Below, piece after piece: positions 1 to 64,000 of a DNA stretch of 64,000 bases. The notes below the pieces were generated by a model. It did no database searches, was not told where the DNA came from, and saw only the letters and a list, made by a program, of their open reading frames with translations. Position 1 is the first letter of the stretch; the number at the start of each line of letters is the position of its first letter. Where the stretch lies: contig NZ_LGCI01000010.1 of assembly GCF_001281525.1 (NCBI RefSeq), positions 672,869 through 736,868 on the forward strand, in the 5' to 3' direction. The position numbers and the translations under genes are program-made. This stretch comes from Lysinibacillus macroides. GTDB lineage: Bacteria > Bacillota > Bacilli > Bacillales_A > Planococcaceae.

Positions 1-312
1 AACAACTAAACCGTTCTGCCCAGCATATACTGGTAAGCCTACATCATACTGCAATAAAAACCCTTCTTTAAAAGCTTTTGCATTCGCAAAGGTTAAAAGC
101 TCTGTTTGCCCTACATCACTTGAGACCATAATCGTCTCTTTTTCTTGATTGAGCCAGCTTTGCCCAAGCTCACTTAAATACGTTAAATCTGCTGAAGTGG
201 TCACTAGCTTGCGCACAGGCGTATCTACAACTCCTTGATCTTCTAAACGAATTACAAGCATTACTGCCGCCACTAGCAGTATTGTGATAAACCATTTCCA
301 TTTTTTAAACAA
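1..312 (-). CDS. SpoIVFA-like / M23-type membrane protein, 5' part only
   Basis: The frame runs off the window edge after 104 codons. It starts with TTG at 312, preceded by a GGATGAGG Shine-Dalgarno. The visible part is a basic N-terminus (MFKKWKW), one membrane segment at about residues 8-21, and an extracytoplasmic region that leads into the start of an M23-like domain (VGLPVYAGQNG). In B. subtilis the gene following minD is spoIVFA, which anchors and inhibits the SpoIVFB protease in the outer forespore membrane, so position supports this call. The catalytic or regulatory part lies outside the window. A plain M23 peptidase is the alternative. The gene is separated from minD by a terminator. 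Confidence 0.65.
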   Translation of the reverse strand, partial: MFKKWKWFITILLVAAVMLVIRLEDQGVVDTPVRKLVTTSADLTYLSELGQSWLNQEKETIMVSSDVGQTELLTFANAKAFKEGFLLQYDVGLPVYAGQNGLVV

Positions 313-361
313 GCCCTCATCCTTTTTTCCACACTATATGAGATTGCATGTCCAAACATGC

Positions 362-398
362 AAAAAAACCTTCTCGCACATATGCACGAAAAGGTTTT
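362..398 (-). terminator. Intrinsic terminator after minD
   Basis: An inverted repeat pairs 365-372 with 391-398 (AAAACCTT/AAGGTTTT), with further pairing inside. On the minus strand it is followed by seven T. It lies 38 bases past the minD stop and before the SpoIVFA-like gene. Confidence 0.8.
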
Positions 399-435
399 AC
401 TTCATCCTGTAGGAACAACCTATCTATCACTGACT

Positions 436-1233
436 TTATTTTGAAAACAGCGCTTTCAGTTTTGAAAACACTCCTCTTTGCTCGTCTTGAATAGCCATTA
501 ATGGCACAGACTCACCAAGAATACGACGTGCAATATTGCGATAGCCTAATGATGCTTTATTGGAAGGGTCCATCACTACAGGCTCACCTTTATTGGAGGA
601 TACAATGACATCTTCGTTATCGATAATAATGCCTAATAGATCGATCGCCAAATGTGTTGTAATTTCATTGACATCCAATGTATCGCCGTTTTTCATCATA
701 TGCTGACGTATACGATTAATAATTAATTTAGGTGCTGTAATGTCTTCCTGCTCAAGCAAGCCAATAATACGGTCAGCATCACGGACAGCAGATATTTCAG
801 GTGTTGTCACAACAATGGCATGATCTGCACCAGCAACAGCATTGCGATAGCCTTGCTCAATGCCAGCAGGACAATCAATTAAGACATAATCATAGTCCCT
901 TTTTAATTCCTCTATTAAGCTCTTCATTTGCTCAGGGGTAACAGCGTTTTTATCTGTTGTTTGAGCAGCAGGTAATAAAAATAGTTTCTCATCTACACGC
1001 TTATCTTTAATCAACGCTTGATGAATTTTACAACGCCCCTCTACAACATCAACGAGGTCATAAATAATACGGTTTTCTAAGCCTAAAATTACATCTAAAT
1101 TACGTAGGCCAATATCTGTATCAACTAAACATACTTTTTTACCCTGTAGAGCCAATGCAGTCCCAAGGTTAGCCGCTGTCGTTGTTTTTCCGACACCGCC
1201 TTTACCTGAAGTTATGACGATCGCTTCTCCCAC
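436..1233 (-). CDS. minD: Septum site-determining ATPase MinD
   Basis: MinD is the membrane-associated ParA-type ATPase that recruits MinC to block division at the poles. The deviant Walker A motif (SGKGGVGKTT) sits at the N-terminus. The ADP-binding, Walker B (DYVLIDCPAG) and switch regions follow, and a C-terminal basic amphipathic tail (FSKLKALFSK) acts as the membrane-targeting helix. A longer frame begins at 1257, but GTG at 1233 directly follows the minC stop, has AAGGGAGG about 8 bases upstream, and gives the canonical GEAIVITSGKGG start and a 265-residue protein, near the family length. It is cotranscribed with minC and the mre genes. Confidence 0.96.
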   Translation of the reverse strand: MGEAIVITSGKGGVGKTTTAANLGTALALQGKKVCLVDTDIGLRNLDVILGLENRIIYDLVDVVEGRCKIHQALIKDKRVDEKLFLLPAAQTTDKNAVTPEQMKSLIEELKRDYDYVLIDCPAGIEQGYRNAVAGADHAIVVTTPEISAVRDADRIIGLLEQEDITAPKLIINRIRQHMMKNGDTLDVNEITTHLAIDLLGIIIDNEDVIVSSNKGEPVVMDPSNKASLGYRNIARRILGESVPLMAIQDEQRGVFSKLKALFSK

Positions 1234-1234
1234 A

Positions 1235-1903
1235 CTAGCTTCCTCCCTTAGACACATTTAACAATGGTCGAATATTTTTTAAGGCATGAATTTGATCGTA
1301 CGTAATGCGTCCATCATAGCCAATAAAGGCACAAGTCATTTCTGCTTGATTAATTGCTTTTACATGCTCGTCTGACATTGCCTGAACCTGATCGGCAATC
1401 ATAATATGTGTAGCCTCAAAACGTGATGCAGCAATAATTGCCTCTTTATTGCCTAGCACACCTGCATGTGCAATGCCTTTTAGCCTACCAAGAACATAGA
1501 CATTACCTCCAGCCTCTACACGACCATTGGGATTGACATTACCAATAATAATAATATCTCCTGACGAGCGCAGAATTTGTCCTGATCTGACCACACCTAC
1601 ATATGTATCTTGTTGGCTTTCAATCATTTTCTGGTTGCTTTCATGGACAGTCAGTACTTCACTTTGCACCTTAGATACAATAAGCTGCTCGGTTTCTTGC
1701 ACAATATTAATCAGCTCATTCATTTGTTTTTCCGTACAGTAGCGATAGCCTAAATATAATTGTACATCTACTTTGCCTTCGATACCGCCCTCTAACACCT
1801 TTTTCTTTAATTCTTCCACCAAATCGCCATATGCACATTGGTCATCTAGTCGTAATACAAAGCCGTCTTTCGTCCCCTTCATATGAACTAGCTGTTTTTT
1901 CAT
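1235..1903 (-). CDS. minC: Septum site-determining protein MinC
   Basis: MinC is the division inhibitor that antagonises FtsZ polymerisation under MinD control. The protein has 222 residues, near the family norm. The C-terminal half has the beta-helical MinD-binding domain with the conserved glycine pattern (NPNGRVEAGGNVYVLGRLKG, about residues 122-141). The N-terminal FtsZ-acting domain is less conserved. GAGGTGAGG lies five bases before the ATG. The stop lies one base before the minD GTG, so translation is probably coupled. The upstream neighbour is mreD, as in the standard mreBCD-minCD operon. Confidence 0.95.
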   Translation of the reverse strand: MKKQLVHMKGTKDGFVLRLDDQCAYGDLVEELKKKVLEGGIEGKVDVQLYLGYRYCTEKQMNELINIVQETEQLIVSKVQSEVLTVHESNQKMIESQQDTYVGVVRSGQILRSSGDIIIIGNVNPNGRVEAGGNVYVLGRLKGIAHAGVLGNKEAIIAASRFEATHIMIADQVQAMSDEHVKAINQAEMTCAFIGYDGRITYDQIHALKNIRPLLNVSKGGS

Positions 1904-1930
1904 GAATGCCTCACCTCACGTTGTTCTTTG

Positions 1931-2458
1931 TTAAGAAACCTCACGTGCTCTCTGTAAGACACGCGCATTAATTAGATACTTGAAGGCCCAGCCAAGAATC
2001 ATTAAAAATAAGGCATTCGCAATGATTGTTGGTAATAGTCGTGAACGTAAGAAATCTGCTAACGGAATTGCTGTAAAATCAATTAGGTAGAAGAATTGGT
2101 AGAGTATAAATTCTAAAATCGCTACTAAAATAACTGAAATTGTCGTTGTTACAACTAAGTGTTGATGGATCACTTTCACGATAGATCCTGCTAAAAAACA
2201 AATAAGTGGATAAAGTACTGAATATAATCCAATAATATCAATGTAAAACACATCATACAAGACACCAAAAAAAAGACCATACATTACCGCTCGTTGACGG
2301 CTATAATAGATGGAGATAAAAATTAAATATAAGATTAAAAAACGTGGCACTAGATAGTAGATATCCCCTTTGATTTCAATCGGGGAAAGCATCGCAAATT
2401 CTGGTTCAAGTAAAAATAGTAGAACCGCCACAGAGGGGATGAGAAATCGAACCATCAC
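1931..2458 (-). CDS. mreD: Rod shape-determining membrane protein MreD
   Basis: A 175-residue integral membrane protein with about five hydrophobic segments, part of the elongasome with MreB, MreC, RodA and PBPs. Sequence conservation in MreD is low. The call rests on length, topology, motifs such as YGLFFGVLYDVFY in the central membrane region, and its place directly after mreC. Its ATG overlaps the mreC stop by four bases, indicating translational coupling. Confidence 0.92.
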   Translation of the reverse strand: MMVRFLIPSVAVLLFLLEPEFAMLSPIEIKGDIYYLVPRFLILYLIFISIYYSRQRAVMYGLFFGVLYDVFYIDIIGLYSVLYPLICFLAGSIVKVIHQHLVVTTTISVILVAILEFILYQFFYLIDFTAIPLADFLRSRLLPTIIANALFLMILGWAFKYLINARVLQRAREVS

Positions 2459-3372
2459 TCCGCCTCCTCTTCACTTTCCTTTTTTTGCGGATTCGATAAA
2501 TCTTCGTTTGTTGCACTGCCATCTGAGCCATCAATAACCGTTGATGTACGTTTGGCAATCACAACATGCTCTAAAATTGAAAAATCAGCAGCTGGTTTAA
2601 CATAAGCCATTTTTGTTAAACCGAAATCATCTGTACTTACTTCCGTAATTTCTCCAATCGGTACACCTTTTGGGAAGATACCACCAAGACCTGAGGAAAC
2701 TACCTGCTCGCCTTCCTTAACCGTCAAGCTAGAATCGATTCGCTTCATAATGAGTTCATTACGTTCTTCATCAAAGCCCTCGACTAAACCGTATGCTTCT
2801 TTTTCTCCTAACACCATCGCAGAAACACGATAGTTTGGATTATTTGTATATAAAAGCTCTACTTCAGATGTGAAAGGTGTCACCAGGATAACTTTGCCAA
2901 CTAAACCTTTCGCCGTCATAACTGCCATATTTTTTTGGACACCATGAGAAGAACCCTTATCTAAAATAATTTTCTCTTCCCATTGGTCAGGATTTCTAGC
3001 AATCACTGTTGCATGAATAGGATCAAATGCCTTTAAGCTTTCTGTTTTATTCAGAAGCTCTCGAAGCTTTGTATTCTCTGATTTTAAATCCGTAGCCTCA
3101 GCTTGTACAACCGCAAAATCTTCTAAGCGTGCTTTTAAACGTTTATTTTCTTCGTACGTGTTTAAGAGGGAGTCAATATTATTAAAGACACCATTGATAT
3201 AATTCGCCGGCTTCGCAACAAGTGATTGTGCGACGCCGACAGTATCTTTAATAATTTGCTCTGGTAAAGTTGCATTCGTCCGATCACGTAATGAGAAGCT
3301 AATCAATGCCACAAGAAAAACCATGCCTACGAGCAGCAAAATTACTTTCTTATTGAAAAAAAAGTGTGGCAT
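2455..3372 (-). CDS. mreC: Rod shape-determining protein MreC
   Basis: MreC is the bitopic scaffold of the lateral-wall synthesis complex. A single membrane segment lies at about residues 8-25. A coiled-coil stretch follows (residues about 65-110, with EENKRLKARLEDF and SENTKLRELL), then the double beta-barrel periplasmic-type domain (residues about 115-275). The last 30 residues form an acidic, serine-rich tail (GSDGSATNEDLS, KKESEEEAE). The gene lies 13 bases after mreB. Confidence 0.95.
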   Translation of the reverse strand: MPHFFFNKKVILLLVGMVFLVALISFSLRDRTNATLPEQIIKDTVGVAQSLVAKPANYINGVFNNIDSLLNTYEENKRLKARLEDFAVVQAEATDLKSENTKLRELLNKTESLKAFDPIHATVIARNPDQWEEKIILDKGSSHGVQKNMAVMTAKGLVGKVILVTPFTSEVELLYTNNPNYRVSAMVLGEKEAYGLVEGFDEERNELIMKRIDSSLTVKEGEQVVSSGLGGIFPKGVPIGEITEVSTDDFGLTKMAYVKPAADFSILEHVVIAKRTSTVIDGSDGSATNEDLSNPQKKESEEEAE

Positions 3373-3385
3373 TGCCTAAACCTCC

Positions 3386-4405
3386 TTACCCTTTCACTTG
3401 TTGTTGACGAATTAAGTCGATATTATCTAATGCCTTACCTGTACCAATTGCTACACAGTCTAAAGGGTCTTCTGCGATAAATACGGGCATATTTGTTTCT
3501 TGGCTAATAACTTTATCCAAGTTTGTTAATAGTGCACCACCACCAGTTAACACAATACCGCGTTCCATGACATCTGCAGATAATTCAGGAGGTGTTTGTT
3601 CTAATGTTTTACGAACACCGTCGATAATAGAAGCAACGGCTTCACGTAAAGATTCGGAAATTTCCTTTGAAGAAATCTCGATTGTTTTTGGTAAACCTGT
3701 TAGCAAGTCACGACCTCGAATCTCCATTGTTTCCTCTGGTCCTTCAGCTAATGCTGTACCAATTTCCATTTTAACAGCCTCTGCTGTACGCTCACCAATC
3801 GTTAAATTATACGTTTTACGAATATATGAAATGATGGACTGATCCATTGCATCCCCACCAACACGTACGGATTCACTTGTAACAATACCACCTAATGAAA
3901 TAACTGCAACCTCTGTTGTCCCTCCACCAATATCAACAACCATAGACCCTGTTGGATCCCATACTGGAAGATTGGACCCGATTGCTGCTGCAAATGGCTC
4001 CTCGATTGTAAATGCCTCTTTTGCACCGGCTTGTCGTGCAGCATCGATGACTGCACGTTGTTCAACAGAAGTAATACCAAAAGGCACACAAATCATGACA
4101 TTCGGTTTTTTCCAGTTACTTCCTGAATTTTTAGAAGCTTCTTTTAAATAATACTCAATCATAGCTGTTGTAATATCAAAATCAGCGATTACGCCATCCT
4201 TCATTGGACGAATGGCTACGATTGACCCTGGTGTACGACCAATCATATTTTTTGCATCATTCCCAACTGCAACAATATCCCCTGTTTTTGTATTTTTTGC
4301 TACTACTGAGGGTTCGCGTAACACGATGCCCTTTCCTTTAATAAACACTAATGTATTCGCTGTGCCGAGGTCAATCCCGACATCTTTGCTTCCAAATCCA
4401 AACAA
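3386..4405 (-). CDS. mreB: Actin-like shape-determining ATPase MreB
   Basis: MreB is the bacterial actin that forms membrane-associated filaments guiding lateral wall synthesis. The protein has 339 residues. The first phosphate loop ([14 protein letters not shown]) is at the N-terminus, the second ([18 protein letters not shown]) near residue 160, and the adenosine motif ([11 protein letters not shown]) near residue 285. It heads the mreBCD-minCD operon, and its own promoter probably lies in the 460-base gap upstream. Confidence 0.97.
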
Positions 4406-4864
4406 TTTTGTACTCCCTTTCTATTTAAGCCATACTTTCATTAACATTCATGACTTTAGCGATCGTGTTAGAAAATTGAATTGTGCCTAACACAATTGAC
4501 TCCTCTCAATCTTCATAGCATTCGCCAAAGTATTTATCTTCATCAGTCGGTGTCCCATATCATAAAAAACTACATACGCATTTACCTCACCACAATTGTG
4601 ATGGGCATCTTTCCTGAATAAAGATAAAATTCATACCCTTCATTATAACGGAAAAGCGTAAAAATTTGTAGTATCACATGCATGATCTTGGAGAAAAGAT
4701 ACTATTTTAATTCCCTCTTAAACTAAACATAGTACGTATAGATTAGCATATAATTTTTCTTCTTATAAGACAATGTATATAAGGCTACCAATTTTTGTGA
4801 AGATAATAGAGTTTTCCTGAATACATTAACGCTTTATAAACAAAAAGGTTCGCCAATATTACAG
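4406..4864 (-). promoter_or_regulatory. mreB upstream region: probable promoter and leader hairpin
   Basis: This gap of about 460 bases has no convincing gene. On the minus strand a TATAAT -10 lies at 4642-4647, with only a poor -35, which would give a leader of over 200 bases. A perfect 7-base inverted repeat (GTGTTAG 4465-4471 with CTAACAC 4487-4493) lies in that leader. A self-complementary CACAATTGTG occurs near 4586. Confidence 0.45.
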
Positions 4865-4895
4865 AAAAAAGCTCTGCACATCGTATGCAGAGCTT
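4865..4895 (-). terminator. Intrinsic terminator of radC
   Basis: GCTCTGCA (4871-4878) pairs with TGCAGAGC (4886-4893), extended by A/T pairs and followed by six T on the minus strand. The radC stop codon (4894-4896) lies inside the upstream arm of the hairpin. Confidence 0.85.
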
Positions 4896-5592
4896 AAAAA
4901 TACCCTTTTTCCTTTAAGCTTACAAATTGATGATCACCGATGATAAGATGATCGATCACTTCAATGCCTATAATATAGCCTGCTTCGATTATTCGCTTTG
5001 TGACCTCAATATCCTCTGTACTTGGTGTTGGCACACCACTAGGATGATTGTGTGCACAAAGAATAGAAGCTGCAGACCTTTTGACAGCTTCTCGAAATAT
5101 CTCCCTTGGATGTACGATCGAGGCATTAAGTGAGCCAATAAAAATAGTCTGCTTATGAATCACCTGATTTTTAATATTTAAAAAAAGGGCAACAAAATGC
5201 TCCTGATTCAACGAGCTCATATCAGGCATTAAATAAGTAGCGGCATCTTCTGGGGAACGTATGGTGAATTTTTCATCATTGTTTTTCTGAGCGAGTCGCC
5301 TTCCAAGCTCAATAGCCGCTAATAATTGAATCGCTTTTACCTCGCCAATCCCTTTAATAGCTATCATTTCTTCGATGGTGGCATGCTTTAAATGATGGAG
5401 TCGTTCAAAAACATTTAATACTCTATTAGCAAGCACCAGTACCGATTCTTCCTTCGTCCCTGTCCGTAATAAAATAGCAAGCAGCTCTTGATTTGATAAG
5501 CTTTCCGCTCCTTGTCGTAGCAGCCGCTCACGGGGGCGGTCTTCCATATTGACATCACGTATCATCAATGATGGAAAAACATTATTTTGCAA
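4894..5592 (-). CDS. radC: RadC-family (JAB/MPN) protein
   Basis: A 232-residue protein with an N-terminal helix-hairpin-helix DNA-binding region (about residues 55-85, TIEEMIAIKGIGEVKAIQLL) and a C-terminal JAB1/MPN metal-binding fold. The metal signature is intact (AHNHPSGVPTPSTED, about residues 179-193). Biochemical function is not settled, since the historical link to DNA repair in E. coli RadC was withdrawn. It sits between maf and mreB, as in B. subtilis (ysxA). Six bases separate it from maf, so the two are probably cotranscribed. Confidence 0.93.
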   Translation of the reverse strand: MQNNVFPSLMIRDVNMEDRPRERLLRQGAESLSNQELLAILLRTGTKEESVLVLANRVLNVFERLHHLKHATIEEMIAIKGIGEVKAIQLLAAIELGRRLAQKNNDEKFTIRSPEDAATYLMPDMSSLNQEHFVALFLNIKNQVIHKQTIFIGSLNASIVHPREIFREAVKRSAASILCAHNHPSGVPTPSTEDIEVTKRIIEAGYIIGIEVIDHLIIGDHQFVSLKEKGYF

Positions 5593-5598
5593 AAATGC

Positions 5599-6192
5599 TC
5601 ACTCCTTCGCAAATTGGATAATTTCAAGTTCTACCAATTGGGAAAACAATGCTGCCAATGGTAAACCTACAACATTGTTATAGTCTCCTTCAATTCGTTT
5701 TACTAACAGTGTGCCTATTGTTTGGATGCCATAACCGCCTGCTTTATCAAATGGATCTCCTGAATCTACATAGGCTTCAATAAGTTTTTGTGATAGTTGA
5801 TGAAAGACAACGATCGTCTCCTCCACAAAAACAGTTTCCTTGCCATCAGGTTGAATAATCGCAACTGCTGTCATAACGACATGCTTGTTGCCTGATAAGC
5901 GTAATAAGTGCGCAATCGCTTCCTCTCGGGACTTCGGTTTATGTAGCAGCTCATGGTTGTCAACCACGATTGTATCAGCACCAATAACTGTGGCAGTGGC
6001 TGCTTTTTTAGCAACATCTCGTGTTTTTAACAGAGCTACCTCTTTTACATACGTCTGCATAGTTGTCGCTTGTATGCTTGTTTCTTCCACATCACTTGTT
6101 ATTACTGTAAAGGGCAGTGCTAGCATGTCCAACAATTCTTTACGTCTTGGTGATGCAGAAGCAAGCACAAGCTTATGATTAGTTTGTAACAT
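5599..6192 (-). CDS. maf: Maf-family nucleotide pyrophosphatase
   Basis: Maf proteins hydrolyse dTTP/UTP and modified nucleotides as house-cleaning pyrophosphatases and can affect septation when overexpressed. The N-terminal substrate motif LASASPRRKELL is clear, and ADTIVV and KPKSREEA follow at the usual spacing. The frame is open to 6222, but AGGAGG lies inside that extension and ATG at 6192 places LVLASASPRR near the N-terminus as usual, giving 197 residues. The gene is followed by radC and preceded by the SpoIIB-like gene, matching B. subtilis order. Confidence 0.93.
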   Translation of the reverse strand: MLQTNHKLVLASASPRRKELLDMLALPFTVITSDVEETSIQATTMQTYVKEVALLKTRDVAKKAATATVIGADTIVVDNHELLHKPKSREEAIAHLLRLSGNKHVVMTAVAIIQPDGKETVFVEETIVVFHQLSQKLIEAYVDSGDPFDKAGGYGIQTIGTLLVKRIEGDYNNVVGLPLAALFSQLVELEIIQFAKE

Positions 6193-6279
6193 TATCTGAC
6201 CATTCCTCCTTGTTTCTATCATACTGAAGAATGTGTTATTTGAAAATTTTCAAAAGATCGAGATAATGTTGATTTCTAC

Positions 6280-6924
6280 TTAAAATATCACTTGAAGACA
6301 AGTATTTTTCGATTGATAGTGGGCAAAAACATGTAAGCGAATAATGTTAATATCATTGGAAATTGTAGAGGCTGCCTTGCCAACCGTTTGCCAATCCTCT
6401 GGCAATGTTGTATCCTTAGCATTTTCCCCAAAATTTAATTTTTTAGCATTTTTATCAGCGAGGACAGCAGGTATTTCTACAAGCGTTGGTTCCTTACAGC
6501 TTTCACCACTGACACTAAATGTTTTTTTAAAGGTTGCAGGATCCTGTAAAAATTCAAGCTGACTCTCTTCTGTAACAAGGCTTGTCCATACATAATATTT
6601 ACCATCAGCTTGAATAATAGCGCTCTCTTTTAAAGAAGGATATTCAGCAATAAATGCACTAGCACTTTCATAATTTGAAAAGACGCCTGCTTGACTGGCA
6701 AAAAACATTGGTGCATTTGCTGGATTGGTTGTTCCACTACTTGTTGGGATCGTATCTGCCTGTGATTGATTATTTGCCACTTCACCACCATTTTTTGGTA
6801 AAGGTAGCTGTGTACTTGCTTGTAACATACCTAAAAAAATAGCTACACCTAATAGACCGACAAATCCGCCAATAATCATTGCTCGAAATATTTGTTTTTT
6901 CACCACACGACTGACCATTTTCAT
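6280..6924 (-). CDS. SpoIIB-like membrane protein with SPOR-type region
   Basis: A 214-residue protein with a basic cytoplasmic N-terminus, one membrane segment (about residues 15-32) and an extracytoplasmic part. The part around residues 70-140 (GVFSNYESASAFIAEYP and the tract ending YYVWTSL) resembles a SPOR peptidoglycan-binding fold. In B. subtilis spoIIB, which promotes septal wall thinning at engulfment, precedes maf. That position plus the layout is the basis for the call. The family diverges fast, so the exact symbol is withheld. comC, which precedes spoIIB in B. subtilis, is absent here. Confidence 0.65.
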   Translation of the reverse strand: MKMVSRVVKKQIFRAMIIGGFVGLLGVAIFLGMLQASTQLPLPKNGGEVANNQSQADTIPTSSGTTNPANAPMFFASQAGVFSNYESASAFIAEYPSLKESAIIQADGKYYVWTSLVTEESQLEFLQDPATFKKTFSVSGESCKEPTLVEIPAVLADKNAKKLNFGENAKDTTLPEDWQTVGKAASTISNDINIIRLHVFAHYQSKNTCLQVIF

Positions 6925-7351
6925 TCATCTATCACCTCATCCTTCCACATAGCTATACCATTATGGCCTTCATATGGTATCAGTATATGTAAAATAAGAA
7001 GTGTACATGCTTGTTATTGAAAACGATACTACCCTGCTACTGGATAGCTTTTCAATATAGGGACAAATTTTACTAGTTGAGAAACAGACTCATTTCTGTA
7101 ACTTATGGCAATAATTCTACCCTTACTTAATTATTTTTACATCATTCGTTTTTTTAGGGAATACTATACGCAAATAAATGAAAACTAACATCCAAAAAAA
7201 TGCAACCTATCAAAATGAATAGAAAATCAACCATAGGTTTTGGTGAAGGACCATAATTTTAGTTAAATAAAAAAATCACCCAAAAAATTTAAATATTTGT
7301 AAAATCGTTAAATTGGATATAAAACGGGGAAAATAGGAAATATAGTTTTTT
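6925..7351. other. Divergent AT-rich intergenic region
   Basis: This stretch of about 430 bases separates the minus-strand SpoIIB-like gene from the plus-strand secreted-protein gene and must carry both promoters. A candidate plus-strand pair is TTGTAA with TATAAA around 7301-7325, but its spacing of 15 is short. No gene or strong palindrome is seen. Confidence 0.5.
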
Positions 7352-8209
7352 ATGAGTCATAAAATTTTCACTATTTTTTTAACCAGCTTTTTATTAGTAT
7401 CAGTATTATTGCAACCTATACAATCTCAGGCCGAAGAGATACCAGCTTCTGAAACTATAAGTGATGGGTATATTGAAACTTTTATAGATGAGTCTGGACA
7501 TACAACTAAATTAGAATATCTTATCAATGAAAAGGAATTTAGAGTTAATACTCATATAAATGGAAAACTTATTGATTATTCCAGCAGGGAGATGGAGAAA
7601 AACGGGGAATATTCTGATGAGATTATTTACAATCAATTATTCGATGTTAAAAAATCTGAATCTGAAGAAATTGTATATATTGAAAGCGATGTTGAAGAAA
7701 CATATAACGTTAATGATTTTATTACCGTAGAATCAGGGGAAATTTCACTTTATAATACTACTCTCCCTAGACCTTATGCATTTATTGCATCAAAGTGTAA
7801 TTGGACATTAAATCAATGTGGTACTTTATATGGAAAAAGTAAAGTAGATCAAATTAAAAAGTTTATGTTTGACTTTAAAAAAGATGCTGCTATTTCTGTA
7901 GTTGCCGCTGCAATTACTATGGTATGGGGGGCGCCTATTGTTGCAGTAGGTGTATTATTGGCTTCTTTAGGTGTGGGGGTTGTCAATGCACTACTAACAA
8001 CTTCTTTAAATGGGTATTATGATTCTACACGTACACAATATTCTTATTATGTTGTGGTTAAACAAAAGGAAACTTTTAAACACAACCAAGAGAAGTATGT
8101 TGTCTATTACTATAACACAACAAATGGTAAACAGAGTACAAGAACTTCACAAAGTGCAAGTTGGATATCAGAGGATGCGGTATTAGATATAGGTATAGTT
8201 TCATATTAA
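7352..8209 (+). CDS. Secreted protein of unknown function with Cys pair and glycine-rich hydrophobic stretch
   Basis: I do not recognise the family. The 285-residue product has a signal peptide with a probable cleavage after SQA (residue about 27) and an acidic region to about residue 145. A closely spaced cysteine pair follows (CNWTLNQC, about residues 149-156). Next comes a long hydrophobic, glycine/alanine-rich segment (about residues 180-215, AAAITMVWGAPIVAVGVLLA then LGVGVVNALL) and a polar, tyrosine-rich C-terminus. The Shine-Dalgarno is weak (GGGGAAAATAGG, well upstream of the ATG). The gene is AT-rich and sits where B. subtilis has no gene, which suggests acquisition. An SdpC-like peptide-toxin precursor is one possibility by layout only. 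Confidence 0.75.
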   Translation: MSHKIFTIFLTSFLLVSVLLQPIQSQAEEIPASETISDGYIETFIDESGHTTKLEYLINEKEFRVNTHINGKLIDYSSREMEKNGEYSDEIIYNQLFDVKKSESEEIVYIESDVEETYNVNDFITVESGEISLYNTTLPRPYAFIASKCNWTLNQCGTLYGKSKVDQIKKFMFDFKKDAAISVVAAAITMVWGAPIVAVGVLLASLGVGVVNALLTTSLNGYYDSTRTQYSYYVVVKQKETFKHNQEKYVVYYYNTTNGKQSTRTSQSASWISEDAVLDIGIVSY

Positions 8210-8221
8210 AAGAATAAAACA

Positions 8222-8255
8222 AAAAAGTAGCTCTCAAATCGAGTCGCTACTTTTT
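8222..8255 (+). terminator. Intrinsic terminator of the secreted-protein gene
   Basis: AAAAAGTAGC (8222-8231) pairs perfectly with GCTACTTTTT (8246-8255), starting 12 bases after the stop codon. Confidence 0.85.
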
Positions 8256-8373
8256 CTCTATATATCCAAATGGTACTTTATATTAATCTTTTACTGCTTA
8301 AGAAAGGGTTAGATATTCTCTTTATCGAATTTCTTTAACCAACATAGCTATAGGATTGGGAGGATTATGTGTA

Positions 8374-8562
8374 TTGCTAAAATTAAATGTAAAACAGCAA
8401 TTATTGGCTACTTTTATTGTTCTTATAATATCTATCATTATCGCTATCACAACACCTTGGAATCAATATAAACTACTATTTATGGCTCCCGTTATAGTTT
8501 TTTCTGCATTTATTAGTATCTTCATCTCAAAAAAATTTTTTAAACAAGATGATAGGTATTAA
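8374..8562 (+). CDS. Small two-span membrane protein, unknown
   Basis: The frame opens at 8356, but that TTG is part of the Shine-Dalgarno. GGGAGGA at 8358-8364 has correct spacing to the TTG at 8374, which gives MLKLNVKQQLLATF and 62 residues. Two hydrophobic segments (about residues 10-28 and 35-53) are joined by a short loop, and the tail is basic (KKFFKQDDRY). It follows the secreted protein on the same strand but after that gene's terminator. An immunity-type role is conceivable but has no direct support. Confidence 0.5.
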   Translation: MLKLNVKQQLLATFIVLIISIIIAITTPWNQYKLLFMAPVIVFSAFISIFISKKFFKQDDRY

Positions 8563-8571
8563 TCTATAAGA

Positions 8572-8798
8572 ATAAAATATTTAGTACTCATACTATCAAC
8601 CGTACTCTTAACAGAAGTATTACTAATAGGGTACTCATTATAAACATCTTCAAGCCATAATAGCAACACTTCAGATTATGCACAGCCAAAAGAAGCGGCA
8701 TAGCCAAAGACATATACAGATTTAGATGCATTGGATCAATAGGCATCGAACTAGGCTTTAAAACCATTATTGACAATATTCAACCCCAAATTTTCGCA
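8572..8798 (+). pseudogene. Decayed small lipoprotein-like gene
   Basis: One plus-strand frame reads like a lipoprotein: a hydrophobic leader ending LLTEVLLIGYSL, then a Ser/Asn/Gln-rich segment (TSSSHNSNTSDYAQPKEAA), then PKTYTDLDALDQ. It is broken by in-frame stops at 8641, 8701, 8740 and 8752 and begins with ATA. Each stop could derive from a CAA or CAG codon, ATA from ATG, and the TAC after IG from the lipobox cysteine TGC, all by G:C to A:T transitions. This is inferred from pattern alone. The minus-strand frame here looks like a shadow. Confidence 0.4.
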
Positions 8799-8839
8799 AA
8801 AAAAACACAGCCTCTACTCACAATAGACGCTGTGTTTTT
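8797..8839 (-). terminator. Intrinsic terminator of the downstream folC gene
   Basis: AAAACACAGC (8802-8811) pairs with GCTGTGTTTT (8829-8838). On the minus strand it is followed by a T run and lies just past the folC stop. Confidence 0.8.
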
Positions 8840-8854
8840 GCTTGTAAACTACTC

Positions 8855-10114
8855 TTAAGCATCCTCGTTCAATAAACGATTACGTACCGCTGTTAATAAA
8901 TATAAGGAGCCTGCTACAACTGTGCGCTCTTTCTTTGCGGATTGTTGCTGTAAAAAGGAGACATAGTCTAGCAAAACAGCTTTCTTTGTCGCATTGGAAA
9001 GCGCCATCAGTTGTTCAGCAGCCATTGCACGAGGATTGTCGAAATCGACGAAATAAAAATGATCACTCACCTGCTCTAACAATCTCAAAATTTGTTGAAC
9101 ATCTTTGTCGGCAAGGATGCCAACAACAAAGGTTATCGCTTTATTTGGAAACTCCTGCTGAATTGTTTCTACTAATTGCGCTACACTTGCTGGATTATGT
9201 GCACCATCTAAAAAGACAAAAGGCATAATTTCTTCAAAGCGCCCTAAAATCGTGGCATTTTTGATGGCCTGGCGAATTGCTACTGTGCTTGGCTCCACGT
9301 CTAAAATGCTCGCTATTTCTAAAAATGCCGTCAGTGCTGATGCCATATTATGCGCCTGATGTGTCCCCTTCATCGTGCGTAGCAAACCTGTTATTTGACA
9401 TGCATGCTTCTTATTAATGTAACATTCTCCATCACTTGTTGATGCAACAGAAAAATGATGCTCTAGCTCCAAGATTGCAGCATTTTTTTGTGCAGCCTCC
9501 TGCAATACAACTTGCTTTGCTTCCTCTGGTAAATCACCAATAATCACTGGTCGCTGCTCTTTAATAATGCCTGCCTTATGATGCGCTATACTTGTTAGCG
9601 TATCCCCTAAAAATTGTGTGTGCTCTAGCGCTATACTTGGAATAATTGAAACCAACGGCATCACCACATTTGTGCTATCCAATAAGCCACCCATTCCTGC
9701 CTCAATTAACGCAAGATCAACCTGGCAATTGGCAAAGTGTAAAAATGCAGCAACTGTCAACAGCTCAAAATCTGTTAGCTTTCCGCTTAGCCCTGCTGCT
9801 TGCATATGCTGAAACACGGCATCCATTGCAGGTGCTGAAATCGCTTTGCCATCCACCTGGATTTGGTCATGCACATCAACAATACATGGGGACATAAATT
9901 TCCCTACGCGCAAGCCATGTTCTTTTGCTATCGCTTCAAGAAATGTAACCGTTGACCCTTTGCCATTTGTACCCGCTATATGGACAGTTGGTAGCCTACG
10001 CTCTGGATTGCCGACGAGAGCCAATGCCTCCTCAATTGCCGTCAACCCAGGCTTAATCATATCATCGCTGTGAACATGCCATTTTTCTTTATAGTGATTT
10101 AATTTAGGGATCAT
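8855..10114 (-). CDS. Second FolC-like Mur-ligase-family protein (diverged paralogue)
   Basis: Folylpolyglutamate/dihydrofolate synthase family: ATP-dependent addition of glutamate to folates. The P-loop HIAGTNGKGSTVT lies at about residues 43-55, and the central histidine (ALEHTQFLGD) and DGAHNP motif are present. Compared with the neighbouring FolC, two strongly conserved motifs differ: the SPH motif reads MSPCIVDVHDQI and the GGRLDATN motif reads GGLLDSTN. The ATG at 10114 overlaps the previous folC stop as ATGA and has AGGAGG seven bases upstream, which decides the start (419 residues). Changed substrate preference is possible. Confidence 0.85.
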   Translation of the reverse strand: MIPKLNHYKEKWHVHSDDMIKPGLTAIEEALALVGNPERRLPTVHIAGTNGKGSTVTFLEAIAKEHGLRVGKFMSPCIVDVHDQIQVDGKAISAPAMDAVFQHMQAAGLSGKLTDFELLTVAAFLHFANCQVDLALIEAGMGGLLDSTNVVMPLVSIIPSIALEHTQFLGDTLTSIAHHKAGIIKEQRPVIIGDLPEEAKQVVLQEAAQKNAAILELEHHFSVASTSDGECYINKKHACQITGLLRTMKGTHQAHNMASALTAFLEIASILDVEPSTVAIRQAIKNATILGRFEEIMPFVFLDGAHNPASVAQLVETIQQEFPNKAITFVVGILADKDVQQILRLLEQVSDHFYFVDFDNPRAMAAEQLMALSNATKKAVLLDYVSFLQQQSAKKERTVVAGSLYLLTAVRNRLLNEDA

Positions 10115-11406
10115 CGTTTTGCCTCCTGTAGCCACTTGCGAACTTCTGCGATAAAGTATAAAGAACCTGTAACAACGACAATATCCTCAGCATTTCTTCC
10201 AGAAAGCACGGCTTGAATCGCATCCTGCCATTTGTTATAATCGGCTTTTTTTGCATTCGTTGATAGCTGTACTAAGCTTTTGGCAGGCATAGCATTTGGT
10301 AGCGCAATTTGTGTAAATGTCATGGAGGACGCAACAGCATCCATAAATGCAAGGCTGTTGCCATGATCCTTATCTGCTAAGGCTGCATATACAAAGTGAT
10401 ACCGACGATTTGGATATACCACTTTAAGTGTTTGAATAAGTGCAGCCGTTCCCTCTGAATTATGGGCACCATCCAGTACAATATGATTTGACCATTGTTC
10501 AAAGCGTCCTGCCCATTGTGCATCTTGTAAAGCTCGGCGAATGGATTGGTCAGTAATTGCAAGAGCGCCCTTGTCATGTAACACTACCATTGCCGTAATC
10601 GCAAGACTTGCATTATTGATTTGATGGGAGCCAGCCATTTTTAAGGCAATATCAGTCATTAAAACAGTGCCCATGTTATAGGTAAATTGCTGATAATCTG
10701 TGGCTTGTAAATAATTGGTCGCTGTAAAGTCTTGGCCCAAAACAAAGCATGGAGCATGTCGCCTAGCTGCTACTTCTGTTATAACAGTTAGTGCTTCCTT
10801 ATTGTGAACACCCACAACCACAGGAACACCCTCTTTAATAATTCCCGCTTTTTCAGTAGCCACCTTTGCAAAGGTATCTCCTAAAAACGCTGTATGCTCC
10901 AAAGAGATCGTTGTGATAATGGCTAATAATGGTGTAACAACATTTGTGGCATCGAGACGCCCACCAAGCCCTGCTTCAATCAGTGCTATATCAATTTCTT
11001 GATCTGCAAAGTATTGGAACATAATAAGTGTAACCACCTCAAAAAAGCTTGGAAAATCTCCATTATAGTGCTCCTCTACTATCTGTGCTAGCTTGTTGAA
11101 ATAAACTAAAAATTGCTTATCAGAAATTGGGACACCATTAATCGTTATACGTTCATGCACTCGCTCTAAATGAGGAGAGGTAAAAGCGCCCACTCTATAA
11201 TCAGCCTGTTGTAGCATTTCTCTTAATGCATTGACGGTTGAGCCCTTCCCATTAGAGCCAGCGATATGGATAACGCGGAGTTTGTTGTGAGGGTTATCTA
11301 AAAATGCTAGCACCTCTCGCATAAAGACAAGTGGCGCACGTTTATGGTCAACTGCTTTTAATGTAAAAATAAATTCTGTACATTCCTTCATTGTGTTAAA
11401 CAACAA
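10111..11406 (-). CDS. folC: Bifunctional folylpolyglutamate synthase / dihydrofolate synthase
   Basis: FolC makes dihydrofolate from dihydropteroate plus glutamate and extends the polyglutamate tail. Canonical motifs are intact: P-loop HIAGSNGKGSTVN, FTSPHLERVHERI, EAGLGGRLDATNV, TISLEHTAFLGDT and DGAHNSEG. The frame is open to 11496. The only good Shine-Dalgarno (AAAAGGAA) precedes a run of TTG codons, and TTG at about 11406 gives 431 residues, the usual FolC length. The exact TTG is uncertain. It follows valS in B. subtilis, as here apart from one inserted small gene. Confidence 0.92.
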   Translation of the reverse strand: MLFNTMKECTEFIFTLKAVDHKRAPLVFMREVLAFLDNPHNKLRVIHIAGSNGKGSTVNALREMLQQADYRVGAFTSPHLERVHERITINGVPISDKQFLVYFNKLAQIVEEHYNGDFPSFFEVVTLIMFQYFADQEIDIALIEAGLGGRLDATNVVTPLLAIITTISLEHTAFLGDTFAKVATEKAGIIKEGVPVVVGVHNKEALTVITEVAARRHAPCFVLGQDFTATNYLQATDYQQFTYNMGTVLMTDIALKMAGSHQINNASLAITAMVVLHDKGALAITDQSIRRALQDAQWAGRFEQWSNHIVLDGAHNSEGTAALIQTLKVVYPNRRYHFVYAALADKDHGNSLAFMDAVASSMTFTQIALPNAMPAKSLVQLSTNAKKADYNKWQDAIQAVLSGRNAEDIVVVTGSLYFIAEVRKWLQEAKR

Positions 11407-11483
11407 CAACACTTCCTTTTCATGCAATATCTCTATTTTAGTACAAGTGGCGTTGAATAACAGCGGTTTCTTTATAAGCAGTA

Positions 11484-11523
11484 TAAAAAAACACACAGAG
11501 GGGGCTGACCATTCTGCGTGTTT
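11484..11523 (-). terminator. Terminator between the small unknown gene and folC
   Basis: AAACACACAGA (11489-11499) pairs with TCTGCGTGTTT (11513-11523) with one A/C mismatch. Seven T follow on the minus strand. Confidence 0.75.
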
Positions 11524-11534
11524 GAGCGGCTTAT

Positions 11535-11936
11535 TTAATTCATTATCTGACGAGTGCCTAATAAAGCACCCATATTATCTAAAATAATTTTGGCATCATT
11601 ATTTAAAAGCGGCATTACATCTGGACGTTGCACTAATTCAAAAGAATTTTTTAATGTTCTTTTTAACATAGAAATATCAAAGTTCGAACAATACTCATTA
11701 ATTTTATTGATGGTTAATAAATCGGCACGCGATAATTTCGCCTCTTCTTTTTGTTCGTTATTGCTGGCTAGTATATGTTTAATCAATACACGACTACTAG
11801 TATTTAATAAACGGTAATATTTTGCTTCTGATAATTTTAAAAGATTTGTTTGGATTAATACCCTTGCACTTACAAAATCAAGATCATCACAGGCCCTATT
11901 AATTTTTGAAATGATTGTAGCAATATTTCCTGTCAC
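11535..11936 (-). CDS. Hypothetical helical cytoplasmic protein
   Basis: Not recognised. It has no signal peptide or membrane segment. The sequence is charged and predicted helical throughout, with leucine-rich segments (SARVLIQTNLLKLSEAKYY, RTLKNSFELV). The frame is open from ATG at 11951, but GGAGG inside that extension has 8-base spacing to the in-frame GTG at 11936, giving MTGNIATIISKINRACDD and 133 residues. It lies between folC and valS with its own terminator. It is absent from the B. subtilis order at this place. Confidence 0.7.
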   Translation of the reverse strand: MTGNIATIISKINRACDDLDFVSARVLIQTNLLKLSEAKYYRLLNTSSRVLIKHILASNNEQKEEAKLSRADLLTINKINEYCSNFDISMLKRTLKNSFELVQRPDVMPLLNNDAKIILDNMGALLGTRQIMN

Positions 11937-12145
11937 CTCTAACACCTCCATTCAGCAAAATGTATGCTCTAAAATATTTATATCGAACAGCTATAAATTC
12001 CCTTGTCCTTCTTTGCCACGATTGCAACATGTTAGGCTTTGTTTCCTATATTATACAGAAGCGAAATTCACCTATTCGACTAATTATTTTTGATTTTACT
12101 ATACACTTTTACCTAACACAATATATATCTTTTGATATATAAAAT

Positions 12146-12186
12146 AAAAAAAGGTGGATGACTTTATTGCCATCCACTACTTTTTT
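12146..12186 (-). terminator. Intrinsic terminator of valS
   Basis: GTGGATG (12154-12160) pairs with CATCCAC (12171-12177), flanked by A and T runs that extend the stem. The valS stop codon overlaps the upstream arm. Confidence 0.8.
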
Positions 12187-14830
12187 ACATACTTTTCAAT
12201 TCTTCTAAACGTTTCAAGACAATCGCATGCTTGCTTTCATAATCTGCTAATTTTTCACGCTCTGCATTGACTAATGCTTCTGGTGCTTTTGCTACAAATT
12301 TCCCATTAGATAGCTTACCTGTTACAAGCTTCACTTCTTTTGCCCATTTCTCTAGCTCTTTTTCGAGACGAGCAATTTCTTCCTCTAGGTTAATCAGCCC
12401 TACAAGCGGTAAGAAAACTTGCGCACCTGTAACAACGGCTGTCATTGACTGACCAGGAGCCTCTAAGCCTTCACCTATTGTTAATGTTTCAGGGTTACAG
12501 AATTTTTCTAAATAGGCTTTATTTGCTTCAAGCACGGTTACTGTTGCAGCATCTTTCGCTGAAATAAACAATGGCACTTTTTTGCTCATTGGGGTATTCA
12601 CTTCTGCACGAATATTACGTACTGAACGTATAATATCCATTAGGAGCTTCATATTGTCTGCTTCTTCAGCAAAATGAAGGTCCGCACGCACGGTTGGCCA
12701 TGCAGCCACAGTAATGGAGTCACCATTGTGTGGTAAGTGCTGCCAAATTTCTTCTGTAATAAACGGCATAAATGGATGTAATAGACGCATTGTTTGATCA
12801 AGCACGTAAGCTAAAATAGAACGCGTTGTCTTTTTCGCTGCTTCATTCTCACCATAAAGTGGTAATTTCGCCATTTCAATATACCAGGAACAGAAATCAT
12901 CCCAAATGAAATTGTATAATTCGCGACCAACTTCACCAAATTCATAACGCTCTGCAAGAGAGGTTACACGTTCAATCGTTTCATTTAAGCGCGTTAAAAT
13001 CCATTTGTCAGCTACTGATTTTTCACCAGTTAAATCGATCTCATCATATGTCATACCATCCATATTCATAAGTGCAAAACGTGATGCATTCCAAATCTTA
13101 TTGGCAAAGTTCCATACTGCTTCTACTTTTTCCGTTGTATAGCGTAAATCTTGACCAGGTGATGAACCAGTAGCTAAGAAATAGCGTAATGAATCTGCAC
13201 CGTATTGTTCAATGACGTCCATTGGATCAACACCATTGCCAAGTGATTTACTCATTTTACGTCCCTCACCATCACGTACTAAGCCGTGAATTAATACATC
13301 TTTAAATGGACGTTGCCCTGTAAATTCAATGCCTTGGAAAATCATGCGAGACACCCAGAAGAAAATAATATCATAGCCAGTTACTAGCGTATTTGTTGGA
13401 TAGTAACGTTTATATTCTGCATTTGCCTCGTCTGGCCAGCCCATTGTAGAAAACGGCCATAGTGCAGAGGAAAACCATGTATCCAGGACATCTTCATCTT
13501 GCGTCCAATTTTCACTATCCGCTGGTGCTTCTTTTCCTACGTAAACTTCGCCTGTTTCGTTATGATACCATGCTGGAATTTGATGGCCCCACCATAATTG
13601 GCGAGAGATACACCAATCGCGAATATTTTCCATCCAGCGTGAATATGTGTTTTCAAAACGAGCTGGCACAAAGTGTACTTTCCCTGTTTCATCCTTTTGT
13701 AGCTCTAGGGAAGCATCTGCAAGCGGCTGCATTTTCACAAACCATTGTGCAGATAAATAAGGCTCTACAACAGCACCTGAACGCTCTGAATGACCAACAG
13801 AGTGCATATGCTCTTCAATTTTAAATAACACGCCAGCCTCTTGTAAATCGGCTACAATTTGCTGACGACATTCAAAACGATCCATACCTTGATATTTGCC
13901 AGCTAGCTCATTCATTGTGCCATCTTCATTCATCACAAGAATGCGCTCTAAATTATGACGATTCCCTACTTCAAAGTCATTCGGGTCATGCGCTGGTGTC
14001 ATTTTTACAACACCTGTACCAAAATCTTTATCTACGTAGTCATCCGCTACAATTGGAATTTCGCGTCCTACAATTGGTAAAATAACAGTTTTGCCAATTA
14101 AATGTTGGTAGCGCTCATCATCTGGATGCACAGCCACACCTGAGTCACCGAGCATTGTTTCGGGACGTGTTGTCGCAACTTCCACATGACCTGAACCATC
14201 AGCTAATGGATATTTCATGTGATAGAAAGCACCTTGCACATCCTGATAAATTACTTCTATATCCGATAATGCTGTTTTCGCTGCTGGGTCCCAGTTGATA
14301 ATGCGTTCACCACGGTAAATTAAACCTTTTTCATATAATTGTACAAAAACAGTTTTAACAGCATCTGATAATCCTTTATCTAGTGTAAAACGTTCACGTG
14401 TATAGTCTAAGCCAAGGCCAAGCTTTGCCCATTGGTCGCGAATATGTCCAGCATATTCCTCTTTCCATTCCCATGTTTTTTCAAGGAATTTTTCACGTCC
14501 TAAATCATAACGTGTACTATTATCTTCACGTAGCTTTGCTTCTACTTTTGCTTGTGTTGCGATACCTGCATGGTCCATTCCTGGTAACCATAATGCATCA
14601 TATCCTTGCATACGCTTCATGCGGATAAGTATATCTTGTAATGTTGTATCCCACGCATGTCCAAGATGGAGCTTACCTGTTACGTTCGGTGGTGGAATAA
14701 CGATGGAGTAGGGCTTTTTCCCGCTTTCAGGTTGTGCTTCGAAAAACTTTCCTTGTAACCACCATTCATAGCGACCAGCCTCAATGGACTGTGGATCATA
14801 CTTCGTTGGCATTGAAATGTTTTCTGTCAT
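12185..14830 (-). CDS. valS: Valyl-tRNA synthetase
   Basis: A class I aminoacyl-tRNA synthetase that charges tRNA-Val, 881 residues, the normal length. The HIGH-type motif is [12 protein letters not shown] (about residues 49-60), and the KMSKS motif is intact ([14 protein letters not shown], near residue 523). The CP1 editing domain lies between them ([19 protein letters not shown]), and the C-terminal coiled coil binds tRNA ([19 protein letters not shown]). It is expressed behind a T-box leader, so it is induced when uncharged tRNA-Val accumulates. Confidence 0.98.
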
Positions 14831-14886
14831 ATTAACTCCTCCTATTGTTTGAAAACTGTTGGTAAAGAAATGCTATTTATTTTTTT

Positions 14887-15125
14887 ACCCAATAAAAAAA
14901 CTCCTGTCGTCTAAAAGGACGAAGGAGTTTTAGTTCGCGGTACCACCTTTAATTCCAGCAGTGGTTAAGAATTTTTTCTTAGCCTACCCTACTGGCTCTT
15001 AATTCGGTAACGGTGTTTAACCGGCTTTAACTACTATTAGTTCACTAAAGCTGCTCAAGGGCTACCTTCAATTTCGTACAAATAGAAACTTTCCAGCTAC
15101 CATTTCCTCTCTATAAAATGTACAC
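14887..15125 (-). promoter_or_regulatory. T-box riboswitch leader of valS
   Basis: On the minus strand the T-box consensus AAGGTGGTACCGCGA lies at 14949-14935, immediately before a strong terminator, which is the standard antiterminator/terminator arrangement. Upstream about 170 bases form stem I and adjoining helices (GGTAGCTGGAAAG near the 5' end). Candidate valine codons occur in the internal-loop region near GAACTAATAGTAGTT, but I could not fix the specifier from sequence alone. The position before valS makes tRNA-Val the expected ligand. Confidence 0.93.
14894..14932 (-). terminator. Conditional terminator of the valS T-box
   Basis: On the minus strand AAAACTCCT pairs with AGGAGTTTT, continuing inward through CGTC/GACG, and ends in a T run. 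It competes with the antiterminator formed with the T-box sequence. Confidence 0.9.
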
Positions 15126-15246
15126 AAAATTTACTCTTCCCTATCATCGCATCTATATTGAATTTTCCTTATTGTACCGCAAAATCGTGTTATCTTTCAA
15201 GTGATTTCATTGTTTTTAGGAACTGTGAAAAGGAAGTGAATCATCA

Positions 15247-15441
15247 ATGCGTCGACGTAAATATAATCCATGGCTTTTACCGCCATGGCTACGACAAATT
15301 CGTTTCTATTGTCGAACAATTATCGTGCCTCTTTGTGCTTTTCAATTTATACGTGTCATTATTGTGCCAACATCGGGCGACCTTATTTTCTTATTGGTCT
15401 TGTTGCTTCTCTGCTACTTACTTTTGAAAGACATCATTTGA
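15247..15441 (+). CDS. Small basic membrane protein, unknown
   Basis: Of three overlapping plus-strand frames here, this one has a good Shine-Dalgarno (AAAAGGAAGTG, about ten bases before the ATG) and protein-like composition. An arginine-rich N-terminus (MRRRKYNPWLLPPWLRQIR) leads into two hydrophobic segments (about residues 22-39 and 45-60). It has 64 residues. It is divergent from the valS leader and its last 24 bases overlap the 3' end of the convergent SpoVID-like gene. No family was recognised. Confidence 0.5.
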   Translation: MRRRKYNPWLLPPWLRQIRFYCRTIIVPLCAFQFIRVIIVPTSGDLIFLLVLLLLCYLLLKDII

Positions 15442-16041
15442 AACACGGACTTTTAGCGGTGTATATTCTTCCGTTAAATCCCAAATCATTGAAGGTACTT
15501 CATGCCAAGAGCTTGATTCACGTACAACAATATGACTATCAGTTACTGTAACTGCCTCTTGGTGTGAAGCTGCTGCTACGCTAGTAGACTGCTTTACTGG
15601 CACACTTTCTTCCATAACCGTTAGTTGTTCTTCGTTCGTAGCATTCATCTGCGCTTTTTCCATAACAGGTTCAAGTTCATTAAAGACACTTGTGACTGTC
15701 CATTCTAACTGACACATTTGATTTGCGAGACTAGGACGAATATCCTTGATCATTAAATCTTTTACATCCGACTCTTTTGGTAAATCCACATGTAAAGGTA
15801 CTGCATACTCAAAATAGCCTGTGTCTCCTTGAATATCAAGTGCAGCAATGGCGATAATATCCTCTTGCCCCATATGAGTCTGCATATCCTGAAAATCAAA
15901 ACGTACATGTGCAGTAATATGGTAAATACCCATGAGTCGCAGTGAGTCCTCTAATTGCTTTGTCTGCCACTGTGGTTTAATTTGCACAGCCGCTATTTCT
16001 GTTGGGCAGCCATAGCCAGGAAAACAAAATGTTTCACACAT
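15418..16041 (-). CDS. SpoVID-like protein with only the N-terminal domain
   Basis: The first 125 residues resemble the N-terminal domain of SpoVID, the spore-coat encasement protein. There is a beta-rich stretch (LRLMGIYHITAHVRFDF) and later a segment around VPLHVDLPKESDV ending near QMCQLEWTVTSVFNEL. In B. subtilis spoVID lies between hemL and valS, which fits. The product is only 207 residues and ends without a LysM peptidoglycan-binding domain, unlike the much longer B. subtilis protein. The strong GGGGAGGG Shine-Dalgarno lies 30 bases before this ATG and only a few bases before an in-frame ATT ATT ATC. The real start may be a non-ATG codon about nine codons upstream. Confidence 0.6.
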   Translation of the reverse strand: MCETFCFPGYGCPTEIAAVQIKPQWQTKQLEDSLRLMGIYHITAHVRFDFQDMQTHMGQEDIIAIAALDIQGDTGYFEYAVPLHVDLPKESDVKDLMIKDIRPSLANQMCQLEWTVTSVFNELEPVMEKAQMNATNEEQLTVMEESVPVKQSTSVAAASHQEAVTVTDSHIVVRESSSWHEVPSMIWDLTEEYTPLKVRVSNDVFQK

Positions 16042-16142
16042 CTTCCAAGTTTTGTGTTCGATAATAATCCCTCCCCTTGCATCATATGACCACTCGGAGG
16101 CTAGTATGCTAGAACACTTACACTGATATACAAGTTACTACG

Positions 16143-16185
16143 AAAAAACGGCATACTAGAGGTGATCTTCTAGCATGCCATTTTT
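16143..16185. terminator. Bidirectional terminator after the CoxG-like gene
   Basis: GGCATACTAGA (16150-16160) pairs with TCTAGCATGCC (16169-16179) with one G-T pair. T runs follow on both strands. On the minus strand it ends the CoxG-like gene before the SpoVID-like gene. Confidence 0.8.
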
Positions 16186-16202
16186 ATTGTTAGTTACATT
16201 CA

Positions 16203-16649
16203 TTAAACATTTACTAATTTAATCTTATTGGCTACACGATCTGTTAGCATTTGTGTGGCCTTTGGTACGATAGGCTTGAAAATTGGATTTAAAACTGGGC
16301 CTGCTAATCCGCCAGCTGTTACTTCTAAAAAGCCTGTCATTTTCGTGTTTTCAGCATCAATGCTTTCCGCAAGAAAATAGCCATTCCCTGAGAAATTATC
16401 AGAAAGTCCTTTGAGCTCAAATGTTACTTTCGAAGGTGCCGCCCATTCTAAAATTGTAATCTCTACTTCTACTGTTTTTTTCAAAACACCCACATTCCCT
16501 TTAAAAGTCCATGTAGAATGTTTGTCGTCAATCATTTTATGTGCGTTATAGCCTGGGACAAGCTTCGCCCATTTCTCCATATCGCTTACGAAATCCCATA
16601 CATGTTCAATTCCTACAGGTACATCGACTGTATGTGTGCCAGTTGCCAT
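16203..16649 (-). CDS. CoxG-like SRPBCC-fold protein
   Basis: A 148-residue protein of the START/SRPBCC superfamily, close to the carbon monoxide dehydrogenase subunit G (CoxG) group. The opening (THTVDVPVGIEHVWDFVSDM, then WAKLVPGY) is characteristic, as is the glycine-rich loop in the second half. Such proteins bind hydrophobic ligands or tether partner enzymes to membranes. No CO dehydrogenase gene is nearby, so the specific role is unknown. It appears monocistronic, with its own terminator. Confidence 0.8.
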   Translation of the reverse strand: MATGTHTVDVPVGIEHVWDFVSDMEKWAKLVPGYNAHKMIDDKHSTWTFKGNVGVLKKTVEVEITILEWAAPSKVTFELKGLSDNFSGNGYFLAESIDAENTKMTGFLEVTAGGLAGPVLNPIFKPIVPKATQMLTDRVANKIKLVNV

Positions 16650-17116
16650 ATCAAACCACTACTTTCTATATATGAATAGCTTTATTATAAACGATTTCGC
16701 CCACATTTTGACTATGCTGAAAGATATAATTTTGACAAAAAACAGTCCGTTCCCCATCAATCTGGTAAGAAAACTAAAAAAACATGCCAGAGAAATTCCA
16801 GTATGGCTTACATCATTTATCGCCTTAATTGTACAAACACTTTATAGAAAGTAGCCATCGTTTTGGCAATATGCTCGAGAAACAAATAATGTCTCATACT
16901 GAAAGAATAGTAGAAACACAGATTTTTTCCTTTTTATCGGTGAAAAAGGTGTGCTACTACCCACTCAACTGCCATTCTTCGTCGCTATAAATAGTGTTTT
17001 TATTTTCACTTACTCTGTCACAAATAGATTCTTTTCCTATTATTTATCATTATTCAAAATTATACAAATCATTTATTTAAAATTAAAAGAAAACTTTTAA
17101 AATTATAAATTTCCGC
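16650..17116. other. Intergenic region between CoxG-like gene and yxe-like operon
   Basis: About 470 AT-rich bases. The open frame on the plus strand at 16636-16854 has no Shine-Dalgarno and odd composition, so I do not call it. No regulator gene is present despite the clear operator just downstream. Confidence 0.5.
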
Positions 17117-17145
17117 TTGAAAAAAACAAAGTAAACCAGTATACT
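17117..17145 (+). promoter_or_regulatory. Sigma-A promoter of the yxe-like operon
   Basis: TTGAAA at 17117-17122 and TATACT at 17140-17145 are separated by exactly 17 bases. The operon start codon is 55 bases beyond the -10, with GGAG upstream of it. Confidence 0.75.
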
Positions 17146-17151
17146 TTGTTT
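17124..17151 (+). promoter_or_regulatory. Palindromic operator over the operon promoter
   Basis: A perfect 10-base inverted repeat, AAACAAAGTA (17124-17133) and TACTTTGTTT (17142-17151), has an 8-base centre. It spans the spacer and the -10 element and runs past it, where a bound dimer would exclude RNA polymerase. The repressor is not encoded in the operon or next to it, and I do not recognise the box as a known consensus. Confidence 0.65.
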
Positions 17152-17199
17152 CATAATAAAGTTTAGTGAAATAGTTGGTTTTAAAAAGGAGACAATACC

Positions 17200-18564
17200 A
17201 TGCCGTCACATGTAATTGATATGATAATGTTGAAAAATAATTTTGGTACAGAAGAAATGCGCAATGTGTGGTCTGATGAAAATAGACTGCAAAAGCATAT
17301 AGAAGTAGAAATTGCTTTGACACAGGCAGAAGGTGAGCTTGGTGTGATCCCTGTGGAAGCAGCGGAGGAAATTGTGAAACAGGCCAGCCAAGCACACTTC
17401 GATATCGAACAGCTTGCTGCAAATATGGCCAAGCTCAAGCACTCACTGATGCCAACCATTAATGCCATCCAAGAAATTAGTGGTGAACATGGTGAATTTG
17501 TGCACTACGGTGCTACAACACAAGATATCGTTGATACAGGTACTATTTTACAGCTTAAAGAAGCACACCAAATTATTCAGCGCGATCTACTACAAGTAGC
17601 AGATGCCCTAGCCGTACTTGCCAAAGAACATAAGCTTACATTAATAGCAGGTCGTTCGCATGGTATGCAGGGCTTACCCACAACATTCGGCTTTAAAATG
17701 GCTGTTGTATTAAGCGAAATATTGCGCCATATTGAGCGACTACAACAAATTACAGAACGCGTTTTTGTTGGCAATATTAGTGGAGGTGTTGGTACATACG
17801 CATCATTTGGAGAGCAAGGCATCGCTATTGAGCAACGTGCTATGGAAATATTGGCACTTCAAGCACCTGAAATTTGTTGGCATTCCTCACGCGATCGCTT
17901 GGCAGAATATGCAAGTGTACTTGGTCTCATTAGCGGTTCGCTTGGTAAATTAGCCAATGAATTTTACAACTTAATGCGCACAGAAATTGATGAAGTAGAG
18001 GAGCCTTTCTCTAAAGGAAATGTCGGTTCATCCACAATGCCGCATAAACGCAATCCTGCCATGTTTGAGGGGATTGCGAGCTTAACCCGCCCTATTTTGC
18101 AAAATGTATCGCTTATGCAGCATTCCTTAATTGTTGAACATGAGCGTGATGCAATGTCCTGGCGTGCAGAATGGATTGCCTTGCCTGAAATTACAATTTA
18201 TTTATCATCTCAATTAGCTTCCACGATTGCTGCATTACGAGGCTTAGTGGTCAAGCCGCAAAATATGTTGAAAAACCTAGATAAATTAGGTGGTTTACTC
18301 TTATCTGAAAAGATAATGTTTGAGCTTTCTAGCCAATTTGGTAAGCAAACCGCTCACCATATCATCTACGAAATTTCAATGGAAGCACTCGAAAACGATG
18401 TGCCATTTAAAGAGCTATTAGCGAAGGATAAGCGAATTACGGGCACTTTCTCAGTGGAGCAATTAGCAAGCATTTTTGATTATGCCTCTTATACTGGGCT
18501 TGCACCAGCGAAAGTAGAGGAAGTTTTAGCGCATTATGAACAAATAAAAAAGGAGGATCGCTAA
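17200..18564 (+). CDS. Fumarase/aspartase-superfamily lyase (PurB/PcaB-like), candidate 2-succino-cysteine lyase
   Basis: A 454-residue member of the superfamily whose enzymes eliminate fumarate from succinyl adducts or perform related chemistry. The three conserved regions are present: HYGATTQD (about residue 102), GRSHGMQGLP (about 150) and the catalytic-serine signature GSSTMPHKRNP (about 275). It is the first gene of an operon whose other six genes match B. subtilis yxeL to yxeQ in order and kind, and it occupies the position of the monooxygenase gene yxeK. Inferred reaction: cleavage of S-(2-succino)cysteine or its N-acetyl form to fumarate plus (N-acetyl)cysteine. An adenylosuccinate lyase role is less likely because there is no purine gene nearby. 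It overlaps the next gene as TAATG. Confidence 0.85.
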   Translation: MPSHVIDMIMLKNNFGTEEMRNVWSDENRLQKHIEVEIALTQAEGELGVIPVEAAEEIVKQASQAHFDIEQLAANMAKLKHSLMPTINAIQEISGEHGEFVHYGATTQDIVDTGTILQLKEAHQIIQRDLLQVADALAVLAKEHKLTLIAGRSHGMQGLPTTFGFKMAVVLSEILRHIERLQQITERVFVGNISGGVGTYASFGEQGIAIEQRAMEILALQAPEICWHSSRDRLAEYASVLGLISGSLGKLANEFYNLMRTEIDEVEEPFSKGNVGSSTMPHKRNPAMFEGIASLTRPILQNVSLMQHSLIVEHERDAMSWRAEWIALPEITIYLSSQLASTIAALRGLVVKPQNMLKNLDKLGGLLLSEKIMFELSSQFGKQTAHHIIYEISMEALENDVPFKELLAKDKRITGTFSVEQLASIFDYASYTGLAPAKVEEVLAHYEQIKKEDR

Positions 18565-19058
18565 TGACCTATACTTATCGTGCAGCCACACTGGATGATG
18601 CAGAAATATTGCGCGATTTACTCCATGCTTCTTACGCGGAAAATTTACAATATGGTGTACATTTTGATGCAACAACCGTCACATTACAGCAAGTACAATC
18701 ACATTTAAGCTATAATCTTTGCTATTTTTTAGAGGACGACGGGGCGGTGCTATCCACTGTATCGCTTCGTATGCCATGGGGACCAAATCCCGGTCCCTGC
18801 CCTGTTCCACATATTGGCTGGTTTGCTAGCCTCCCAAATAGCGGAAAACAAGGCATTGGCTCTGCCTTGTTGCAATGGCTGGAAACAACCATATTGGAAG
18901 AGCAGTTGAAAGTACCCTATGTAACACTAGGCACAGCCGACTCTCATCCATGGCTTGGTAGTATGTATGAAAAAAAGGGCTATGTGAAATTTGGTCAAAA
19001 AGATTTAGGTAAGGGACATCTTACAAACTATTACAAAAAGAACATTTTGGAGGCATAA
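18564..19058 (+). CDS. yxeL: GNAT N-acetyltransferase, YxeL-like
   Basis: A GNAT-fold acetyltransferase of 164 residues. The acetyl-CoA binding loop (GKQGIGSALLQWL) is near residue 92, and the C-terminal strand region (GSMYEKKGYVKFGQ) is standard. In B. subtilis YxeL N-acetylates S-(2-succino)cysteine. That assignment is carried over because length and operon position match. Its ATG overlaps the lyase stop, and AAGGAGG in the end of the lyase gene serves as Shine-Dalgarno. The symbol rests on collinearity. Confidence 0.8.
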   Translation: MTYTYRAATLDDAEILRDLLHASYAENLQYGVHFDATTVTLQQVQSHLSYNLCYFLEDDGAVLSTVSLRMPWGPNPGPCPVPHIGWFASLPNSGKQGIGSALLQWLETTILEEQLKVPYVTLGTADSHPWLGSMYEKKGYVKFGQKDLGKGHLTNYYKKNILEA

Positions 19059-19061
19059 CAG

Positions 19062-19871
19062 ATGAAAAAGAAAATTTTACTGACAGCATTGATTGCTGTA
19101 TTCGCACTTGTATTAACAGCATGTGGTGGCACAAAGGAAGAAGGAGCAGACAAAGGCTCTTCTGATGAAAAAAATGTATTACGTGTTGGTTCAACTGGTC
19201 AATCTTATCCAAACGGCTATAAAGATGGGGATAAATTAGTGGGCTTTGATGTTGAAGTAATTGAAGCAATTGCCAAAAACTTAGACTACTCTGTAGAATG
19301 GGTGAACTCGGATTTTAGTGGCCTTATGGGACAATTAGAGGCTGATAAAATTGATACAATTGCCAATGCTGTTGCTGTAACAGATGAACGTAAAGAAAAA
19401 TATGCTTTCTCTGACGCTTATTCTTATGCAGGGGTGACGATTGTTACACATAAAGATAATGCAGATATTAATACACTGGATGATTTAAAAGGTAAAACAG
19501 TATCAGGTGTACTTGGCTCAAACAATGTGAAAAACTTAGAGAATTTCGATAAAAATGGAGAAATTACGATTCGCACATATGAAAATCGCGATGGTGCACA
19601 ATTAGAAGCAATTAATAAACGTGTAGATGGCTATGTCAATGCTAAAGCTTCTTTATTGGCAGAAATTCAAAAAAGTGATTTACCATTAAAATTCGTTGGC
19701 GAACCATTTGTCTATGAGGATGTTGCCTTCCCATTCCGCAAAACAGCTGATAATGAGGAATTGATTGCAGCCATTAATGCAGAAATTCAAAAATTACGTG
19801 AAGATGGTACATTAAAAAAGCTATCTGAAAAATATTACGGTGGCGAAGATATCACTGTTAAAGTAGAATAA
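19062..19871 (+). CDS. yxeM: Amino-acid ABC transporter substrate-binding lipoprotein, YxeM-like
   Basis: An extracellular solute-binding protein of family 3, which binds polar amino acids such as cystine. The lipoprotein signal peptide ends in the lipobox LTAC with Cys at residue 21. A mature-protein linker rich in charged residues follows, then the two-lobed fold (KLVGFDVEVIEAIAKNL, LDDLKGKTVSGVLGSN). GGAGG lies eight bases before the ATG. With the following permease and ATPase it forms one importer, expected to bring in the cysteine adduct. Confidence 0.9.
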   Translation: MKKKILLTALIAVFALVLTACGGTKEEGADKGSSDEKNVLRVGSTGQSYPNGYKDGDKLVGFDVEVIEAIAKNLDYSVEWVNSDFSGLMGQLEADKIDTIANAVAVTDERKEKYAFSDAYSYAGVTIVTHKDNADINTLDDLKGKTVSGVLGSNNVKNLENFDKNGEITIRTYENRDGAQLEAINKRVDGYVNAKASLLAEIQKSDLPLKFVGEPFVYEDVAFPFRKTADNEELIAAINAEIQKLREDGTLKKLSEKYYGGEDITVKVE

Positions 19872-19898
19872 TCATTATTTTGTACAGAAAGGCGTCAG

Positions 19899-20576
19899 AT
19901 GGATATGAACTTAGATTTTTCTTATATGATTGAAGTTCTCCCTGCCATTTTAAAGTACATTCCAATCACATTATTTATGGCAATAATCGCAATGATTATT
20001 GCCGTAGCTATTGGTTTAGCTTTAGCACTGGTATATAAAACAAACTTCAAAATTTTAATTTACGCAGCGAATGTCTATATTTCTTTCTTCCGAGCAATTC
20101 CCATGCTCGTCCAACTATTTTTAATTTACTATGGTTTACCGCAACTGTTCCCTGTTTTTACAAAGCTAGATGCTGTCACGGCCGCTATTATCGGTTTAGG
20201 CTTTAAGCAGGCTGCCTTTTTAGCTGAAATTTTCCGTGCCGCCTTCGCTTCTGTTGAAAAAGGACAGTTAGAAGCTTGTCTTGCAGGAGGTATGTCAAAA
20301 TTCCAAGCATATCGTCGTATTATTTTGCCCCAAGCTTTGCGCAACGCACTGCCAGGTACGGGTAATACGTTTATTAGCTTAATTAAAGAAACATCCCTTG
20401 CTTTTACACTTGGTGTAGTCGAAATTTTCGCAGAGGCAAAAATGCAAGCCTCTAACTCCTTCCGCTATTTTGAAGCCTATTTAACCGTAGCATTAGTGTA
20501 TTGGGCAATTATCGTTGTCTATACCTATGTGCAAAAGCTGATCGAGAAATATTTGGATCGCCCATATAAAACCTAG
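19899..20576 (+). CDS. yxeN: Amino-acid ABC transporter permease, YxeN-like
   Basis: A polar-amino-acid permease of the His/Glu/Gln/Arg type, 225 residues with about five membrane segments. The EAA loop that docks the ATPase is recognisable (EACLAGGMSKFQAYRRIILP, near residues 128-147). It is probably a homodimer since only one permease gene is present. AAAGGCG precedes the ATG at the right distance. Confidence 0.92.
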   Translation: MDMNLDFSYMIEVLPAILKYIPITLFMAIIAMIIAVAIGLALALVYKTNFKILIYAANVYISFFRAIPMLVQLFLIYYGLPQLFPVFTKLDAVTAAIIGLGFKQAAFLAEIFRAAFASVEKGQLEACLAGGMSKFQAYRRIILPQALRNALPGTGNTFISLIKETSLAFTLGVVEIFAEAKMQASNSFRYFEAYLTVALVYWAIIVVYTYVQKLIEKYLDRPYKT

Positions 20577-20588
20577 AGGTGACGATTG

Positions 20589-21344
20589 ATGTTAAAAGTA
20601 ACAAATCTAGTAAAAAGCTTTGGTGCATTAGATGTCTTAAAAGGCATTAGCTTTGAAATTAAGCAAGGCGAAGTGTTGGCAATTATCGGTCCTTCTGGCT
20701 CTGGAAAATCGACACTGATCCGCTGCTTAAATTATTTAGAGCAGCCCCAACAAGGCATCATCGAAATTGATAATGCACGTTTAGATGCCGCAAAACCAAC
20801 GAAAAAAGATATTCAACATCTACGCTCCAAAACAGCCATGGTGTTCCAAAACTATAATTTATATAAAAATAAAACAGCATTAGAAAATGTCACAGAATCA
20901 TTAATTGTGGTGAAAAAGACCCCGAAAGCGGAAGCCAATAAAATGGGTATGCAGCTTTTAAGCGAGGTCGGCTTAGAGGCAAAGCGTGATAATTACCCTG
21001 TCACAATGTCTGGTGGACAACAGCAGCGTGTGAGTATTGCACGTGCGCTTGCACAAAAGCCGCATGTTATTTTATTTGATGAGCCCACTTCTTCCCTTGA
21101 CCCAGAGCTAGTGCAAGAAGTATTACATGTCATCAAAAAATTAGCAGAGCAAAAGATAACAATGATTATTGTGACACATGAGATGGATTTTGCACGAGAA
21201 GTCGCCGACCATATTATTTTTATGGCGGATGGTCATATCGTGGAGCAAGGACCTGCCAAGGAATTTTTTGCAAATGCACAGCAGGAGCGCACGAAAAAGT
21301 TTATTCGACAAATTACTTCAGAAAGTGAGGATACCATTTTATGA
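20589..21344 (+). CDS. yxeO: Amino-acid ABC transporter ATPase, YxeO-like
   Basis: ATP-binding subunit of the importer. Walker A (GPSGSGKSTLIRCL), the Q-loop region (AMVFQNYNLY), the signature (MSGGQQQRVSIARALA), Walker B (VILFDEPTSSLDPE) and the H-loop (VTHEM) are all intact. The frame opens one codon earlier at a TTG. The ATG at 20589 has AGAGGTG nine bases before it and is preferred (251 residues). Its stop overlaps the ATG of the next gene as ATGA. Confidence 0.94.
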   Translation: MLKVTNLVKSFGALDVLKGISFEIKQGEVLAIIGPSGSGKSTLIRCLNYLEQPQQGIIEIDNARLDAAKPTKKDIQHLRSKTAMVFQNYNLYKNKTALENVTESLIVVKKTPKAEANKMGMQLLSEVGLEAKRDNYPVTMSGGQQQRVSIARALAQKPHVILFDEPTSSLDPELVQEVLHVIKKLAEQKITMIIVTHEMDFAREVADHIIFMADGHIVEQGPAKEFFANAQQERTKKFIRQITSESEDTIL

Positions 21345-22492
21345 CATCTATTACGATAACAGATGCTTTACAGCAACAGTTAATTGCCTATCGACGCGAA
21401 TTACATGCGTACCCTGAACTCTCCATGCAAGAATTTGAAACAACAAAACGCATTAGTAATTGGTTACAGCAACACGATATCACGATTTTAACGTATCCGC
21501 TTAGCGTTGGCGTAATTGCAGAAGTGCGTGGCGAGCAGCAAGGGCCAACGATTGCGATTCGTGCAGATATTGACGCACTGCCAATTGAAGAACAAACAGA
21601 TGAGCCATTTCGTTCAAAAAATGCAGGAGTAATGCATGCCTGTGGTCATGATTTTCATACGTCCTCTATTTTAGGAACAGCCATTTTATTACAACAGCAG
21701 CGCCATTTATTAAAAGGCACTGTGCGCTTTATTTTCCAGCCTTCTGAGGAAACTGCACAAGGCGCAGAGTATGTAGCAAAGGCGGGCGTATTAGAAGATG
21801 TAGAAGCCATTTTTGGCATGCATAATAAGCCTGATTTACCAGTTGGTACAATTGGTATTAAAGCAGGCCCATTAATGGCAAGTGTTGACCGTTTTGAATT
21901 AGACATTATCGGTACTGGCGGACATGCAGGTATTCCTGAAAGCACGGTAGACCCTATCGTCATCAGCAGTCAAATTGTTACCGCATTCCAATCCATTGTT
22001 AGCCGTAATATCTCTTCCTTCGATAATTCCGTTTTATCTGTAACAAAATTACAAGCAGGCAATACATGGAATGTGATTCCAGAAAAAGCGGAGCTAGAGG
22101 GTACTGTACGTACATTCCAAGCCACGTCACGCGCTACTATTCCACAGCGTATGAAAGCATTGGCAGAAGGCATCGCTGCAAGCTATGGCGCAAAAGCTGA
22201 TTTCAGATGGTTCCCTTATTTACCAACTGTCTATAACGATGCACGTTTTACAGAAGTATTACAGGAGGCTGCTCGCATCAGTGGTCATCAAGCAGTTGAA
22301 GCTGATATGGTGCCTGCTGGTGAAGATTTCGCCTTTTATCAAGAGCGTATTCCCGGCTATTTTGTATGGGTAGGTGTAGATGGACCGTTCGGCTGGCATC
22401 ATCCACAATATCGTTTAAATGAAGATGCGATACCTGTGGCTGCCACTTATTTTGCAAATCTTGCGGTGAGCGTGTTAGATCAATGGCAGTAA
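21341..22492 (+). CDS. yxeP: M20-family amidohydrolase/deacylase, YxeP-like
   Basis: A metal-dependent amidohydrolase of the M20D group, 383 residues, which includes N-acyl-amino-acid deacylases. Metal-binding motifs are present: MHACGHDFHT (near residue 97), EETAQGAEY (near 134) and the C-terminal AGEDFAFY. In B. subtilis YxeP deacetylates N-acetylcysteine, the last step of S-(2-succino)cysteine use. A matching role is inferred here. Ten bases of its 3' end overlap the next gene. Confidence 0.88.
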   Translation: MTSITITDALQQQLIAYRRELHAYPELSMQEFETTKRISNWLQQHDITILTYPLSVGVIAEVRGEQQGPTIAIRADIDALPIEEQTDEPFRSKNAGVMHACGHDFHTSSILGTAILLQQQRHLLKGTVRFIFQPSEETAQGAEYVAKAGVLEDVEAIFGMHNKPDLPVGTIGIKAGPLMASVDRFELDIIGTGGHAGIPESTVDPIVISSQIVTAFQSIVSRNISSFDNSVLSVTKLQAGNTWNVIPEKAELEGTVRTFQATSRATIPQRMKALAEGIAASYGAKADFRWFPYLPTVYNDARFTEVLQEAARISGHQAVEADMVPAGEDFAFYQERIPGYFVWVGVDGPFGWHHPQYRLNEDAIPVAATYFANLAVSVLDQWQ

Positions 22493-23778
22493 ACCATATT
22501 ACAAGGCGCTTTGTTCATCAACTATTTTTAAAGCCTTTAGATATTGCGGCAATTGAAGATGCGAAGCGTGGACTCATTGATTTTGTCGCTGTTACAAACT
22601 GTGGCAAAGAGGATGCAGGCGTACATAAATTATTACAGCTCGCCTGTGGAGGGACAAGCAAGGTCATTGGACACCCGATTTATACAACACCAGAGCAGGC
22701 TGCTTTAATTAACGGCTTTATGGCACATGCACTAGACTTTGATGATGTACATCATGAATTACGAGGGCATCCAAGTGCTGTTTTACTACCGACATTATTT
22801 GCTTTATGTGATGAAGATACAACAGGTATACGCTTTATCCAAGCCTATGCCATTGGTGTAGAGGCGATGGCCAAGCTTGCCCTTTCCCTCTCCAATGTTC
22901 ACTATGAAAAAGGCTGGCATAATACCTCAACGATTGGCATTGTTGGTGCAGCTATTGCAGGCGCTTATTTAATCGGCTTAACAGTGCATGACACATGTCG
23001 TACAATCGGCTTTGCCACAACTATGGCGAGCGGAATGCGAATTCATTTTGGTACAGAAACAAAACCTTTACATGCAGGTATTGCTGCCAAGCATGCGATT
23101 GAAGCAATTCGTTTTGCACAAGTCGGCATGCATGTCAATGACAATAGCCTAGAGGGATACATTGGCTTTTTATCGCTCTATGGTGAAAATACGCCGAAAA
23201 AAGCAGAGGCATTATTGCTGGATGTAACATCTGCAACTTGGCGCATTTCGTCACCAGGATTATGGTTTAAGCTTTATCCTTGCTGCTCGGGGTCTTATTT
23301 TGGCATTGATGCAGCACAACAGATTGGCCCACTTGCTGTCGAGGAAATTGAAGACATTCATATTACCTTCTCTCATTATAGCGATGCAGCACTTGTTATT
23401 CGCGAACCCAAAACGGGGGAAGAAGGTCGTTTTAGCATTGAATATATCGTGTCATTAATTTTAGCAAACAGACCTTTACATCTAGCTTCTTTCCTACCAG
23501 AGCCGATTGATGACACAGTGCAACAATATATGAAAAAAGTAAGACGCTCAAATGACCTTGAAGCCGTATCGAAGTATACACAAATAGATATTCGCTTAAA
23601 AAATGGCACACAATTATCTGCAAGAGGAATCAATCCAAAGGGAGCCCCTTCTAATCCATTAACAACAGTAGAATTAGAGAACAAGCTCACTTCAGCCACA
23701 GAGCAAGCTGATACTATTATTGCCACTATCCGGGCATTAAATAGCTCAAAGGTTTCTTCACTCTTACAACTTATTTAA
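22483..23778 (+). CDS. yxeQ: MmgE/PrpD-family protein, YxeQ-like
   Basis: A 431-residue member of the MmgE/PrpD family, which includes 2-methylcitrate dehydratase. The conserved region FMAHALDFDDVHHELRGHPS (near residues 76-95) and a later KLYPCCSGSYFGIDA motif are present. The role of YxeQ in the S-(2-succino)cysteine pathway is not established, so its retention as the last gene here suggests a real function. The ATG lies inside the end of the previous gene, so translation is coupled. The operon ends 20 bases later at a terminator. Confidence 0.87.
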   Translation: MAVNHITRRFVHQLFLKPLDIAAIEDAKRGLIDFVAVTNCGKEDAGVHKLLQLACGGTSKVIGHPIYTTPEQAALINGFMAHALDFDDVHHELRGHPSAVLLPTLFALCDEDTTGIRFIQAYAIGVEAMAKLALSLSNVHYEKGWHNTSTIGIVGAAIAGAYLIGLTVHDTCRTIGFATTMASGMRIHFGTETKPLHAGIAAKHAIEAIRFAQVGMHVNDNSLEGYIGFLSLYGENTPKKAEALLLDVTSATWRISSPGLWFKLYPCCSGSYFGIDAAQQIGPLAVEEIEDIHITFSHYSDAALVIREPKTGEEGRFSIEYIVSLILANRPLHLASFLPEPIDDTVQQYMKKVRRSNDLEAVSKYTQIDIRLKNGTQLSARGINPKGAPSNPLTTVELENKLTSATEQADTIIATIRALNSSKVSSLLQLI

Positions 23779-23797
23779 TCATTTAACAGGCTAGAAT

Positions 23798-23832
23798 AAG
23801 GGCTAGGCAGAAAAAATTTTTGCCCAGCTCTT
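23798..23832 (+). terminator. Terminator of the yxe-like operon
   Basis: AAGGGCTAGGCA (23798-23809) pairs with TGCCCAGCTCTT (23821-23832) using G-T pairs. A short T-rich tail follows. Confidence 0.7.
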
Positions 23833-23842
23833 TCTTGTTTAT

Positions 23843-23935
23843 TTATAGAAAATAATGAAAGAAAAAAGAAACCGATAAAATTGCAAGTGTGCCTACGCCA
23901 AAAATGGCTATCACTTTTACCATATCTCTTTTCAA
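23843..23935 (-). CDS. 30-residue single-span membrane peptide
   Basis: A longer frame opens at 24061, but the only strong Shine-Dalgarno (AAGGAGG) lies inside it, seven bases before TTG at 23935. This gives a 30-residue product: a basic start (MKRDMVKVIAIF), one membrane helix to the end and a terminal aromatic/His tail (SFFFHYFL). The codon pattern upstream of the TTG is not protein-like. The function is unknown. Confidence 0.55.
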   Translation of the reverse strand: MKRDMVKVIAIFGVGTLAILSVSFFFHYFL

Positions 23936-24144
23936 GCCACTTCCTCCTTCATATAAATCCAATCCTTTCTTATTTATTCTAAAACCGAACGCAAAGTTCA
24001 TTGTTTCACAACATATAAAAGGCAGCATTCCATTATTTAAAAAATAATACGCTTTTTTCATTTTTTTCAGGCATATTTTAATTACAAAGCAATATATTTC
24101 TAGTAAAATAATAACATATTACTATTTTACTAGGAGGGAATCAA

Positions 24145-25647
24145 TTGGGAAAATTAAGAATTATCATTCTATTGTTGTTTTGTTTATTAATCGGATCAGG
24201 AAATAACAGTGTTAATGCATCCTCAGGTATATCAATTTACATAAACGATGAGAAACAATGGTTTAGTCATCAAGCACTCATTGAACATGGTGTTACACTT
24301 GTACCGTTAAGGGGAATTTTTGAGGAACTTGGCGCAGAAGTCACATGGAATCGAGAAAATAAAACTGTTTATGCTTCAAAAGGGAATGTAAGTATAGCAC
24401 TAAAAATAGGGTCGACAAATGCAAAGATCAATGGCAATACAGTAACATTATCAGTTCCAGCCCAAGCCCATAGCGGACAAACACTTGTACCTTTAAGATT
24501 TATTAGTGAATCATTAGGGGCAAATGTTCAATGGGATCCAATAAGTCAAAGGATAACAATTACAGAAGACTTAAACATAGTTACAGAAGATTCATATATA
24601 ATGACAGAACAGTCAAGTAATAAGGAAACCCAAAAGCCTAAATCACCAAAAACAGAGAAAAAAGAACAGCCTATTTTAAGTCTAGGGGAAACGTTTGCAG
24701 ATGAACAAATCGAGGTGACAGTTAAGGATATAGAATATGTACACCGCATAAATAAGGGATTTAAAGTTTATCTTTCTGTCACAAATAAATCTACAAAGCC
24801 ATTACAACAACCTGGTGGTTTACAGTTTAAATTGAATAATGCTCTGTATGAGGATGAAGTAAATATGTCTGGATATAGCCATCATTTTGAATCAAACGGC
24901 TATATTTATCCAGGTGAAACAAGAGATGGCTATTACCAGTGGCTTTTTGATAAAGATGTAAAAATTGAAGAAATAGAATTTTATATGATGGAAAATGGCT
25001 TTTTGAAGCAATTTAAAGCGAAGTGGCAAGGAGAAGGGAAAAACGATCATACATTATTAGAAAATGAAAAAGTTGACAATAACATTGAACATAATAATAC
25101 GCAATTTGAGAACAACATTGAGTATAAACCAGATAGTACACAATTTTCGGATAGTATTGGAGATAAAACTTACCCTCTACAGCAAGGTGCTAGTTTAGCT
25201 GAAGTTGAAAACTTTTTAACACAATACTATAGTAGTATCACTACTCCTATGGGAAGCTTAAATCTTTCCTATCATTTAATGTATTTTGATGGTTCATTGG
25301 ATATGTATACAGTCTATACTAAATATGGAGATTATGTACGAAGTTTCTTATACACGATTGACAGATATCAACGTGGTGACACGAAAGATCTCTATATAGA
25401 TGAGAATAAATTAATGGAGACAATATCCATATTAAAGAATTTTCAAAAGGAAATATACGCTGTAATGGAATATGTATACCCGAATAAAAAAATACAGGGT
25501 AGCTTTCACGATAGTTGGTACAGATATCCCAATCTCAGAATGGACCTAGTTACACGTTCAAATTATGAATGGCAGAATTATAAATTTGCTGATTGGAATG
25601 GGCATACTTTTGAATATACTATGGGATTTTACTTTCTTGAAGAATAG
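24145..25647 (+). CDS. Secreted stalk-domain (copper amine oxidase N-terminal-like) protein with DUF4352-type domain
   Basis: A 500-residue protein starting at TTG 24145, with AGGAGGG before it. The signal peptide is followed by two copper-amine-oxidase-N-like stalk repeats (VTLVPLRGIFEELGAEVTWN and TLVPLRFISESLGANVQWD, about residues 50-135), a common cell-surface module. A charged linker follows, then a beta-sandwich resembling DUF4352 (residues about 175-290) and a C-terminal domain of unknown type (about 345-500) rich in tyrosine. It stands alone between two terminators. The function is unknown. Confidence 0.85.
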   Translation: MGKLRIIILLLFCLLIGSGNNSVNASSGISIYINDEKQWFSHQALIEHGVTLVPLRGIFEELGAEVTWNRENKTVYASKGNVSIALKIGSTNAKINGNTVTLSVPAQAHSGQTLVPLRFISESLGANVQWDPISQRITITEDLNIVTEDSYIMTEQSSNKETQKPKSPKTEKKEQPILSLGETFADEQIEVTVKDIEYVHRINKGFKVYLSVTNKSTKPLQQPGGLQFKLNNALYEDEVNMSGYSHHFESNGYIYPGETRDGYYQWLFDKDVKIEEIEFYMMENGFLKQFKAKWQGEGKNDHTLLENEKVDNNIEHNNTQFENNIEYKPDSTQFSDSIGDKTYPLQQGASLAEVENFLTQYYSSITTPMGSLNLSYHLMYFDGSLDMYTVYTKYGDYVRSFLYTIDRYQRGDTKDLYIDENKLMETISILKNFQKEIYAVMEYVYPNKKIQGSFHDSWYRYPNLRMDLVTRSNYEWQNYKFADWNGHTFEYTMGFYFLEE

Positions 25648-25666
25648 GAAATAATATAGCTTAATT

Positions 25667-25696
25667 AAGTCACCTCATCTTAGGTGGCTTTTTTTA
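25667..25696 (+). terminator. Terminator of the stalk-domain gene
   Basis: AAGTCACC (25667-25674) pairs with GGTGGCTT (25683-25690) with one G-T pair, followed by seven T. Confidence 0.85.
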
Positions 25697-25904
25697 TTAT
25701 TAAAGGATGGGTGACTGTTTATTGTGGTCATAGCAGGGACAAGTTTATTATTCTTATTGTTAGAAAGAAGGTTGTACAAAAAGTAAAAACCTTTTTGCAC
25801 AATCCTCCATTTTTCTTTTGACCGACTGATAGGAAGTGATAATTAGTTTACATGTTCATTGTGAAATATATTACTTCACTAAAAGAACATACTTTCCTAT
25901 CCTT
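25697..25904. other. Inverted repeats downstream of hemL
   Basis: Two inverted repeats lie between the convergent stalk-domain gene and hemL. One pairs GGTTGT-CAAAAA around 25770-25782 with 25792-25805. A wider one pairs GATAGGAA (25828-25835) with TTCCTATC (25894-25901). Neither has a good T run, so they are weak candidates for the hemL 3' end. Confidence 0.35.
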
Positions 25905-27197
25905 TTATCTCGCTAATTGTGCAAATACCTTATGGAAAGCCTCTACTGTTTTCGCAATATGCTCCTCTGTATGGGCTGTTGAAATAAATAAACCTTCAAA
26001 TTGAGATGGAGGTAGGAATATACCTTCCTCTGCCATCAAACGGAAGTATTCCGCGAATAATTGTAAATCTGCTGTTTTAGCTGATGCAAAATCAACAACA
26101 TCCTCATTTGTAAAGAAGAAGCCAATCATTGAGCCTGCACGATTAACCGTATGTGGGATATTATATTTCGTTGCCGCTTCACGGAAACCTGTTTCTAGCT
26201 GGTCGCCTAGCTTTTTAAAGTAGTCATATGTGCTATGATCTAAGCGTGATAACGTTTCATAGCCTGCTGTCATTGCTAATGGATTACCTGATAATGTGCC
26301 AGCTTGATAAATAGGGCCTGCTGGTGCGACCTGCTCCATAATTTCTTTTGTTCCGGCAAACGCCCCTACAGGAAGACCGCCACCAATTACTTTTCCTAAC
26401 GTTGTTATATCAGGTGTTACGCCAAAATACTGTTGTGCACAGCCATAATCTACGCGGAAGCCTGTCATGACTTCGTCAAAGATTAATAATGCAGCATGCT
26501 CAGATGTAAGGGCACGTAAGCCTTCTAGGAAACCTGGCTGCGGTGGTACAACACCCATATTTCCTGCAACTGGCTCCACAATGACTGCTGCTAGCTCTGC
26601 GCCAAATTTTTCGAAAATCACTTTTGCCCCTTCTAAATCATTGTAGGCAACTGTCAACGTATTGCGAGCAATATCTGCAGGTACACCAGGACTATCAGGT
26701 AGACCTAATGTGGCAACACCAGAACCTGCTTTAATTAATAATGAGTCACCATGACCATGATAAGACCCTTCGAACTTTAAAATCTTATCACGCCCTGTAA
26801 CCCCACGAGCTACACGTAATGCAGACATCGTAGCCTCTGTTCCTGAAGAAACAAAACGAATCATTTCCATACCTGGTAAACGCTCTAATACTAATTGAGC
26901 TAAACGATTTTCTGTATAGCTTGGAGCACCGAAGGAAGAACCCTTCGCAGCTGTGTCAGCAATGGCTTTCACTACCTCTGGATGTGTATGTCCTAAAATC
27001 AGTGGACCCCAAGACAATACATAATCAATATATTCATTGCCATCAATATCTTTAATAATCGCACCATGACCAGATTCCATAAAAATCGGGTCCATATTGA
27101 CTGATTTGAATGCACGTACTGGACTGTTAACACCACCTGGCATTAACTGCACAGCTTCAGCATAGGCTTGTTTTGATTTTTCGTAAGATCGCGTCAT
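25905..27197 (-). CDS. hemL: Glutamate-1-semialdehyde 2,1-aminomutase
   Basis: A PLP-dependent class III aminotransferase-fold enzyme that converts glutamate-1-semialdehyde to 5-aminolevulinate, the second step of the C5 haem route. It has 430 residues. Visible motifs are [11 protein letters not shown] near the N-terminus, the [16 protein letters not shown] cofactor region, FDEVMTGFR, and the active-site lysine in [16 protein letters not shown]. It is the last gene of hemAXCDBL. GAGGAG precedes the ATG, one base downstream of the hemB stop. B. subtilis has a second paralogue, and this copy is assigned by position. Confidence 0.97.
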
Positions 27198-28178
27198 TTA
27201 TTTCTCCTCCAACCAACGTGCAACATCTTTTGCATGATACGTAATGATTAAATCAGAGCCTGCGCGTTTCATGCCTAATAATGTTTCAAGCACAACTTTT
27301 TTCTCTTCAATCCAACCATTTATAGCAGCCGCTTTAATCATTGCATATTCACCTGAAACATTATACGCAACAAGCGGTAATGGGTAGTTATTTTTCATAT
27401 CCCGAATAATATCTAAATAGCTAAGGGCAGGCTTGACAATTAAGAAATCTGCACCCTCTTCAATATCTGACTCTGCCTCACGAAATGCTTCTAAACGGTT
27501 CGATGGGTCCATTTGATAGGATTTACGATCACCGAATTGCGGTGCGCCATCCGCAGCATCTCGGAATGGACCATAGTAACTAGAAGCATATTTGACTGCA
27601 TAAGACATAATAGGAATATGTTCAAAGCCCGCTTCATCTAGGCCAGCACGGATTGCTGTCACAAAGCCATCCATCATATTAGATGGGGCAATAATATCTG
27701 CGCCAGCCTTTGCTTGTGATATCGCTGTACGGGCTAAAACATCCAATGAAGGATCATTTAAAATTTGATCGCCCTCAATTAAGCCGCAATGTCCATGATC
27801 TGTAAATTCACATAGACATGTATCCGCAATGACTAATAACTCAGGATGACGTGCCTTGATAAGACGAGTGGCTTCTTGAACAATGCCATGATCATGAAAT
27901 GCACCAGTTCCCACCGCATCTTTTTCAGCAGGTAAGCCAAATAAAATAACCGCTGGAATACCTAAAGCTACAACCTCATCAATCTCTGCTTCTAGTTTAT
28001 CCAATGAAAATTGAAAAACGCCAGGCATTGACTGTACTTCATTTTTAATATCGTCGCCTTCAATCACAAAAATTGGATAAATCAAGTCCTCTTTATGTAA
28101 ATATGTTTCCTTTACCATTGCTCGCATCGTTGCATTGGCACGCAAACGACGATGTCTTTGAAATTGTAGTTTTGTCAT
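27198..28178 (-). CDS. hemB: Porphobilinogen synthase (5-aminolevulinate dehydratase)
   Basis: Condenses two 5-aminolevulinate molecules to porphobilinogen. It has 326 residues, the family length. The Zn-binding cysteine segment is [14 protein letters not shown] (near residue 118). The two Schiff-base lysines lie in [18 protein letters not shown] and [13 protein letters not shown]. Its ATG overlaps the hemD stop as ATGA, so translation is coupled. Confidence 0.97.
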
Positions 28179-28936
28179 GAATTGTCCCCTACTTTCATAA
28201 TTTCTTCGATGACTGCTTGCATTGTATATACGCTTGGCATAATATCCACAGTTGCCCCGTATTGTTGAAGAGCTGCCTCCGTAATATGACCGATAGCTGC
28301 AATACGAGTTGCTTGCCAGCCAACATGTGGCACTACATCCACGGCGTATACATCAACAGCTGAAGGACTAGCAAAAATCACAGTGACATCCTGATGTTGC
28401 TGAATGCAATGGACAATGATCGATGTTTGATCATGTCGTTCCACCGTTTCATAAACTGTCCACTCCTTTAATTCAAAGGGCAGACCATCCTTCAGCGTAC
28501 TTTTCGCCTTTTCCCCTCGAATAAACAAACATCTTGGCTGATGACCTGCTATACTTGGAAATTCTTTGACGAAAATATCAGCACTAAATATGGAGGGCAT
28601 AAAGCTTACTTGAAACCCTAGCTGTTCTAATGCTGTGGTTGTTTTCGTTCCAATAGAAGCAATGTTCCCTTGAAAATCTTGCACACTTACTTGATGTTGC
28701 TGCATCTTACTAGCAAAGGCATCCACAGCATTTTGACTCGTAAAAATCAACCAATCCATTTGTCGCGCAAGCCTGATATAATCAGCATCATTGCTATTTA
28801 TGCGCTCGCAAGTTTCAATCAATGGAGCAATCACTGCATAACCGCCTAACACTGCTATATCCTCTACAATTGTTGCGGTCTTCGCTGTACCTGTTAAAAG
28901 TATGGTTTTACCCTTTAACGGTAAATTACTGTGCAT
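28175..28936 (-). CDS. hemD: Uroporphyrinogen-III synthase
   Basis: Closes and inverts ring D of hydroxymethylbilane to give uroporphyrinogen III. HemD sequences are poorly conserved. The call rests on length (253 residues), the two-domain pattern, features such as [14 protein letters not shown] and [13 protein letters not shown], and position between hemC and hemB. The first 11 bases overlap the end of hemC. Confidence 0.92.
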
Positions 28937-29858
28937 TTTGCTCTGCCTTTACACGTTGAATTAAGTCGAAAGCACCTTGCTCAGTTAAAATAGCAGCAAG
29001 CTCCTCTCCGACCTTTTGCGCATCTGTCCCCATCACTGTTTCCTTGTACATAACAGAGGCATCTGGAGCAGCCACAAGACCAGTAAGTGTAATTTCATCA
29101 TTATTTGTAGTAGCATAACCAGCGATTGGCACTTGACAGCCACCATCCATCGCTGCTAAAAATGCACGTTCTGCCTGTGCCTCTTGCCATGTTGCTGCAT
29201 CTGTTAATTTTTCTAATTCAGCTAATAGTTCCACATCATCGGCACGGCACTCAATGCCAAGAGAGCCTTGTGCTACTGCTGGTAAACAATCTTCTACAGG
29301 TAAAAACTCAGTCACGACATCCTCACTCCAGCCAAGTCGTTTTAACCCTGCTGCAGCTAAAATAATCGCATCATATTCTTCTGTTTTAAGCTTCGCTAAA
29401 CGTGTATCAACATTTCCGCGAATCCATTTAACTTCAAGGTCAGGACGCACCGTTAATAGCTGTGCACTACGACGTAATGAGCTTGTTCCTACAACCGCAC
29501 CAGCAGGTAAATCAGCAAATTTCACATGACCATTCGAAATAAATGCATCACGTGGATCTTCACGTGGAGGAATACAGCCAATCACTAACCCATCTGGCAA
29601 GACAGCAGGCATATCTTTCATAGAGTGAACAGCAAAATCAATTTCTTTATTATAAAGTGCTTGTTCAATTTCTTTCACAAACAGCCCTTTTCCGCCTACT
29701 TTCGATAGCTGTACATCTAAAATTTGATCGCCTTTTGTGACAATTTCTTTCACTTCAAATTCAAATGGGGCACCCGCTGCCTTTAATTCATTAATAAACC
29801 AATTTGTTTGTGTTAATGCTAACTTACTTCTCCTAGAACCTACAATAATTTTTCTCAA
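28926..29858 (-). CDS. hemC: Hydroxymethylbilane synthase (porphobilinogen deaminase)
   Basis: Polymerises four porphobilinogen units. It has 310 residues. N-terminal [18 protein letters not shown], the HSMKDMP catalytic loop and the dipyrromethane-cofactor cysteine in [12 protein letters not shown] are all present. The start is TTG, with GGAG before it. It is cotranscribed with hemX upstream (18 bases) and hemD downstream (overlap). Confidence 0.97.
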
Positions 29859-29876
29859 CAGTCTCCAACCTTTCTT

Positions 29877-30704
29877 TTAATACCATAAATGGAATCGCGA
29901 TAAACTGCTTCCAAGGAAGAAATTCGTAACGACTAATAAATAAGCGTAAATATGTACCCACGCATACGTCGTGCCTGTTAGCTTGTTTTTACGATTCACA
30001 TATAAGATAAAGCAATACAACATTAAGATAATGAAAGACCCTATGATCTTCGCATCGAAAATCGAAAGACTCTCTAATGTTAATAGTGCCCATTCAAACC
30101 CTAATATTAAACTTATAAATAACATCGGAATCCCAATGAAAAACGAAATATTCATCCAGCTACTCGTCTGCTGTAAGGACGGCAGTCTTGTCCATAAATG
30201 TGACCACTTTTTCTTTTTCAGCAAACGATACAAAATAAGATACAAAATAGCAAAAACAAATGTTAATGTAAATGCTGCATACGATAGGATCGCAAATGAT
30301 ATATGAATAAAAAGCAGTTCCGAAATAAGTGTCTCTCCGACAGCTCCTGTAGGACGCTTAGGCATAAATGTAAAAATACTAGCAAATAAAAAGCCTAGTA
30401 TATTAATAATAAACACTGGTAAATCCACTCTTGCAATACAATGCAGGATAATGGATAACGTTACAAGTAGCCAGGAATAAAAGAGAATTCCCTCGGATAA
30501 AGATAAAATCGGAAAACGCTTTGTTTCCACAGACGTTAAAATAATAATGGCGCTTTGAATCATCCATACGAATGAAACAAGCCAAAAAGCGATACGCCTT
30601 GCTCGCACTTGTTTATAAAAGTAATCAGTAAAGTAAAAAACTAGACTGATCGCATACAGGACGATCATCACTTCATAAAGCCTCGTCATGGTCAAATCAG
30701 CCAA
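29877..30704 (-). CDS. hemX: HemX, membrane protein of the CcsA/cytochrome-c-assembly family
   Basis: An integral membrane protein of 275 residues with about eight hydrophobic segments, related to CcsA haem-handling proteins. In B. subtilis HemX lowers the level of HemA (glutamyl-tRNA reductase) by a post-transcriptional route. The position between hemA and hemC is conserved. TTG at 30704 with AAGGGATG upstream is the likely start, and ATG at 30689 is an alternative. An intrinsic terminator lies between hemA and this gene. Confidence 0.92.
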   Translation of the reverse strand: MADLTMTRLYEVMIVLYAISLVFYFTDYFYKQVRARRIAFWLVSFVWMIQSAIIILTSVETKRFPILSLSEGILFYSWLLVTLSIILHCIARVDLPVFIINILGFLFASIFTFMPKRPTGAVGETLISELLFIHISFAILSYAAFTLTFVFAILYLILYRLLKKKKWSHLWTRLPSLQQTSSWMNISFFIGIPMLFISLILGFEWALLTLESLSIFDAKIIGSFIILMLYCFILYVNRKNKLTGTTYAWVHIYAYLLVVTNFFLGSSLSRFHLWY

Positions 30705-30756
30705 TAGACATCCCTTCTTTATTGTGAAATTGTGAAGCTACAATAGTTTAGACAGT

Positions 30757-30802
30757 AAAAAACGTTTTCGTATCTTTAGTTTACCATACAGATACGAAAA
30801 CG
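30757..30802 (-). terminator. Strong terminator between hemA and hemX
   Basis: CGTTTTCGTATC (30763-30774) pairs perfectly over 12 bases with GATACGAAAACG (30791-30802). Six T follow on the minus strand. It lies inside what is a single operon in B. subtilis, so it probably reduces or gates expression of hemXCDBL relative to hemA. Confidence 0.85.
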
Positions 30803-30872
30803 CCTCATGTAATATCAGTAGAGAATTTAATCGCGCAAAATATCCACGTAAAGCAACCTCTATTTACACATA

Positions 30873-32240
30873 TTAGAAAGAATACTTTGGTTCAGCAGAG
30901 GCTTGAGTTGCTTGCGAGCGTCGTTCTTTACGCTCAAGCTCTTGCTTTGTCATCTCTTGAACTTCAGCTTCCACAGCAGCTTCTATACCAAAAATTTGCT
31001 GGAATAAACGTAACTGTTCATTTGCTTTTGGTGCATTGGCCATTTCCTTCGCTTGGAGGATTGGCTCTTTTAACAATTGGTTAATAATTGATTTTGTGTG
31101 TTTACTTAAAATTTTACGTTCACGTTCCGTTAAATCTGGCATTTTATTTTCAATACTCATCATCGTCTCTTCTTGAATACGACTTGCTTTTTTACGTAAA
31201 GCTGAGATCACTGGCACAACACCAAGAGTAGCTATCCAATCTTTAAATTGTATCACTTCTTTGCCAATCATCTCTGTAATATCAGCAGCAGCACGTTCAC
31301 GCTCCGCTAAATTTGCTTCAACAATTCCTTGCAAATCATCGATATCATATAAGAAAACATTTGCTAGGTCGCCTACACGTGGATCAATATCACGCGGAAC
31401 AGCAATATCCACCATAAATAATGGTCTGCCTTTACGTAAGCGTTCTACAAATTGCATCAGCTCATAATCAATGACATAATCTGTAGCACCTGTAGAGGTA
31501 ATTAAAATATCTGCTTCTAACAAAGAGCATTGCAATTCCTTCATAGATTTAGCTTCACCATGGAATTTAGCCGCTAAGCTTTCTGCTTTTTCAAATGTAC
31601 GGTTAATGACAGTAACTTTCCCTACACCACTACCATAAAGGTTCTCAATCGCAAGTTCCCCCATTTTCCCTGCACCTAAAATCGCTACATGCTTGCGTTG
31701 CAATGAGCCAAAAATTTTCTTTGCTAATTCTACTGCTGCATAGGAAACGGATACCGCATTCTCGCCAATAGCTGTTTCATTATGTGCACGCTTTGCAAAT
31801 GTTACAGCTTGTTTAAATAGCTGATTGTATACCGTCCCTGTTGTGCCAATCTCTTGTCCATTTAAAAAACTTTTTTTTACTTGCCCTAAAATTTGTGTTT
31901 CCCCTAGAACCATTGAATCGATTCCAGCTGTCACTTTAAATAAATGTTCAATTGCCTCATCTTCTTCACGAATTGTTAAATACGAAGAAAATGTCTCCAC
32001 AGGTAAATCAAACCAGTTGGCCAAAAATTGTTTCACAAAATGACGTCCAGTATGCAATTGATCCACAACAGCATATATTTCTGTACGATTACATGTCGAA
32101 ACAATTACGTTCTCTAATATACTTTTTTGCTTTTGCAGCGCTTCCATTGCTTGTGGCAGTTCACTCTCAATGAATGATAACTTCTCACGTATTTCAACAG
32201 GCGCTGTTTTATAATTCAAGCCTACTACAATGGTATGCAT
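30873..32240 (-). CDS. hemA: Glutamyl-tRNA reductase
   Basis: NADPH-dependent reduction of glutamyl-tRNA to glutamate-1-semialdehyde, the committed step of haem synthesis. The catalytic cysteine sits in [12 protein letters not shown] (near residue 50). The nucleotide-binding motif is [12 protein letters not shown] (near 190), and the C-terminal dimerisation helix and a Lys/Arg/Glu-rich tail follow. ATG at 32240 with GAGGTG six bases upstream is preferred over a GTG at 32249 that is part of the Shine-Dalgarno. A PerR-like box lies upstream. Confidence 0.97.
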
Positions 32241-32350
32241 GAATAACACCTCACACGTTCTAATTCATAAATCTCATTATAACACAGTTCGACAAGAGTT
32301 CATCTACAATTTGTGAACATGTCATGAAGAACTATTCTTTATTATCTACA

Positions 32351-32365
32351 TTAGAATTATTATAA
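32351..32365 (-). promoter_or_regulatory. PerR box upstream of hemA
   Basis: TTAGAATTATTATAA matches the PerR consensus TTATAATNATTATAA at all specified positions but one. It is about 110 bases upstream of the hemA start. In B. subtilis the hemAXCDBL operon is a known PerR target, so repression relieved by peroxide is expected. Confidence 0.7.
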
Positions 32366-32594
32366 ACTAAGTGTAGCAAATTATACATCTTGTTTCAAAT
32401 GAAAAATTTTTTCAAAAATTTCGACGTATCCCAAGCCAACGATGCCTTTGTTTATTGTCACCTTTATGAAAATCCTCCCACTCTTTGCTACTCACACACT
32501 CTTTTTACTGCCCCATTCAAGGAGGGCACTGAAAAACTAAAAAATTCATTCTTTTATATTAGTAATCTGCCTTTTATTAGATTTGAAAACTTAA

Positions 32595-32639
32595 AAAAAG
32601 TCGATTTGCATCACATTTTTTGTGGCAAATCGACTTTTT
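32595..32639. terminator. Long-stem terminator after the VWA/SLH gene
   Basis: AAAAAGTCGATTTGC (32595-32609) pairs perfectly over 15 bases with GCAAATCGACTTTTT (32625-32639), with a further CACA/TGTG inside. T runs occur on both strands. It lies within a larger set of nested repeats (32513-32661). Confidence 0.85.
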
Positions 32640-32674
32640 CAGTGCCTTCCATTCAAGGAGGCAGTTTTTCTCAA

Positions 32675-35599
32675 TTAATTTGTAATTGTTACTGTTTTTA
32701 GAGCAATTATATTGCCATCTTTATCATATGCTACAAACTCTATTTCATTATTGACTTTAAAGTCCTGCATCGTTTGAACAGTTTTCGTTAACATATAAAC
32801 ACGATCACTACGTTTTTGCAGATCAAATTGTACATCCCCACTAACTGATTTAAAGCGTACATTCATTTTATCAACATTTGCGCAATTTTCATCAACGCGC
32901 GCACTCATTGTAATATAGCCTTTACGCAATGACACGACAGCTTCTTCAAATAAATCTTCAGGGTTAATACAACTTGATGATGGTGTTTTACATAAAATCG
33001 CGTCCACTAACTTTTGGAACACTTGGTGCAATTGTAAGTTATCAAGCGCATGGAAGTAAGCGCCCTCTGTTGCTGTTGCTAATTGCATTAATGTAGCCTC
33101 ATTGACTTGCGATTTTTTCCCCATACTTACTGTGTAAATTTTCACATTTTGCTTTTTCGCTTCATTGATAACCTTTGTCATTTTTGATTTACTTGTCTTC
33201 CCATCAGAAACAACAACAATAGCCTTGGACGTTCTCGTGTCATTAGAGAATTTCGTCAGCGCTATGTCGATACCTGACAAAATATCAGTCGCACCTTTTT
33301 CTTTAGATGCTTGATAAAGATCTTTTTTCAATACATCTTCTGTTGTACCTTCTCCAAGCAAAGTAGCTGTTGTATTGGTTTCGACTACAATATTATGTTT
33401 AGCCTTTAACTGATTAATAAATTCAATCATTTTCTTTCCACGATAGTTCGCTGGATCAGCCGCTTTCATAGAGGAAGAGTAATCCACTACATAAGCCACT
33501 TCTGTTGTTAATGAACAAGAATTTTTACTAAAGTATGGATTTGTAAATATTTCCTCCGTTACTTTTTTATCCTTTAAATCCTTCAATATCGTTGTATAGC
33601 GAGGGTCTATTGGATTGACAAGTACAGCCTCTACCTTAGATTTTCCATAAATCACAGAGTCAAAATATGCTACAGCCGTACCTGGATTACCTGTATGATT
33701 TAATGGGTCAGATGTATTCGTGATAAACGATGCTGTTTTCTCCACACCATCATATTTAATTTTAACTGTCCCCTGATAATCCGTAACAGGCTCTCCACCT
33801 GGACGCACTAATGTCACCATGACTTTTGTATAACGATCTTTACCAGACGGTCTCGATGCAGCCTCCGCACTTTCCTTCAGCGCATCTACCCGCTTTTTAT
33901 AGGCTTCTACTTGACCAAGTAATTTCCCTCCTTGATATTTTAATAACACTGTACGATCATAATTACTTAAATTTGTTAGGATAGCGTAAATTTTCATTAC
34001 ACTATCATAGTGCTCTAATGTTAAATCCTTTTCCTCGGGCATATAATTTGGACTCATTAGCTGAATAATGGAACCAACAGGGTTAATATTTTCAACCTGT
34101 GACGCAATCGCATCATCGATTCCTTGAATACGATAAATTGGACGACCATCCTCAGAAATCATATACATGATTTCTGTTTTTGCAGGTGTTGTAACAGATT
34201 CTTCTATCCGATGATTCAAGATTTTTTCAAATAAATACACAGAAATATCATAGTTTTCAAATTGCAAAATGGCATTCTCATACCCTAATGCTGGATATTT
34301 CGGATCTGATCCACCATAACGTAAATACATATTTTGAACATTCCCTAAAGCATCTGTCACATTTGTTTGCTGTCCAATGCTAAATCGCTTTTCATCCTCA
34401 TCAGGATCTAATGGCACAGGCCCATAGACATCAATTACATTTTCCGTAAAGAACTCTGGTAAATCTTCGTACGGCGTATACGGAGGTGTCACACTGCCAT
34501 TATCATCGTCCGTATTAGCAGGATCATATACTTGATAATCAATACGTAATTCTGGTTGTGGTGAATAACGAACTTCTGCATTTAGTTTCTCGCCAACAAG
34601 ACATTTCAACGCAGGCTCTGTATTATTTACTAGCTCAAAAGAAATTGTATCACGCACAGATTTTGTTAAAGCTGGTGCAATGACAATAGCTGAAACTGTT
34701 GAACCATCCGATTGTACATTTCGAACAGCTTCCCCTGAAGTATCCACAATTTTTGCCCCATAAGATGATGTAACACGGAATGTATAGGATTTATCATCTG
34801 CAATTGGATCACCATTACAAGCTTTTAAAGAAACCGTAATCAGTGTTGAATCAACATCGTTCGCAATTAAATCAGGTTTTTCAACAACAATACTTTGTAA
34901 GGCATTATTAACATATTCTGGTCCTGTAAAATCATTGTTATTATTCTTTGGCTCTTCAAAATCAGTACTGCTTGAACCCATAAAACCAGGTGGCAATGTA
35001 ATGCTAGCATTATCACGACCAGCAACACTTTGCTTTAGCCCTTGTAAAGCAAAGGAGCCATTTTGCACAGCTCGATATAAAAACATTGCCACATCACTGC
35101 GTGTTAATGCTGTAGATGGGTTAAAACTAGCAAATGTCTTTGTAGGATTTATCGATAAATCATTCGTATATAAATATTGGACTGCCTGTGGTTCGTCTAA
35201 ATCTAATCCTTTAAAGGCAGCATAAATGCGGGCAAATTGACCACGTGTTACAGCTTTTGTACGATTAGCATTTACATATATACCGTTAAATGGTAAATAA
35301 AAATCACTATAAAAATTATAAGCAACGCTATCGAGATAAGACAATGCATAATTTCGATCTAGCTTTGCAAATATAAGAACAAGCTCACGATCTGTTACTT
35401 GTTCATCTGGTAAAAAGTTATTAGCACTATTTAAGGACATTAAATCATTATCAACTGCCCATGAAATTGCCTTATAATTCGTACTGCTTGTCGGCACATC
35501 TCTAATCGTTGTCGCTGCTTGCGTAACAGTAGGTGTTGCAACTGTTAAAATGAGCAGCAAGCACAATAAAGAGAGCAATGCTTTTTTCACATATACCAT
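32675..35599 (-). CDS. Secreted SLH / von Willebrand factor A surface protein
   Basis: A 974-residue exported protein. The signal peptide (residues 1-29) is followed by SLH-type wall-anchoring repeats (about 30-190) and a Ser/Asn/Gly-rich linker. Next are an Ig-like/invasin-type domain (about 225-340, VVEKPDLIANDVDSTLITVS), a central unknown region, and a second Ig-like strand set (about 600-640). A VWA domain lies at about 695-880. The MIDAS motif is present as DYSSSMKAADP, with DILSGI and VVVSDGK supplying further positions. It is likely a cell-surface adhesin-type protein. It follows the 484-residue SLH gene by 17 bases, so the two form an operon. Confidence 0.88.
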   Translation of the reverse strand: MVYVKKALLSLLCLLLILTVATPTVTQAATTIRDVPTSSTNYKAISWAVDNDLMSLNSANNFLPDEQVTDRELVLIFAKLDRNYALSYLDSVAYNFYSDFYLPFNGIYVNANRTKAVTRGQFARIYAAFKGLDLDEPQAVQYLYTNDLSINPTKTFASFNPSTALTRSDVAMFLYRAVQNGSFALQGLKQSVAGRDNASITLPPGFMGSSSTDFEEPKNNNNDFTGPEYVNNALQSIVVEKPDLIANDVDSTLITVSLKACNGDPIADDKSYTFRVTSSYGAKIVDTSGEAVRNVQSDGSTVSAIVIAPALTKSVRDTISFELVNNTEPALKCLVGEKLNAEVRYSPQPELRIDYQVYDPANTDDDNGSVTPPYTPYEDLPEFFTENVIDVYGPVPLDPDEDEKRFSIGQQTNVTDALGNVQNMYLRYGGSDPKYPALGYENAILQFENYDISVYLFEKILNHRIEESVTTPAKTEIMYMISEDGRPIYRIQGIDDAIASQVENINPVGSIIQLMSPNYMPEEKDLTLEHYDSVMKIYAILTNLSNYDRTVLLKYQGGKLLGQVEAYKKRVDALKESAEAASRPSGKDRYTKVMVTLVRPGGEPVTDYQGTVKIKYDGVEKTASFITNTSDPLNHTGNPGTAVAYFDSVIYGKSKVEAVLVNPIDPRYTTILKDLKDKKVTEEIFTNPYFSKNSCSLTTEVAYVVDYSSSMKAADPANYRGKKMIEFINQLKAKHNIVVETNTTATLLGEGTTEDVLKKDLYQASKEKGATDILSGIDIALTKFSNDTRTSKAIVVVSDGKTSKSKMTKVINEAKKQNVKIYTVSMGKKSQVNEATLMQLATATEGAYFHALDNLQLHQVFQKLVDAILCKTPSSSCINPEDLFEEAVVSLRKGYITMSARVDENCANVDKMNVRFKSVSGDVQFDLQKRSDRVYMLTKTVQTMQDFKVNNEIEFVAYDKDGNIIALKTVTITN

Positions 35600-35616
35600 T
35601 CAGTTCAGCCCTTTCC

Positions 35617-37071
35617 TTAGTTAAAGAATAATATGTCATCACGATAGTTTTGTTTTAAATCATCTTCTAAATATTTTAAGAATCGCTCGAGAACAGCTGA
35701 CGCCTCAGCACGCGTTAGCGGTTTACTTGGATTAAAGCGACCAGTAGCATCACCAATCATTAAACCAAGCTCATTTGCGATATAAATACCGTCTCTCGCA
35801 TAGTTTGGAATTTGAGCATCATCTACAAACTTCGTTAAATAGCCTGGCTCTGGCGCTCGATTTTCAAGCCCTAAAGCACGTACAAAAATCGTAGCAGCCT
35901 GTGCTCTTGTAATGGCAGCATCAGGCATAAAGTAATCAGCTGATACACCTTTAATTACACCTTTGTTCAAAGCTGATTCAATATAGCCATAATCTTTCAT
36001 CGAACGCTTTAAATCTTTAAAGACACTTGTAGCTGGTGCTTTTTTAGATTTCTTTGTCTCTTCTATGACCACACGTAAATCAACCGCTTTCCCAATTGCC
36101 ACTGTAAAATCAACACGTTTCATTGGTGTATTCGGTGAGAAGAAGTTACTAGCGTCCTCGTAAATACCTAATGAATAAAGCTTTTCAATGGCGTCCTTTG
36201 CATAATGATTATTTAAATCACGGAATTTCGGGATAATAAGACGTTCAATCTTTGGCAGATATTCTGTATCTAAATCAAGCGTTCCTTTTTGCCCTGAAGC
36301 CAAATCATATGTGTATTCGGAAATAACATCCTTGTCACTGATAACTGCATATCCACCTTCAAAGCTCCCTAAACTACCGAGATTTTCCTCGTAATTTAAG
36401 ACACGAGATTTACTTGTGGATAAGCGATTTTTAACATGGCTTGTCTTACCATCACTATAGGAGTAAACAGATTCTGTAATTTGTGTTTCTGTAGCACCCC
36501 AAAAATTTTCGTAGCCTGCATGACGACTATCTGTTTCGATCGTCACCGTATGTTGTGCAGCATCTCTTCCTCTTCCTGTTTCATAGGTATAGGTCTTTCT
36601 CGAAATAACATTTCCTGAGTAATAATCAGAGGCTGCGCGATTATCTGTTACCGTTCCTTGAGAGAATTGATAATCCACTAATGTATACGTAACACCATCA
36701 ATCGTAATTTTTTCTGTATATTTTTTTACTTCGCCATTCGATGTTTTTTGACCAAGCACTGCATAATCCACAACATCGGACTCGTAAGCAATATTTCGAG
36801 TTAATGTCGCCCCATTACTACCTGTTAACTTCATATTGTAAGTTTCCGTTAATTTCCCCTTTGATTCCTTTTCAGAAATTTTAAGTTCCTTACTAGTACC
36901 TTTAAAAATGACAGGCTTCCCTGATAGGAAAACAGCTTCCTCATATGTATATTCATTTTTTACAGCACCTGTTGTCTCTAATGAAGCGGCAGATACATGA
37001 AATGGATCAGTGGCGCCCATAACAAAAAGTGCAAGCGCTACTAGCAGTATTTTAGATAATTTTCTTTGCAT
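35617..37071 (-). CDS. Secreted protein with three C-terminal SLH repeats
   Basis: A 484-residue exported protein. The signal peptide ends near SAASLE (about residue 30). A beta-rich N-terminal region (about 35-260) of no recognised family contains frequent Tyr/Thr. Three SLH repeats fill residues about 275-470 (FRDLNNHYAKDAIEKLYSLG, FKDLKRSMKDYGYIESALNK and FVDDAQIPNYARDGIYIANE), which would bind pyruvylated secondary cell wall polymer. AAGGAG precedes the ATG. It is cotranscribed with the VWA gene downstream. Confidence 0.9.
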   Translation of the reverse strand: MQRKLSKILLVALALFVMGATDPFHVSAASLETTGAVKNEYTYEEAVFLSGKPVIFKGTSKELKISEKESKGKLTETYNMKLTGSNGATLTRNIAYESDVVDYAVLGQKTSNGEVKKYTEKITIDGVTYTLVDYQFSQGTVTDNRAASDYYSGNVISRKTYTYETGRGRDAAQHTVTIETDSRHAGYENFWGATETQITESVYSYSDGKTSHVKNRLSTSKSRVLNYEENLGSLGSFEGGYAVISDKDVISEYTYDLASGQKGTLDLDTEYLPKIERLIIPKFRDLNNHYAKDAIEKLYSLGIYEDASNFFSPNTPMKRVDFTVAIGKAVDLRVVIEETKKSKKAPATSVFKDLKRSMKDYGYIESALNKGVIKGVSADYFMPDAAITRAQAATIFVRALGLENRAPEPGYLTKFVDDAQIPNYARDGIYIANELGLMIGDATGRFNPSKPLTRAEASAVLERFLKYLEDDLKQNYRDDILFFN

Positions 37072-37121
37072 TCTCTTCTCCTTCTTTCGCTATGCATGAT
37101 TGCATCACAAAGTTTGGTCAA

Positions 37122-37245
37122 AAAAAATCTGCTCGTCCCCCGAAAGTAATCGCCAGCCATGTAGTTATTTACGCTCATATTTGCTTGATTCATAAATACA
37201 TCGCTTCTTTATCTATACTATTCGCACTGGACTCGCAGATTTTTT
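37122..37245 (-). promoter_or_regulatory. Long-range stem between two surface-protein genes (possible conditional terminator)
   Basis: AAAAAATCTGC (37122-37132) and GCAGATTTTTT (37235-37245) form an 11-base stem, extended by GTCC pairing after a two-base mismatch, around a loop of about 100 bases. On the minus strand the 3' arm is followed by eight T, so it can terminate transcription from the upstream 552-residue gene. The loop carries GGCTGGCGATTACTTTCGGG, which looks structured. I matched it to no known riboswitch class. Confidence 0.45.
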
Positions 37246-37259
37246 ATTTCTTCTTTCCT

Positions 37260-38918
37260 TTAGTCAACTAAAATAAAATGACCTTTTACAAAGCGATCTG
37301 ATAATACAACTAATCGATCAGATGGTTGTAAGTCAGATGGCTGAATAACTTTCCCTGCCTTTATGAGTGTTGCCTGGTCAATATTCATATCAATCATTTC
37401 ACCGGCTTCATACCAGCGTCCATCTTGCCATTGACTCACACTCTTAACATTAATCACGGCAGGATAAGTAGATTTCACAGATTGCAGCTTACCTGCTAGC
37501 ATTAATGGTGCAACAGGCTTCGCATTATCTAAAATATGAAGCGCCTGTACATGACCATCCTTCACATAAAAGTAACCGTAGTCTCCCTCTGATAAATAAA
37601 GCTCAATATCCGGCATAACGGTATATGTTTTATTGCCATCATCAACCTTTGCCTTTGTCGTATTGCTTACTGATAGGACAGTATTGTCTGTTTTCTTGAA
37701 AACATTTGATTCAATTTTCATGGCATCATCAATTTCAATTAAGTAGCCATCAGCCTGTGAGAGGCGTCCATAGTATAAGTCATGACCAGCAAGATTAGGT
37801 GACATAAAGCTGTCACTTGTTACTTGTACCACCTGAGCATAATGATCGCGAGCAACACCATCTGTAATGACAAAAGCCGTACCATAAGCCATCAACCCTG
37901 TAGGCTCAATTAAACGTCCATTACGAATTAAAATTGTGCCCTCATGGAAGTACATTGTACCTGCGGATTTTAGCTTCAATAGTTGATACTCTGTATCTAC
38001 AGCTAGCATCGGCTCATAGTAAGAGCGTTCACTATTTTTTAAGACAACGATTTTTTCAATTACTTCTTTTCCAAATTGTTTAACCGTCGCATAATAAACT
38101 TCGCTACCAACATAATTTTTGAGATTCCCTTTATCGACCTTTGTATTGCCGACATATATTGGGGCTTTTGATGCAAAGGTCATTGTCGAAAGATCAGAGG
38201 TTACCTGTGAGCCAAATTGCCAGTTCACAAAGGCATGTTGATTTTTCACTGTTAATTTATTGGTATTAGGATTAACCGATTGGATTTCACCTTTATATAA
38301 GTTTTCTACGAGTGTCCCTGTCTCACTAATCTCTACCTTTGTCACAACAGACGTATTGCTATTTTTAAAGTTTAATTTCACTCGATCGCCAACATAAAGT
38401 GCACTAATATCTGTTGCTGAAGAGCCCTTTTGAAAGTTTGTATCTTTGTTTAGATAATAGCTTGTTTCATCCCCAATATCGGGCTTGACCATAAGAAATA
38501 AGCCATTTGGATCAATACTTGTTACGACACCCATCATTTTTTTAGCATTGCTCTCAACTGAGGGAATACGTGGTTCAGTTGTGGCATTAGACGTACCACG
38601 CAGTTCAACCACTGTTCTTAAAGACACATCTGCCTCAATCTCCATACCCATTTTAAAGCCCTCAATCGTTGTGGATGTATTATTAATAAATAAACGAGTA
38701 TTTTTATTAATATTAAATGTCACTGTTCGCCCGCTTGCATTTTGTAAGGTTACCTTACTCAGTATTTGTTCTACGGTGCCATCTGGATTGGTCTGCTCTG
38801 AATAGGTTACATCTACAAAGGTTCCCATCACTAATTGGGCAGCCTTTGCAGGTTGGCTAAAGGAAAAGCCGAGCATTAACAATAACATTACCATGATTAT
38901 GTATGAATATTTTTTCAA
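37260..38918 (-). CDS. Secreted repetitive beta-barrel-like protein, unknown
   Basis: A 552-residue exported protein with a clear signal peptide (cleavage near QPAKAA, residue about 27). The rest is a series of beta-rich units built on a G-x-V-x-S-x-(D/N)-P pattern: GVVTSIDPNGLFLMVKP, GEIQSVNPNTNKLTVKN and AGKLQSVKSTYPAVINVKS. These resemble small OB/DUF5666-like barrels in tandem. No SLH or sortase signal was seen, so it may be shed or bound to its SLH neighbours. It is the first gene of the surface cluster. Confidence 0.8.
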   Translation of the reverse strand: MKKYSYIIMVMLLLMLGFSFSQPAKAAQLVMGTFVDVTYSEQTNPDGTVEQILSKVTLQNASGRTVTFNINKNTRLFINNTSTTIEGFKMGMEIEADVSLRTVVELRGTSNATTEPRIPSVESNAKKMMGVVTSIDPNGLFLMVKPDIGDETSYYLNKDTNFQKGSSATDISALYVGDRVKLNFKNSNTSVVTKVEISETGTLVENLYKGEIQSVNPNTNKLTVKNQHAFVNWQFGSQVTSDLSTMTFASKAPIYVGNTKVDKGNLKNYVGSEVYYATVKQFGKEVIEKIVVLKNSERSYYEPMLAVDTEYQLLKLKSAGTMYFHEGTILIRNGRLIEPTGLMAYGTAFVITDGVARDHYAQVVQVTSDSFMSPNLAGHDLYYGRLSQADGYLIEIDDAMKIESNVFKKTDNTVLSVSNTTKAKVDDGNKTYTVMPDIELYLSEGDYGYFYVKDGHVQALHILDNAKPVAPLMLAGKLQSVKSTYPAVINVKSVSQWQDGRWYEAGEMIDMNIDQATLIKAGKVIQPSDLQPSDRLVVLSDRFVKGHFILVD

Positions 38919-39158
38919 AGAATCGTGCCTCCTTACAAATTATTAGTAGATCGTATCATTGATATTTTTTCTTATTGGAAAAGATCTAATTTTTGAATAG
39001 TATGGTGTTATCATTCAGAAGAGATTGACTTTCGCTCTGCCAGTGTGCTTCTGTGAATAAAAAATCACACTGACAACGCGCTAGTCAACCCTAAAACTTT
39101 ATCCCCCTCTATAGATCGCCAATAGCCTATATACCGTTCTATAAAGTTAGAGATAGCT

Positions 39159-39332
39159 TTATACTTGAATATCAATTGTATGTCCAGCTGTTGGATGTGG
39201 AGCATCTAGCATTTCAACAAGCTGTTCTGTCGTTTGCTGCTGCGTTTCCATCACCTGTTTTGTAACAGCTAACGAAACATTTTGCATAAGTGTGGCTTGA
39301 TTCATTGCCATTGATAAAGCTGCGATATCCAT
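39159..39332 (-). CDS. yjfB: YjfB-family small protein
   Basis: A 57-residue protein below most calling thresholds. It starts MDIAALSMAMNQATLMQNVS, typical of the YjfB family, continues with a helical Gln/Thr-rich middle and ends HTIDIQV. GGAGGTGG lies a few bases before the ATG. The family has no established function. A flagellar-type (SigD-like) -10 element sits just upstream. Confidence 0.8.
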   Translation of the reverse strand: MDIAALSMAMNQATLMQNVSLAVTKQVMETQQQTTEQLVEMLDAPHPTAGHTIDIQV

Positions 39333-39355
39333 CTATAGTCCACCTCCTATGTAAT

Positions 39356-39363
39356 TTATCGGA
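39356..39363 (-). promoter_or_regulatory. SigD-like -10 element of yjfB
   Basis: The minus strand reads TCCGATAA at 39363-39356, close to the motility sigma factor -10 GCCGATAT. It would give a leader of about 17 bases carrying the Shine-Dalgarno. The expected TAAA -35 is poor, so this is tentative. Confidence 0.35.
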
Positions 39364-39423
39364 CAAATCCTTTATTCATCAAGCACTTTTCCTGATTTTC
39401 TACGTAGATTCATGGGAAAACGG

Positions 39424-39471
39424 AAAAAACATCTACTGTCCTAATTATTTAGACGCAATAGATGTTTTTTT
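39424..39471 (-). terminator. Intrinsic terminator of ysxC
   Basis: AAAAAACATCTA (39424-39435) pairs perfectly with TAGATGTTTTTT (39459-39470), directly after the ysxC stop. It probably works on both strands. Confidence 0.8.
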
Positions 39472-39472
39472 G

Positions 39473-40054
39473 TTACATTTTACTTTCGATGATTCGCCAA
39501 GCTTCCTCAAAGCCAAGGCCTGTTTCTGAGGAAAACACGATAAGTGGATCACCTTTTTCCATATCTAATGTTTCCTTGACGATTTTTTTATGTTTATCCC
39601 ATTTCCCTTTTGGAATTTTATCTGCCTTTGTTGCAATAATAATGCAAGGAATATTGTAATGCTTTAAAAAATCATACATCATGCGGTCATCTGCTGTAGG
39701 GGGATGACGTAAATCAATAATTTGTACAACAGCCTTTAATTCATGGCGCCCTGTTAAATAACGCTCAATCATTTTCCCCCATGCCTCACGCTCAGACTTT
39801 GAAACCTTGGCATAACCATAGCCCGGAACATCTACAAAAAACAATTGCTCTTCGATTTTATAAAAATTTAGCGTTTGTGTTTTGCCAGGCTTAGAAGAAA
39901 TACGTGCTAACGCTTTACGTCCGATCATTCGATTAATAAAGGAGGATTTTCCTACGTTTGAACGACCTGCTAATGCAAATTCTGGCAGTCCATCTTCTGG
40001 GTATTGGTCTGGTCTTACTGCGCTGATGACCATTTCGACATTATGGACTTTCAT
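39473..40054 (-). CDS. ysxC: Ribosome biogenesis GTPase YsxC/EngB
   Basis: An essential GTPase needed for late 50S subunit assembly. G1 ([12 protein letters not shown]), G3 (DVPGYGYA) and G4 (ATKADK) motifs are present in a 193-residue protein. ATG at 40054 is chosen over 40081: it lies four bases after the lon stop, and GGAGG in the lon tail serves as Shine-Dalgarno. The lonA-ysxC pair is conserved in Bacillus. Confidence 0.96.
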
Positions 40055-40058
40055 TTTT

Positions 40059-42383
40059 CTAAAAACCTCCATCCAGTGCATAGGCTAATACTTCATCAGC
40101 CGATGACACTAGTTTAAATGTAAGCTGCTCACGTACGCTATCCGGAATATCTTCTAAATCCCGTTCATTATCCTTTGGACAAATAATTGTCGTTAAGCCT
40201 GCACGATGAGCACTCAATGTTTTTTCTTTCAAGCCTCCAATTGGTAGTACACGGCCACGTAGCGTAATTTCACCTGTCATTCCAACCTCACGACGAATTG
40301 GACGGTGTAAAATAGCAGAAGCAATTGCTGTTGCCATTGTAATACCAGCAGAAGGTCCATCTTTTGGCACAGCCCCTTCTGGCACGTGAATATGGATATC
40401 ATGTGTTTCAAAATATTCTGCATCGACATTTAGCTTGTTCATTTTTGTACGCACATAGGATAAGGCCGTTTGAGCAGATTCCTTCATCACTTCACCAAGC
40501 TTACCAGTAAGCTGCAATTTTCCTTTTCCAGGGGTTAAGGATACTTCAATTTGTAATGTGTCTCCACCAACTGTTGTGTAAGCCAGCCCAGTAGCAACTC
40601 CTACTTGATTTTCCTTCTCTGCCTGTCCATAACGGAAGCGATGCTTGCCAAGTAGCTGCTGTAATGATTTGGAGTTGACGGTTACGCGCTTTTTCTCACC
40701 AGAGACAATAATTTTAGCAATTTTACGGCAAAGTGTAGCAATTTGACGTTCTAAACTTCGAACCCCAGCCTCACGTGTATAATAACGTATAATATCAATT
40801 ACTGCTTCGTCCTTAATGATCACTTGTGTTTTTTTCAAGCCATGCTCTTTCAACTGCTTCGGTATTAAATGATTATTTGTAATTTGCGCTTTTTCAATTT
40901 CGGTATAGCCTGCAATTGAAATCACTTCCATACGGTCTAATAAAGGGCCTGGGATTGTGCTTAAATCATTCGCTGTTGCGATAAACAAGACATTGGATAA
41001 ATCATAGGACTCCTCAATATAATGATCGCTAAATGTATTGTTTTGCGCAGGGTCTAAAACTTCTAGCATGGCTGCTGCAGGGTCCCCTCTAAAGTCATTA
41101 GACATTTTATCAATTTCATCTAATAAAAATACAGGATTAATCGTGCCTGCTTTTTTCATCCCTTGAATAATACGCCCTGGCATTGCCCCTACATACGTAC
41201 GACGATGGCCGCGAATTTCTGATTCATCACGTACCCCACCTAATGAAATGCGGACAAAATTCCGATCTAAGCTCTCTGCAATTGAGCGAGCTAACGATGT
41301 TTTACCTACTCCAGGCGGTCCTGCTAAGCAGAGTATAGGGCCTCTTAGGGAATTTTTAAGCTGACGCACCGCTAAATATTCAAGAACACGCTCTTTTACT
41401 TTCTCTAAACCATCATGATCACGGTCCAAAATCTTCTCCGCATAAGCGATATTCATGCGATCCTCTGTTGCCTTTGTCCATGGTAGGGAAATCAGCCAAT
41501 CAATATAATTTCGAATAACCCCGCTCTCGGCACTAGCTGCTGGTATTTTTTCATATCTATCCAATTCTTTAAGGGCCACTTCTTTTATGGAATCAGGCAT
41601 ACCAACTTCATCGATGCGCTGGCGTAATTCCGCTACCTCACCTGTTTTCCCCTCACGGTCCCCAAGCTCTGTTTGAATGGCTTTCATTTGTTCGCGTAAA
41701 TAATATTCCTTCTGTGTACGCTCCATCGATTGCTTGACTTTGGAACTAATCTTTTTTTCCAGATCCAATACTTCTTGTTCATCATGTAAACGAATAATTA
41801 AATGATCAAGTCGCTTTTTTACGCTAAGCATTTCCAGTACCTCTTGCTTATCCGCAATCTTAAATGGTAAATGAGAGGCAATAATATCTGCTAAACGCCC
41901 TGGCTCCTCAATATCCACTACCGTACTAATTGTTTCATTTGTAATTTTATTGGAGGACTTTGCATACTTTTCAAAATATGTTAACAATGTACGCATTAAG
42001 GCTTGCGTTTCAACGTCTTTACTCGTTGACTCTTCTTTAATATCAACATCAACCACTGTATACTTCTCGAGTACACGATAATTTGTCCATGCTGCACGAG
42101 CAAGTCCCTCTACTAAAATTCGTAACGTACCATTTGGTAATTTTAGCATTTGCTTTACATAGGCCATTGTTCCAATTGAATATAAATCCTGCTCTTCTGG
42201 CTGTTCATCATGCATTTCTTTTTGTGTCACCAATAAAATCATCTGGTCCTCTAACATTGCCTGCTCTAGCGCTGCTACAGACCGATTTCTACCCACATCA
42301 ATATGTAACACCATCGATGGGTATACTAAAAGCCCACGTAAAGGCAATAATGGTACATTTGTTGTTTTTTGTATAGTTACCAT
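40059..42383 (-). CDS. lonA: ATP-dependent protease LonA
   Basis: A cytoplasmic AAA+ serine protease of 774 residues, the same length as B. subtilis LonA. It has an N-terminal substrate domain, Walker A ([11 protein letters not shown]), Walker B ([10 protein letters not shown]) and the catalytic serine in [14 protein letters not shown] with the lysine in [14 protein letters not shown]. The frame extends to 42458, but the ATG at 42383 follows GGAGG and gives the expected N-terminus ([17 protein letters not shown]). The lonB gene that lies beside lonA in B. subtilis is absent, and clpX comes next upstream. Confidence 0.97.
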
Positions 42384-42521
42384 GCGGGCATTCACCTCCG
42401 TCAAAATTTTTATGTTCACATCCCGCGCTACTAGTATGTGTTTAAAAAACTGATTCACACTAGTTAATCAAACGAGCCAAAAATTTCTTCTCTTTACAGT
42501 TGGCATTATGTAAGAATGAAT

Positions 42522-42570
42522 AAAAAGCTGACCGTCGATATGTGCGAACATTGCACAACCGAAGTCAGCT
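42522..42570 (-). terminator. Intrinsic terminator of clpX
   Basis: AGCTGAC (42526-42532) pairs with GTCAGCT (42564-42570), with an inner GTGC/GCAC helix. Five T follow on the minus strand. Confidence 0.75.
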
Positions 42571-42613
42571 AATTACTCTCTATCTTATAACCATAGACAG
42601 TTACGTCTGTTCG

Positions 42614-43885
42614 TTATGCTGAAGTTTTTGTGTCGCTATCTTCATCGAGCACAGTGCCATCTTCAAGAAGCAATTTCGGTTTTTCTTTATCCGTAATTGT
42701 TTTTGCTGTAATGATACATCTTTTTACGTCTTCACGAGAAGGCAATTCATACATTACATCAAGCATTGTTGACTCAATAATTGAACGAAGACCACGTGCA
42801 CCTGTTTTACGTTCAATTGCTTCCTTCGCAATAGCAACAAGCGCATCTTCATCAAACTCAAGCTCAACACCATCTAGTTCAAGCATTTTTTGATATTGCT
42901 TAGCCAACGCATTTTTTGGCTCTGTTAAAATTTGTACAAGTGCCGCTTCATTTAATTGTTCAAGGCTGGCAAGTACAGGTAAGCGACCAATGAACTCTGG
43001 AATTAAACCAAATTTCAATAAATCCTCAGGAATCAGCTTGGCCATGATAGAACCTTCTTCAACATTTGCTTTACTTGGATCTGAACCGAAACCAATTACT
43101 TTTTCACCTTGGCGACGTTTAATAATCGATTCAATACCATCAAACGCTCCACCAACAATAAATAGAATATTGGTTGTATCGATTTGTAAAAACTCTTGAT
43201 GAGGATGTTTACGTCCTCCCTGTGGTGGAACACTTGCTACTGTTCCTTCAAGAATTTTAAGAAGGGCTTGTTGCACACCTTCACCAGAAACATCCCGTGT
43301 AATTGATGGATTTTCTGATTTACGAGCAACCTTATCGATTTCATCAATATAGATAATGCCCTTTTCAGCACGCTCGATATCATAATCGGCTGATTGAATT
43401 AATTTTAATAAAATATTTTCAACGTCCTCACCAACATAACCAGCTTCAGTTAGAGAAGTAGCATCTGCAATGGCAAATGGAACATTTAATATACGTGCTA
43501 ATGTTTGAGCTAATAAAGTTTTACCGCTACCAGTTGGGCCGATTAACACAATGTTCGATTTTGCCAGTTCTACATCATCAATTTTACTATTTGTATTGAT
43601 GCGCTTGTAGTGATTGTACACCGCTACAGCTAATGCCTTTTTAGCGCGCTCCTGTCCAATAACATATTCATCTAAAATCGTTAGAATCTCTTTCGGTTTT
43701 GGAATATCTTGGAATTCAATTTCCTCCTCCACACCTAGTTCCTCTACAACGATTTCTGAACAAAGCTCGATACATTCATCACAAATATAAACACCAGGAC
43801 CTGCCACTAATTTACGTACCTGTTCCTGTGGCTTTCCACAGAATGAACATTTTAAATTGCCTTTTTCATCATTAAATTTGAACAA
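42614..43885 (-). CDS. clpX: ClpX, ATPase subunit of the ClpXP protease
   Basis: An AAA+ unfoldase that feeds substrates to ClpP. It has 423 residues, with an N-terminal C4 zinc-binding domain ([11 protein letters not shown] then CDECIELC), Walker A ([12 protein letters not shown]), the GYVG pore loop, Walker B ([11 protein letters not shown]) and the C-terminal sensor-2 region ([10 protein letters not shown]). The start is TTG at 43885 with GGGGTG upstream. It has its own promoter and terminator. Confidence 0.97.
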
Positions 43886-43911
43886 TATGTTTCACCCCTA
43901 TTCAAGCAACA

Positions 43912-43940
43912 ATCTTACAAGATTATTGAACCTTTATCAA
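43912..43940 (-). promoter_or_regulatory. Probable sigma-A promoter of clpX
   Basis: On the minus strand TTGATA (43940-43935) and TAAGAT (43917-43912) are spaced by 17 bases. The -10 is 27 bases from the clpX start. Confidence 0.5.
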
Positions 43941-44445
43941 ATAAATTGTCTACATGATTTATGTCATTGCATTTATGCAGGCAATTAATCATGTTTTTTA
44001 CTTCATTATCTCACGATGAACAAACTTTGAACAATATAGATCTATTCTCATTAAATGAATGAAGCTTTTCTGAAAGAGAGTCTCCTACTAGCATAACAAG
44101 CTCTTCCACGAAATATGAGCCATCAATTTTGCTCATTTAGCATTCCTTTGCTATTTGCAGTATGTTTTTTCGGAATCCGTTTGCTTCACGACCTTACTGT
44201 GTTCGGATGTTACGGCTCTTCACTACTGACACTTACGATACAAGACGGCTTAAAATGACTGACACCTCGTTCAGCTACATAGCTTTCCTTTAAAATCTAC
44301 TACATTTATTCGCCAAGCCTTATTGCATCCAGAGAAAAATTTTGTTGAATGAAGCTAAATTTTACATCGTGTAAAAATTAACAATACTATGTATAAAGTG
44401 AAGTGTAAAGTAAATGGATGGGGACTGACTGACCAGTCTATGTGA
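43941..44445. other. Long intergenic region between clpX and tig, no gene seen
   Basis: About 500 bases without a convincing frame on either strand. The mixed-composition part (about 44090-44340) is less AT-rich than the flanks. A GACTG-CAGTC palindrome lies near 44429-44437. A small RNA or a decayed gene is possible. Confidence 0.4.
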
Positions 44446-44477
44446 TAAAACAAGGCACGGTTAAATGCCGTACCTTG
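44446..44477 (-). terminator. Intrinsic terminator of tig
   Basis: CAAGGCACGG (44451-44460) pairs with CCGTACCTTG (44468-44477) with one G-T pair. TTTTAT follows on the minus strand. Confidence 0.8.
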
Positions 44478-44508
44478 CCTTCTATTAACTATCAAGTTCC
44501 ATAAAATC

Positions 44509-45798
44509 TTATTCAGTAATTTTAGCGTTTTCTACTAAAAATTCAACTGTTTTTTGAATTTTAATGTCATTTTCTAATACAGTTGTACCACCTAAAGCAT
44601 CAGTAATTTGCTCTTTTGTCATATTGAATTGAGCAGCCATTTTTTCCAATTCTGCTTCAATATCAGCTTCAGTTGCTTCAATTTTTTCAGCCTCTGCAAT
44701 CGCTTCAAGTGTTAACGACACACGTACACGGCTTTCAGCTTCTTCTTTCATTTGACCACGTAAATCTTCCTCAGATTGGCCTGAGAATTGATAGTAAAGA
44801 TCTAAATTCATACCTTGCATTTGTAAACGTTGAGCAAACTCTTGTAGCATGCGGTCTGTTTCTGAGTTAATCATACCTGCTGGTACGTCAAATTCAGCAT
44901 TATCGGCTGCTTTTTCTACTAGCTCATCGCGAAGAGCTGCATCTGATTCTGTTGCTTTTTGAGCAGCAGTTTGTTCTTTAATTTTAGCGCGTAAAGCTTC
45001 AACGCTTTCAACTTCTGGGTCTAATTCTTTTGCAAATTCATCATCTAATTCAGGAAGAACTTTTGTTTTAACTTCTTTCACTGTTACTTTGAAAGTAGCT
45101 TCTTTACCAGCTAATTCAGCTGCATGGTATTCTTCTGGGAATGTTACAACAACATCTTTAGACTCGCCAGCTTTTACACCTACAAGTTGCTCTTCAAAGC
45201 CAGGGATGAAAGAACCTGAACCGATTTCTAGTGGGTAGTCTTCACCTTTACCGCCTTCAAAAGCTTCTTCACCTACGAAGCCTTCGAAGTCGATTACTGC
45301 TGTATCGCCTTCTACGATTGCTTCGTCTTCTTTAATTTCAAGCTCTGCTTTACGAGCTAATTGCTCTTGAATTTGTGCTTCAACCTCTTCATCTGTTGTT
45401 TCTACTGGAAGCTTTGCCACTTCTAAACCTTTGTATTCACCAAGTTTTGGTTCTGGTTTCACTGTTACTTGTGCAGTAAATGTGAAATCTTGACCATGCA
45501 CAAAGTTTTCTGTACCAGCGATTTCTGGATAATCAACTGGCATAATTCCTGCTTCATCAATTGCTTTTGCATAAGAATCAGGAACGATGATTTCTAGTGC
45601 GTCTTGGTATAGAGATTCAATACCAAAACGTTGTTCAAACATTTTACGAGGCATTTTACCTTTACGGAAACCTGGTACATTAATTTGTTTTACAACTTTT
45701 TTGAACGCTTGGTCCATTGCTGCGTCTACTTCTGCAGCAGGTACTTCAACTGTAAGAGTACCAATATTACCTTCTTGTTTTTCCCATTTTGCTGACAT
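44509..45798 (-). CDS. tig: Trigger factor
   Basis: A ribosome-associated chaperone and peptidyl-prolyl isomerase of 429 residues. The ribosome-docking signature is present ([18 protein letters not shown], about residues 40-57). The FKBP-type PPIase domain (about 160-245) and the C-terminal helical chaperone arms follow. It is preceded by a good promoter and ends in its own terminator. Order tig-clpX-lonA matches Bacillus. Confidence 0.97.
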
Positions 45799-45876
45799 GT
45801 ATAAATACCTCCAAATAAATAATCAAGTTTAAATGTTAGACAATTCATTCGTAACTACGAGTTTGACAACCATTTT

Positions 45877-45904
45877 AGTATAACATAGATGTGTGTAGTT
45901 TCAA
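45877..45904 (-). promoter_or_regulatory. Sigma-A promoter of tig
   Basis: On the minus strand TTGAAA (45904-45899) and TATACT (45882-45877) are spaced by 16 bases, between the ysoA stop and the tig start. Confidence 0.6.
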
Positions 45905-45910
45905 CTTTTT

Positions 45911-46900
45911 TCATAGCGAATGTAGTTCTGTTAGCTTTTCTAACATTTGTAAGAATTCGCTAATTTCATCATCCATTTCTTGTACATTTCCTAACATCGA
46001 TAAGACAAAATCAATATAGCCATAGGCAACATCCTCGGCTTCAAATGGCTGCCATTCAAACGGATACGTCACAATAGCATGCTTCGCCATTAAATATTGT
46101 ACCATTTCTAGGGTCGATGGGTCTTGTTCTAATTTATTTTCAACAATATTTTTTATTTCTTCATATTGTGATAACTGATTAGGTAACGTGAGGTGAGCAG
46201 GATTAATGGTTTTTGTGTGATTAAATTTTGACACAGTCACATCAATTGCTACTTCTTGTTCCACTAGTAAAATTAAAGCTAGACTCCGCACAAAGGGATG
46301 GATTGTGGAACATTCAATAATAGCCTTTAGAGCTACCTTCAATTGTCTTACATTTGTATCTATAAGACGATGTAAGCGAATGGATTGCTCGTTTGGTGTA
46401 AGTGCACAAAATTGTAATAGCTCATATTCTTGGGTCTCTATCAAATAGTGTGCCTGCTCCTTTTTTGCAAGATTGTTAGACACTTCCCTATTTAAATTTT
46501 TCAAGCGCTCAAATTTCTCGATCTGATCATTTGGCAACACATTTTCTTCGAGAAGCGTTGTAATCAATGTTTCCACTTGATTGTATTCCTTTAATTGCAT
46601 ACATACGGTAATGTATAATTCCATCACTTCTACATACAAGGTCGTGCCCATAGCCAGTAGCTGTTCACACACATTTTTAGCTTTATCATAGTCTTTTAAC
46701 TCATATAAAGCAAAGGCATAGGCACTAAGAGCAAACTCATCGCCCATTTCATACATAAATGCCTTTTCAAAACTTGCGACTGCCTTGTCATATTGATGGT
46801 TCTCAGCAAACATATGTCCTTCACGTATTAAAGCTTGAACAGTGCCTGGAAAAACAACAATATTGTTATGTTTAATGACATCATGCTTCCGTTTTGTCAT
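45911..46900 (-). CDS. ysoA: TPR-repeat protein, YsoA-like
   Basis: A 329-residue cytoplasmic protein. TPR helices occupy about residues 25-125 (ENHQYDKAVASFEKAF, then ELKDYDKAKNVCEQLL). The rest is helical and unassigned. The neighbour of tig in B. subtilis is the TPR protein YsoA, which supports the symbol. ATG at 46900 with GAGGTGAGG is chosen over GTG at 46909. The function is unknown, and scaffolding is the usual TPR role. Confidence 0.85.
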   Translation of the reverse strand: MTKRKHDVIKHNNIVVFPGTVQALIREGHMFAENHQYDKAVASFEKAFMYEMGDEFALSAYAFALYELKDYDKAKNVCEQLLAMGTTLYVEVMELYITVCMQLKEYNQVETLITTLLEENVLPNDQIEKFERLKNLNREVSNNLAKKEQAHYLIETQEYELLQFCALTPNEQSIRLHRLIDTNVRQLKVALKAIIECSTIHPFVRSLALILLVEQEVAIDVTVSKFNHTKTINPAHLTLPNQLSQYEEIKNIVENKLEQDPSTLEMVQYLMAKHAIVTYPFEWQPFEAEDVAYGYIDFVLSMLGNVQEMDDEISEFLQMLEKLTELHSL

Positions 46901-47235
46901 GTCCCTCACCTCTTTACTACTATTTTCATTATTTCCACGCCATAAGCGAATTTTGAAACAATGATTTCTATTAACACACTAGAGCTTTCCATAGGCTCAG
47001 CTTTCACCTCTTTGTGTAAGTTCCTTTTCTCACGAGGTCTCACAGCTCTTACTTATCACATAAAAATAAAATAGTAATCATTTTTACACATTTTAAAGTT
47101 ATTCACTAAAAAAACGTTGCTTTTGTATTCATATTTTGTCATAAATTGTATTATACTTAGAATAGTCTAAATTTTTTCACCATTCACAAACTCTCTGCAA
47201 CAAGAAAATCAAGTTTTTCACAAGGAGTGGACTAC
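46901..47235. other. Divergent promoter region
   Basis: About 335 bases between ysoA (minus) and the hypothetical gene at 47236 (plus). The part 47040-47160 is very AT-rich and probably carries promoters. A TATACT lies near 47152 but lacks a well-spaced -35. No other structure was seen. Confidence 0.4.
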
Positions 47236-47700
47236 ATGCGATTACTGGATACAATCACTGAATTTAATCATTGTATCTCATCTGCATTTCAAGAGCGATC
47301 AATCAAAGTCATGTCATTTGCTACAGCAAACGGACCTTTTCAAGATAGTCCGTTGGAGTTTGAATTTTTAACACGCACAAAAGTGGATGTACACACCAAA
47401 GAAGCCTATACCCATATTTTACGTATTCAAGGATTTATCCCTAATGCCATTGCACTGGGGCATCCATATGAATCACTGTCGATTATTCCTCAAAAAGTAA
47501 GCATTGAATGTAATTACAAGCTGTTACATCTCGATAAAAAAGATATGCAACAAATTTTACAGCACCCCCAGCCAGATCAGCACTATGGTGAGTGGCTAAT
47601 TGATGCTATAAAAAATGCCAATATTCTTGTTGAATTAAAGACAAACCAACACACCTATACAGAATGGCCAATCGGTATAAAATCAGCATCCATATTATAA
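47236..47700 (+). CDS. Hypothetical cytoplasmic protein
   Basis: Not recognised. It has 154 residues, with no signal or membrane segment. The N-terminus is MRLLDTITEFNHCISSAF. The start at 47236 has AAGGAGTGG eight bases upstream, and the frame is open three codons further. A central hydrophobic strand pattern (TKEAYTHILRIQGFIPNAIA) suggests a globular alpha/beta protein. It is monocistronic with a strong terminator. Confidence 0.75.
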   Translation: MRLLDTITEFNHCISSAFQERSIKVMSFATANGPFQDSPLEFEFLTRTKVDVHTKEAYTHILRIQGFIPNAIALGHPYESLSIIPQKVSIECNYKLLHLDKKDMQQILQHPQPDQHYGEWLIDAIKNANILVELKTNQHTYTEWPIGIKSASIL

Positions 47701-47704
47701 CTAG

Positions 47705-47738
47705 ATAAAGACATACTTTTAAATAGGTATGTCTTTTT
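47705..47738 (+). terminator. Terminator of the hypothetical gene
   Basis: AAAGACATAC (47707-47716) pairs perfectly with GTATGTCTTT (47727-47736), followed by T. Confidence 0.88.
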
Positions 47739-47903
47739 ATTATTTATTTTAAGCCTTGCCATTTTAGTGCGTTTCTATCATAGCAACTTTCTATCGTTTC
47801 TGGAAAGTAAGTCATTACGCTGTACAAATCTCTCGCATGTTTGCAGCATCAATTCAAGCTATAATGGAATCGTACAAATTCTACGATAGGGGTTTATCAA
47901 AAC

Positions 47904-48746
47904 ATGAATATTCAAGAAGCATTACAAAACTTTTCTACTATGGGGCTCTCTGAACGGCAAGCATTTATATTACAGCAGGGTGAATGGCTATTACAAGAAA
48001 TGCTGACGCATATTGGCTCTGTCGATGCTGAATTACGTGATCATACTATTTATCGCACATTTATCGAGTTACTAAGTGATAATTTATTAAGCACACAGCA
48101 GCTGCAATATTTATTTCAAACAGCAATAAGCGAAGATTTCTTGTATTTACAGATAGGTGAAAACGGCACAGATAGCGTTTTTACTCGCTCCTTCTCTGCT
48201 CTGCTTGTCGCTGGTCTACTTGCAAAGGATACTGAATTACTTGTTTTACATGATGATGACTTGCAAACTTTCTTTAAAAAAATTGGGCGCTATTTACTAT
48301 TAGAGCAAGATACAAGAGGATATGTACAAGACAAAGGATGGGCTCATAGCATTGCACATGGTGCAGATTTAGCGGCAACAATGATTAAACACCCCAAATT
48401 TGACTTACAATACGCCCCCTCTATCTTACATGCATTAAAGCTTGTCACTTGGAAAGACATCGTTTATACCAATGATGAAGAGGAGCGTTTCGTCAATATT
48501 GTGGAGGCGTTATGGGATCAGCAATATTCTGAGGAAGCACTTATTGAATTTGTTGAACAGGCTTTTGATAAATTTGAAATACACTTAATGACACAGGGCT
48601 ATAATGACAGCTTCTTTAGCGGGCGTACTTGTACATTAAACTTTATGAAAACATTGTACTTTTCTTTAAAAATGAATAATAAAGCCCCTCAGCTTCAAAA
48701 CATGATTTATGGACAAGTAGCGAAATGGTTAAAGCTTGGTGCCTAA
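47904..48746 (+). CDS. DUF2785-family protein
   Basis: A 280-residue cytoplasmic helical protein. The stretch GYVQDKGWAHSIAHGADL (about residues 146-163) is the hallmark of DUF2785, an all-helical family of unknown function. A TATAAT -10 lies at 47860-47865 with no clear -35. AGGGG precedes the ATG by about ten bases. No operon partner was seen. Confidence 0.85.
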   Translation: MNIQEALQNFSTMGLSERQAFILQQGEWLLQEMLTHIGSVDAELRDHTIYRTFIELLSDNLLSTQQLQYLFQTAISEDFLYLQIGENGTDSVFTRSFSALLVAGLLAKDTELLVLHDDDLQTFFKKIGRYLLLEQDTRGYVQDKGWAHSIAHGADLAATMIKHPKFDLQYAPSILHALKLVTWKDIVYTNDEEERFVNIVEALWDQQYSEEALIEFVEQAFDKFEIHLMTQGYNDSFFSGRTCTLNFMKTLYFSLKMNNKAPQLQNMIYGQVAKWLKLGA

Positions 48747-48812
48747 CAAAGCTTTAAAAAAAGCTAATTTAATGCGTATCCTTCTTATTTTGCATACTTT
48801 TTTCTACCTCAC

Positions 48813-48850
48813 TAGCAAACTAGGTCAACTCTTAGTTTGCTTTTTATTTT
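48813..48850 (+). terminator. Terminator of the DUF2785 gene
   Basis: GCAAACTA (48815-48822) pairs with TAGTTTGC (48833-48840), followed by a T-rich run. Confidence 0.8.
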
Positions 48851-49083
48851 TCAGACAAAACATAAAATGGGTTTTTTTGGATACACAAGAAATTTTATTA
48901 TTATTCCAAAATAACAATAATCCTTCCTAACTTCTTCTTCCCTCTCTATTTTTGTCAGTAAAAATCCATCCTATTATTTCCTCAAGATATTATAGCCTCT
49001 ACTCCCTTTTTTAAAAAAAGGCAAATAAAAAATAAACCCACACCCGGTAAATCCCTGACTTTATTACAAAACAGCGTCTAAAA

Positions 49084-49103
49084 TGTGAAATGGATTTTTC
49101 ACA
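49084..49103 (+). repeat. Inverted repeat TGTGAAA-N6-TTTCACA upstream of qox
   Basis: Perfect 7-base arms. The half-sites resemble those of redox regulators Rex and Fnr, but the gap is four bases wider than either consensus, so identity is open. Confidence 0.45.
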
Positions 49104-49384
49104 AAAAAATTTATTTACTTAGGTAAACATCGAAAATCCAGTGTTTTCAACGTTTTTACAGTGTTTAATAAACCAAACTTCAAAATGTTAATATTAAAAT
49201 AATGTTTTCTGTTCAAAAAATGTTCAAATTCAACTCCACTTTACTATCATTTTTATAACAAAATAATGTTTTTTCTTAAAAACAGGGCGTATAATCCAAT
49301 GTGCAAACAACGATACATTGTGACAATCATAACTAGGCAAGTATGTATTTAAAACGATTGCACAGATGCTAACGCTTGCATCAG

Positions 49385-49454
49385 ATCAATCAACAGTAGT
49401 TTGTATGTTTCAGCATGAGCCATGCCATTGGAAATTTTTCTGTTGTTGATTGAT
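49385..49454 (+). repeat. Hairpin in the qox leader
   Basis: Eleven perfectly paired bases (49385-49395 with 49444-49454) enclose a 48-base loop that contains a smaller GCATG/CATGC helix. No T run follows, so it is not a terminator. Confidence 0.5.
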
Positions 49455-49560
49455 ACCCCAAGATAAAAGAGGTGACCTCAGTATCTACTATTTGTAAATG
49501 TGACACTGACAAAAAACACATGAATTTTATGAATAGCCGTTCTATAGAAAGGAGTCAAAC

Positions 49561-50460
49561 ATGAAGAAAAAATTAAGTTTACTGTTTGTAGCATTAAGTG
49601 CTCTTCTTGCTGGATGTGAACCATTAACAGTGTTCAATCCAAAAGGACCTAATGCTGAAACATTATCAAACACAATTATCTTATCCATTATTACAATGGC
49701 CTTTATATTGCTAGTCGTGTATGTGCTTTTAGCCTTTATGCTTACAAAATATCGTGCATCAAAAGCAGCTGCAGATTATGAGCCTCCTCATGAAGAAGGA
49801 AGCCATCTGCTTGAAATTACATGGACAGTAATTCCAATTATTATCGTAGCATTTTTGGCGATTGTAACTGTTAAAACAACATCTACTGTAGAAGCGCAGC
49901 CAGCAGGTTATGACGATAAGGAGCCTTTAGTGATTTATGCATCATCATCAAACTGGAAATGGCATTTTAGTTATCCAGAAGAAGGTGTTGAAACAGTTAA
50001 CTATGTAAACATTCCGGTGGATCGTCCAATCGAGTTTAAACTTTACTCATTTGGTCCAATTACAAGTTTCTGGATTCCTCAATTAGCCGGTCAAAAATAT
50101 GCGATGAGTGATATGTTAACAACAATCCACCTTGCAGCAGATGAAGTTGGTTCATTTATGGGACGTAACTCTAACTTTAATGGACGCGGCTTTGCAGAAA
50201 TGGAATTTGAAGCACAATCTATGACACAAGAAGACTTCGATAAATGGGTGGCTGATGTCAAAGCGAAAGAGGCCCCATTAACAGAAGAAAAATTTGATGA
50301 GCTTTTAGAGGCAGAACATGTTGGTCGCCAAAGCTTCTCATCTACACACTTAGATTTTAGACCTGCACCAATGGAACATGGTAAACACATGAATATGGAC
50401 GATATGGAACATGATGATATGACTGATGAAAACATGGACCATGAACATTCAGGTCATTAA
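49561..50460 (+). CDS. qoxA: Quinol oxidase subunit II
   Basis: Subunit II of a haem-copper menaquinol oxidase, 299 residues. The lipoprotein signal ends LLAGC with Cys at 19. Two membrane helices follow (about 40-62 and 83-103), then the cupredoxin domain. The dinuclear CuA ligand set (Cys-x3-Cys) of cytochrome c oxidases is absent (the loop reads SFWIPQLAGQKYAM), so the donor is a quinol. The C-terminus has an unusual Met/His/Asp-rich tail (HGKHMNMDDMEHDDMTDENM, then DHEHSGH) that could bind metal. Confidence 0.94.
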   Translation: MKKKLSLLFVALSALLAGCEPLTVFNPKGPNAETLSNTIILSIITMAFILLVVYVLLAFMLTKYRASKAAADYEPPHEEGSHLLEITWTVIPIIIVAFLAIVTVKTTSTVEAQPAGYDDKEPLVIYASSSNWKWHFSYPEEGVETVNYVNIPVDRPIEFKLYSFGPITSFWIPQLAGQKYAMSDMLTTIHLAADEVGSFMGRNSNFNGRGFAEMEFEAQSMTQEDFDKWVADVKAKEAPLTEEKFDELLEAEHVGRQSFSSTHLDFRPAPMEHGKHMNMDDMEHDDMTDENMDHEHSGH

Positions 50461-50510
50461 TATTGAACGCATATACCTATTAACTTTGAATGCTGAAAGG
50501 AGCGCATCCA

Positions 50511-52454
50511 ATGAGTATGGAAGAATTATTCCATCCAATGCAAGAACCGATGATTTTAGCGGCAGCTATAAGTATCGTAGTTGGTGCAATGGTAATCGTA
50601 GCAGGCCTTACTTATTTTAAAAAATGGGGCTATTTCTACAAAAACTGGCTCTCAACTGTTGACCATAAAAAAATCGGGATTATGTATATCGCAGTAGCCT
50701 TATTAATGCTATTCCGCGGTGGTATCGATGCACTATTAATGCGTGCACAAACAGCCGTTCCAGATAACGGACTTCTCGATGCACAACACTATAATGAAAT
50801 TTTCACAACACACGGTTTATTAATGATTCTATTTATGGCGATGCCATTTGTTATCGGCTTAATGAACATTGTCATTCCACTTCAAATCGGTGCACGTGAC
50901 GTTGCTTTCCCACGTCTAAACGCTGTCAGCTTCTGGCTATTTGCAGCAGGTGCTGGTTTATTAAACTTATCATTCATTATCGGTGGTTCACCAGACGCTG
51001 GTTGGACAGCCTACTTCCCTCTTGCAAGTACGGATTTTAGTCCGACTGTAGGGAATAACTATTATTCTTTAGCCCTTCAATTATCAGGTATTGGTACTTT
51101 AATGACAGGTGTTAACTTTATCACGACGATCATTAAAATGCGTGCTCCTGGTATGACATTAATGAAAATGCCAATGTTTTCTTGGTCAATTTTAATTACA
51201 AACATTATTATCGTATTCGCGTTCCCAGTCTTAACTGTAGCGCTTGCTCTTATGATGTTTGACCGTCAATTCGGCACAAAATTCTTTGCGATGCAAGACG
51301 GTGGTATGGATATGCTTTGGGCCAACCTTTTCTGGGTTTGGGGGCATCCTGAGGTTTATATCGTTATCCTACCTGCTTTCGGTATTTTCTCAGAAATTAT
51401 TGCGACATTTGCACGTAAAAACTTATACGGTTACAAATCAATGGTGATGAGTATGGTGGTCATTTCCCTACTATCATTCGTAGTTTGGGCCCACCACTTC
51501 TATACAATGGGTCATGGTGTAATGGTAAACAGTGTTTTCTCTATTACAACAATGGCAATCGCCGTTCCTACTGGGGTTAAAATATTCAACTGGCTACTCA
51601 CAATGAGGCACGGGAAAATTCAATTTACAACACCGATGCTTTATGCACTTGGCTTTATTCCTATCTTCACAATTGGTGGGGTTACAGGGGTAATGCTCGC
51701 GATGGCAAGTGCCGACTACCAATATCATAATACGATGTTCTTAGTTGCCCACTTCCACTATGTATTAATTCCAGGTACAGTATTTGGTGTGCTTGCAGGT
51801 TACCACTACTGGTGGCCAAAAATGTTCGGTTTCCGTCTAAATGAAAAATTAGGGAAAGCTGGTTTCTGGTTTATTGCCATCAGCTTCAACGTAACATTCT
51901 TCCCACTATTCATTTTAGGTTTAGATGGTTATGCTCGTCGTATGTACACTTATTCTGAGTCTACTGGTTATGGTCCATTGAACATGTTATCGTTCGTCGG
52001 TGCGCTAGGACTTGCAGTCGGCTTTGCATTAATTGTCTATAACATTTACTACAGCTGGAAACATATGCCTCGCAATGAAAAGGCAGATGTTTGGGATGGT
52101 CGTACACTTGAGTGGGCTACTCATTCTCCAGTACCAGAATATAACTTTGCCGTAGTGCCTACTGTTACTCGCTTAGATGAGTTTTGGTTCGCAAAAAAAG
52201 AAGGTCGCGATATTACTGCAGGTCCAATCGAAAAAATTCACATGCCAAATAATACAGGCACACCATTCTGGATGAGTGGATTCTTCTTCCTTGCAGCATT
52301 CTTCGCTGTATTCAATCTATGGATTCCAGCCATCATCAGTATGCTTGGTGTATTTGGCTTCATGATCCATCGTTCATTCGAAAAAGATCATGGTCGTTAC
52401 ATTTCAGTTGAGGAAGTAATGGCAACTGAGAAAAGCTTGAGAGGTGATAAATAA
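50511..52454 (+). CDS. qoxB: Quinol oxidase subunit I
   Basis: The catalytic haem-copper subunit, 647 residues from ATG 50511. GAAAGGAG precedes that ATG, while the frame itself opens at 50490. Haem and CuB ligands are visible: the first helix histidine in [11 protein letters not shown], the cross-linked His-Tyr region [17 protein letters not shown], the HH pair in [12 protein letters not shown] and the last histidines in [12 protein letters not shown]. About 14-15 membrane helices. It reduces O2 to water and pumps protons. Confidence 0.97.
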
Positions 52455-52455
52455 T

Positions 52456-53055
52456 ATGAAAATCGATTCTTCACTTCCATTAGAATATAGTACAGAGGAA
52501 AACCGTCTAAAAATCTTTGGTTTTTGGATTTTCCTTGGCGCCGAAATCGTGTTATTTGCCACATTATTTACAGTGTATTTCACACTTCATACACGTACAG
52601 GTAGTGGACCAAATGGTGCCGAAATTTTCGAATTAACTCCAGTTCTATGGGAAACATTCTTATTATTAACAAGTAGTTTCACAATTGGTCTTGGTGTTCA
52701 TGCAATGCGTATCGGTCGTAAAAAAGCGATGATGACATTCTTTATCATCACTCTTTTACTAGGTCTTGGCTTCTTAGCTATTGAGATTGATGAATTTGTC
52801 ACTTATGTACACGAAGGTGCGACGATTCAAACAAGCGCATTCTTATCGTCACTAATGACTCTACTTGGAACGCACGGTGCCCACGTAACATTTGGTTTCT
52901 TCTGGGGCGTAGCTATTTTAATCCAAGTAGCTAAACGTGGTTTAAATCCACAAACAGCGAACAAAGCGTTTATCTTCTCATTGTACTGGCATTTCCTAGA
53001 CGTTGTTTGGATTTTCATCTTCAGCTTCGTCTACTTGAAAGGACTGATTAGCTGA
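52456..53055 (+). CDS. qoxC: Quinol oxidase subunit III
   Basis: A 199-residue membrane protein with five helices, the short subunit III type found in quinol oxidases. IFGFWIFLGAEIVLFATLF and LLGTHGAHVTFGFFWG are typical. ATG at 52456 lies one base after the qoxB stop, with GAGGTGATAAAT upstream. Its TGA overlaps the qoxD ATG. Confidence 0.96.
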   Translation: MKIDSSLPLEYSTEENRLKIFGFWIFLGAEIVLFATLFTVYFTLHTRTGSGPNGAEIFELTPVLWETFLLLTSSFTIGLGVHAMRIGRKKAMMTFFIITLLLGLGFLAIEIDEFVTYVHEGATIQTSAFLSSLMTLLGTHGAHVTFGFFWGVAILIQVAKRGLNPQTANKAFIFSLYWHFLDVVWIFIFSFVYLKGLIS

Positions 53056-53339
53056 TGAAGGAATTATTCCCAAAACAACATGTGATGGGCTTCGGCTTTT
53101 CACTATTACTAACAATCGTAGCTTTAGCAGTTGTAAAATTTGATATGTCTCTTAATATGGCATTTGGAATTTTACTAGTAACTGCTCTTGCACAGGCAAC
53201 TGTACAATTAGTATTATTTATGCATATTGGTGAATCTGAAGATAAGAAAACATTATATACAACGATTTTATATTCAGTATTCGTAGGAGTTGTCACAATC
53301 ATTGGTACATTATTTGCCATGATCTGGGGCTATCATTAA
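53055..53339 (+). CDS. qoxD: Quinol oxidase subunit IV
   Basis: A 94-residue membrane protein with three helices, the small accessory subunit that stabilises the oxidase. Motif ATVQLVLFMHIGES is typical. It is coupled to qoxC by an ATGA overlap and ends the operon. Confidence 0.95.
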   Translation: MKELFPKQHVMGFGFSLLLTIVALAVVKFDMSLNMAFGILLVTALAQATVQLVLFMHIGESEDKKTLYTTILYSVFVGVVTIIGTLFAMIWGYH

Positions 53340-53343
53340 TAAA

Positions 53344-53400
53344 CAAAAAGCTGTCTCAAAATACCATGCTAAATGGTATTTTGACGACAGCTTTTATTTG
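53344..53400 (+). terminator. Strong terminator of qoxABCD
   Basis: AAAAGCTGTC (53346-53355) pairs with GACAGCTTTT (53386-53395). The stem continues as AAAATACCAT/ATGGTATTTT (53358-53367 with 53373-53382), giving about 20 base pairs. Confidence 0.92.
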
Positions 53401-53524
53401 ATTCCTTTGACCCTCATCAGCTAGTACAATCCGATGATTTTCTTTAAATAACGAAACTTTTCCTTTTTTACCATGTATACTAGATTAAGATAGTAATTAT
53501 TATCGAAAATAGGAGATGAAGCGA

Positions 53525-54382
53525 ATGAAGAAATTTATCAAAGTATTAGCAGTTGGGACACTCGCATTAACACTCGCTGCTTGTAATTCTAGCGCTACGC
53601 CTAAAAAGGAGACAACAAAGACAAGTGACCTTACTTTAGAGCAAGTATATGACAAGGCTGTAGAACGCCAAGCAAACATTAAAAGCGCAAGTGCTACTAT
53701 GGATATGACACAGGCAACAAAGGTTAGTGCTGGTGAGGAAACGATGGAGCTTTCTTCTAGCACAAAAATGGATATGGATTTTATCGTTGATCCGCTTGAA
53801 ATGCATTTATCAGGCACGATGACGATGCCTAATATGTTCGGTGAAGGTGGAGAAACAACAGACTTACCGATAGAAATGTATATGAAACAAGGTACAGGAT
53901 TCTTCATGAAGGATACAGCATCTGATAGCTGGTTAAAGCTTCCAGATGATAACTTTGATGACATTTTAGAGCAAACAGCTTCCTCTGCAGATGCAAAGGA
54001 GCAATTAGAGCAGCTAAAATCATTTATCAATGACTTTTCATTTGAACAAACAGATGATGAATATGTACTGACATTAGATGCAGAAGGCGATAAATTTAAA
54101 GCATTAATTGATGAAGAAATTGAAAAATCAATGCAAGGTATGGAACTAGGTGAAAATCCACTAGATGGACTAACAATTGATCAAATCAACTATGTTTTAT
54201 ACATTGACAAAGATACATTTGATACAAACAAAATGGATATGAAATTTGATTTAAAAATGAATGTTGAAGGGCAAGAATTAACAATGAATACAAAATCAGT
54301 CATCACATACACTGAATTCGATCACCTAAAAACAATTGATATCCCTCAAGAAGTTATCGATAACGCACAAACAATTGAGTAA
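53525..54382 (+). CDS. DUF6612-type lipoprotein
   Basis: A 285-residue lipoprotein: the signal peptide ends LTLAAC (Cys 20), followed by a Lys/Thr-rich linker. The body has alternating beta strands and methionine-rich segments (SATMDMTQATKV, STKMDMDFIV, LHLSGTMTMPNMF-like), resembling LolA/LppX-like beta half-barrels of the DUF6612 group. AGGAGATG gives the start at 53525, not 53516. It is monocistronic. A role in lipid or hydrophobic-ligand handling is only a fold-based guess. Confidence 0.8.
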   Translation: MKKFIKVLAVGTLALTLAACNSSATPKKETTKTSDLTLEQVYDKAVERQANIKSASATMDMTQATKVSAGEETMELSSSTKMDMDFIVDPLEMHLSGTMTMPNMFGEGGETTDLPIEMYMKQGTGFFMKDTASDSWLKLPDDNFDDILEQTASSADAKEQLEQLKSFINDFSFEQTDDEYVLTLDAEGDKFKALIDEEIEKSMQGMELGENPLDGLTIDQINYVLYIDKDTFDTNKMDMKFDLKMNVEGQELTMNTKSVITYTEFDHLKTIDIPQEVIDNAQTIE

Positions 54383-54387
54383 GTAAA

Positions 54388-54433
54388 ATAACCTGCCTGT
54401 CGCTACCTTAGCGTACAAGCAGGTTGTTTTTTC
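54388..54433. terminator. Terminator shared by the lipoprotein and UspA genes
   Basis: AACCTGC (54390-54396) pairs with GCAGGTT (54419-54425), and an inner CGCTA/TAGCG helix adds stability. T-rich runs occur on both strands between the two convergent genes. Confidence 0.8.
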
Positions 54434-54437
54434 TCAT

Positions 54438-54857
54438 CTAGCGTACAATTAACACATCACACGATGCATGACGAGCCACTTTTTCTGCAACGGACCCTAA
54501 CAGCATTTTTTCCATTCGATTTAACCCCGTTGCCCCACAAACAATTAAATCAACATCTGGTAGTTGTGTTAAGATTGCTTTAGGCAAGCCTGCCTCTACC
54601 ACAGACTCCACCTCTTTCACACCTGCCTGTAGCGCATCCTTTGCCAATTTTTCAATTTTACTGCTATTTTCCTTTTTTAAGGCCTCTGCATATTTTAAAT
54701 CATAAGCTGAAGCCGCACCAAATGATTTTGTATCAATTACGCTGACTAATAGCAATGTAGCGTGATACTGAATGGCTAATTGACTGGCTCTTTCAAAAGC
54801 CTTTAATGATTGCTCTGAGAAATCAATTGCTACTGCGATTTTAAGATAGTTAGCCAC
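54438..54857 (-). CDS. Universal stress protein UspA family
   Basis: A 139-residue single-domain Usp protein of the ATP-binding type. IAVAIDFSEQSLKAFERA opens it, and the nucleotide motif G-x2-G-x9-G-S is intact (GATGLNRMEKMLLGS, near residues 107-121). It is a cytoplasmic stress-response protein. No operon partner was seen. Confidence 0.93.
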   Translation of the reverse strand: MANYLKIAVAIDFSEQSLKAFERASQLAIQYHATLLLVSVIDTKSFGAASAYDLKYAEALKKENSSKIEKLAKDALQAGVKEVESVVEAGLPKAILTQLPDVDLIVCGATGLNRMEKMLLGSVAEKVARHASCDVLIVR

Positions 54858-55023
54858 GTTAGTCCTCCCCTATTTTTCATACCTTCCTCCATAATTATAC
54901 CATAACGATATTCAATAAAGTTTATGCAATAGACTCTTCTTTTGTAAATAGGCACCCAGCACCTTTGCTAAAAGTAAAATTGCATAACATGTTTTATCAT
55001 GAAACATAAAAAAGGACGCCATC

Positions 55024-55188
55024 CTAGACGCCCCTTTTACTGATTTTTATACTTTCAAACATAATTATTTCGCCTGATGCCTTTGTTTTTTCTAGCACCT
55101 CGAGATAGGCTTCTTTTCGATTGATGAGTCGTTCTTGCTGCACTTTTTGATAAGAGTGTTGAAAATCGTCTATAGTTGCTTTATCCAT
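55024..55188 (-). CDS. Small charged cytoplasmic protein (54 residues)
   Basis: Too short for most callers. GAGGTGAG lies a few bases before ATG 55188. The product is highly charged and predicted helical (MDKATIDDFQHSYQKV, RKEAYLEVLEKTKASGEI). A weak hairpin and T run overlap its end (about 55010-55040). The function is unknown. Confidence 0.6.
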   Translation of the reverse strand: MDKATIDDFQHSYQKVQQERLINRKEAYLEVLEKTKASGEIIMFESIKISKRGV

Positions 55189-55339
55189 AAACTCACCTCG
55201 TAAACATGATCTATTACCCCTATTATATGATTAGAAATTTATTACAGCAATTCTATTTCTATTTTTGATTATATGTTCCCAAAGTTATAAAGGATAAAAG
55301 ACATATAAATATCCCAATGACTATTGATATTTATCTATA

Positions 55340-55756
55340 CTAGTGCAGGAAATAAGGTAATACCTTTTCTTCAACAGCCTGTTCTCCAGCTTGAATCCAT
55401 TTACTTTTATCATGAATATATCCATCCTTCTCAAGTGGTGTCTGAAATTGGCTTGCTCCAGTTGCATCTAATAATGACCCCTCATCATAATCTAAACCAA
55501 TATTGACAACATGCTTAATCACAAATGGCTTTTGAAAACGAATTTGTGCATCTTCATTATCAAGCTCACCTGCTGTGACGATAAAGGGCACGCGTAAATA
55601 AATCGTTTCTCCCTCTTCCTTCCACAATATGGAGTCGAAGCTTCCTTTATCATATTCCCAATTTCCACCAATCGTAAAACCTTGATTGATAATTTTATCT
55701 CGCAAATAACCAAAACCAATTTCTTTGCCAATAATTTTTGACTCAAATTGTAACAT
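55340..55756 (-). CDS. YugN-like family protein
   Basis: A 138-residue cytoplasmic protein matching the YugN-like family. GGNWEYDKGSFDSILW and YLRVPFIVTAGELDNEDA are characteristic, and the C-terminus (QAGEQAVEEKVLPYFL) is conserved. No biochemical function is established for the family. The start is ATG with GGAGGATG before it. Confidence 0.85.
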   Translation of the reverse strand: MLQFESKIIGKEIGFGYLRDKIINQGFTIGGNWEYDKGSFDSILWKEEGETIYLRVPFIVTAGELDNEDAQIRFQKPFVIKHVVNIGLDYDEGSLLDATGASQFQTPLEKDGYIHDKSKWIQAGEQAVEEKVLPYFLH

Positions 55757-55900
55757 TGTGCATCCTCCTTTTACTTGCTAAAAGTCTATCCTAAATAGAG
55801 GGATTACAAACACGTTCTATTAGCTACTTATTCCATGAAAATATCCTCTAAAATAAGATATGGTATACTAGCTACGATGAATAATTAGAAGGTGAATTTT

Positions 55901-56905
55901 ATGCTAGAAGTTAGTGAAAGTAAATTAACACAATATGGTATGCATTTTATAAGTGAATCACTTATTTTAGGGGAAGAGGCATTTACACAGCCTGAGGTAA
56001 TGCTAGAAGCAGCCTTTACACAGCTCGCCTTTCATAAAATAGATATGGAGCAGCAGTACGAATTTTTCCATGAAACAAATATTGCTCTTAATGAGGTTTT
56101 TACTTATGTACAGGCAATTTTTGCACAGGAAAATAGCTTTCTTGAACAATCTCAAAATATTGCTAAACACTTACATAGTGTGTCCCAGCATCCCAATATA
56201 AAAAGTGGTGAGCTATTTATTGGATTGTTTGACAATTGTTTATTAGTGGATGAAGCTAAAAAAGTAATCGCCATTGTCAAAATTGATGAAAAAGAAACAT
56301 TTTTGGATGTACAAAACGACCATCATACAATGACAGTCAACGGTATCGATGGTATTAATGTTAAAAAAATTAATAATGCAGCAATTATTATTGATAGGGG
56401 ACTAGAGCAACCTCCTGCTGTTTTTATCAAAACAAAACGTAAAGAGGATATTGTTTATTGGCAAGAGCGTTTTTTAAAAATAAAAGCAGCAGATGAGCAT
56501 TATTATAAAACAAATTTAGCCTTAGTTGAGTGTAAGAAATATATTTTAAAAGAAGAGCATTATACAAGCACAGAGAAGCTAGGGCTGTTAAACAAAACAT
56601 TGGACTATTTTAGACAGGAAGAGGAGTTTCACGTAGACCATTATATTGATGCGGTGTTTGAGCAAGTAGACGCGACCCAAAAGGATATGATCGTCAACAC
56701 TGTTAAGCCTTATGAAACCATTATTTCGGATAGCGCACTTGAAAAGGCGGAAAAGACATATAAACGTAAAATTAAGTTGGATTCCCATATTGAAATCCAA
56801 GTAAATATTCAGCATATTGAGCAAATCGACGAACTGATTGAGGTAGGCTATGATGAAGCAACCAATCGAAAGTTCTATAAAATCTATTTCCAGGACGAAA
56901 TGTAA
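55901..56905 (+). CDS. Nucleoid-associated protein, NdpA/YejK family
   Basis: A 334-residue protein of the 37-kDa nucleoid-associated family (YejK/NdpA). It has an N-terminal helical region, a central beta segment with acidic turns (LFIGLFDNCLLVDEAKKV, KIDEKETFLDV) and a C-terminal helical part (about 215-334). ATG 55901 has AAGGTG upstream, and the frame opens at GTG 55892 inside it. The role in chromosome organisation is inferred from the family. In low-GC Gram-positives these proteins are often accessory. Confidence 0.8.
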   Translation: MLEVSESKLTQYGMHFISESLILGEEAFTQPEVMLEAAFTQLAFHKIDMEQQYEFFHETNIALNEVFTYVQAIFAQENSFLEQSQNIAKHLHSVSQHPNIKSGELFIGLFDNCLLVDEAKKVIAIVKIDEKETFLDVQNDHHTMTVNGIDGINVKKINNAAIIIDRGLEQPPAVFIKTKRKEDIVYWQERFLKIKAADEHYYKTNLALVECKKYILKEEHYTSTEKLGLLNKTLDYFRQEEEFHVDHYIDAVFEQVDATQKDMIVNTVKPYETIISDSALEKAEKTYKRKIKLDSHIEIQVNIQHIEQIDELIEVGYDEATNRKFYKIYFQDEM

Positions 56906-57026
56906 CAAGGTAAAAATCTGCTTTAAATGAGGATACAAAGTTAAAATTTTTCTAAAAAGATAAAACTTTTTCAATTGGTAAAAAGTCCAATAATTGGTAA
57001 CACCAGTTAATCTAAAAGGAGAATTG

Positions 57027-58154
57027 ATGACAATGAAAAAGCCATTTACAAAAACATGGATAGCCGCTTCAGCACTTACACTAGGAATGACTGTTTTAAC
57101 ACCCCTTTACGTTGGTGCAGCACCCGTAGAAACAACAAATAATACCGTTATACAATTAGAACAAACCATTACAGGAACGATTCAATATTTTGATGAAGAA
57201 AGCATTATGTTGAAGGGAACAGATGGCAAAAATTATTTTATCGGTCTATACAAATTCTCTGACAAGCAAATTAAGCAATGGCCATTAGCAGAAGGTCAGG
57301 AAATTACGGTTGAGGGTAGCATCGTGGACGATTATTTAGACTTTCTTACATTCGATGTATATAAAAAGACCTTACCTGAGGGCGTAACAGCCGAAGAGTT
57401 AGTACAGCTAGAGAAATTCTTTCATGATCTGAAAAAAGCAGCTAAAGAAGATAATTATGAAGAGATGGAAAAATCCTGGGAACAAATAGATCGCATCGTA
57501 AGACCTTACGAGCTAGCAAATTGGGAGCCCGAGTCTTTTGAAGAATTTATTAACGAGGCTGAATTTACTGAAAAAAATGTTGTTATCAAAGAACAGGATC
57601 GAAAGCAGCTTGAAACGCTTTATGAGGAATACATTAAGCTTACAAAAGAAGATAAAACAGAAGAAGCAAGTGAAACTCTGGATACCTTCTATACAATTCT
57701 TGCGCCGTATTTCGATGAACTATACCCGCCGCTCACATTTGAGGAATATATGACTGATATCGAAATAGAGGTACCAGAAGAAGAGCTTGCAAATTTGAAA
57801 GCTATCTATGAAGAAGCGCTAAAAGCAGATACAGCTAAGAACGAGGAATTATCCACAAAGCTATGGGAGCAATTCTATCAAACTCTGAATGCCCATATAA
57901 AGCCTGTTCCTTTTGAAGAATATATAGCTGATATGGAATTTGATATTCGTGAAGACGATTACGTAAAGCTACAGCAATATTATGAAGAAGCAATTGCTCT
58001 TAGTCGAAGTGGTGAAGATGAAAAAGCTGATGAAAAATGGACAGCATTTTATAATATCTTAGAACCTTATTACGAAGCAAATAGAGCTATTCTTATCTCT
58101 GCCTCTAAACTAACACTGAACGGCAAGGACTTACTACCAGAACCAACTAAATAA
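57027..58154 (+). CDS. Secreted protein with four helical repeats
   Basis: A 375-residue exported protein starting at ATG 57027, with AAGGAG five bases before it (ATG 57033 is the alternative). The signal peptide cleaves near VGAAPV. An OB-like N-terminal domain (about 40-115, ITGTIQYFDEESIMLKGTDG) is followed by four tandem, acidic helical units of about 60 residues. They share an EE-L-x-L-x2-x-YEE...W/F-x2-FY-x-ILxPYxE pattern and FEEYI/FEEFI joints. No anchor was seen. The function is unknown. Confidence 0.78.
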   Translation: MTMKKPFTKTWIAASALTLGMTVLTPLYVGAAPVETTNNTVIQLEQTITGTIQYFDEESIMLKGTDGKNYFIGLYKFSDKQIKQWPLAEGQEITVEGSIVDDYLDFLTFDVYKKTLPEGVTAEELVQLEKFFHDLKKAAKEDNYEEMEKSWEQIDRIVRPYELANWEPESFEEFINEAEFTEKNVVIKEQDRKQLETLYEEYIKLTKEDKTEEASETLDTFYTILAPYFDELYPPLTFEEYMTDIEIEVPEEELANLKAIYEEALKADTAKNEELSTKLWEQFYQTLNAHIKPVPFEEYIADMEFDIREDDYVKLQQYYEEAIALSRSGEDEKADEKWTAFYNILEPYYEANRAILISASKLTLNGKDLLPEPTK

Positions 58155-58160
58155 TTTAAA

Positions 58161-58194
58161 GAGGCTGCTTCTTAAAATTTAGAAGTAGCCTCTC
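58161..58194 (+). terminator. Hairpin after the repeat-protein gene
   Basis: AGAGGCTGCTTCT (58161-58173) pairs with AGAAGTAGCCTCT (58182-58194) with one G-T pair. The T run is weak on both strands. It also abuts the convergent Xre gene. Confidence 0.65.
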
Positions 58195-58199
58195 TATAA

Positions 58200-58664
58200 T
58201 TAATCCACATATTTATTTTTCAACTGATCTGAAGCAATGCCCCCAATTAGCATCAAAGCTAATGGCAAAAAATTAGGCACAGCTTTTGGTAATCCCTCTA
58301 AAATCGTAATATTTGTCCCTGCAAAATGATTTAACGCAAGAATGCCTAACTTAACGACTAGCATTAAAGCCCCTAATAAAAATACACTATCAAAAAATAC
58401 CTTCCATTTTGGATAGGCTAACTGTTTACTATCTTGAATAACCTTCGCCTTCAATTCTTCATCACTCCTTAATAATTCATCGATCGTAATGCCAAATAAA
58501 TCGCTTAAATCAATAATGACTTCAATACTAGGATAGTTCTTGCCTGTTTCCCATTTTGAAACTGCCTGACGACTAACTTGAATTTTTTCAGCAAGCTCCG
58601 TTTGTGACCAGCCTCTTTTCTCTCTTTCTTGTTTTAATCGTTCGCTAAAAATCATGTTGTTCAT
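58200..58664 (-). CDS. Xre-family regulator with C-terminal membrane segments
   Basis: A 154-residue protein. A Cro/C1-type helix-turn-helix covers residues about 8-62 (SQTELAEKIQVSRQAVSKWE). A short linker and two hydrophobic segments follow (about 92-110 and 125-142), so the DNA-binding domain is membrane tethered. The start may be the ATG three codons in (58655). No obvious target operon is adjacent. Confidence 0.85.
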   Translation of the reverse strand: MNNMIFSERLKQEREKRGWSQTELAEKIQVSRQAVSKWETGKNYPSIEVIIDLSDLFGITIDELLRSDEELKAKVIQDSKQLAYPKWKVFFDSVFLLGALMLVVKLGILALNHFAGTNITILEGLPKAVPNFLPLALMLIGGIASDQLKNKYVD

Positions 58665-58789
58665 CGCCCTTTCTTACTATTCATTATGCGGAGAGTGAAT
58701 AAAAAAAGTAAAGATAGTTATAGGTGCATCAAGGCGCAACCTATCGTTGCCCCCCTATAAATACAGTGTTTGCCGAAATTTCGCTAAAT

Positions 58790-58834
58790 AAAAAAGAGAT
58801 AACTTGTACAAGCCAATAATGTACAAATTATCTC
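58790..58834 (-). terminator. Terminator of the acyl-CoA ligase locus
   Basis: GAGATAACTTGTAC (58796-58809) pairs with GTACAAATTATCTC (58821-58834) with one mismatch. Six T follow on the minus strand. Confidence 0.85.
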
Positions 58835-58894
58835 CTATACTTATTTTATTTTTCAAGTGCTGGATGCGTTAGCAATCATTATCCGCAATTTACG

Positions 58895-60413
58895 CTATAC
58901 CTTCACCGTAAATTTATCACGCAATTGATATTTCAAAATTTTTCCGGATGTGTTCCGTGGCAGAGCATCGACATAATGGAATTGACGCGGAATTTTATAG
59001 CCTGCAAGACGCTCACGACAAAAAGCAATTAATGCTGCCTCATTAACGCTTTGCCCAAGCTTTGTAACAATAATAGCTGCCACCGTTTCTCCCCATTTTT
59101 CATCAGGTAAACCAATTGTTGCTGCCTCTAATATATCAGGATAACTATTCAAAATTTGCTCTACTTCCACTGAATAAACATTTTCCCCACCTGAAATAAT
59201 CATATCCTTCTTACGATCCACAATCGTAATATAGCCATCCGCATCAATTGTTGCTAAATCCCCTGTCAAGAGCCAGCCATCTCGGAATGTTTTTTGCGTT
59301 TCCTCTGGCTTACGATAATATTCCTTCATAATCGTTTCCCCTTTTAACACAAACTCTCCGATTTCACCAGGCACAACGTCCTCCATCTCATCATTAACAA
59401 CCCTTGCAACCGTTAGTGGCATTGCCCTACCCCCAGCTCCCACCTTCTCCTCATGCTCGGTTGGCAATAAATAAACACCACCAGGTCCTGCCTCTGTTAA
59501 TCCACATAAATTATAAAATTGATCTGTACCAAATAAGGTAATCGCATCGTGTACAAGCTTAGGAGCCATCGGGGCTGCACCATAGAAGCAAGCTCTTATA
59601 GATGATAAATCATAGCTATCATTTGGCACATTCAACATGGCATTATACATAGCAGGTACACCAAATAATGTTGTTGCTTTATATTTCTCAATATCTACTA
59701 ATGTTTGCACAGGGTTGAAATCTCGATGAACTATACACGTCATTCCTACTGTAATCGCTGTATTATTAATTAAATTTAACTGTGCAGAGTGGAACATCGG
59801 TGCCATACAAATTGTTACATCTTGGGGATTGAATTGGCTAATTTGCAAAAATGCTATACCTACATTGATAATGGCTTGATGTGTAAACAAAGCCCCTTTA
59901 GGATAGCCTGTTGTACCAGAAGTATATAAAATCTCCGCATCATCTAATATGGAAACATGCACTGCTGGCTGCTCTCGATTGGTAGATAAAAACGTAGCCC
60001 ACTCTTCATTATTTTTACTTGCCGAAGTGGGAACACTTACAGCTGTAAGTGGCGTTGAAAGTTTCTTATTTACATCCTCCACAACCGACTCTAATTCCTC
60101 ATCACAAAATACACATACTGTCTCAGACTGTGTTAAAATATACTCTGTTTCTATTGCCGTTAATCGAAAATTAATAGGGACCTACACAACCAGCCCGTAC
60201 AATCCCATAAAACGCAATGATAAAGTAATCGGAATTCTTCATAAAAAGCCCAATTTTTTCGCCTTTTCTATAACCTTGTTCAATTAGCCCATTGGCGACA
60301 CGATTTACTTCCTCATTTAATGTCTGATAAGAATACGTTCTTTCCCCATAAATAACAGCGAGCTTATCTGGATGTCTTAATGCATTCAGCCATAATGCTG
60401 TACTTACATTCAT
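58895..60413 (-). pseudogene. Acyl-CoA synthetase (AMP-forming), broken by a frameshift
   Basis: Two frames together encode a complete ANL-superfamily acyl-CoA synthetase of about 505 residues. The first (80 residues, from 60413) covers the N-terminus and stops just after IVRAGCVGPY. Reading resumes in the next frame with PINFRLTAIETEYILTQ and runs to 58895, with the AMP-binding P-loop (EILYTSGTTGYPKG), GLTEAGPG, WLLTGDLA and the catalytic lysine motif RNTSGKILKYQL. One extra C (plus strand, near 60181) explains the break: removing it restores the usual VVPINF. A sequencing error is possible. It is preceded by a perfect cre site. Confidence 0.85.
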
Positions 60414-60473
60414 ACTGATTGCCCCCTTACCAATTTTCAGAATTAACAGAATAATAACTTATTTATATTTATT

Positions 60474-60489
60474 TTGCAAACGCTTTCAT
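60474..60489 (-). promoter_or_regulatory. CcpA cre site with overlapping -10
   Basis: TTGCAAACGCTTTCAT fits every position of the cre consensus WTGNNARCGNWWWCAW. A minus-strand TATAAT (60493-60488) overlaps it, so CcpA binding would block the promoter of the acyl-CoA ligase 60 bases downstream. Confidence 0.75.
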
Positions 60490-60493
60490 TATA

Positions 60494-61054
60494 TTTTATG
60501 CTTCTATCCCCCCAGTCACTATATCCATAAATGCTGCGCGTTGTTTTTGCTTCCTCTGCTTGCTTTTTGTCATACATATTCATAACCTCAAACGCGGTAG
60601 GTTAAGGAACACTAGGCTTGTACAAAAGTATTTATAAATGTTTGGCTGATCAACTCTTGTCGTATATTGACCTATATTTAGGAAGTTCCTCCCTATTAGA
60701 GGCAACTAAAGCCATTGAATATGCTACAATTTCCTGTTAATGTAAAACTTTTCTCCTGCTGCATAAGCAAATTACTGCCATACTATACAAAAGACAGTCA
60801 TTCCTGCCTACCCCTTATTCCATTAAATAGCATTTTTCAACTACATCTCTGTAATTTATCAAAAATAACCATAATAATAGGTGTTTACCATAAGGACAAA
60901 TCACCTTATCCAATCGCTCATAATCGGGCTGCAAAGCGCCTAATAAATATGAACTTTGTATCCATGTTCATATAGTAGCTATATATCTAAAAATTCTGTT
61001 AGATTTTCAAATTGTTTTTGCATAAGGCTACTTCCTTTCTTTGCAACATCATTA
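60494..61054. other. Intergenic region with possible gene remnants
   Basis: About 560 bases with no gene I can support. On the minus strand around 60575-60443 a 44-codon frame (MYDKKQAEEAKTTRSIYGYS) and an overlapping 25-codon frame (MTKSKQRKQKQRAAFMDIV, ending at 60496) look partly coding and may be the tail of a lost gene. The plus-strand frame at 60715-60975 has no Shine-Dalgarno. Confidence 0.3.
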
Positions 61055-61090
61055 AAATAGGACAGCTAAACACTAACATGTAGCTGCCCC
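61055..61090 (-). terminator. Terminator of the M28 peptidase gene
   Basis: GGACAGCTA (61060-61068) pairs with TAGCTGCCC (61081-61089) apart from one mismatch. TATTTT follows on the minus strand. Confidence 0.7.
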
Positions 61091-61109
61091 ATTATCTGTT
61101 TTATTGTGC

Positions 61110-63371
61110 TTATTCCTTTTCATACAATTTTAACATCGAAATAATTGCTTGCTCCAATGTATAATTGTTCTTTGGTAAAAATAGGCCTTGTTCCGTACCA
61201 GCCATAATCTCTGCAAGTTGCATAGCATAGACACTGTCTTTTGCCCAAGCGGAGATATCACTGTCATCCTGATAAATCAGAGGATTGCCGTCCCCTGAGA
61301 TATCCTTTAAATCTAAATATTTATAGATATTATAAAGAATTACCGCAGCCTCCTCGCGGGTAATCGTTTCATTTGGAGCAAATAGCGTATCACTCTTACC
61401 CTCTATAATGCCAAGCTTATTTATGGCAACGATATACTCATCTGATGTATCCTCAAATGGCGTAGGCTCCATCATATCTGGCTCCCAATCTGTTTTCTGG
61501 AAAAGAAGTCTAGCGATAAGCATAGAAAAATCAGCTCTTTTAATACCCCCATAATAATTTTTGCGAAGCTCATATGGGAATAGCTGAGCTTTCATTGCTC
61601 TTGCCATCGTCATATTGGCTTGCATATCCTTGTCAGTATAACTTTTTCCTAGCGGATTTGTGAGATCAATATAGTCAAGATAAAGATGTACACCCTTTAT
61701 GGTCTTGTATAAACCATACTCGCTCCCCTCCTGCAAATCTTCCTCTCCAACTATAACCTCTGTCGCCTCATCGTCGTCAATATTATTTTGCATCCCAATT
61801 GTTAGATCGCCACCTATCCCATCTGAGCCAATCTGAATAAAGCTAATTTCTGTTAGTTCTTTGACTGAAAGCTGTGACTTTACCTTCTCCCATGCCTGCT
61901 TTGCATGATCTGTCACAGGCAATGTAGCAGAGGGCTTATTAGGGATTTCCTCTTTAATAATCTCACCGTCTTTTTTGAAAATACGCGTTTGATCAGCTCC
62001 ATACGATGATTCCATACGAACAAGCTCACCGTTGATAAGCGTATAGCCTTCCTCTACCTCATCATAATAAGGCTCTATATACAATGTAAAAATATTTTCC
62101 TGCTCATCATACTCAATACGATAGGAATTTCCGTAAATATTATGCCATCTCTCGTTGACAGACTTACCAAACTCCTTATCTAAAATCGCGCCTAATTCTT
62201 CAAATGAAATACCTGTTTGTTGGAAATCTATAGTGAGTGAACTAAGCCATCCCCACTGACTCGTTGCAGTTAATGTAAGTGGTTCCGAGATATTAAACAT
62301 TTGTACCCTTGCCTGATACTTCGTGTTGCGATCTTCAGATGGAACTTGACTGAATCGGATACCCGTTGCTTCCTCTATCTCTTTTTTCGAGCTATGCGGT
62401 ATTCTTATCGTACTAGAGATTGGATATACCGTATGATCAAAGATAGGTCGTGATATGGCCTGATAGGACGGCGTTTGATCGCTCATAATTTCCCTAGCAA
62501 TCACCTGACCCGCATCTGCCGCATACACAAGCATATCAGGGCTGACATGTTCTATCGTGTCATTCTCATTATGATACTCCCCATGTACAGCTGGGTGGGA
62601 AAAGAATAAATTTGGAATAAGCTTTGGAGCAAAAGCAGCATGGTCACTTGTCCCACCACTGTTATACTCAACAACTTGAATATTTTTATAATTGTCATTG
62701 CTCTTTAGTAAATCAGATAAAAAACTTGCTTCCCCATCAGCCGAATAAATTTTCACATTCTGCTCTTTTTTTGCCGCTAGCATATCGAAATTGAGCATCC
62801 CAATCACTCTATCACTATCGGCCCCTAACTGATCCACATAATGCATCGAGCCAAGCAAGCCGTCCTCTTCTGCGTCAAAGGCGATAAAACGTATTTCCGT
62901 ATCAGTAGGTACATTATGTAATAAACGCACAAGCTCAAGCATAACTGCAACACCAGAAGCATTGTCATTGGCTGCTGGTATATTTCTGATACTATCATAG
63001 TGCGCACCAATAATCAGAATATCATTTGTTTTTACCGCTGTATTCGGCGAAATCGTTCCAATAATATTGGTTGCTGAATATTTGGTGAAAGGCTCTTCCC
63101 CTTTTTCAGCTAAATCCCAATTGAAATGTTCTGCTTCAAACGCCTGCGTTGTCACCGTAAGACCATATTGTTCAAATGTGTCTATAATGAATTGCCTTGC
63201 AAGCTCCTTTTCTTCATTATCATGTCCTCGTGGATAGGAGGACAAAACCTCGACAGTGGACATCATGTCATTTGCATCCACACTACCTTCCATTGCGTTT
63301 GCTGTAAAGGTACTTGAAAAGCCTGCAAAAATAACTAAGACCGCTAGCACTACCCTTATTATTGTTCTCAT
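61110..63371 (-). CDS. Secreted M28 metallopeptidase with SLH repeats
   Basis: A 753-residue exported protein. The signal peptide (1-26, ending TANA) is followed by an M28 aminopeptidase domain (about 30-300). All five zinc-ligand regions are visible: GAHYDS, PAANDNASG, DAEEDGLLGS, LNFDM and GEYHNENDTIEH. A middle region (about 320-560) of two beta-rich halves resembles a pro- or PepSY-like domain. At the C-terminus two to three SLH-like repeats (about 600-750, ITREEAAVILYNIYKYL) would hold the enzyme on the wall. It is probably an extracellular aminopeptidase. It stands alone. Confidence 0.9.
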   Translation of the reverse strand: MRTIIRVVLAVLVIFAGFSSTFTANAMEGSVDANDMMSTVEVLSSYPRGHDNEEKELARQFIIDTFEQYGLTVTTQAFEAEHFNWDLAEKGEEPFTKYSATNIIGTISPNTAVKTNDILIIGAHYDSIRNIPAANDNASGVAVMLELVRLLHNVPTDTEIRFIAFDAEEDGLLGSMHYVDQLGADSDRVIGMLNFDMLAAKKEQNVKIYSADGEASFLSDLLKSNDNYKNIQVVEYNSGGTSDHAAFAPKLIPNLFFSHPAVHGEYHNENDTIEHVSPDMLVYAADAGQVIAREIMSDQTPSYQAISRPIFDHTVYPISSTIRIPHSSKKEIEEATGIRFSQVPSEDRNTKYQARVQMFNISEPLTLTATSQWGWLSSLTIDFQQTGISFEELGAILDKEFGKSVNERWHNIYGNSYRIEYDEQENIFTLYIEPYYDEVEEGYTLINGELVRMESSYGADQTRIFKKDGEIIKEEIPNKPSATLPVTDHAKQAWEKVKSQLSVKELTEISFIQIGSDGIGGDLTIGMQNNIDDDEATEVIVGEEDLQEGSEYGLYKTIKGVHLYLDYIDLTNPLGKSYTDKDMQANMTMARAMKAQLFPYELRKNYYGGIKRADFSMLIARLLFQKTDWEPDMMEPTPFEDTSDEYIVAINKLGIIEGKSDTLFAPNETITREEAAVILYNIYKYLDLKDISGDGNPLIYQDDSDISAWAKDSVYAMQLAEIMAGTEQGLFLPKNNYTLEQAIISMLKLYEKE

Positions 63372-63718
63372 TTATCAGCTACCCCCATCTGCTTACCCGT
63401 GTAAACTTTATCTAATATCCCTTTAAAACTATCCATCACACGCTAAGCCATCCTTGTTGTTATTTATTGGATGAAAGCAACCTATCCAAATATGGATAAT
63501 TTTACATCAAAAACATCATTTATACAATGTTTTTTATTTATATATTGGGGAAACCTCTTAATCAAATGACTAGAGATTGGTTAAATTAGGTTTTTTTTTT
63601 TGGGAGAGGTTATAAAATGTAATTGGTAAAAATATGATCCTAGGGCATTTATCTTTTGTTATCATTTCACTATCAATAAGTAGCCATTATTAGGATTCAC
63701 TACAGAAGGAGAGCTATT
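63372..63718. other. Intergenic region with an 11-T tract
   Basis: About 350 AT-rich bases between the divergent M28 gene and the small gene at 63719. A run of eleven T lies at 63591-63601. No promoter pair stands out. Confidence 0.4.
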
Positions 63719-63832
63719 GTGAAACACAAAAAAGTGAATATATGGATATTGATGTTTAGTGTCGTGCTTGTAATTTGTATACCTTTTATTTATGGAAATA
63801 GAGAAAATATTGATGATAGTACATATCACTAA
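63719..63832 (+). CDS. 37-residue single-span membrane protein
   Basis: The start is GTG with AGGAG seven bases upstream. The product has a basic N-terminus (MKHKKVN), one membrane helix (about residues 8-26) and a short polar tail (GNRENIDDSTYH). It is too short for most callers. The function is unknown. Confidence 0.55.
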   Translation: MKHKKVNIWILMFSVVLVICIPFIYGNRENIDDSTYH

Positions 63833-64000
63833 AGTTATTTCTCGTGCTTTTTAATTTTGTATTCTTTATTCCCACATATCCCCAAAAGATTTGAGAGCAA
63901 ACACAAACAAATTTAGACTACTTAACCTTCCAGCAAGCGCATTAAAAAATGTTTTATATATACCTTCCTTGACCAGCCCCTCCACTTTCATAGAAATTTA

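Follow-up and report, generated by a model that had tools for sequence, protein, structure and literature searches.

Gene organization of the yxe locus

Seven tightly packed open reading frames on the same strand form an operon with a coding span of 17200-23778 in the window, that is, the entire stretch of 64,000 nucleotides of Lysinibacillus macroides DNA analysed here. Neighbouring genes overlap by up to 10 bases or are separated by up to 27, and profile searches recovered, in gene order, Lyase_1 with ADSL_C, GNAT (PF00583), SBP_bac_3, BPD_transp_1, ABC_tran, Peptidase_M20 (TIGR01891), and the N- and C-terminal domains of MmgE_PrpD. The reading frames and family matches bear out the original prediction of a packed series of lyase, GNAT protein, lipoprotein, permease, ATPase, M20 amidohydrolase and MmgE/PrpD protein.

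The first gene (17200..18564, + strand) encodes a 454-residue protein with Lyase_1 and ADSL_C domains, assigned as an S-(2-succino) lyase (2SL) by its identity to an Enterococcus italicus lyase and its clade in the tree. It is followed by yxeL (18564..19058, +; PF00583), a GNAT acetyltransferase putatively acting on the nitrogen of S-(2-succino)cysteine (2SC), with 54% identity to YxeL of L033, the yxeK-type locus used as reference for YxeL to YxeP, and 43% to YxeL of the E. italicus locus L083. The ABC transporter consists of the substrate-binding lipoprotein YxeM (19062..19871, +; SBP_bac_3; 52% to L033), whose top NCBIfam match is a cystine-binding protein scoring under that model's cut-off, the permease YxeN (19899..20576, +; BPD_transp_1; 60%) and the ATPase YxeO with a TTG start (20586..21344, +; ABC_tran; 66%). 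The M20 amidohydrolase YxeP (21341..22492, +; TIGR01891 above cut-off; 61% to L033) is a putative N-acetylcysteine deacetylase, and the last gene encodes the MmgE/PrpD protein YxeQ (22483..23778, +; PF03972 and PF19305), a candidate succinyl-carbon epimerase from its alignment to iminodisuccinate (IDS) epimerase.

Compared via L033, six of the seven genes and their order are shared with the B. subtilis yxeKLMNOPQ (scm) operon, which has the FMN monooxygenase YxeK where the window has the lyase. The locus also resembles the 2SL-type yxe loci of E. italicus and Dickeya dadantii, where an orthologous lyase stands in for yxeK together with yxeL, yxeMNO and yxeP; in the E. italicus locus, however, yxeQ precedes the lyase, whereas it is last in the window. 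The identical gene set and order were found in four further genomes of the family (G102, G019, G131 and G106), and the seven-gene order is therefore more than a chance arrangement.

Phylogenetic placement of the lyase

The assayed 2SL came from E. italicus DSM 15952, and over residues 1-447 the window lyase is 58% identical to the lyase in the yxe locus of this strain; the L083 protein is equated with the assayed protein E6LDH5 by strain and locus, not by accession. In our tree, one clade (support 100/99) apart from PurB holds the window lyase, 36 further yxe-type lyases and L066, and all 37 yxe-type lyases sampled fall in this 2SL clade. The identity and the shared clade mark the protein as a class I lyase orthologous to the assayed 2SL. 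Adjacent orthologues of YxeL, YxeMNO, YxeP and YxeQ place the locus among the 2SL yxe loci, which are defined by carrying three or more of the five enzymatic components.

That the protein is instead PurB or another amino-succinate lyase, lying beside the yxe genes by chance, is very improbable. The window lyase does pass the PurB model TIGR00928 (385.5 bits; cut-off 326.2), and its best match, although under cut-off, is NF006500, named adenylosuccinate lyase. Clustering with PurB had been named in the original prediction as the outcome that would speak against it, but the tree places the window lyase outside the clade of seven PurB rows (support 100/100), which includes the second Lyase_1 protein of this genome, its own PurB (L003). 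Moreover, the R-Y of the PurB rows (7/7 each) is replaced by N14 (33/38) and F15 (38/38) in the 2SL rows, and the PurB rows have S where the 2SL rows have R322 (38/38). The tree and these residues speak against PurB, and the gene order kept across genomes argues against a chance neighbourhood. In view of the tree, we take TIGR00928 to be an over-wide model.

The probable cysteine salvage route

Replacement of yxeK by 2SL in yxe loci was described by Hillmann et al. in 2022 (PMC9706529). In that study, 2SL split N-acetyl-2SC into fumarate and N-acetylcysteine, and its efficiency exceeded that on 2SC by a factor of about 60 for the D. dadantii enzyme and 320 for that of E. italicus, while the monooxygenase YxeK gives oxaloacetate. 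Deacetylase activity has been demonstrated for B. subtilis ScmP (PMC12757645). The window locus is very likely a 2SL-type yxe (scm) operon for cysteine salvage by import, N-acetylation, lyase cleavage and deacetylation. YxeMNO would import 2SC. Judging from orthology to enzymes of other species, for which acetylation, cleavage and deacetylation were shown, YxeL would N-acetylate 2SC, the lyase would cleave N-acetyl-2SC by beta-elimination, giving fumarate and N-acetylcysteine, and cysteine would be freed from the latter by YxeP.

Two claims of the original prediction are in line with these data: orthology and gene order support a lyase standing where YxeK would be, and orthology to assayed relatives suggests that it acts on the N-acetylated adduct, yielding fumarate and N-acetylcysteine. 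Its further suggestion of a third version of the route is not supported, as the published 2SC lyases are the same enzyme in the same operon type; the window operon is the known second route. The best match to YxeK elsewhere in the genome has 53% identity and lies, judged by eye, beside ABC-transporter genes of another type, and we did not take it as YxeK. With the lyase-for-monooxygenase swap already published in 2022, the operon contributes no more than a further host, and the useful part of the locus is YxeQ.

Possible role of YxeQ

Setting the B. subtilis protein aside, YxeQ is closest, among characterised relatives, to IDS epimerase (2.8e-46, compared with 8.1e-35 for IRG1). PMC12290011 lists seven catalytic residues of this enzyme (H85, D88, H99, Y145, H150, K198 and K266), and all seven are faced in the alignment by identical residues of the window YxeQ (H82, D85, H96, Y141, H146, K194 and K263). 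In 62 of 70 distinct loci, YxeQ and the lyase are no more than 7 kb apart, compared with 65 for YxeL and 42 for YxeP; of 29 genera or higher groups, 28 have YxeQ within this distance. In more distant loci without YxeL, an MmgE/PrpD gene directly adjoins the lyase in all six that were fetched (L181-L186).

From these points, we consider it slightly more likely than not that YxeQ is an epimerase of the succinyl carbon of 2SC or N-acetyl-2SC, letting a stereoselective cleaving enzyme use both diastereomers. YxeQ would remove the C2 proton of the succinyl group and put it back, thereby interconverting the diastereomers; the reason for proposing the step is that only one of them is expected to be a substrate of the cleaving enzyme. 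In the literature covered, we found no earlier statement of such a role.

It is also quite possible that the epimerase idea is wrong and that YxeQ has another role in the pathway; for instance, it might act on a different succinated thiol, be a second cleaving enzyme or have no catalytic function. The 2022 study lists its function as unknown (PMC9706529), and the 2025 study of the MmgE/PrpD family describes that of the B. subtilis member as undetermined (PMC12290011). The seven-residue set is not specific to epimerases: all three MmgE/PrpD proteins taken from unrelated settings (L038, L204 and L205) have it in full, and its Tyr position is variable, with His in L181, L183 and L186, Val in L066 and Lys in L097. 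Moreover, YxeQ is the least conserved operon partner, with the lowest correlation with the lyase (0.72, compared with 0.77-0.84). It is unlinked to the operon in six genomes (G816, G779, G762, G770, G679 and G832), absent from the operon in five of the seven enterobacterial loci fetched, and not detected at 1e-20 in P. senegalensis, where the lyase is present (L077). Against another role stand the recurrent pairing of YxeQ with the lyase, and the fold and listed residues, which are common to two enzymes that epimerise or isomerise succinates substituted at C2, the chemical type of 2SC.

A YxeK-like gene occupies the YxeQ slot beside 2SL in three loci (L047, L049 and L050). Two of the genomes, one of them a MAG, have no YxeQ at 1e-20, and the third has an unlinked YxeQ (L110). 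L090, the fourth locus where a YxeK-like gene occurs, carries YxeQ as well, and the monooxygenases share 59-61% identity with the operonic YxeK of L033, compared with 73-75% for seven other operonic YxeK proteins. With the unlinked L110, a MAG, close-kin loci, L090 and the low monooxygenase identity, we give little weight to the notion that YxeK makes YxeQ dispensable beside 2SL.

Cis-aconitate decarboxylase, the activity implied by the PDB name (IRG1) of the B. subtilis relative 7bra, which is the top YxeQ match and shares the fold family, is hardly credible for YxeQ. H277 and Y318 of human IRG1 are unconserved in the B. subtilis protein (PMC7347537) and are replaced by C268 and L304 in the window YxeQ (alignment with mouse IRG1, 7br9), the Cys being kept in 77 of 77 rows, and IDS epimerase is the closer match. 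In PMC12290011, the B. subtilis protein falls in neither of the two decarboxylase clusters, and evidence of activity is noted as lacking; residues and published phylogeny together speak against the decarboxylase.

The (S)-(R)-methylsuccinate isomerase is likewise an MmgE/PrpD protein (PMC12290011), with the same residue set and with both isomers opened to a stereoselective partner, but its substrate and gene cluster differ (itaconate and methylsuccinate degradation).

Iminodisuccinate degradation in Agrobacterium tumefaciens BY6 reportedly combines an epimerase with a stereoselective C-N lyase (Cokesa et al., 2004). There, an MmgE/PrpD epimerase reportedly works with a stereoselective lyase, as proposed here, on a C-N bond rather than the C-S bond of 2SC; we know of no acetylation step in that pathway. 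If the proposal is true, a fumarase-superfamily lyase and an MmgE/PrpD epimerase would form a two-enzyme module that recurs wherever both diastereomers of a C2-substituted succinate are to be used. Iminodisuccinate degradation and 2SC salvage would be two cases, and the unassigned pairs in L181-L186, L191/L192 and L066 would be others. Epimerisation would explain why YxeQ accompanies two unrelated cleaving enzymes. If it is true, 2SC studies done on mixed diastereomers would have to be reinterpreted, and further routes for the salvage of succinyl adducts might be found through the lyase-epimerase pair.

Upstream region of the operon

A promoter-like site (TTGAAA-17-TATACT; 17117..17145, + strand) precedes the lyase gene, and position 17117, where the original prediction began, is the first base of its -35 hexamer. 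The site is a consensus match only, and the region holds 23 such sites, compared with a shuffle mean of 23.1, i.e. no enrichment. It is overlapped by a perfect 10-base inverted repeat (17124-17151). Among the upstream stretches compared, the repeat is nearly kept, with one mismatch, only in G102, and it was not found upstream in L026, L028 and L029; a conserved operator is unsupported beyond G102. Searched for an RNA leader of the operon, positions 14500-26000 gave a single kind of Rfam match at the gathering threshold, a T-box on the minus strand.

Operon structure and identity of the lyase

The seven genes and their order, as given in the original prediction, are borne out by ORF calls, Pfam and NCBIfam. 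All lie on the plus strand, namely a Lyase_1/ADSL_C protein (17200-18564; 454 aa), a GNAT acetyltransferase (18564-19058; 164 aa), a family 3 binding lipoprotein (19062-19871; 269 aa), an amino-acid type permease (19899-20576; 225 aa) and ATPase (20586-21344; 252 aa, TTG start), an M20 amidohydrolase (21341-22492; 383 aa) and the MmgE/PrpD protein YxeQ (22483-23778; 431 aa). An inverted repeat with two perfectly matching 10-base arms set 8 bases apart (17124-17151) covers the -10 of the promoter-like site of the operon. It is the sole exact copy in the genome, with two more sites at three mismatches, and a reversed control pattern also gives one match per strand; it recurs with one mismatch in one relative (G102) and was not found in three others. 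A T-box leader (RF00230; 14912-15156, minus strand; 146.9 bits) precedes a minus-strand ORF (12185-14830) that reads by eye as valyl-tRNA synthetase.

Two peptide patterns scanned across named genome contigs matched 155 stretches at 68 distinct loci. Over residues 1-447, the window lyase shares 58% identity with the lyase of the E. italicus DSM 15952 yxe locus, which, going by strain and locus, we infer to be the assayed E. italicus protein. Our tree of 56 sequences included 37 yxe-type lyases (the window's among them), a lyase of Metabacillus arenae (L066) and seven PurB. All 37 yxe-type lyases sampled form a single clade with L066 (100/99), and the seven PurB, including that of the window's own genome, a separate one (100/100); the lyase predicted to take the place of YxeK thus groups with S-(2-succino) lyase (2SL), apart from PurB. 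Seven Lyase_1 matches occur in the window's genome. The Arg-Tyr pair of PurB (7/7 each) corresponds to N14 (33/38) and F15 (38/38) in 2SL. R322, present in all 38 2SL rows, is Ser in 7/7 PurB and non-Arg in at least 10 of the 11 remaining relatives, making it a candidate specificity residue of 2SL; the adjacent W321 is also found in 8 of these 11. Since the window lyase scores above the cut-off of the PurB model TIGR00928, automatic annotation may name its gene purB.

Relation to the published 2SL pathway

In Hillmann et al. 2022 (PMC9706529), a survey of about 2000 genomes yielded 102 yxe loci; yxeK is present in 67 of them and a class I lyase, there named 2SL, in 27, and the two genes co-occur three times. 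In B. subtilis, deletion of yxeK was complemented by 2SL genes from both E. italicus and D. dadantii. Both enzymes convert N-acetyl-S-(2-succino)cysteine (N-acetyl-2SC) to fumarate and N-acetylcysteine, with an efficiency over 2SC about 60-fold better in D. dadantii and 320-fold in E. italicus (PMC9706529). The deacetylase ScmP (YxeP) acts on N-acetylcysteine, with no detectable activity on N-acetyl-2SC (PMC12757645). The predicted pathway is therefore the published one: its function was correctly proposed, but it does not represent a third version of the route, which was already described (PMC9706529). The window operon, its function having been published in 2022, is one more member of a known operon type.

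Association of YxeQ with the lyase

YxeQ (E <= 1e-60) is found in 6/151 genomes of the family and 10/398 of the class, where the loci were located via YxeQ and its presence is by construction. The complete seven-gene operon occurs in five of the six family genomes; the exception, G099 (L027, 8239-12162), has a shortened operon with YxeN, O, P and Q left, and lyase, YxeL and YxeM were not found in the 18 kb examined. Nine of the ten class YxeQ genes lie within a yxe locus, eight with YxeK and one, the window's, with 2SL, while the remaining match (G164; 35% identity) has an acyl-CoA-type setting, judged by eye. The lyase at 1e-90 is present in 2/398 class genomes, the window's and G110, the latter with a 40% relative without yxe genes.

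The fair test of the partnership is given by loci found by the lyase. Our first count gave 71 loci whose lyase reaches 45% identity or more, leaving out L027 and L107, which have no such lyase; as L026 (G019) and L040 (Lysinibacillus odysseyi) are one locus, the recount rests on 70 distinct loci from 29 genera or higher groups, which are not independent because 20 are from Gilliamella and 11 from Paenibacillus. Within 7 kb of the lyase, YxeL is found in 65/70 loci (27/29 groups), YxeQ in 62/70 (28/29), YxeP in 42/70 (21/29) and a YxeK-like gene in 4/70. Eight loci have no YxeQ in that range. In three of them, L047, L049 and L050 (Bacillus, Niallia), a YxeK-like monooxygenase occupies the YxeQ slot of the 2SL operon. 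YxeQ lies 9 kb from the lyase in L095, about 17 kb away on the same contig in L060, and elsewhere in the genome in L062, where the lyase is at a contig end; the genomes of L077 and L106 gave no YxeQ at 1e-20, L106 having a short flank and a lyase in two pieces. A point against the epimerase role proposed below is that YxeQ shows the lowest conservation of the partners (mean identity 0.39) and that its distances track those of the lyase least (0.72 vs 0.77-0.84 for the other partners). In Gilliamella, YxeP is absent within 7 kb in 20/20 2SL loci and YxeQ is kept in 19/20.

A family-level search around Acerihabitans detected the lyase at 1e-90 in 25/198 genomes, 11 of which carry lyases of 55-58% identity. 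YxeQ belongs to the locus in two of the seven examined among these 11 and is absent from it in five; by coordinates it is near the lyase in 4/11 genomes (G708, G818, G662, G693), and a YxeQ of 38-40% lies away from the lyase in six (G816, G779, G762, G770, G679, G832). These six and the linked enterobacterial YxeQ form one group (100; quick tree). The sole MmgE/PrpD match of G729 is a 31% protein.

A putative epimerase role for YxeQ

When cysteine adds to fumarate without a catalyst, both 2SC diastereomers form, and elimination by this lyase superfamily is stereospecific. We propose, from sequence comparison, that YxeQ may be an epimerase of the succinyl carbon, and this is the new, testable part of our analysis. 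The top PDB matches of YxeQ are 7bra, a B. subtilis protein deposited as IRG1, and the near-identical 7e9d, followed by iminodisuccinate (IDS) epimerase (2.8e-46) and by cis-aconitate decarboxylases (8.1e-35 and weaker). Going by its length and the present match, 7bra is probably B. subtilis YxeQ.

Where the decarboxylase has H277 and Y318 (human numbering; PMC7347537), window YxeQ has C268 and L304. Its H82, D85, H96, H146, K194 and K263 align with the putative catalytic residues H85, D88, H99, H150, K198 and K266 of IDS epimerase, and its Y141 with Tyr145, which forms with His99 the two bases of that enzyme (PMC12290011). Among 77 YxeQ rows, one locus being counted twice, five of these positions (H82, H96, H146, K194, K263) never vary, Asp is found at D85 in 76 rows, and Tyr at Y141 in 74. 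All seven residues also occur together in 3/3 MmgE/PrpD proteins of other settings (L038, L204, L205), and the set hence speaks against a decarboxylase without proving an epimerase.

The B. subtilis protein is described as completely conserved with IDS epimerase in active-site residues (PMC7347537) and as probably having a different, undetermined function (PMC12290011); YxeQ is listed with 'unknown function' (PMC9706529). The MmgE/PrpD family also includes a methylsuccinate isomerase, through which a stereoselective partner uses both isomers (PMC12290011); 2SC is, like methylsuccinate, a C2-substituted succinate. Searches within open-access PubMed Central gave no statement of YxeQ as epimerase of succinated cysteine.

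Further support comes from L181-L186, six of the seven listed lyases of 45-47% identity, where the lyase directly adjoins a gene for an MmgE/PrpD protein of 26-29% identity to YxeQ in 6/6 loci, all without YxeL. Against the proposed role, the Tyr aligned with Y141 is replaced by His in L181, L183 and L186, by Val in L066 and by Lys in L097. In L191 and L192, 3-5 kb separate the lyase from the MmgE/PrpD gene; this interval of L191 holds a fumarate-reductase-type flavoprotein (Pfam) and, by eye, a TRAP transporter and fumarase subunits. No MmgE/PrpD match was found in the 13-19 kb examined around six 37-43% relatives (L187-L190, L193, L039).

Unusual lyase loci

Several loci have a divergent gene content. 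That of Metabacillus arenae (L066, 5838-11890) combines a 2SL-clade lyase with an MmgE/PrpD gene (31% identity to YxeQ). Genes for a tripartite tricarboxylate transporter and a LysR regulator are recognised there by eye, and YxeL and YxeP are missing; its lyase is perhaps a 2SL reused on a non-acetylated substituted succinate. Two Paenibacillus 2SL loci carry additional genes, which in L077 encode a fumarate-reductase-type flavoprotein, a 2Fe-2S protein, an AstE/AspA-type deacylase and a nitroreductase (Pfam), L060 being similar by eye. The flavoprotein of such loci might draw off fumarate. A member of the iron-containing alcohol dehydrogenase family (PF00465) is encoded near 2SL in an enterobacterial locus (L176, 10808-11878) and in one of Streptococcaceae (L097, 6899-7981), and a mandelate racemase/enolase superfamily protein (PF13378) follows the YxeQ-lyase-YxeL trio of a Clostridium sp. 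(L092, 11908-13089).
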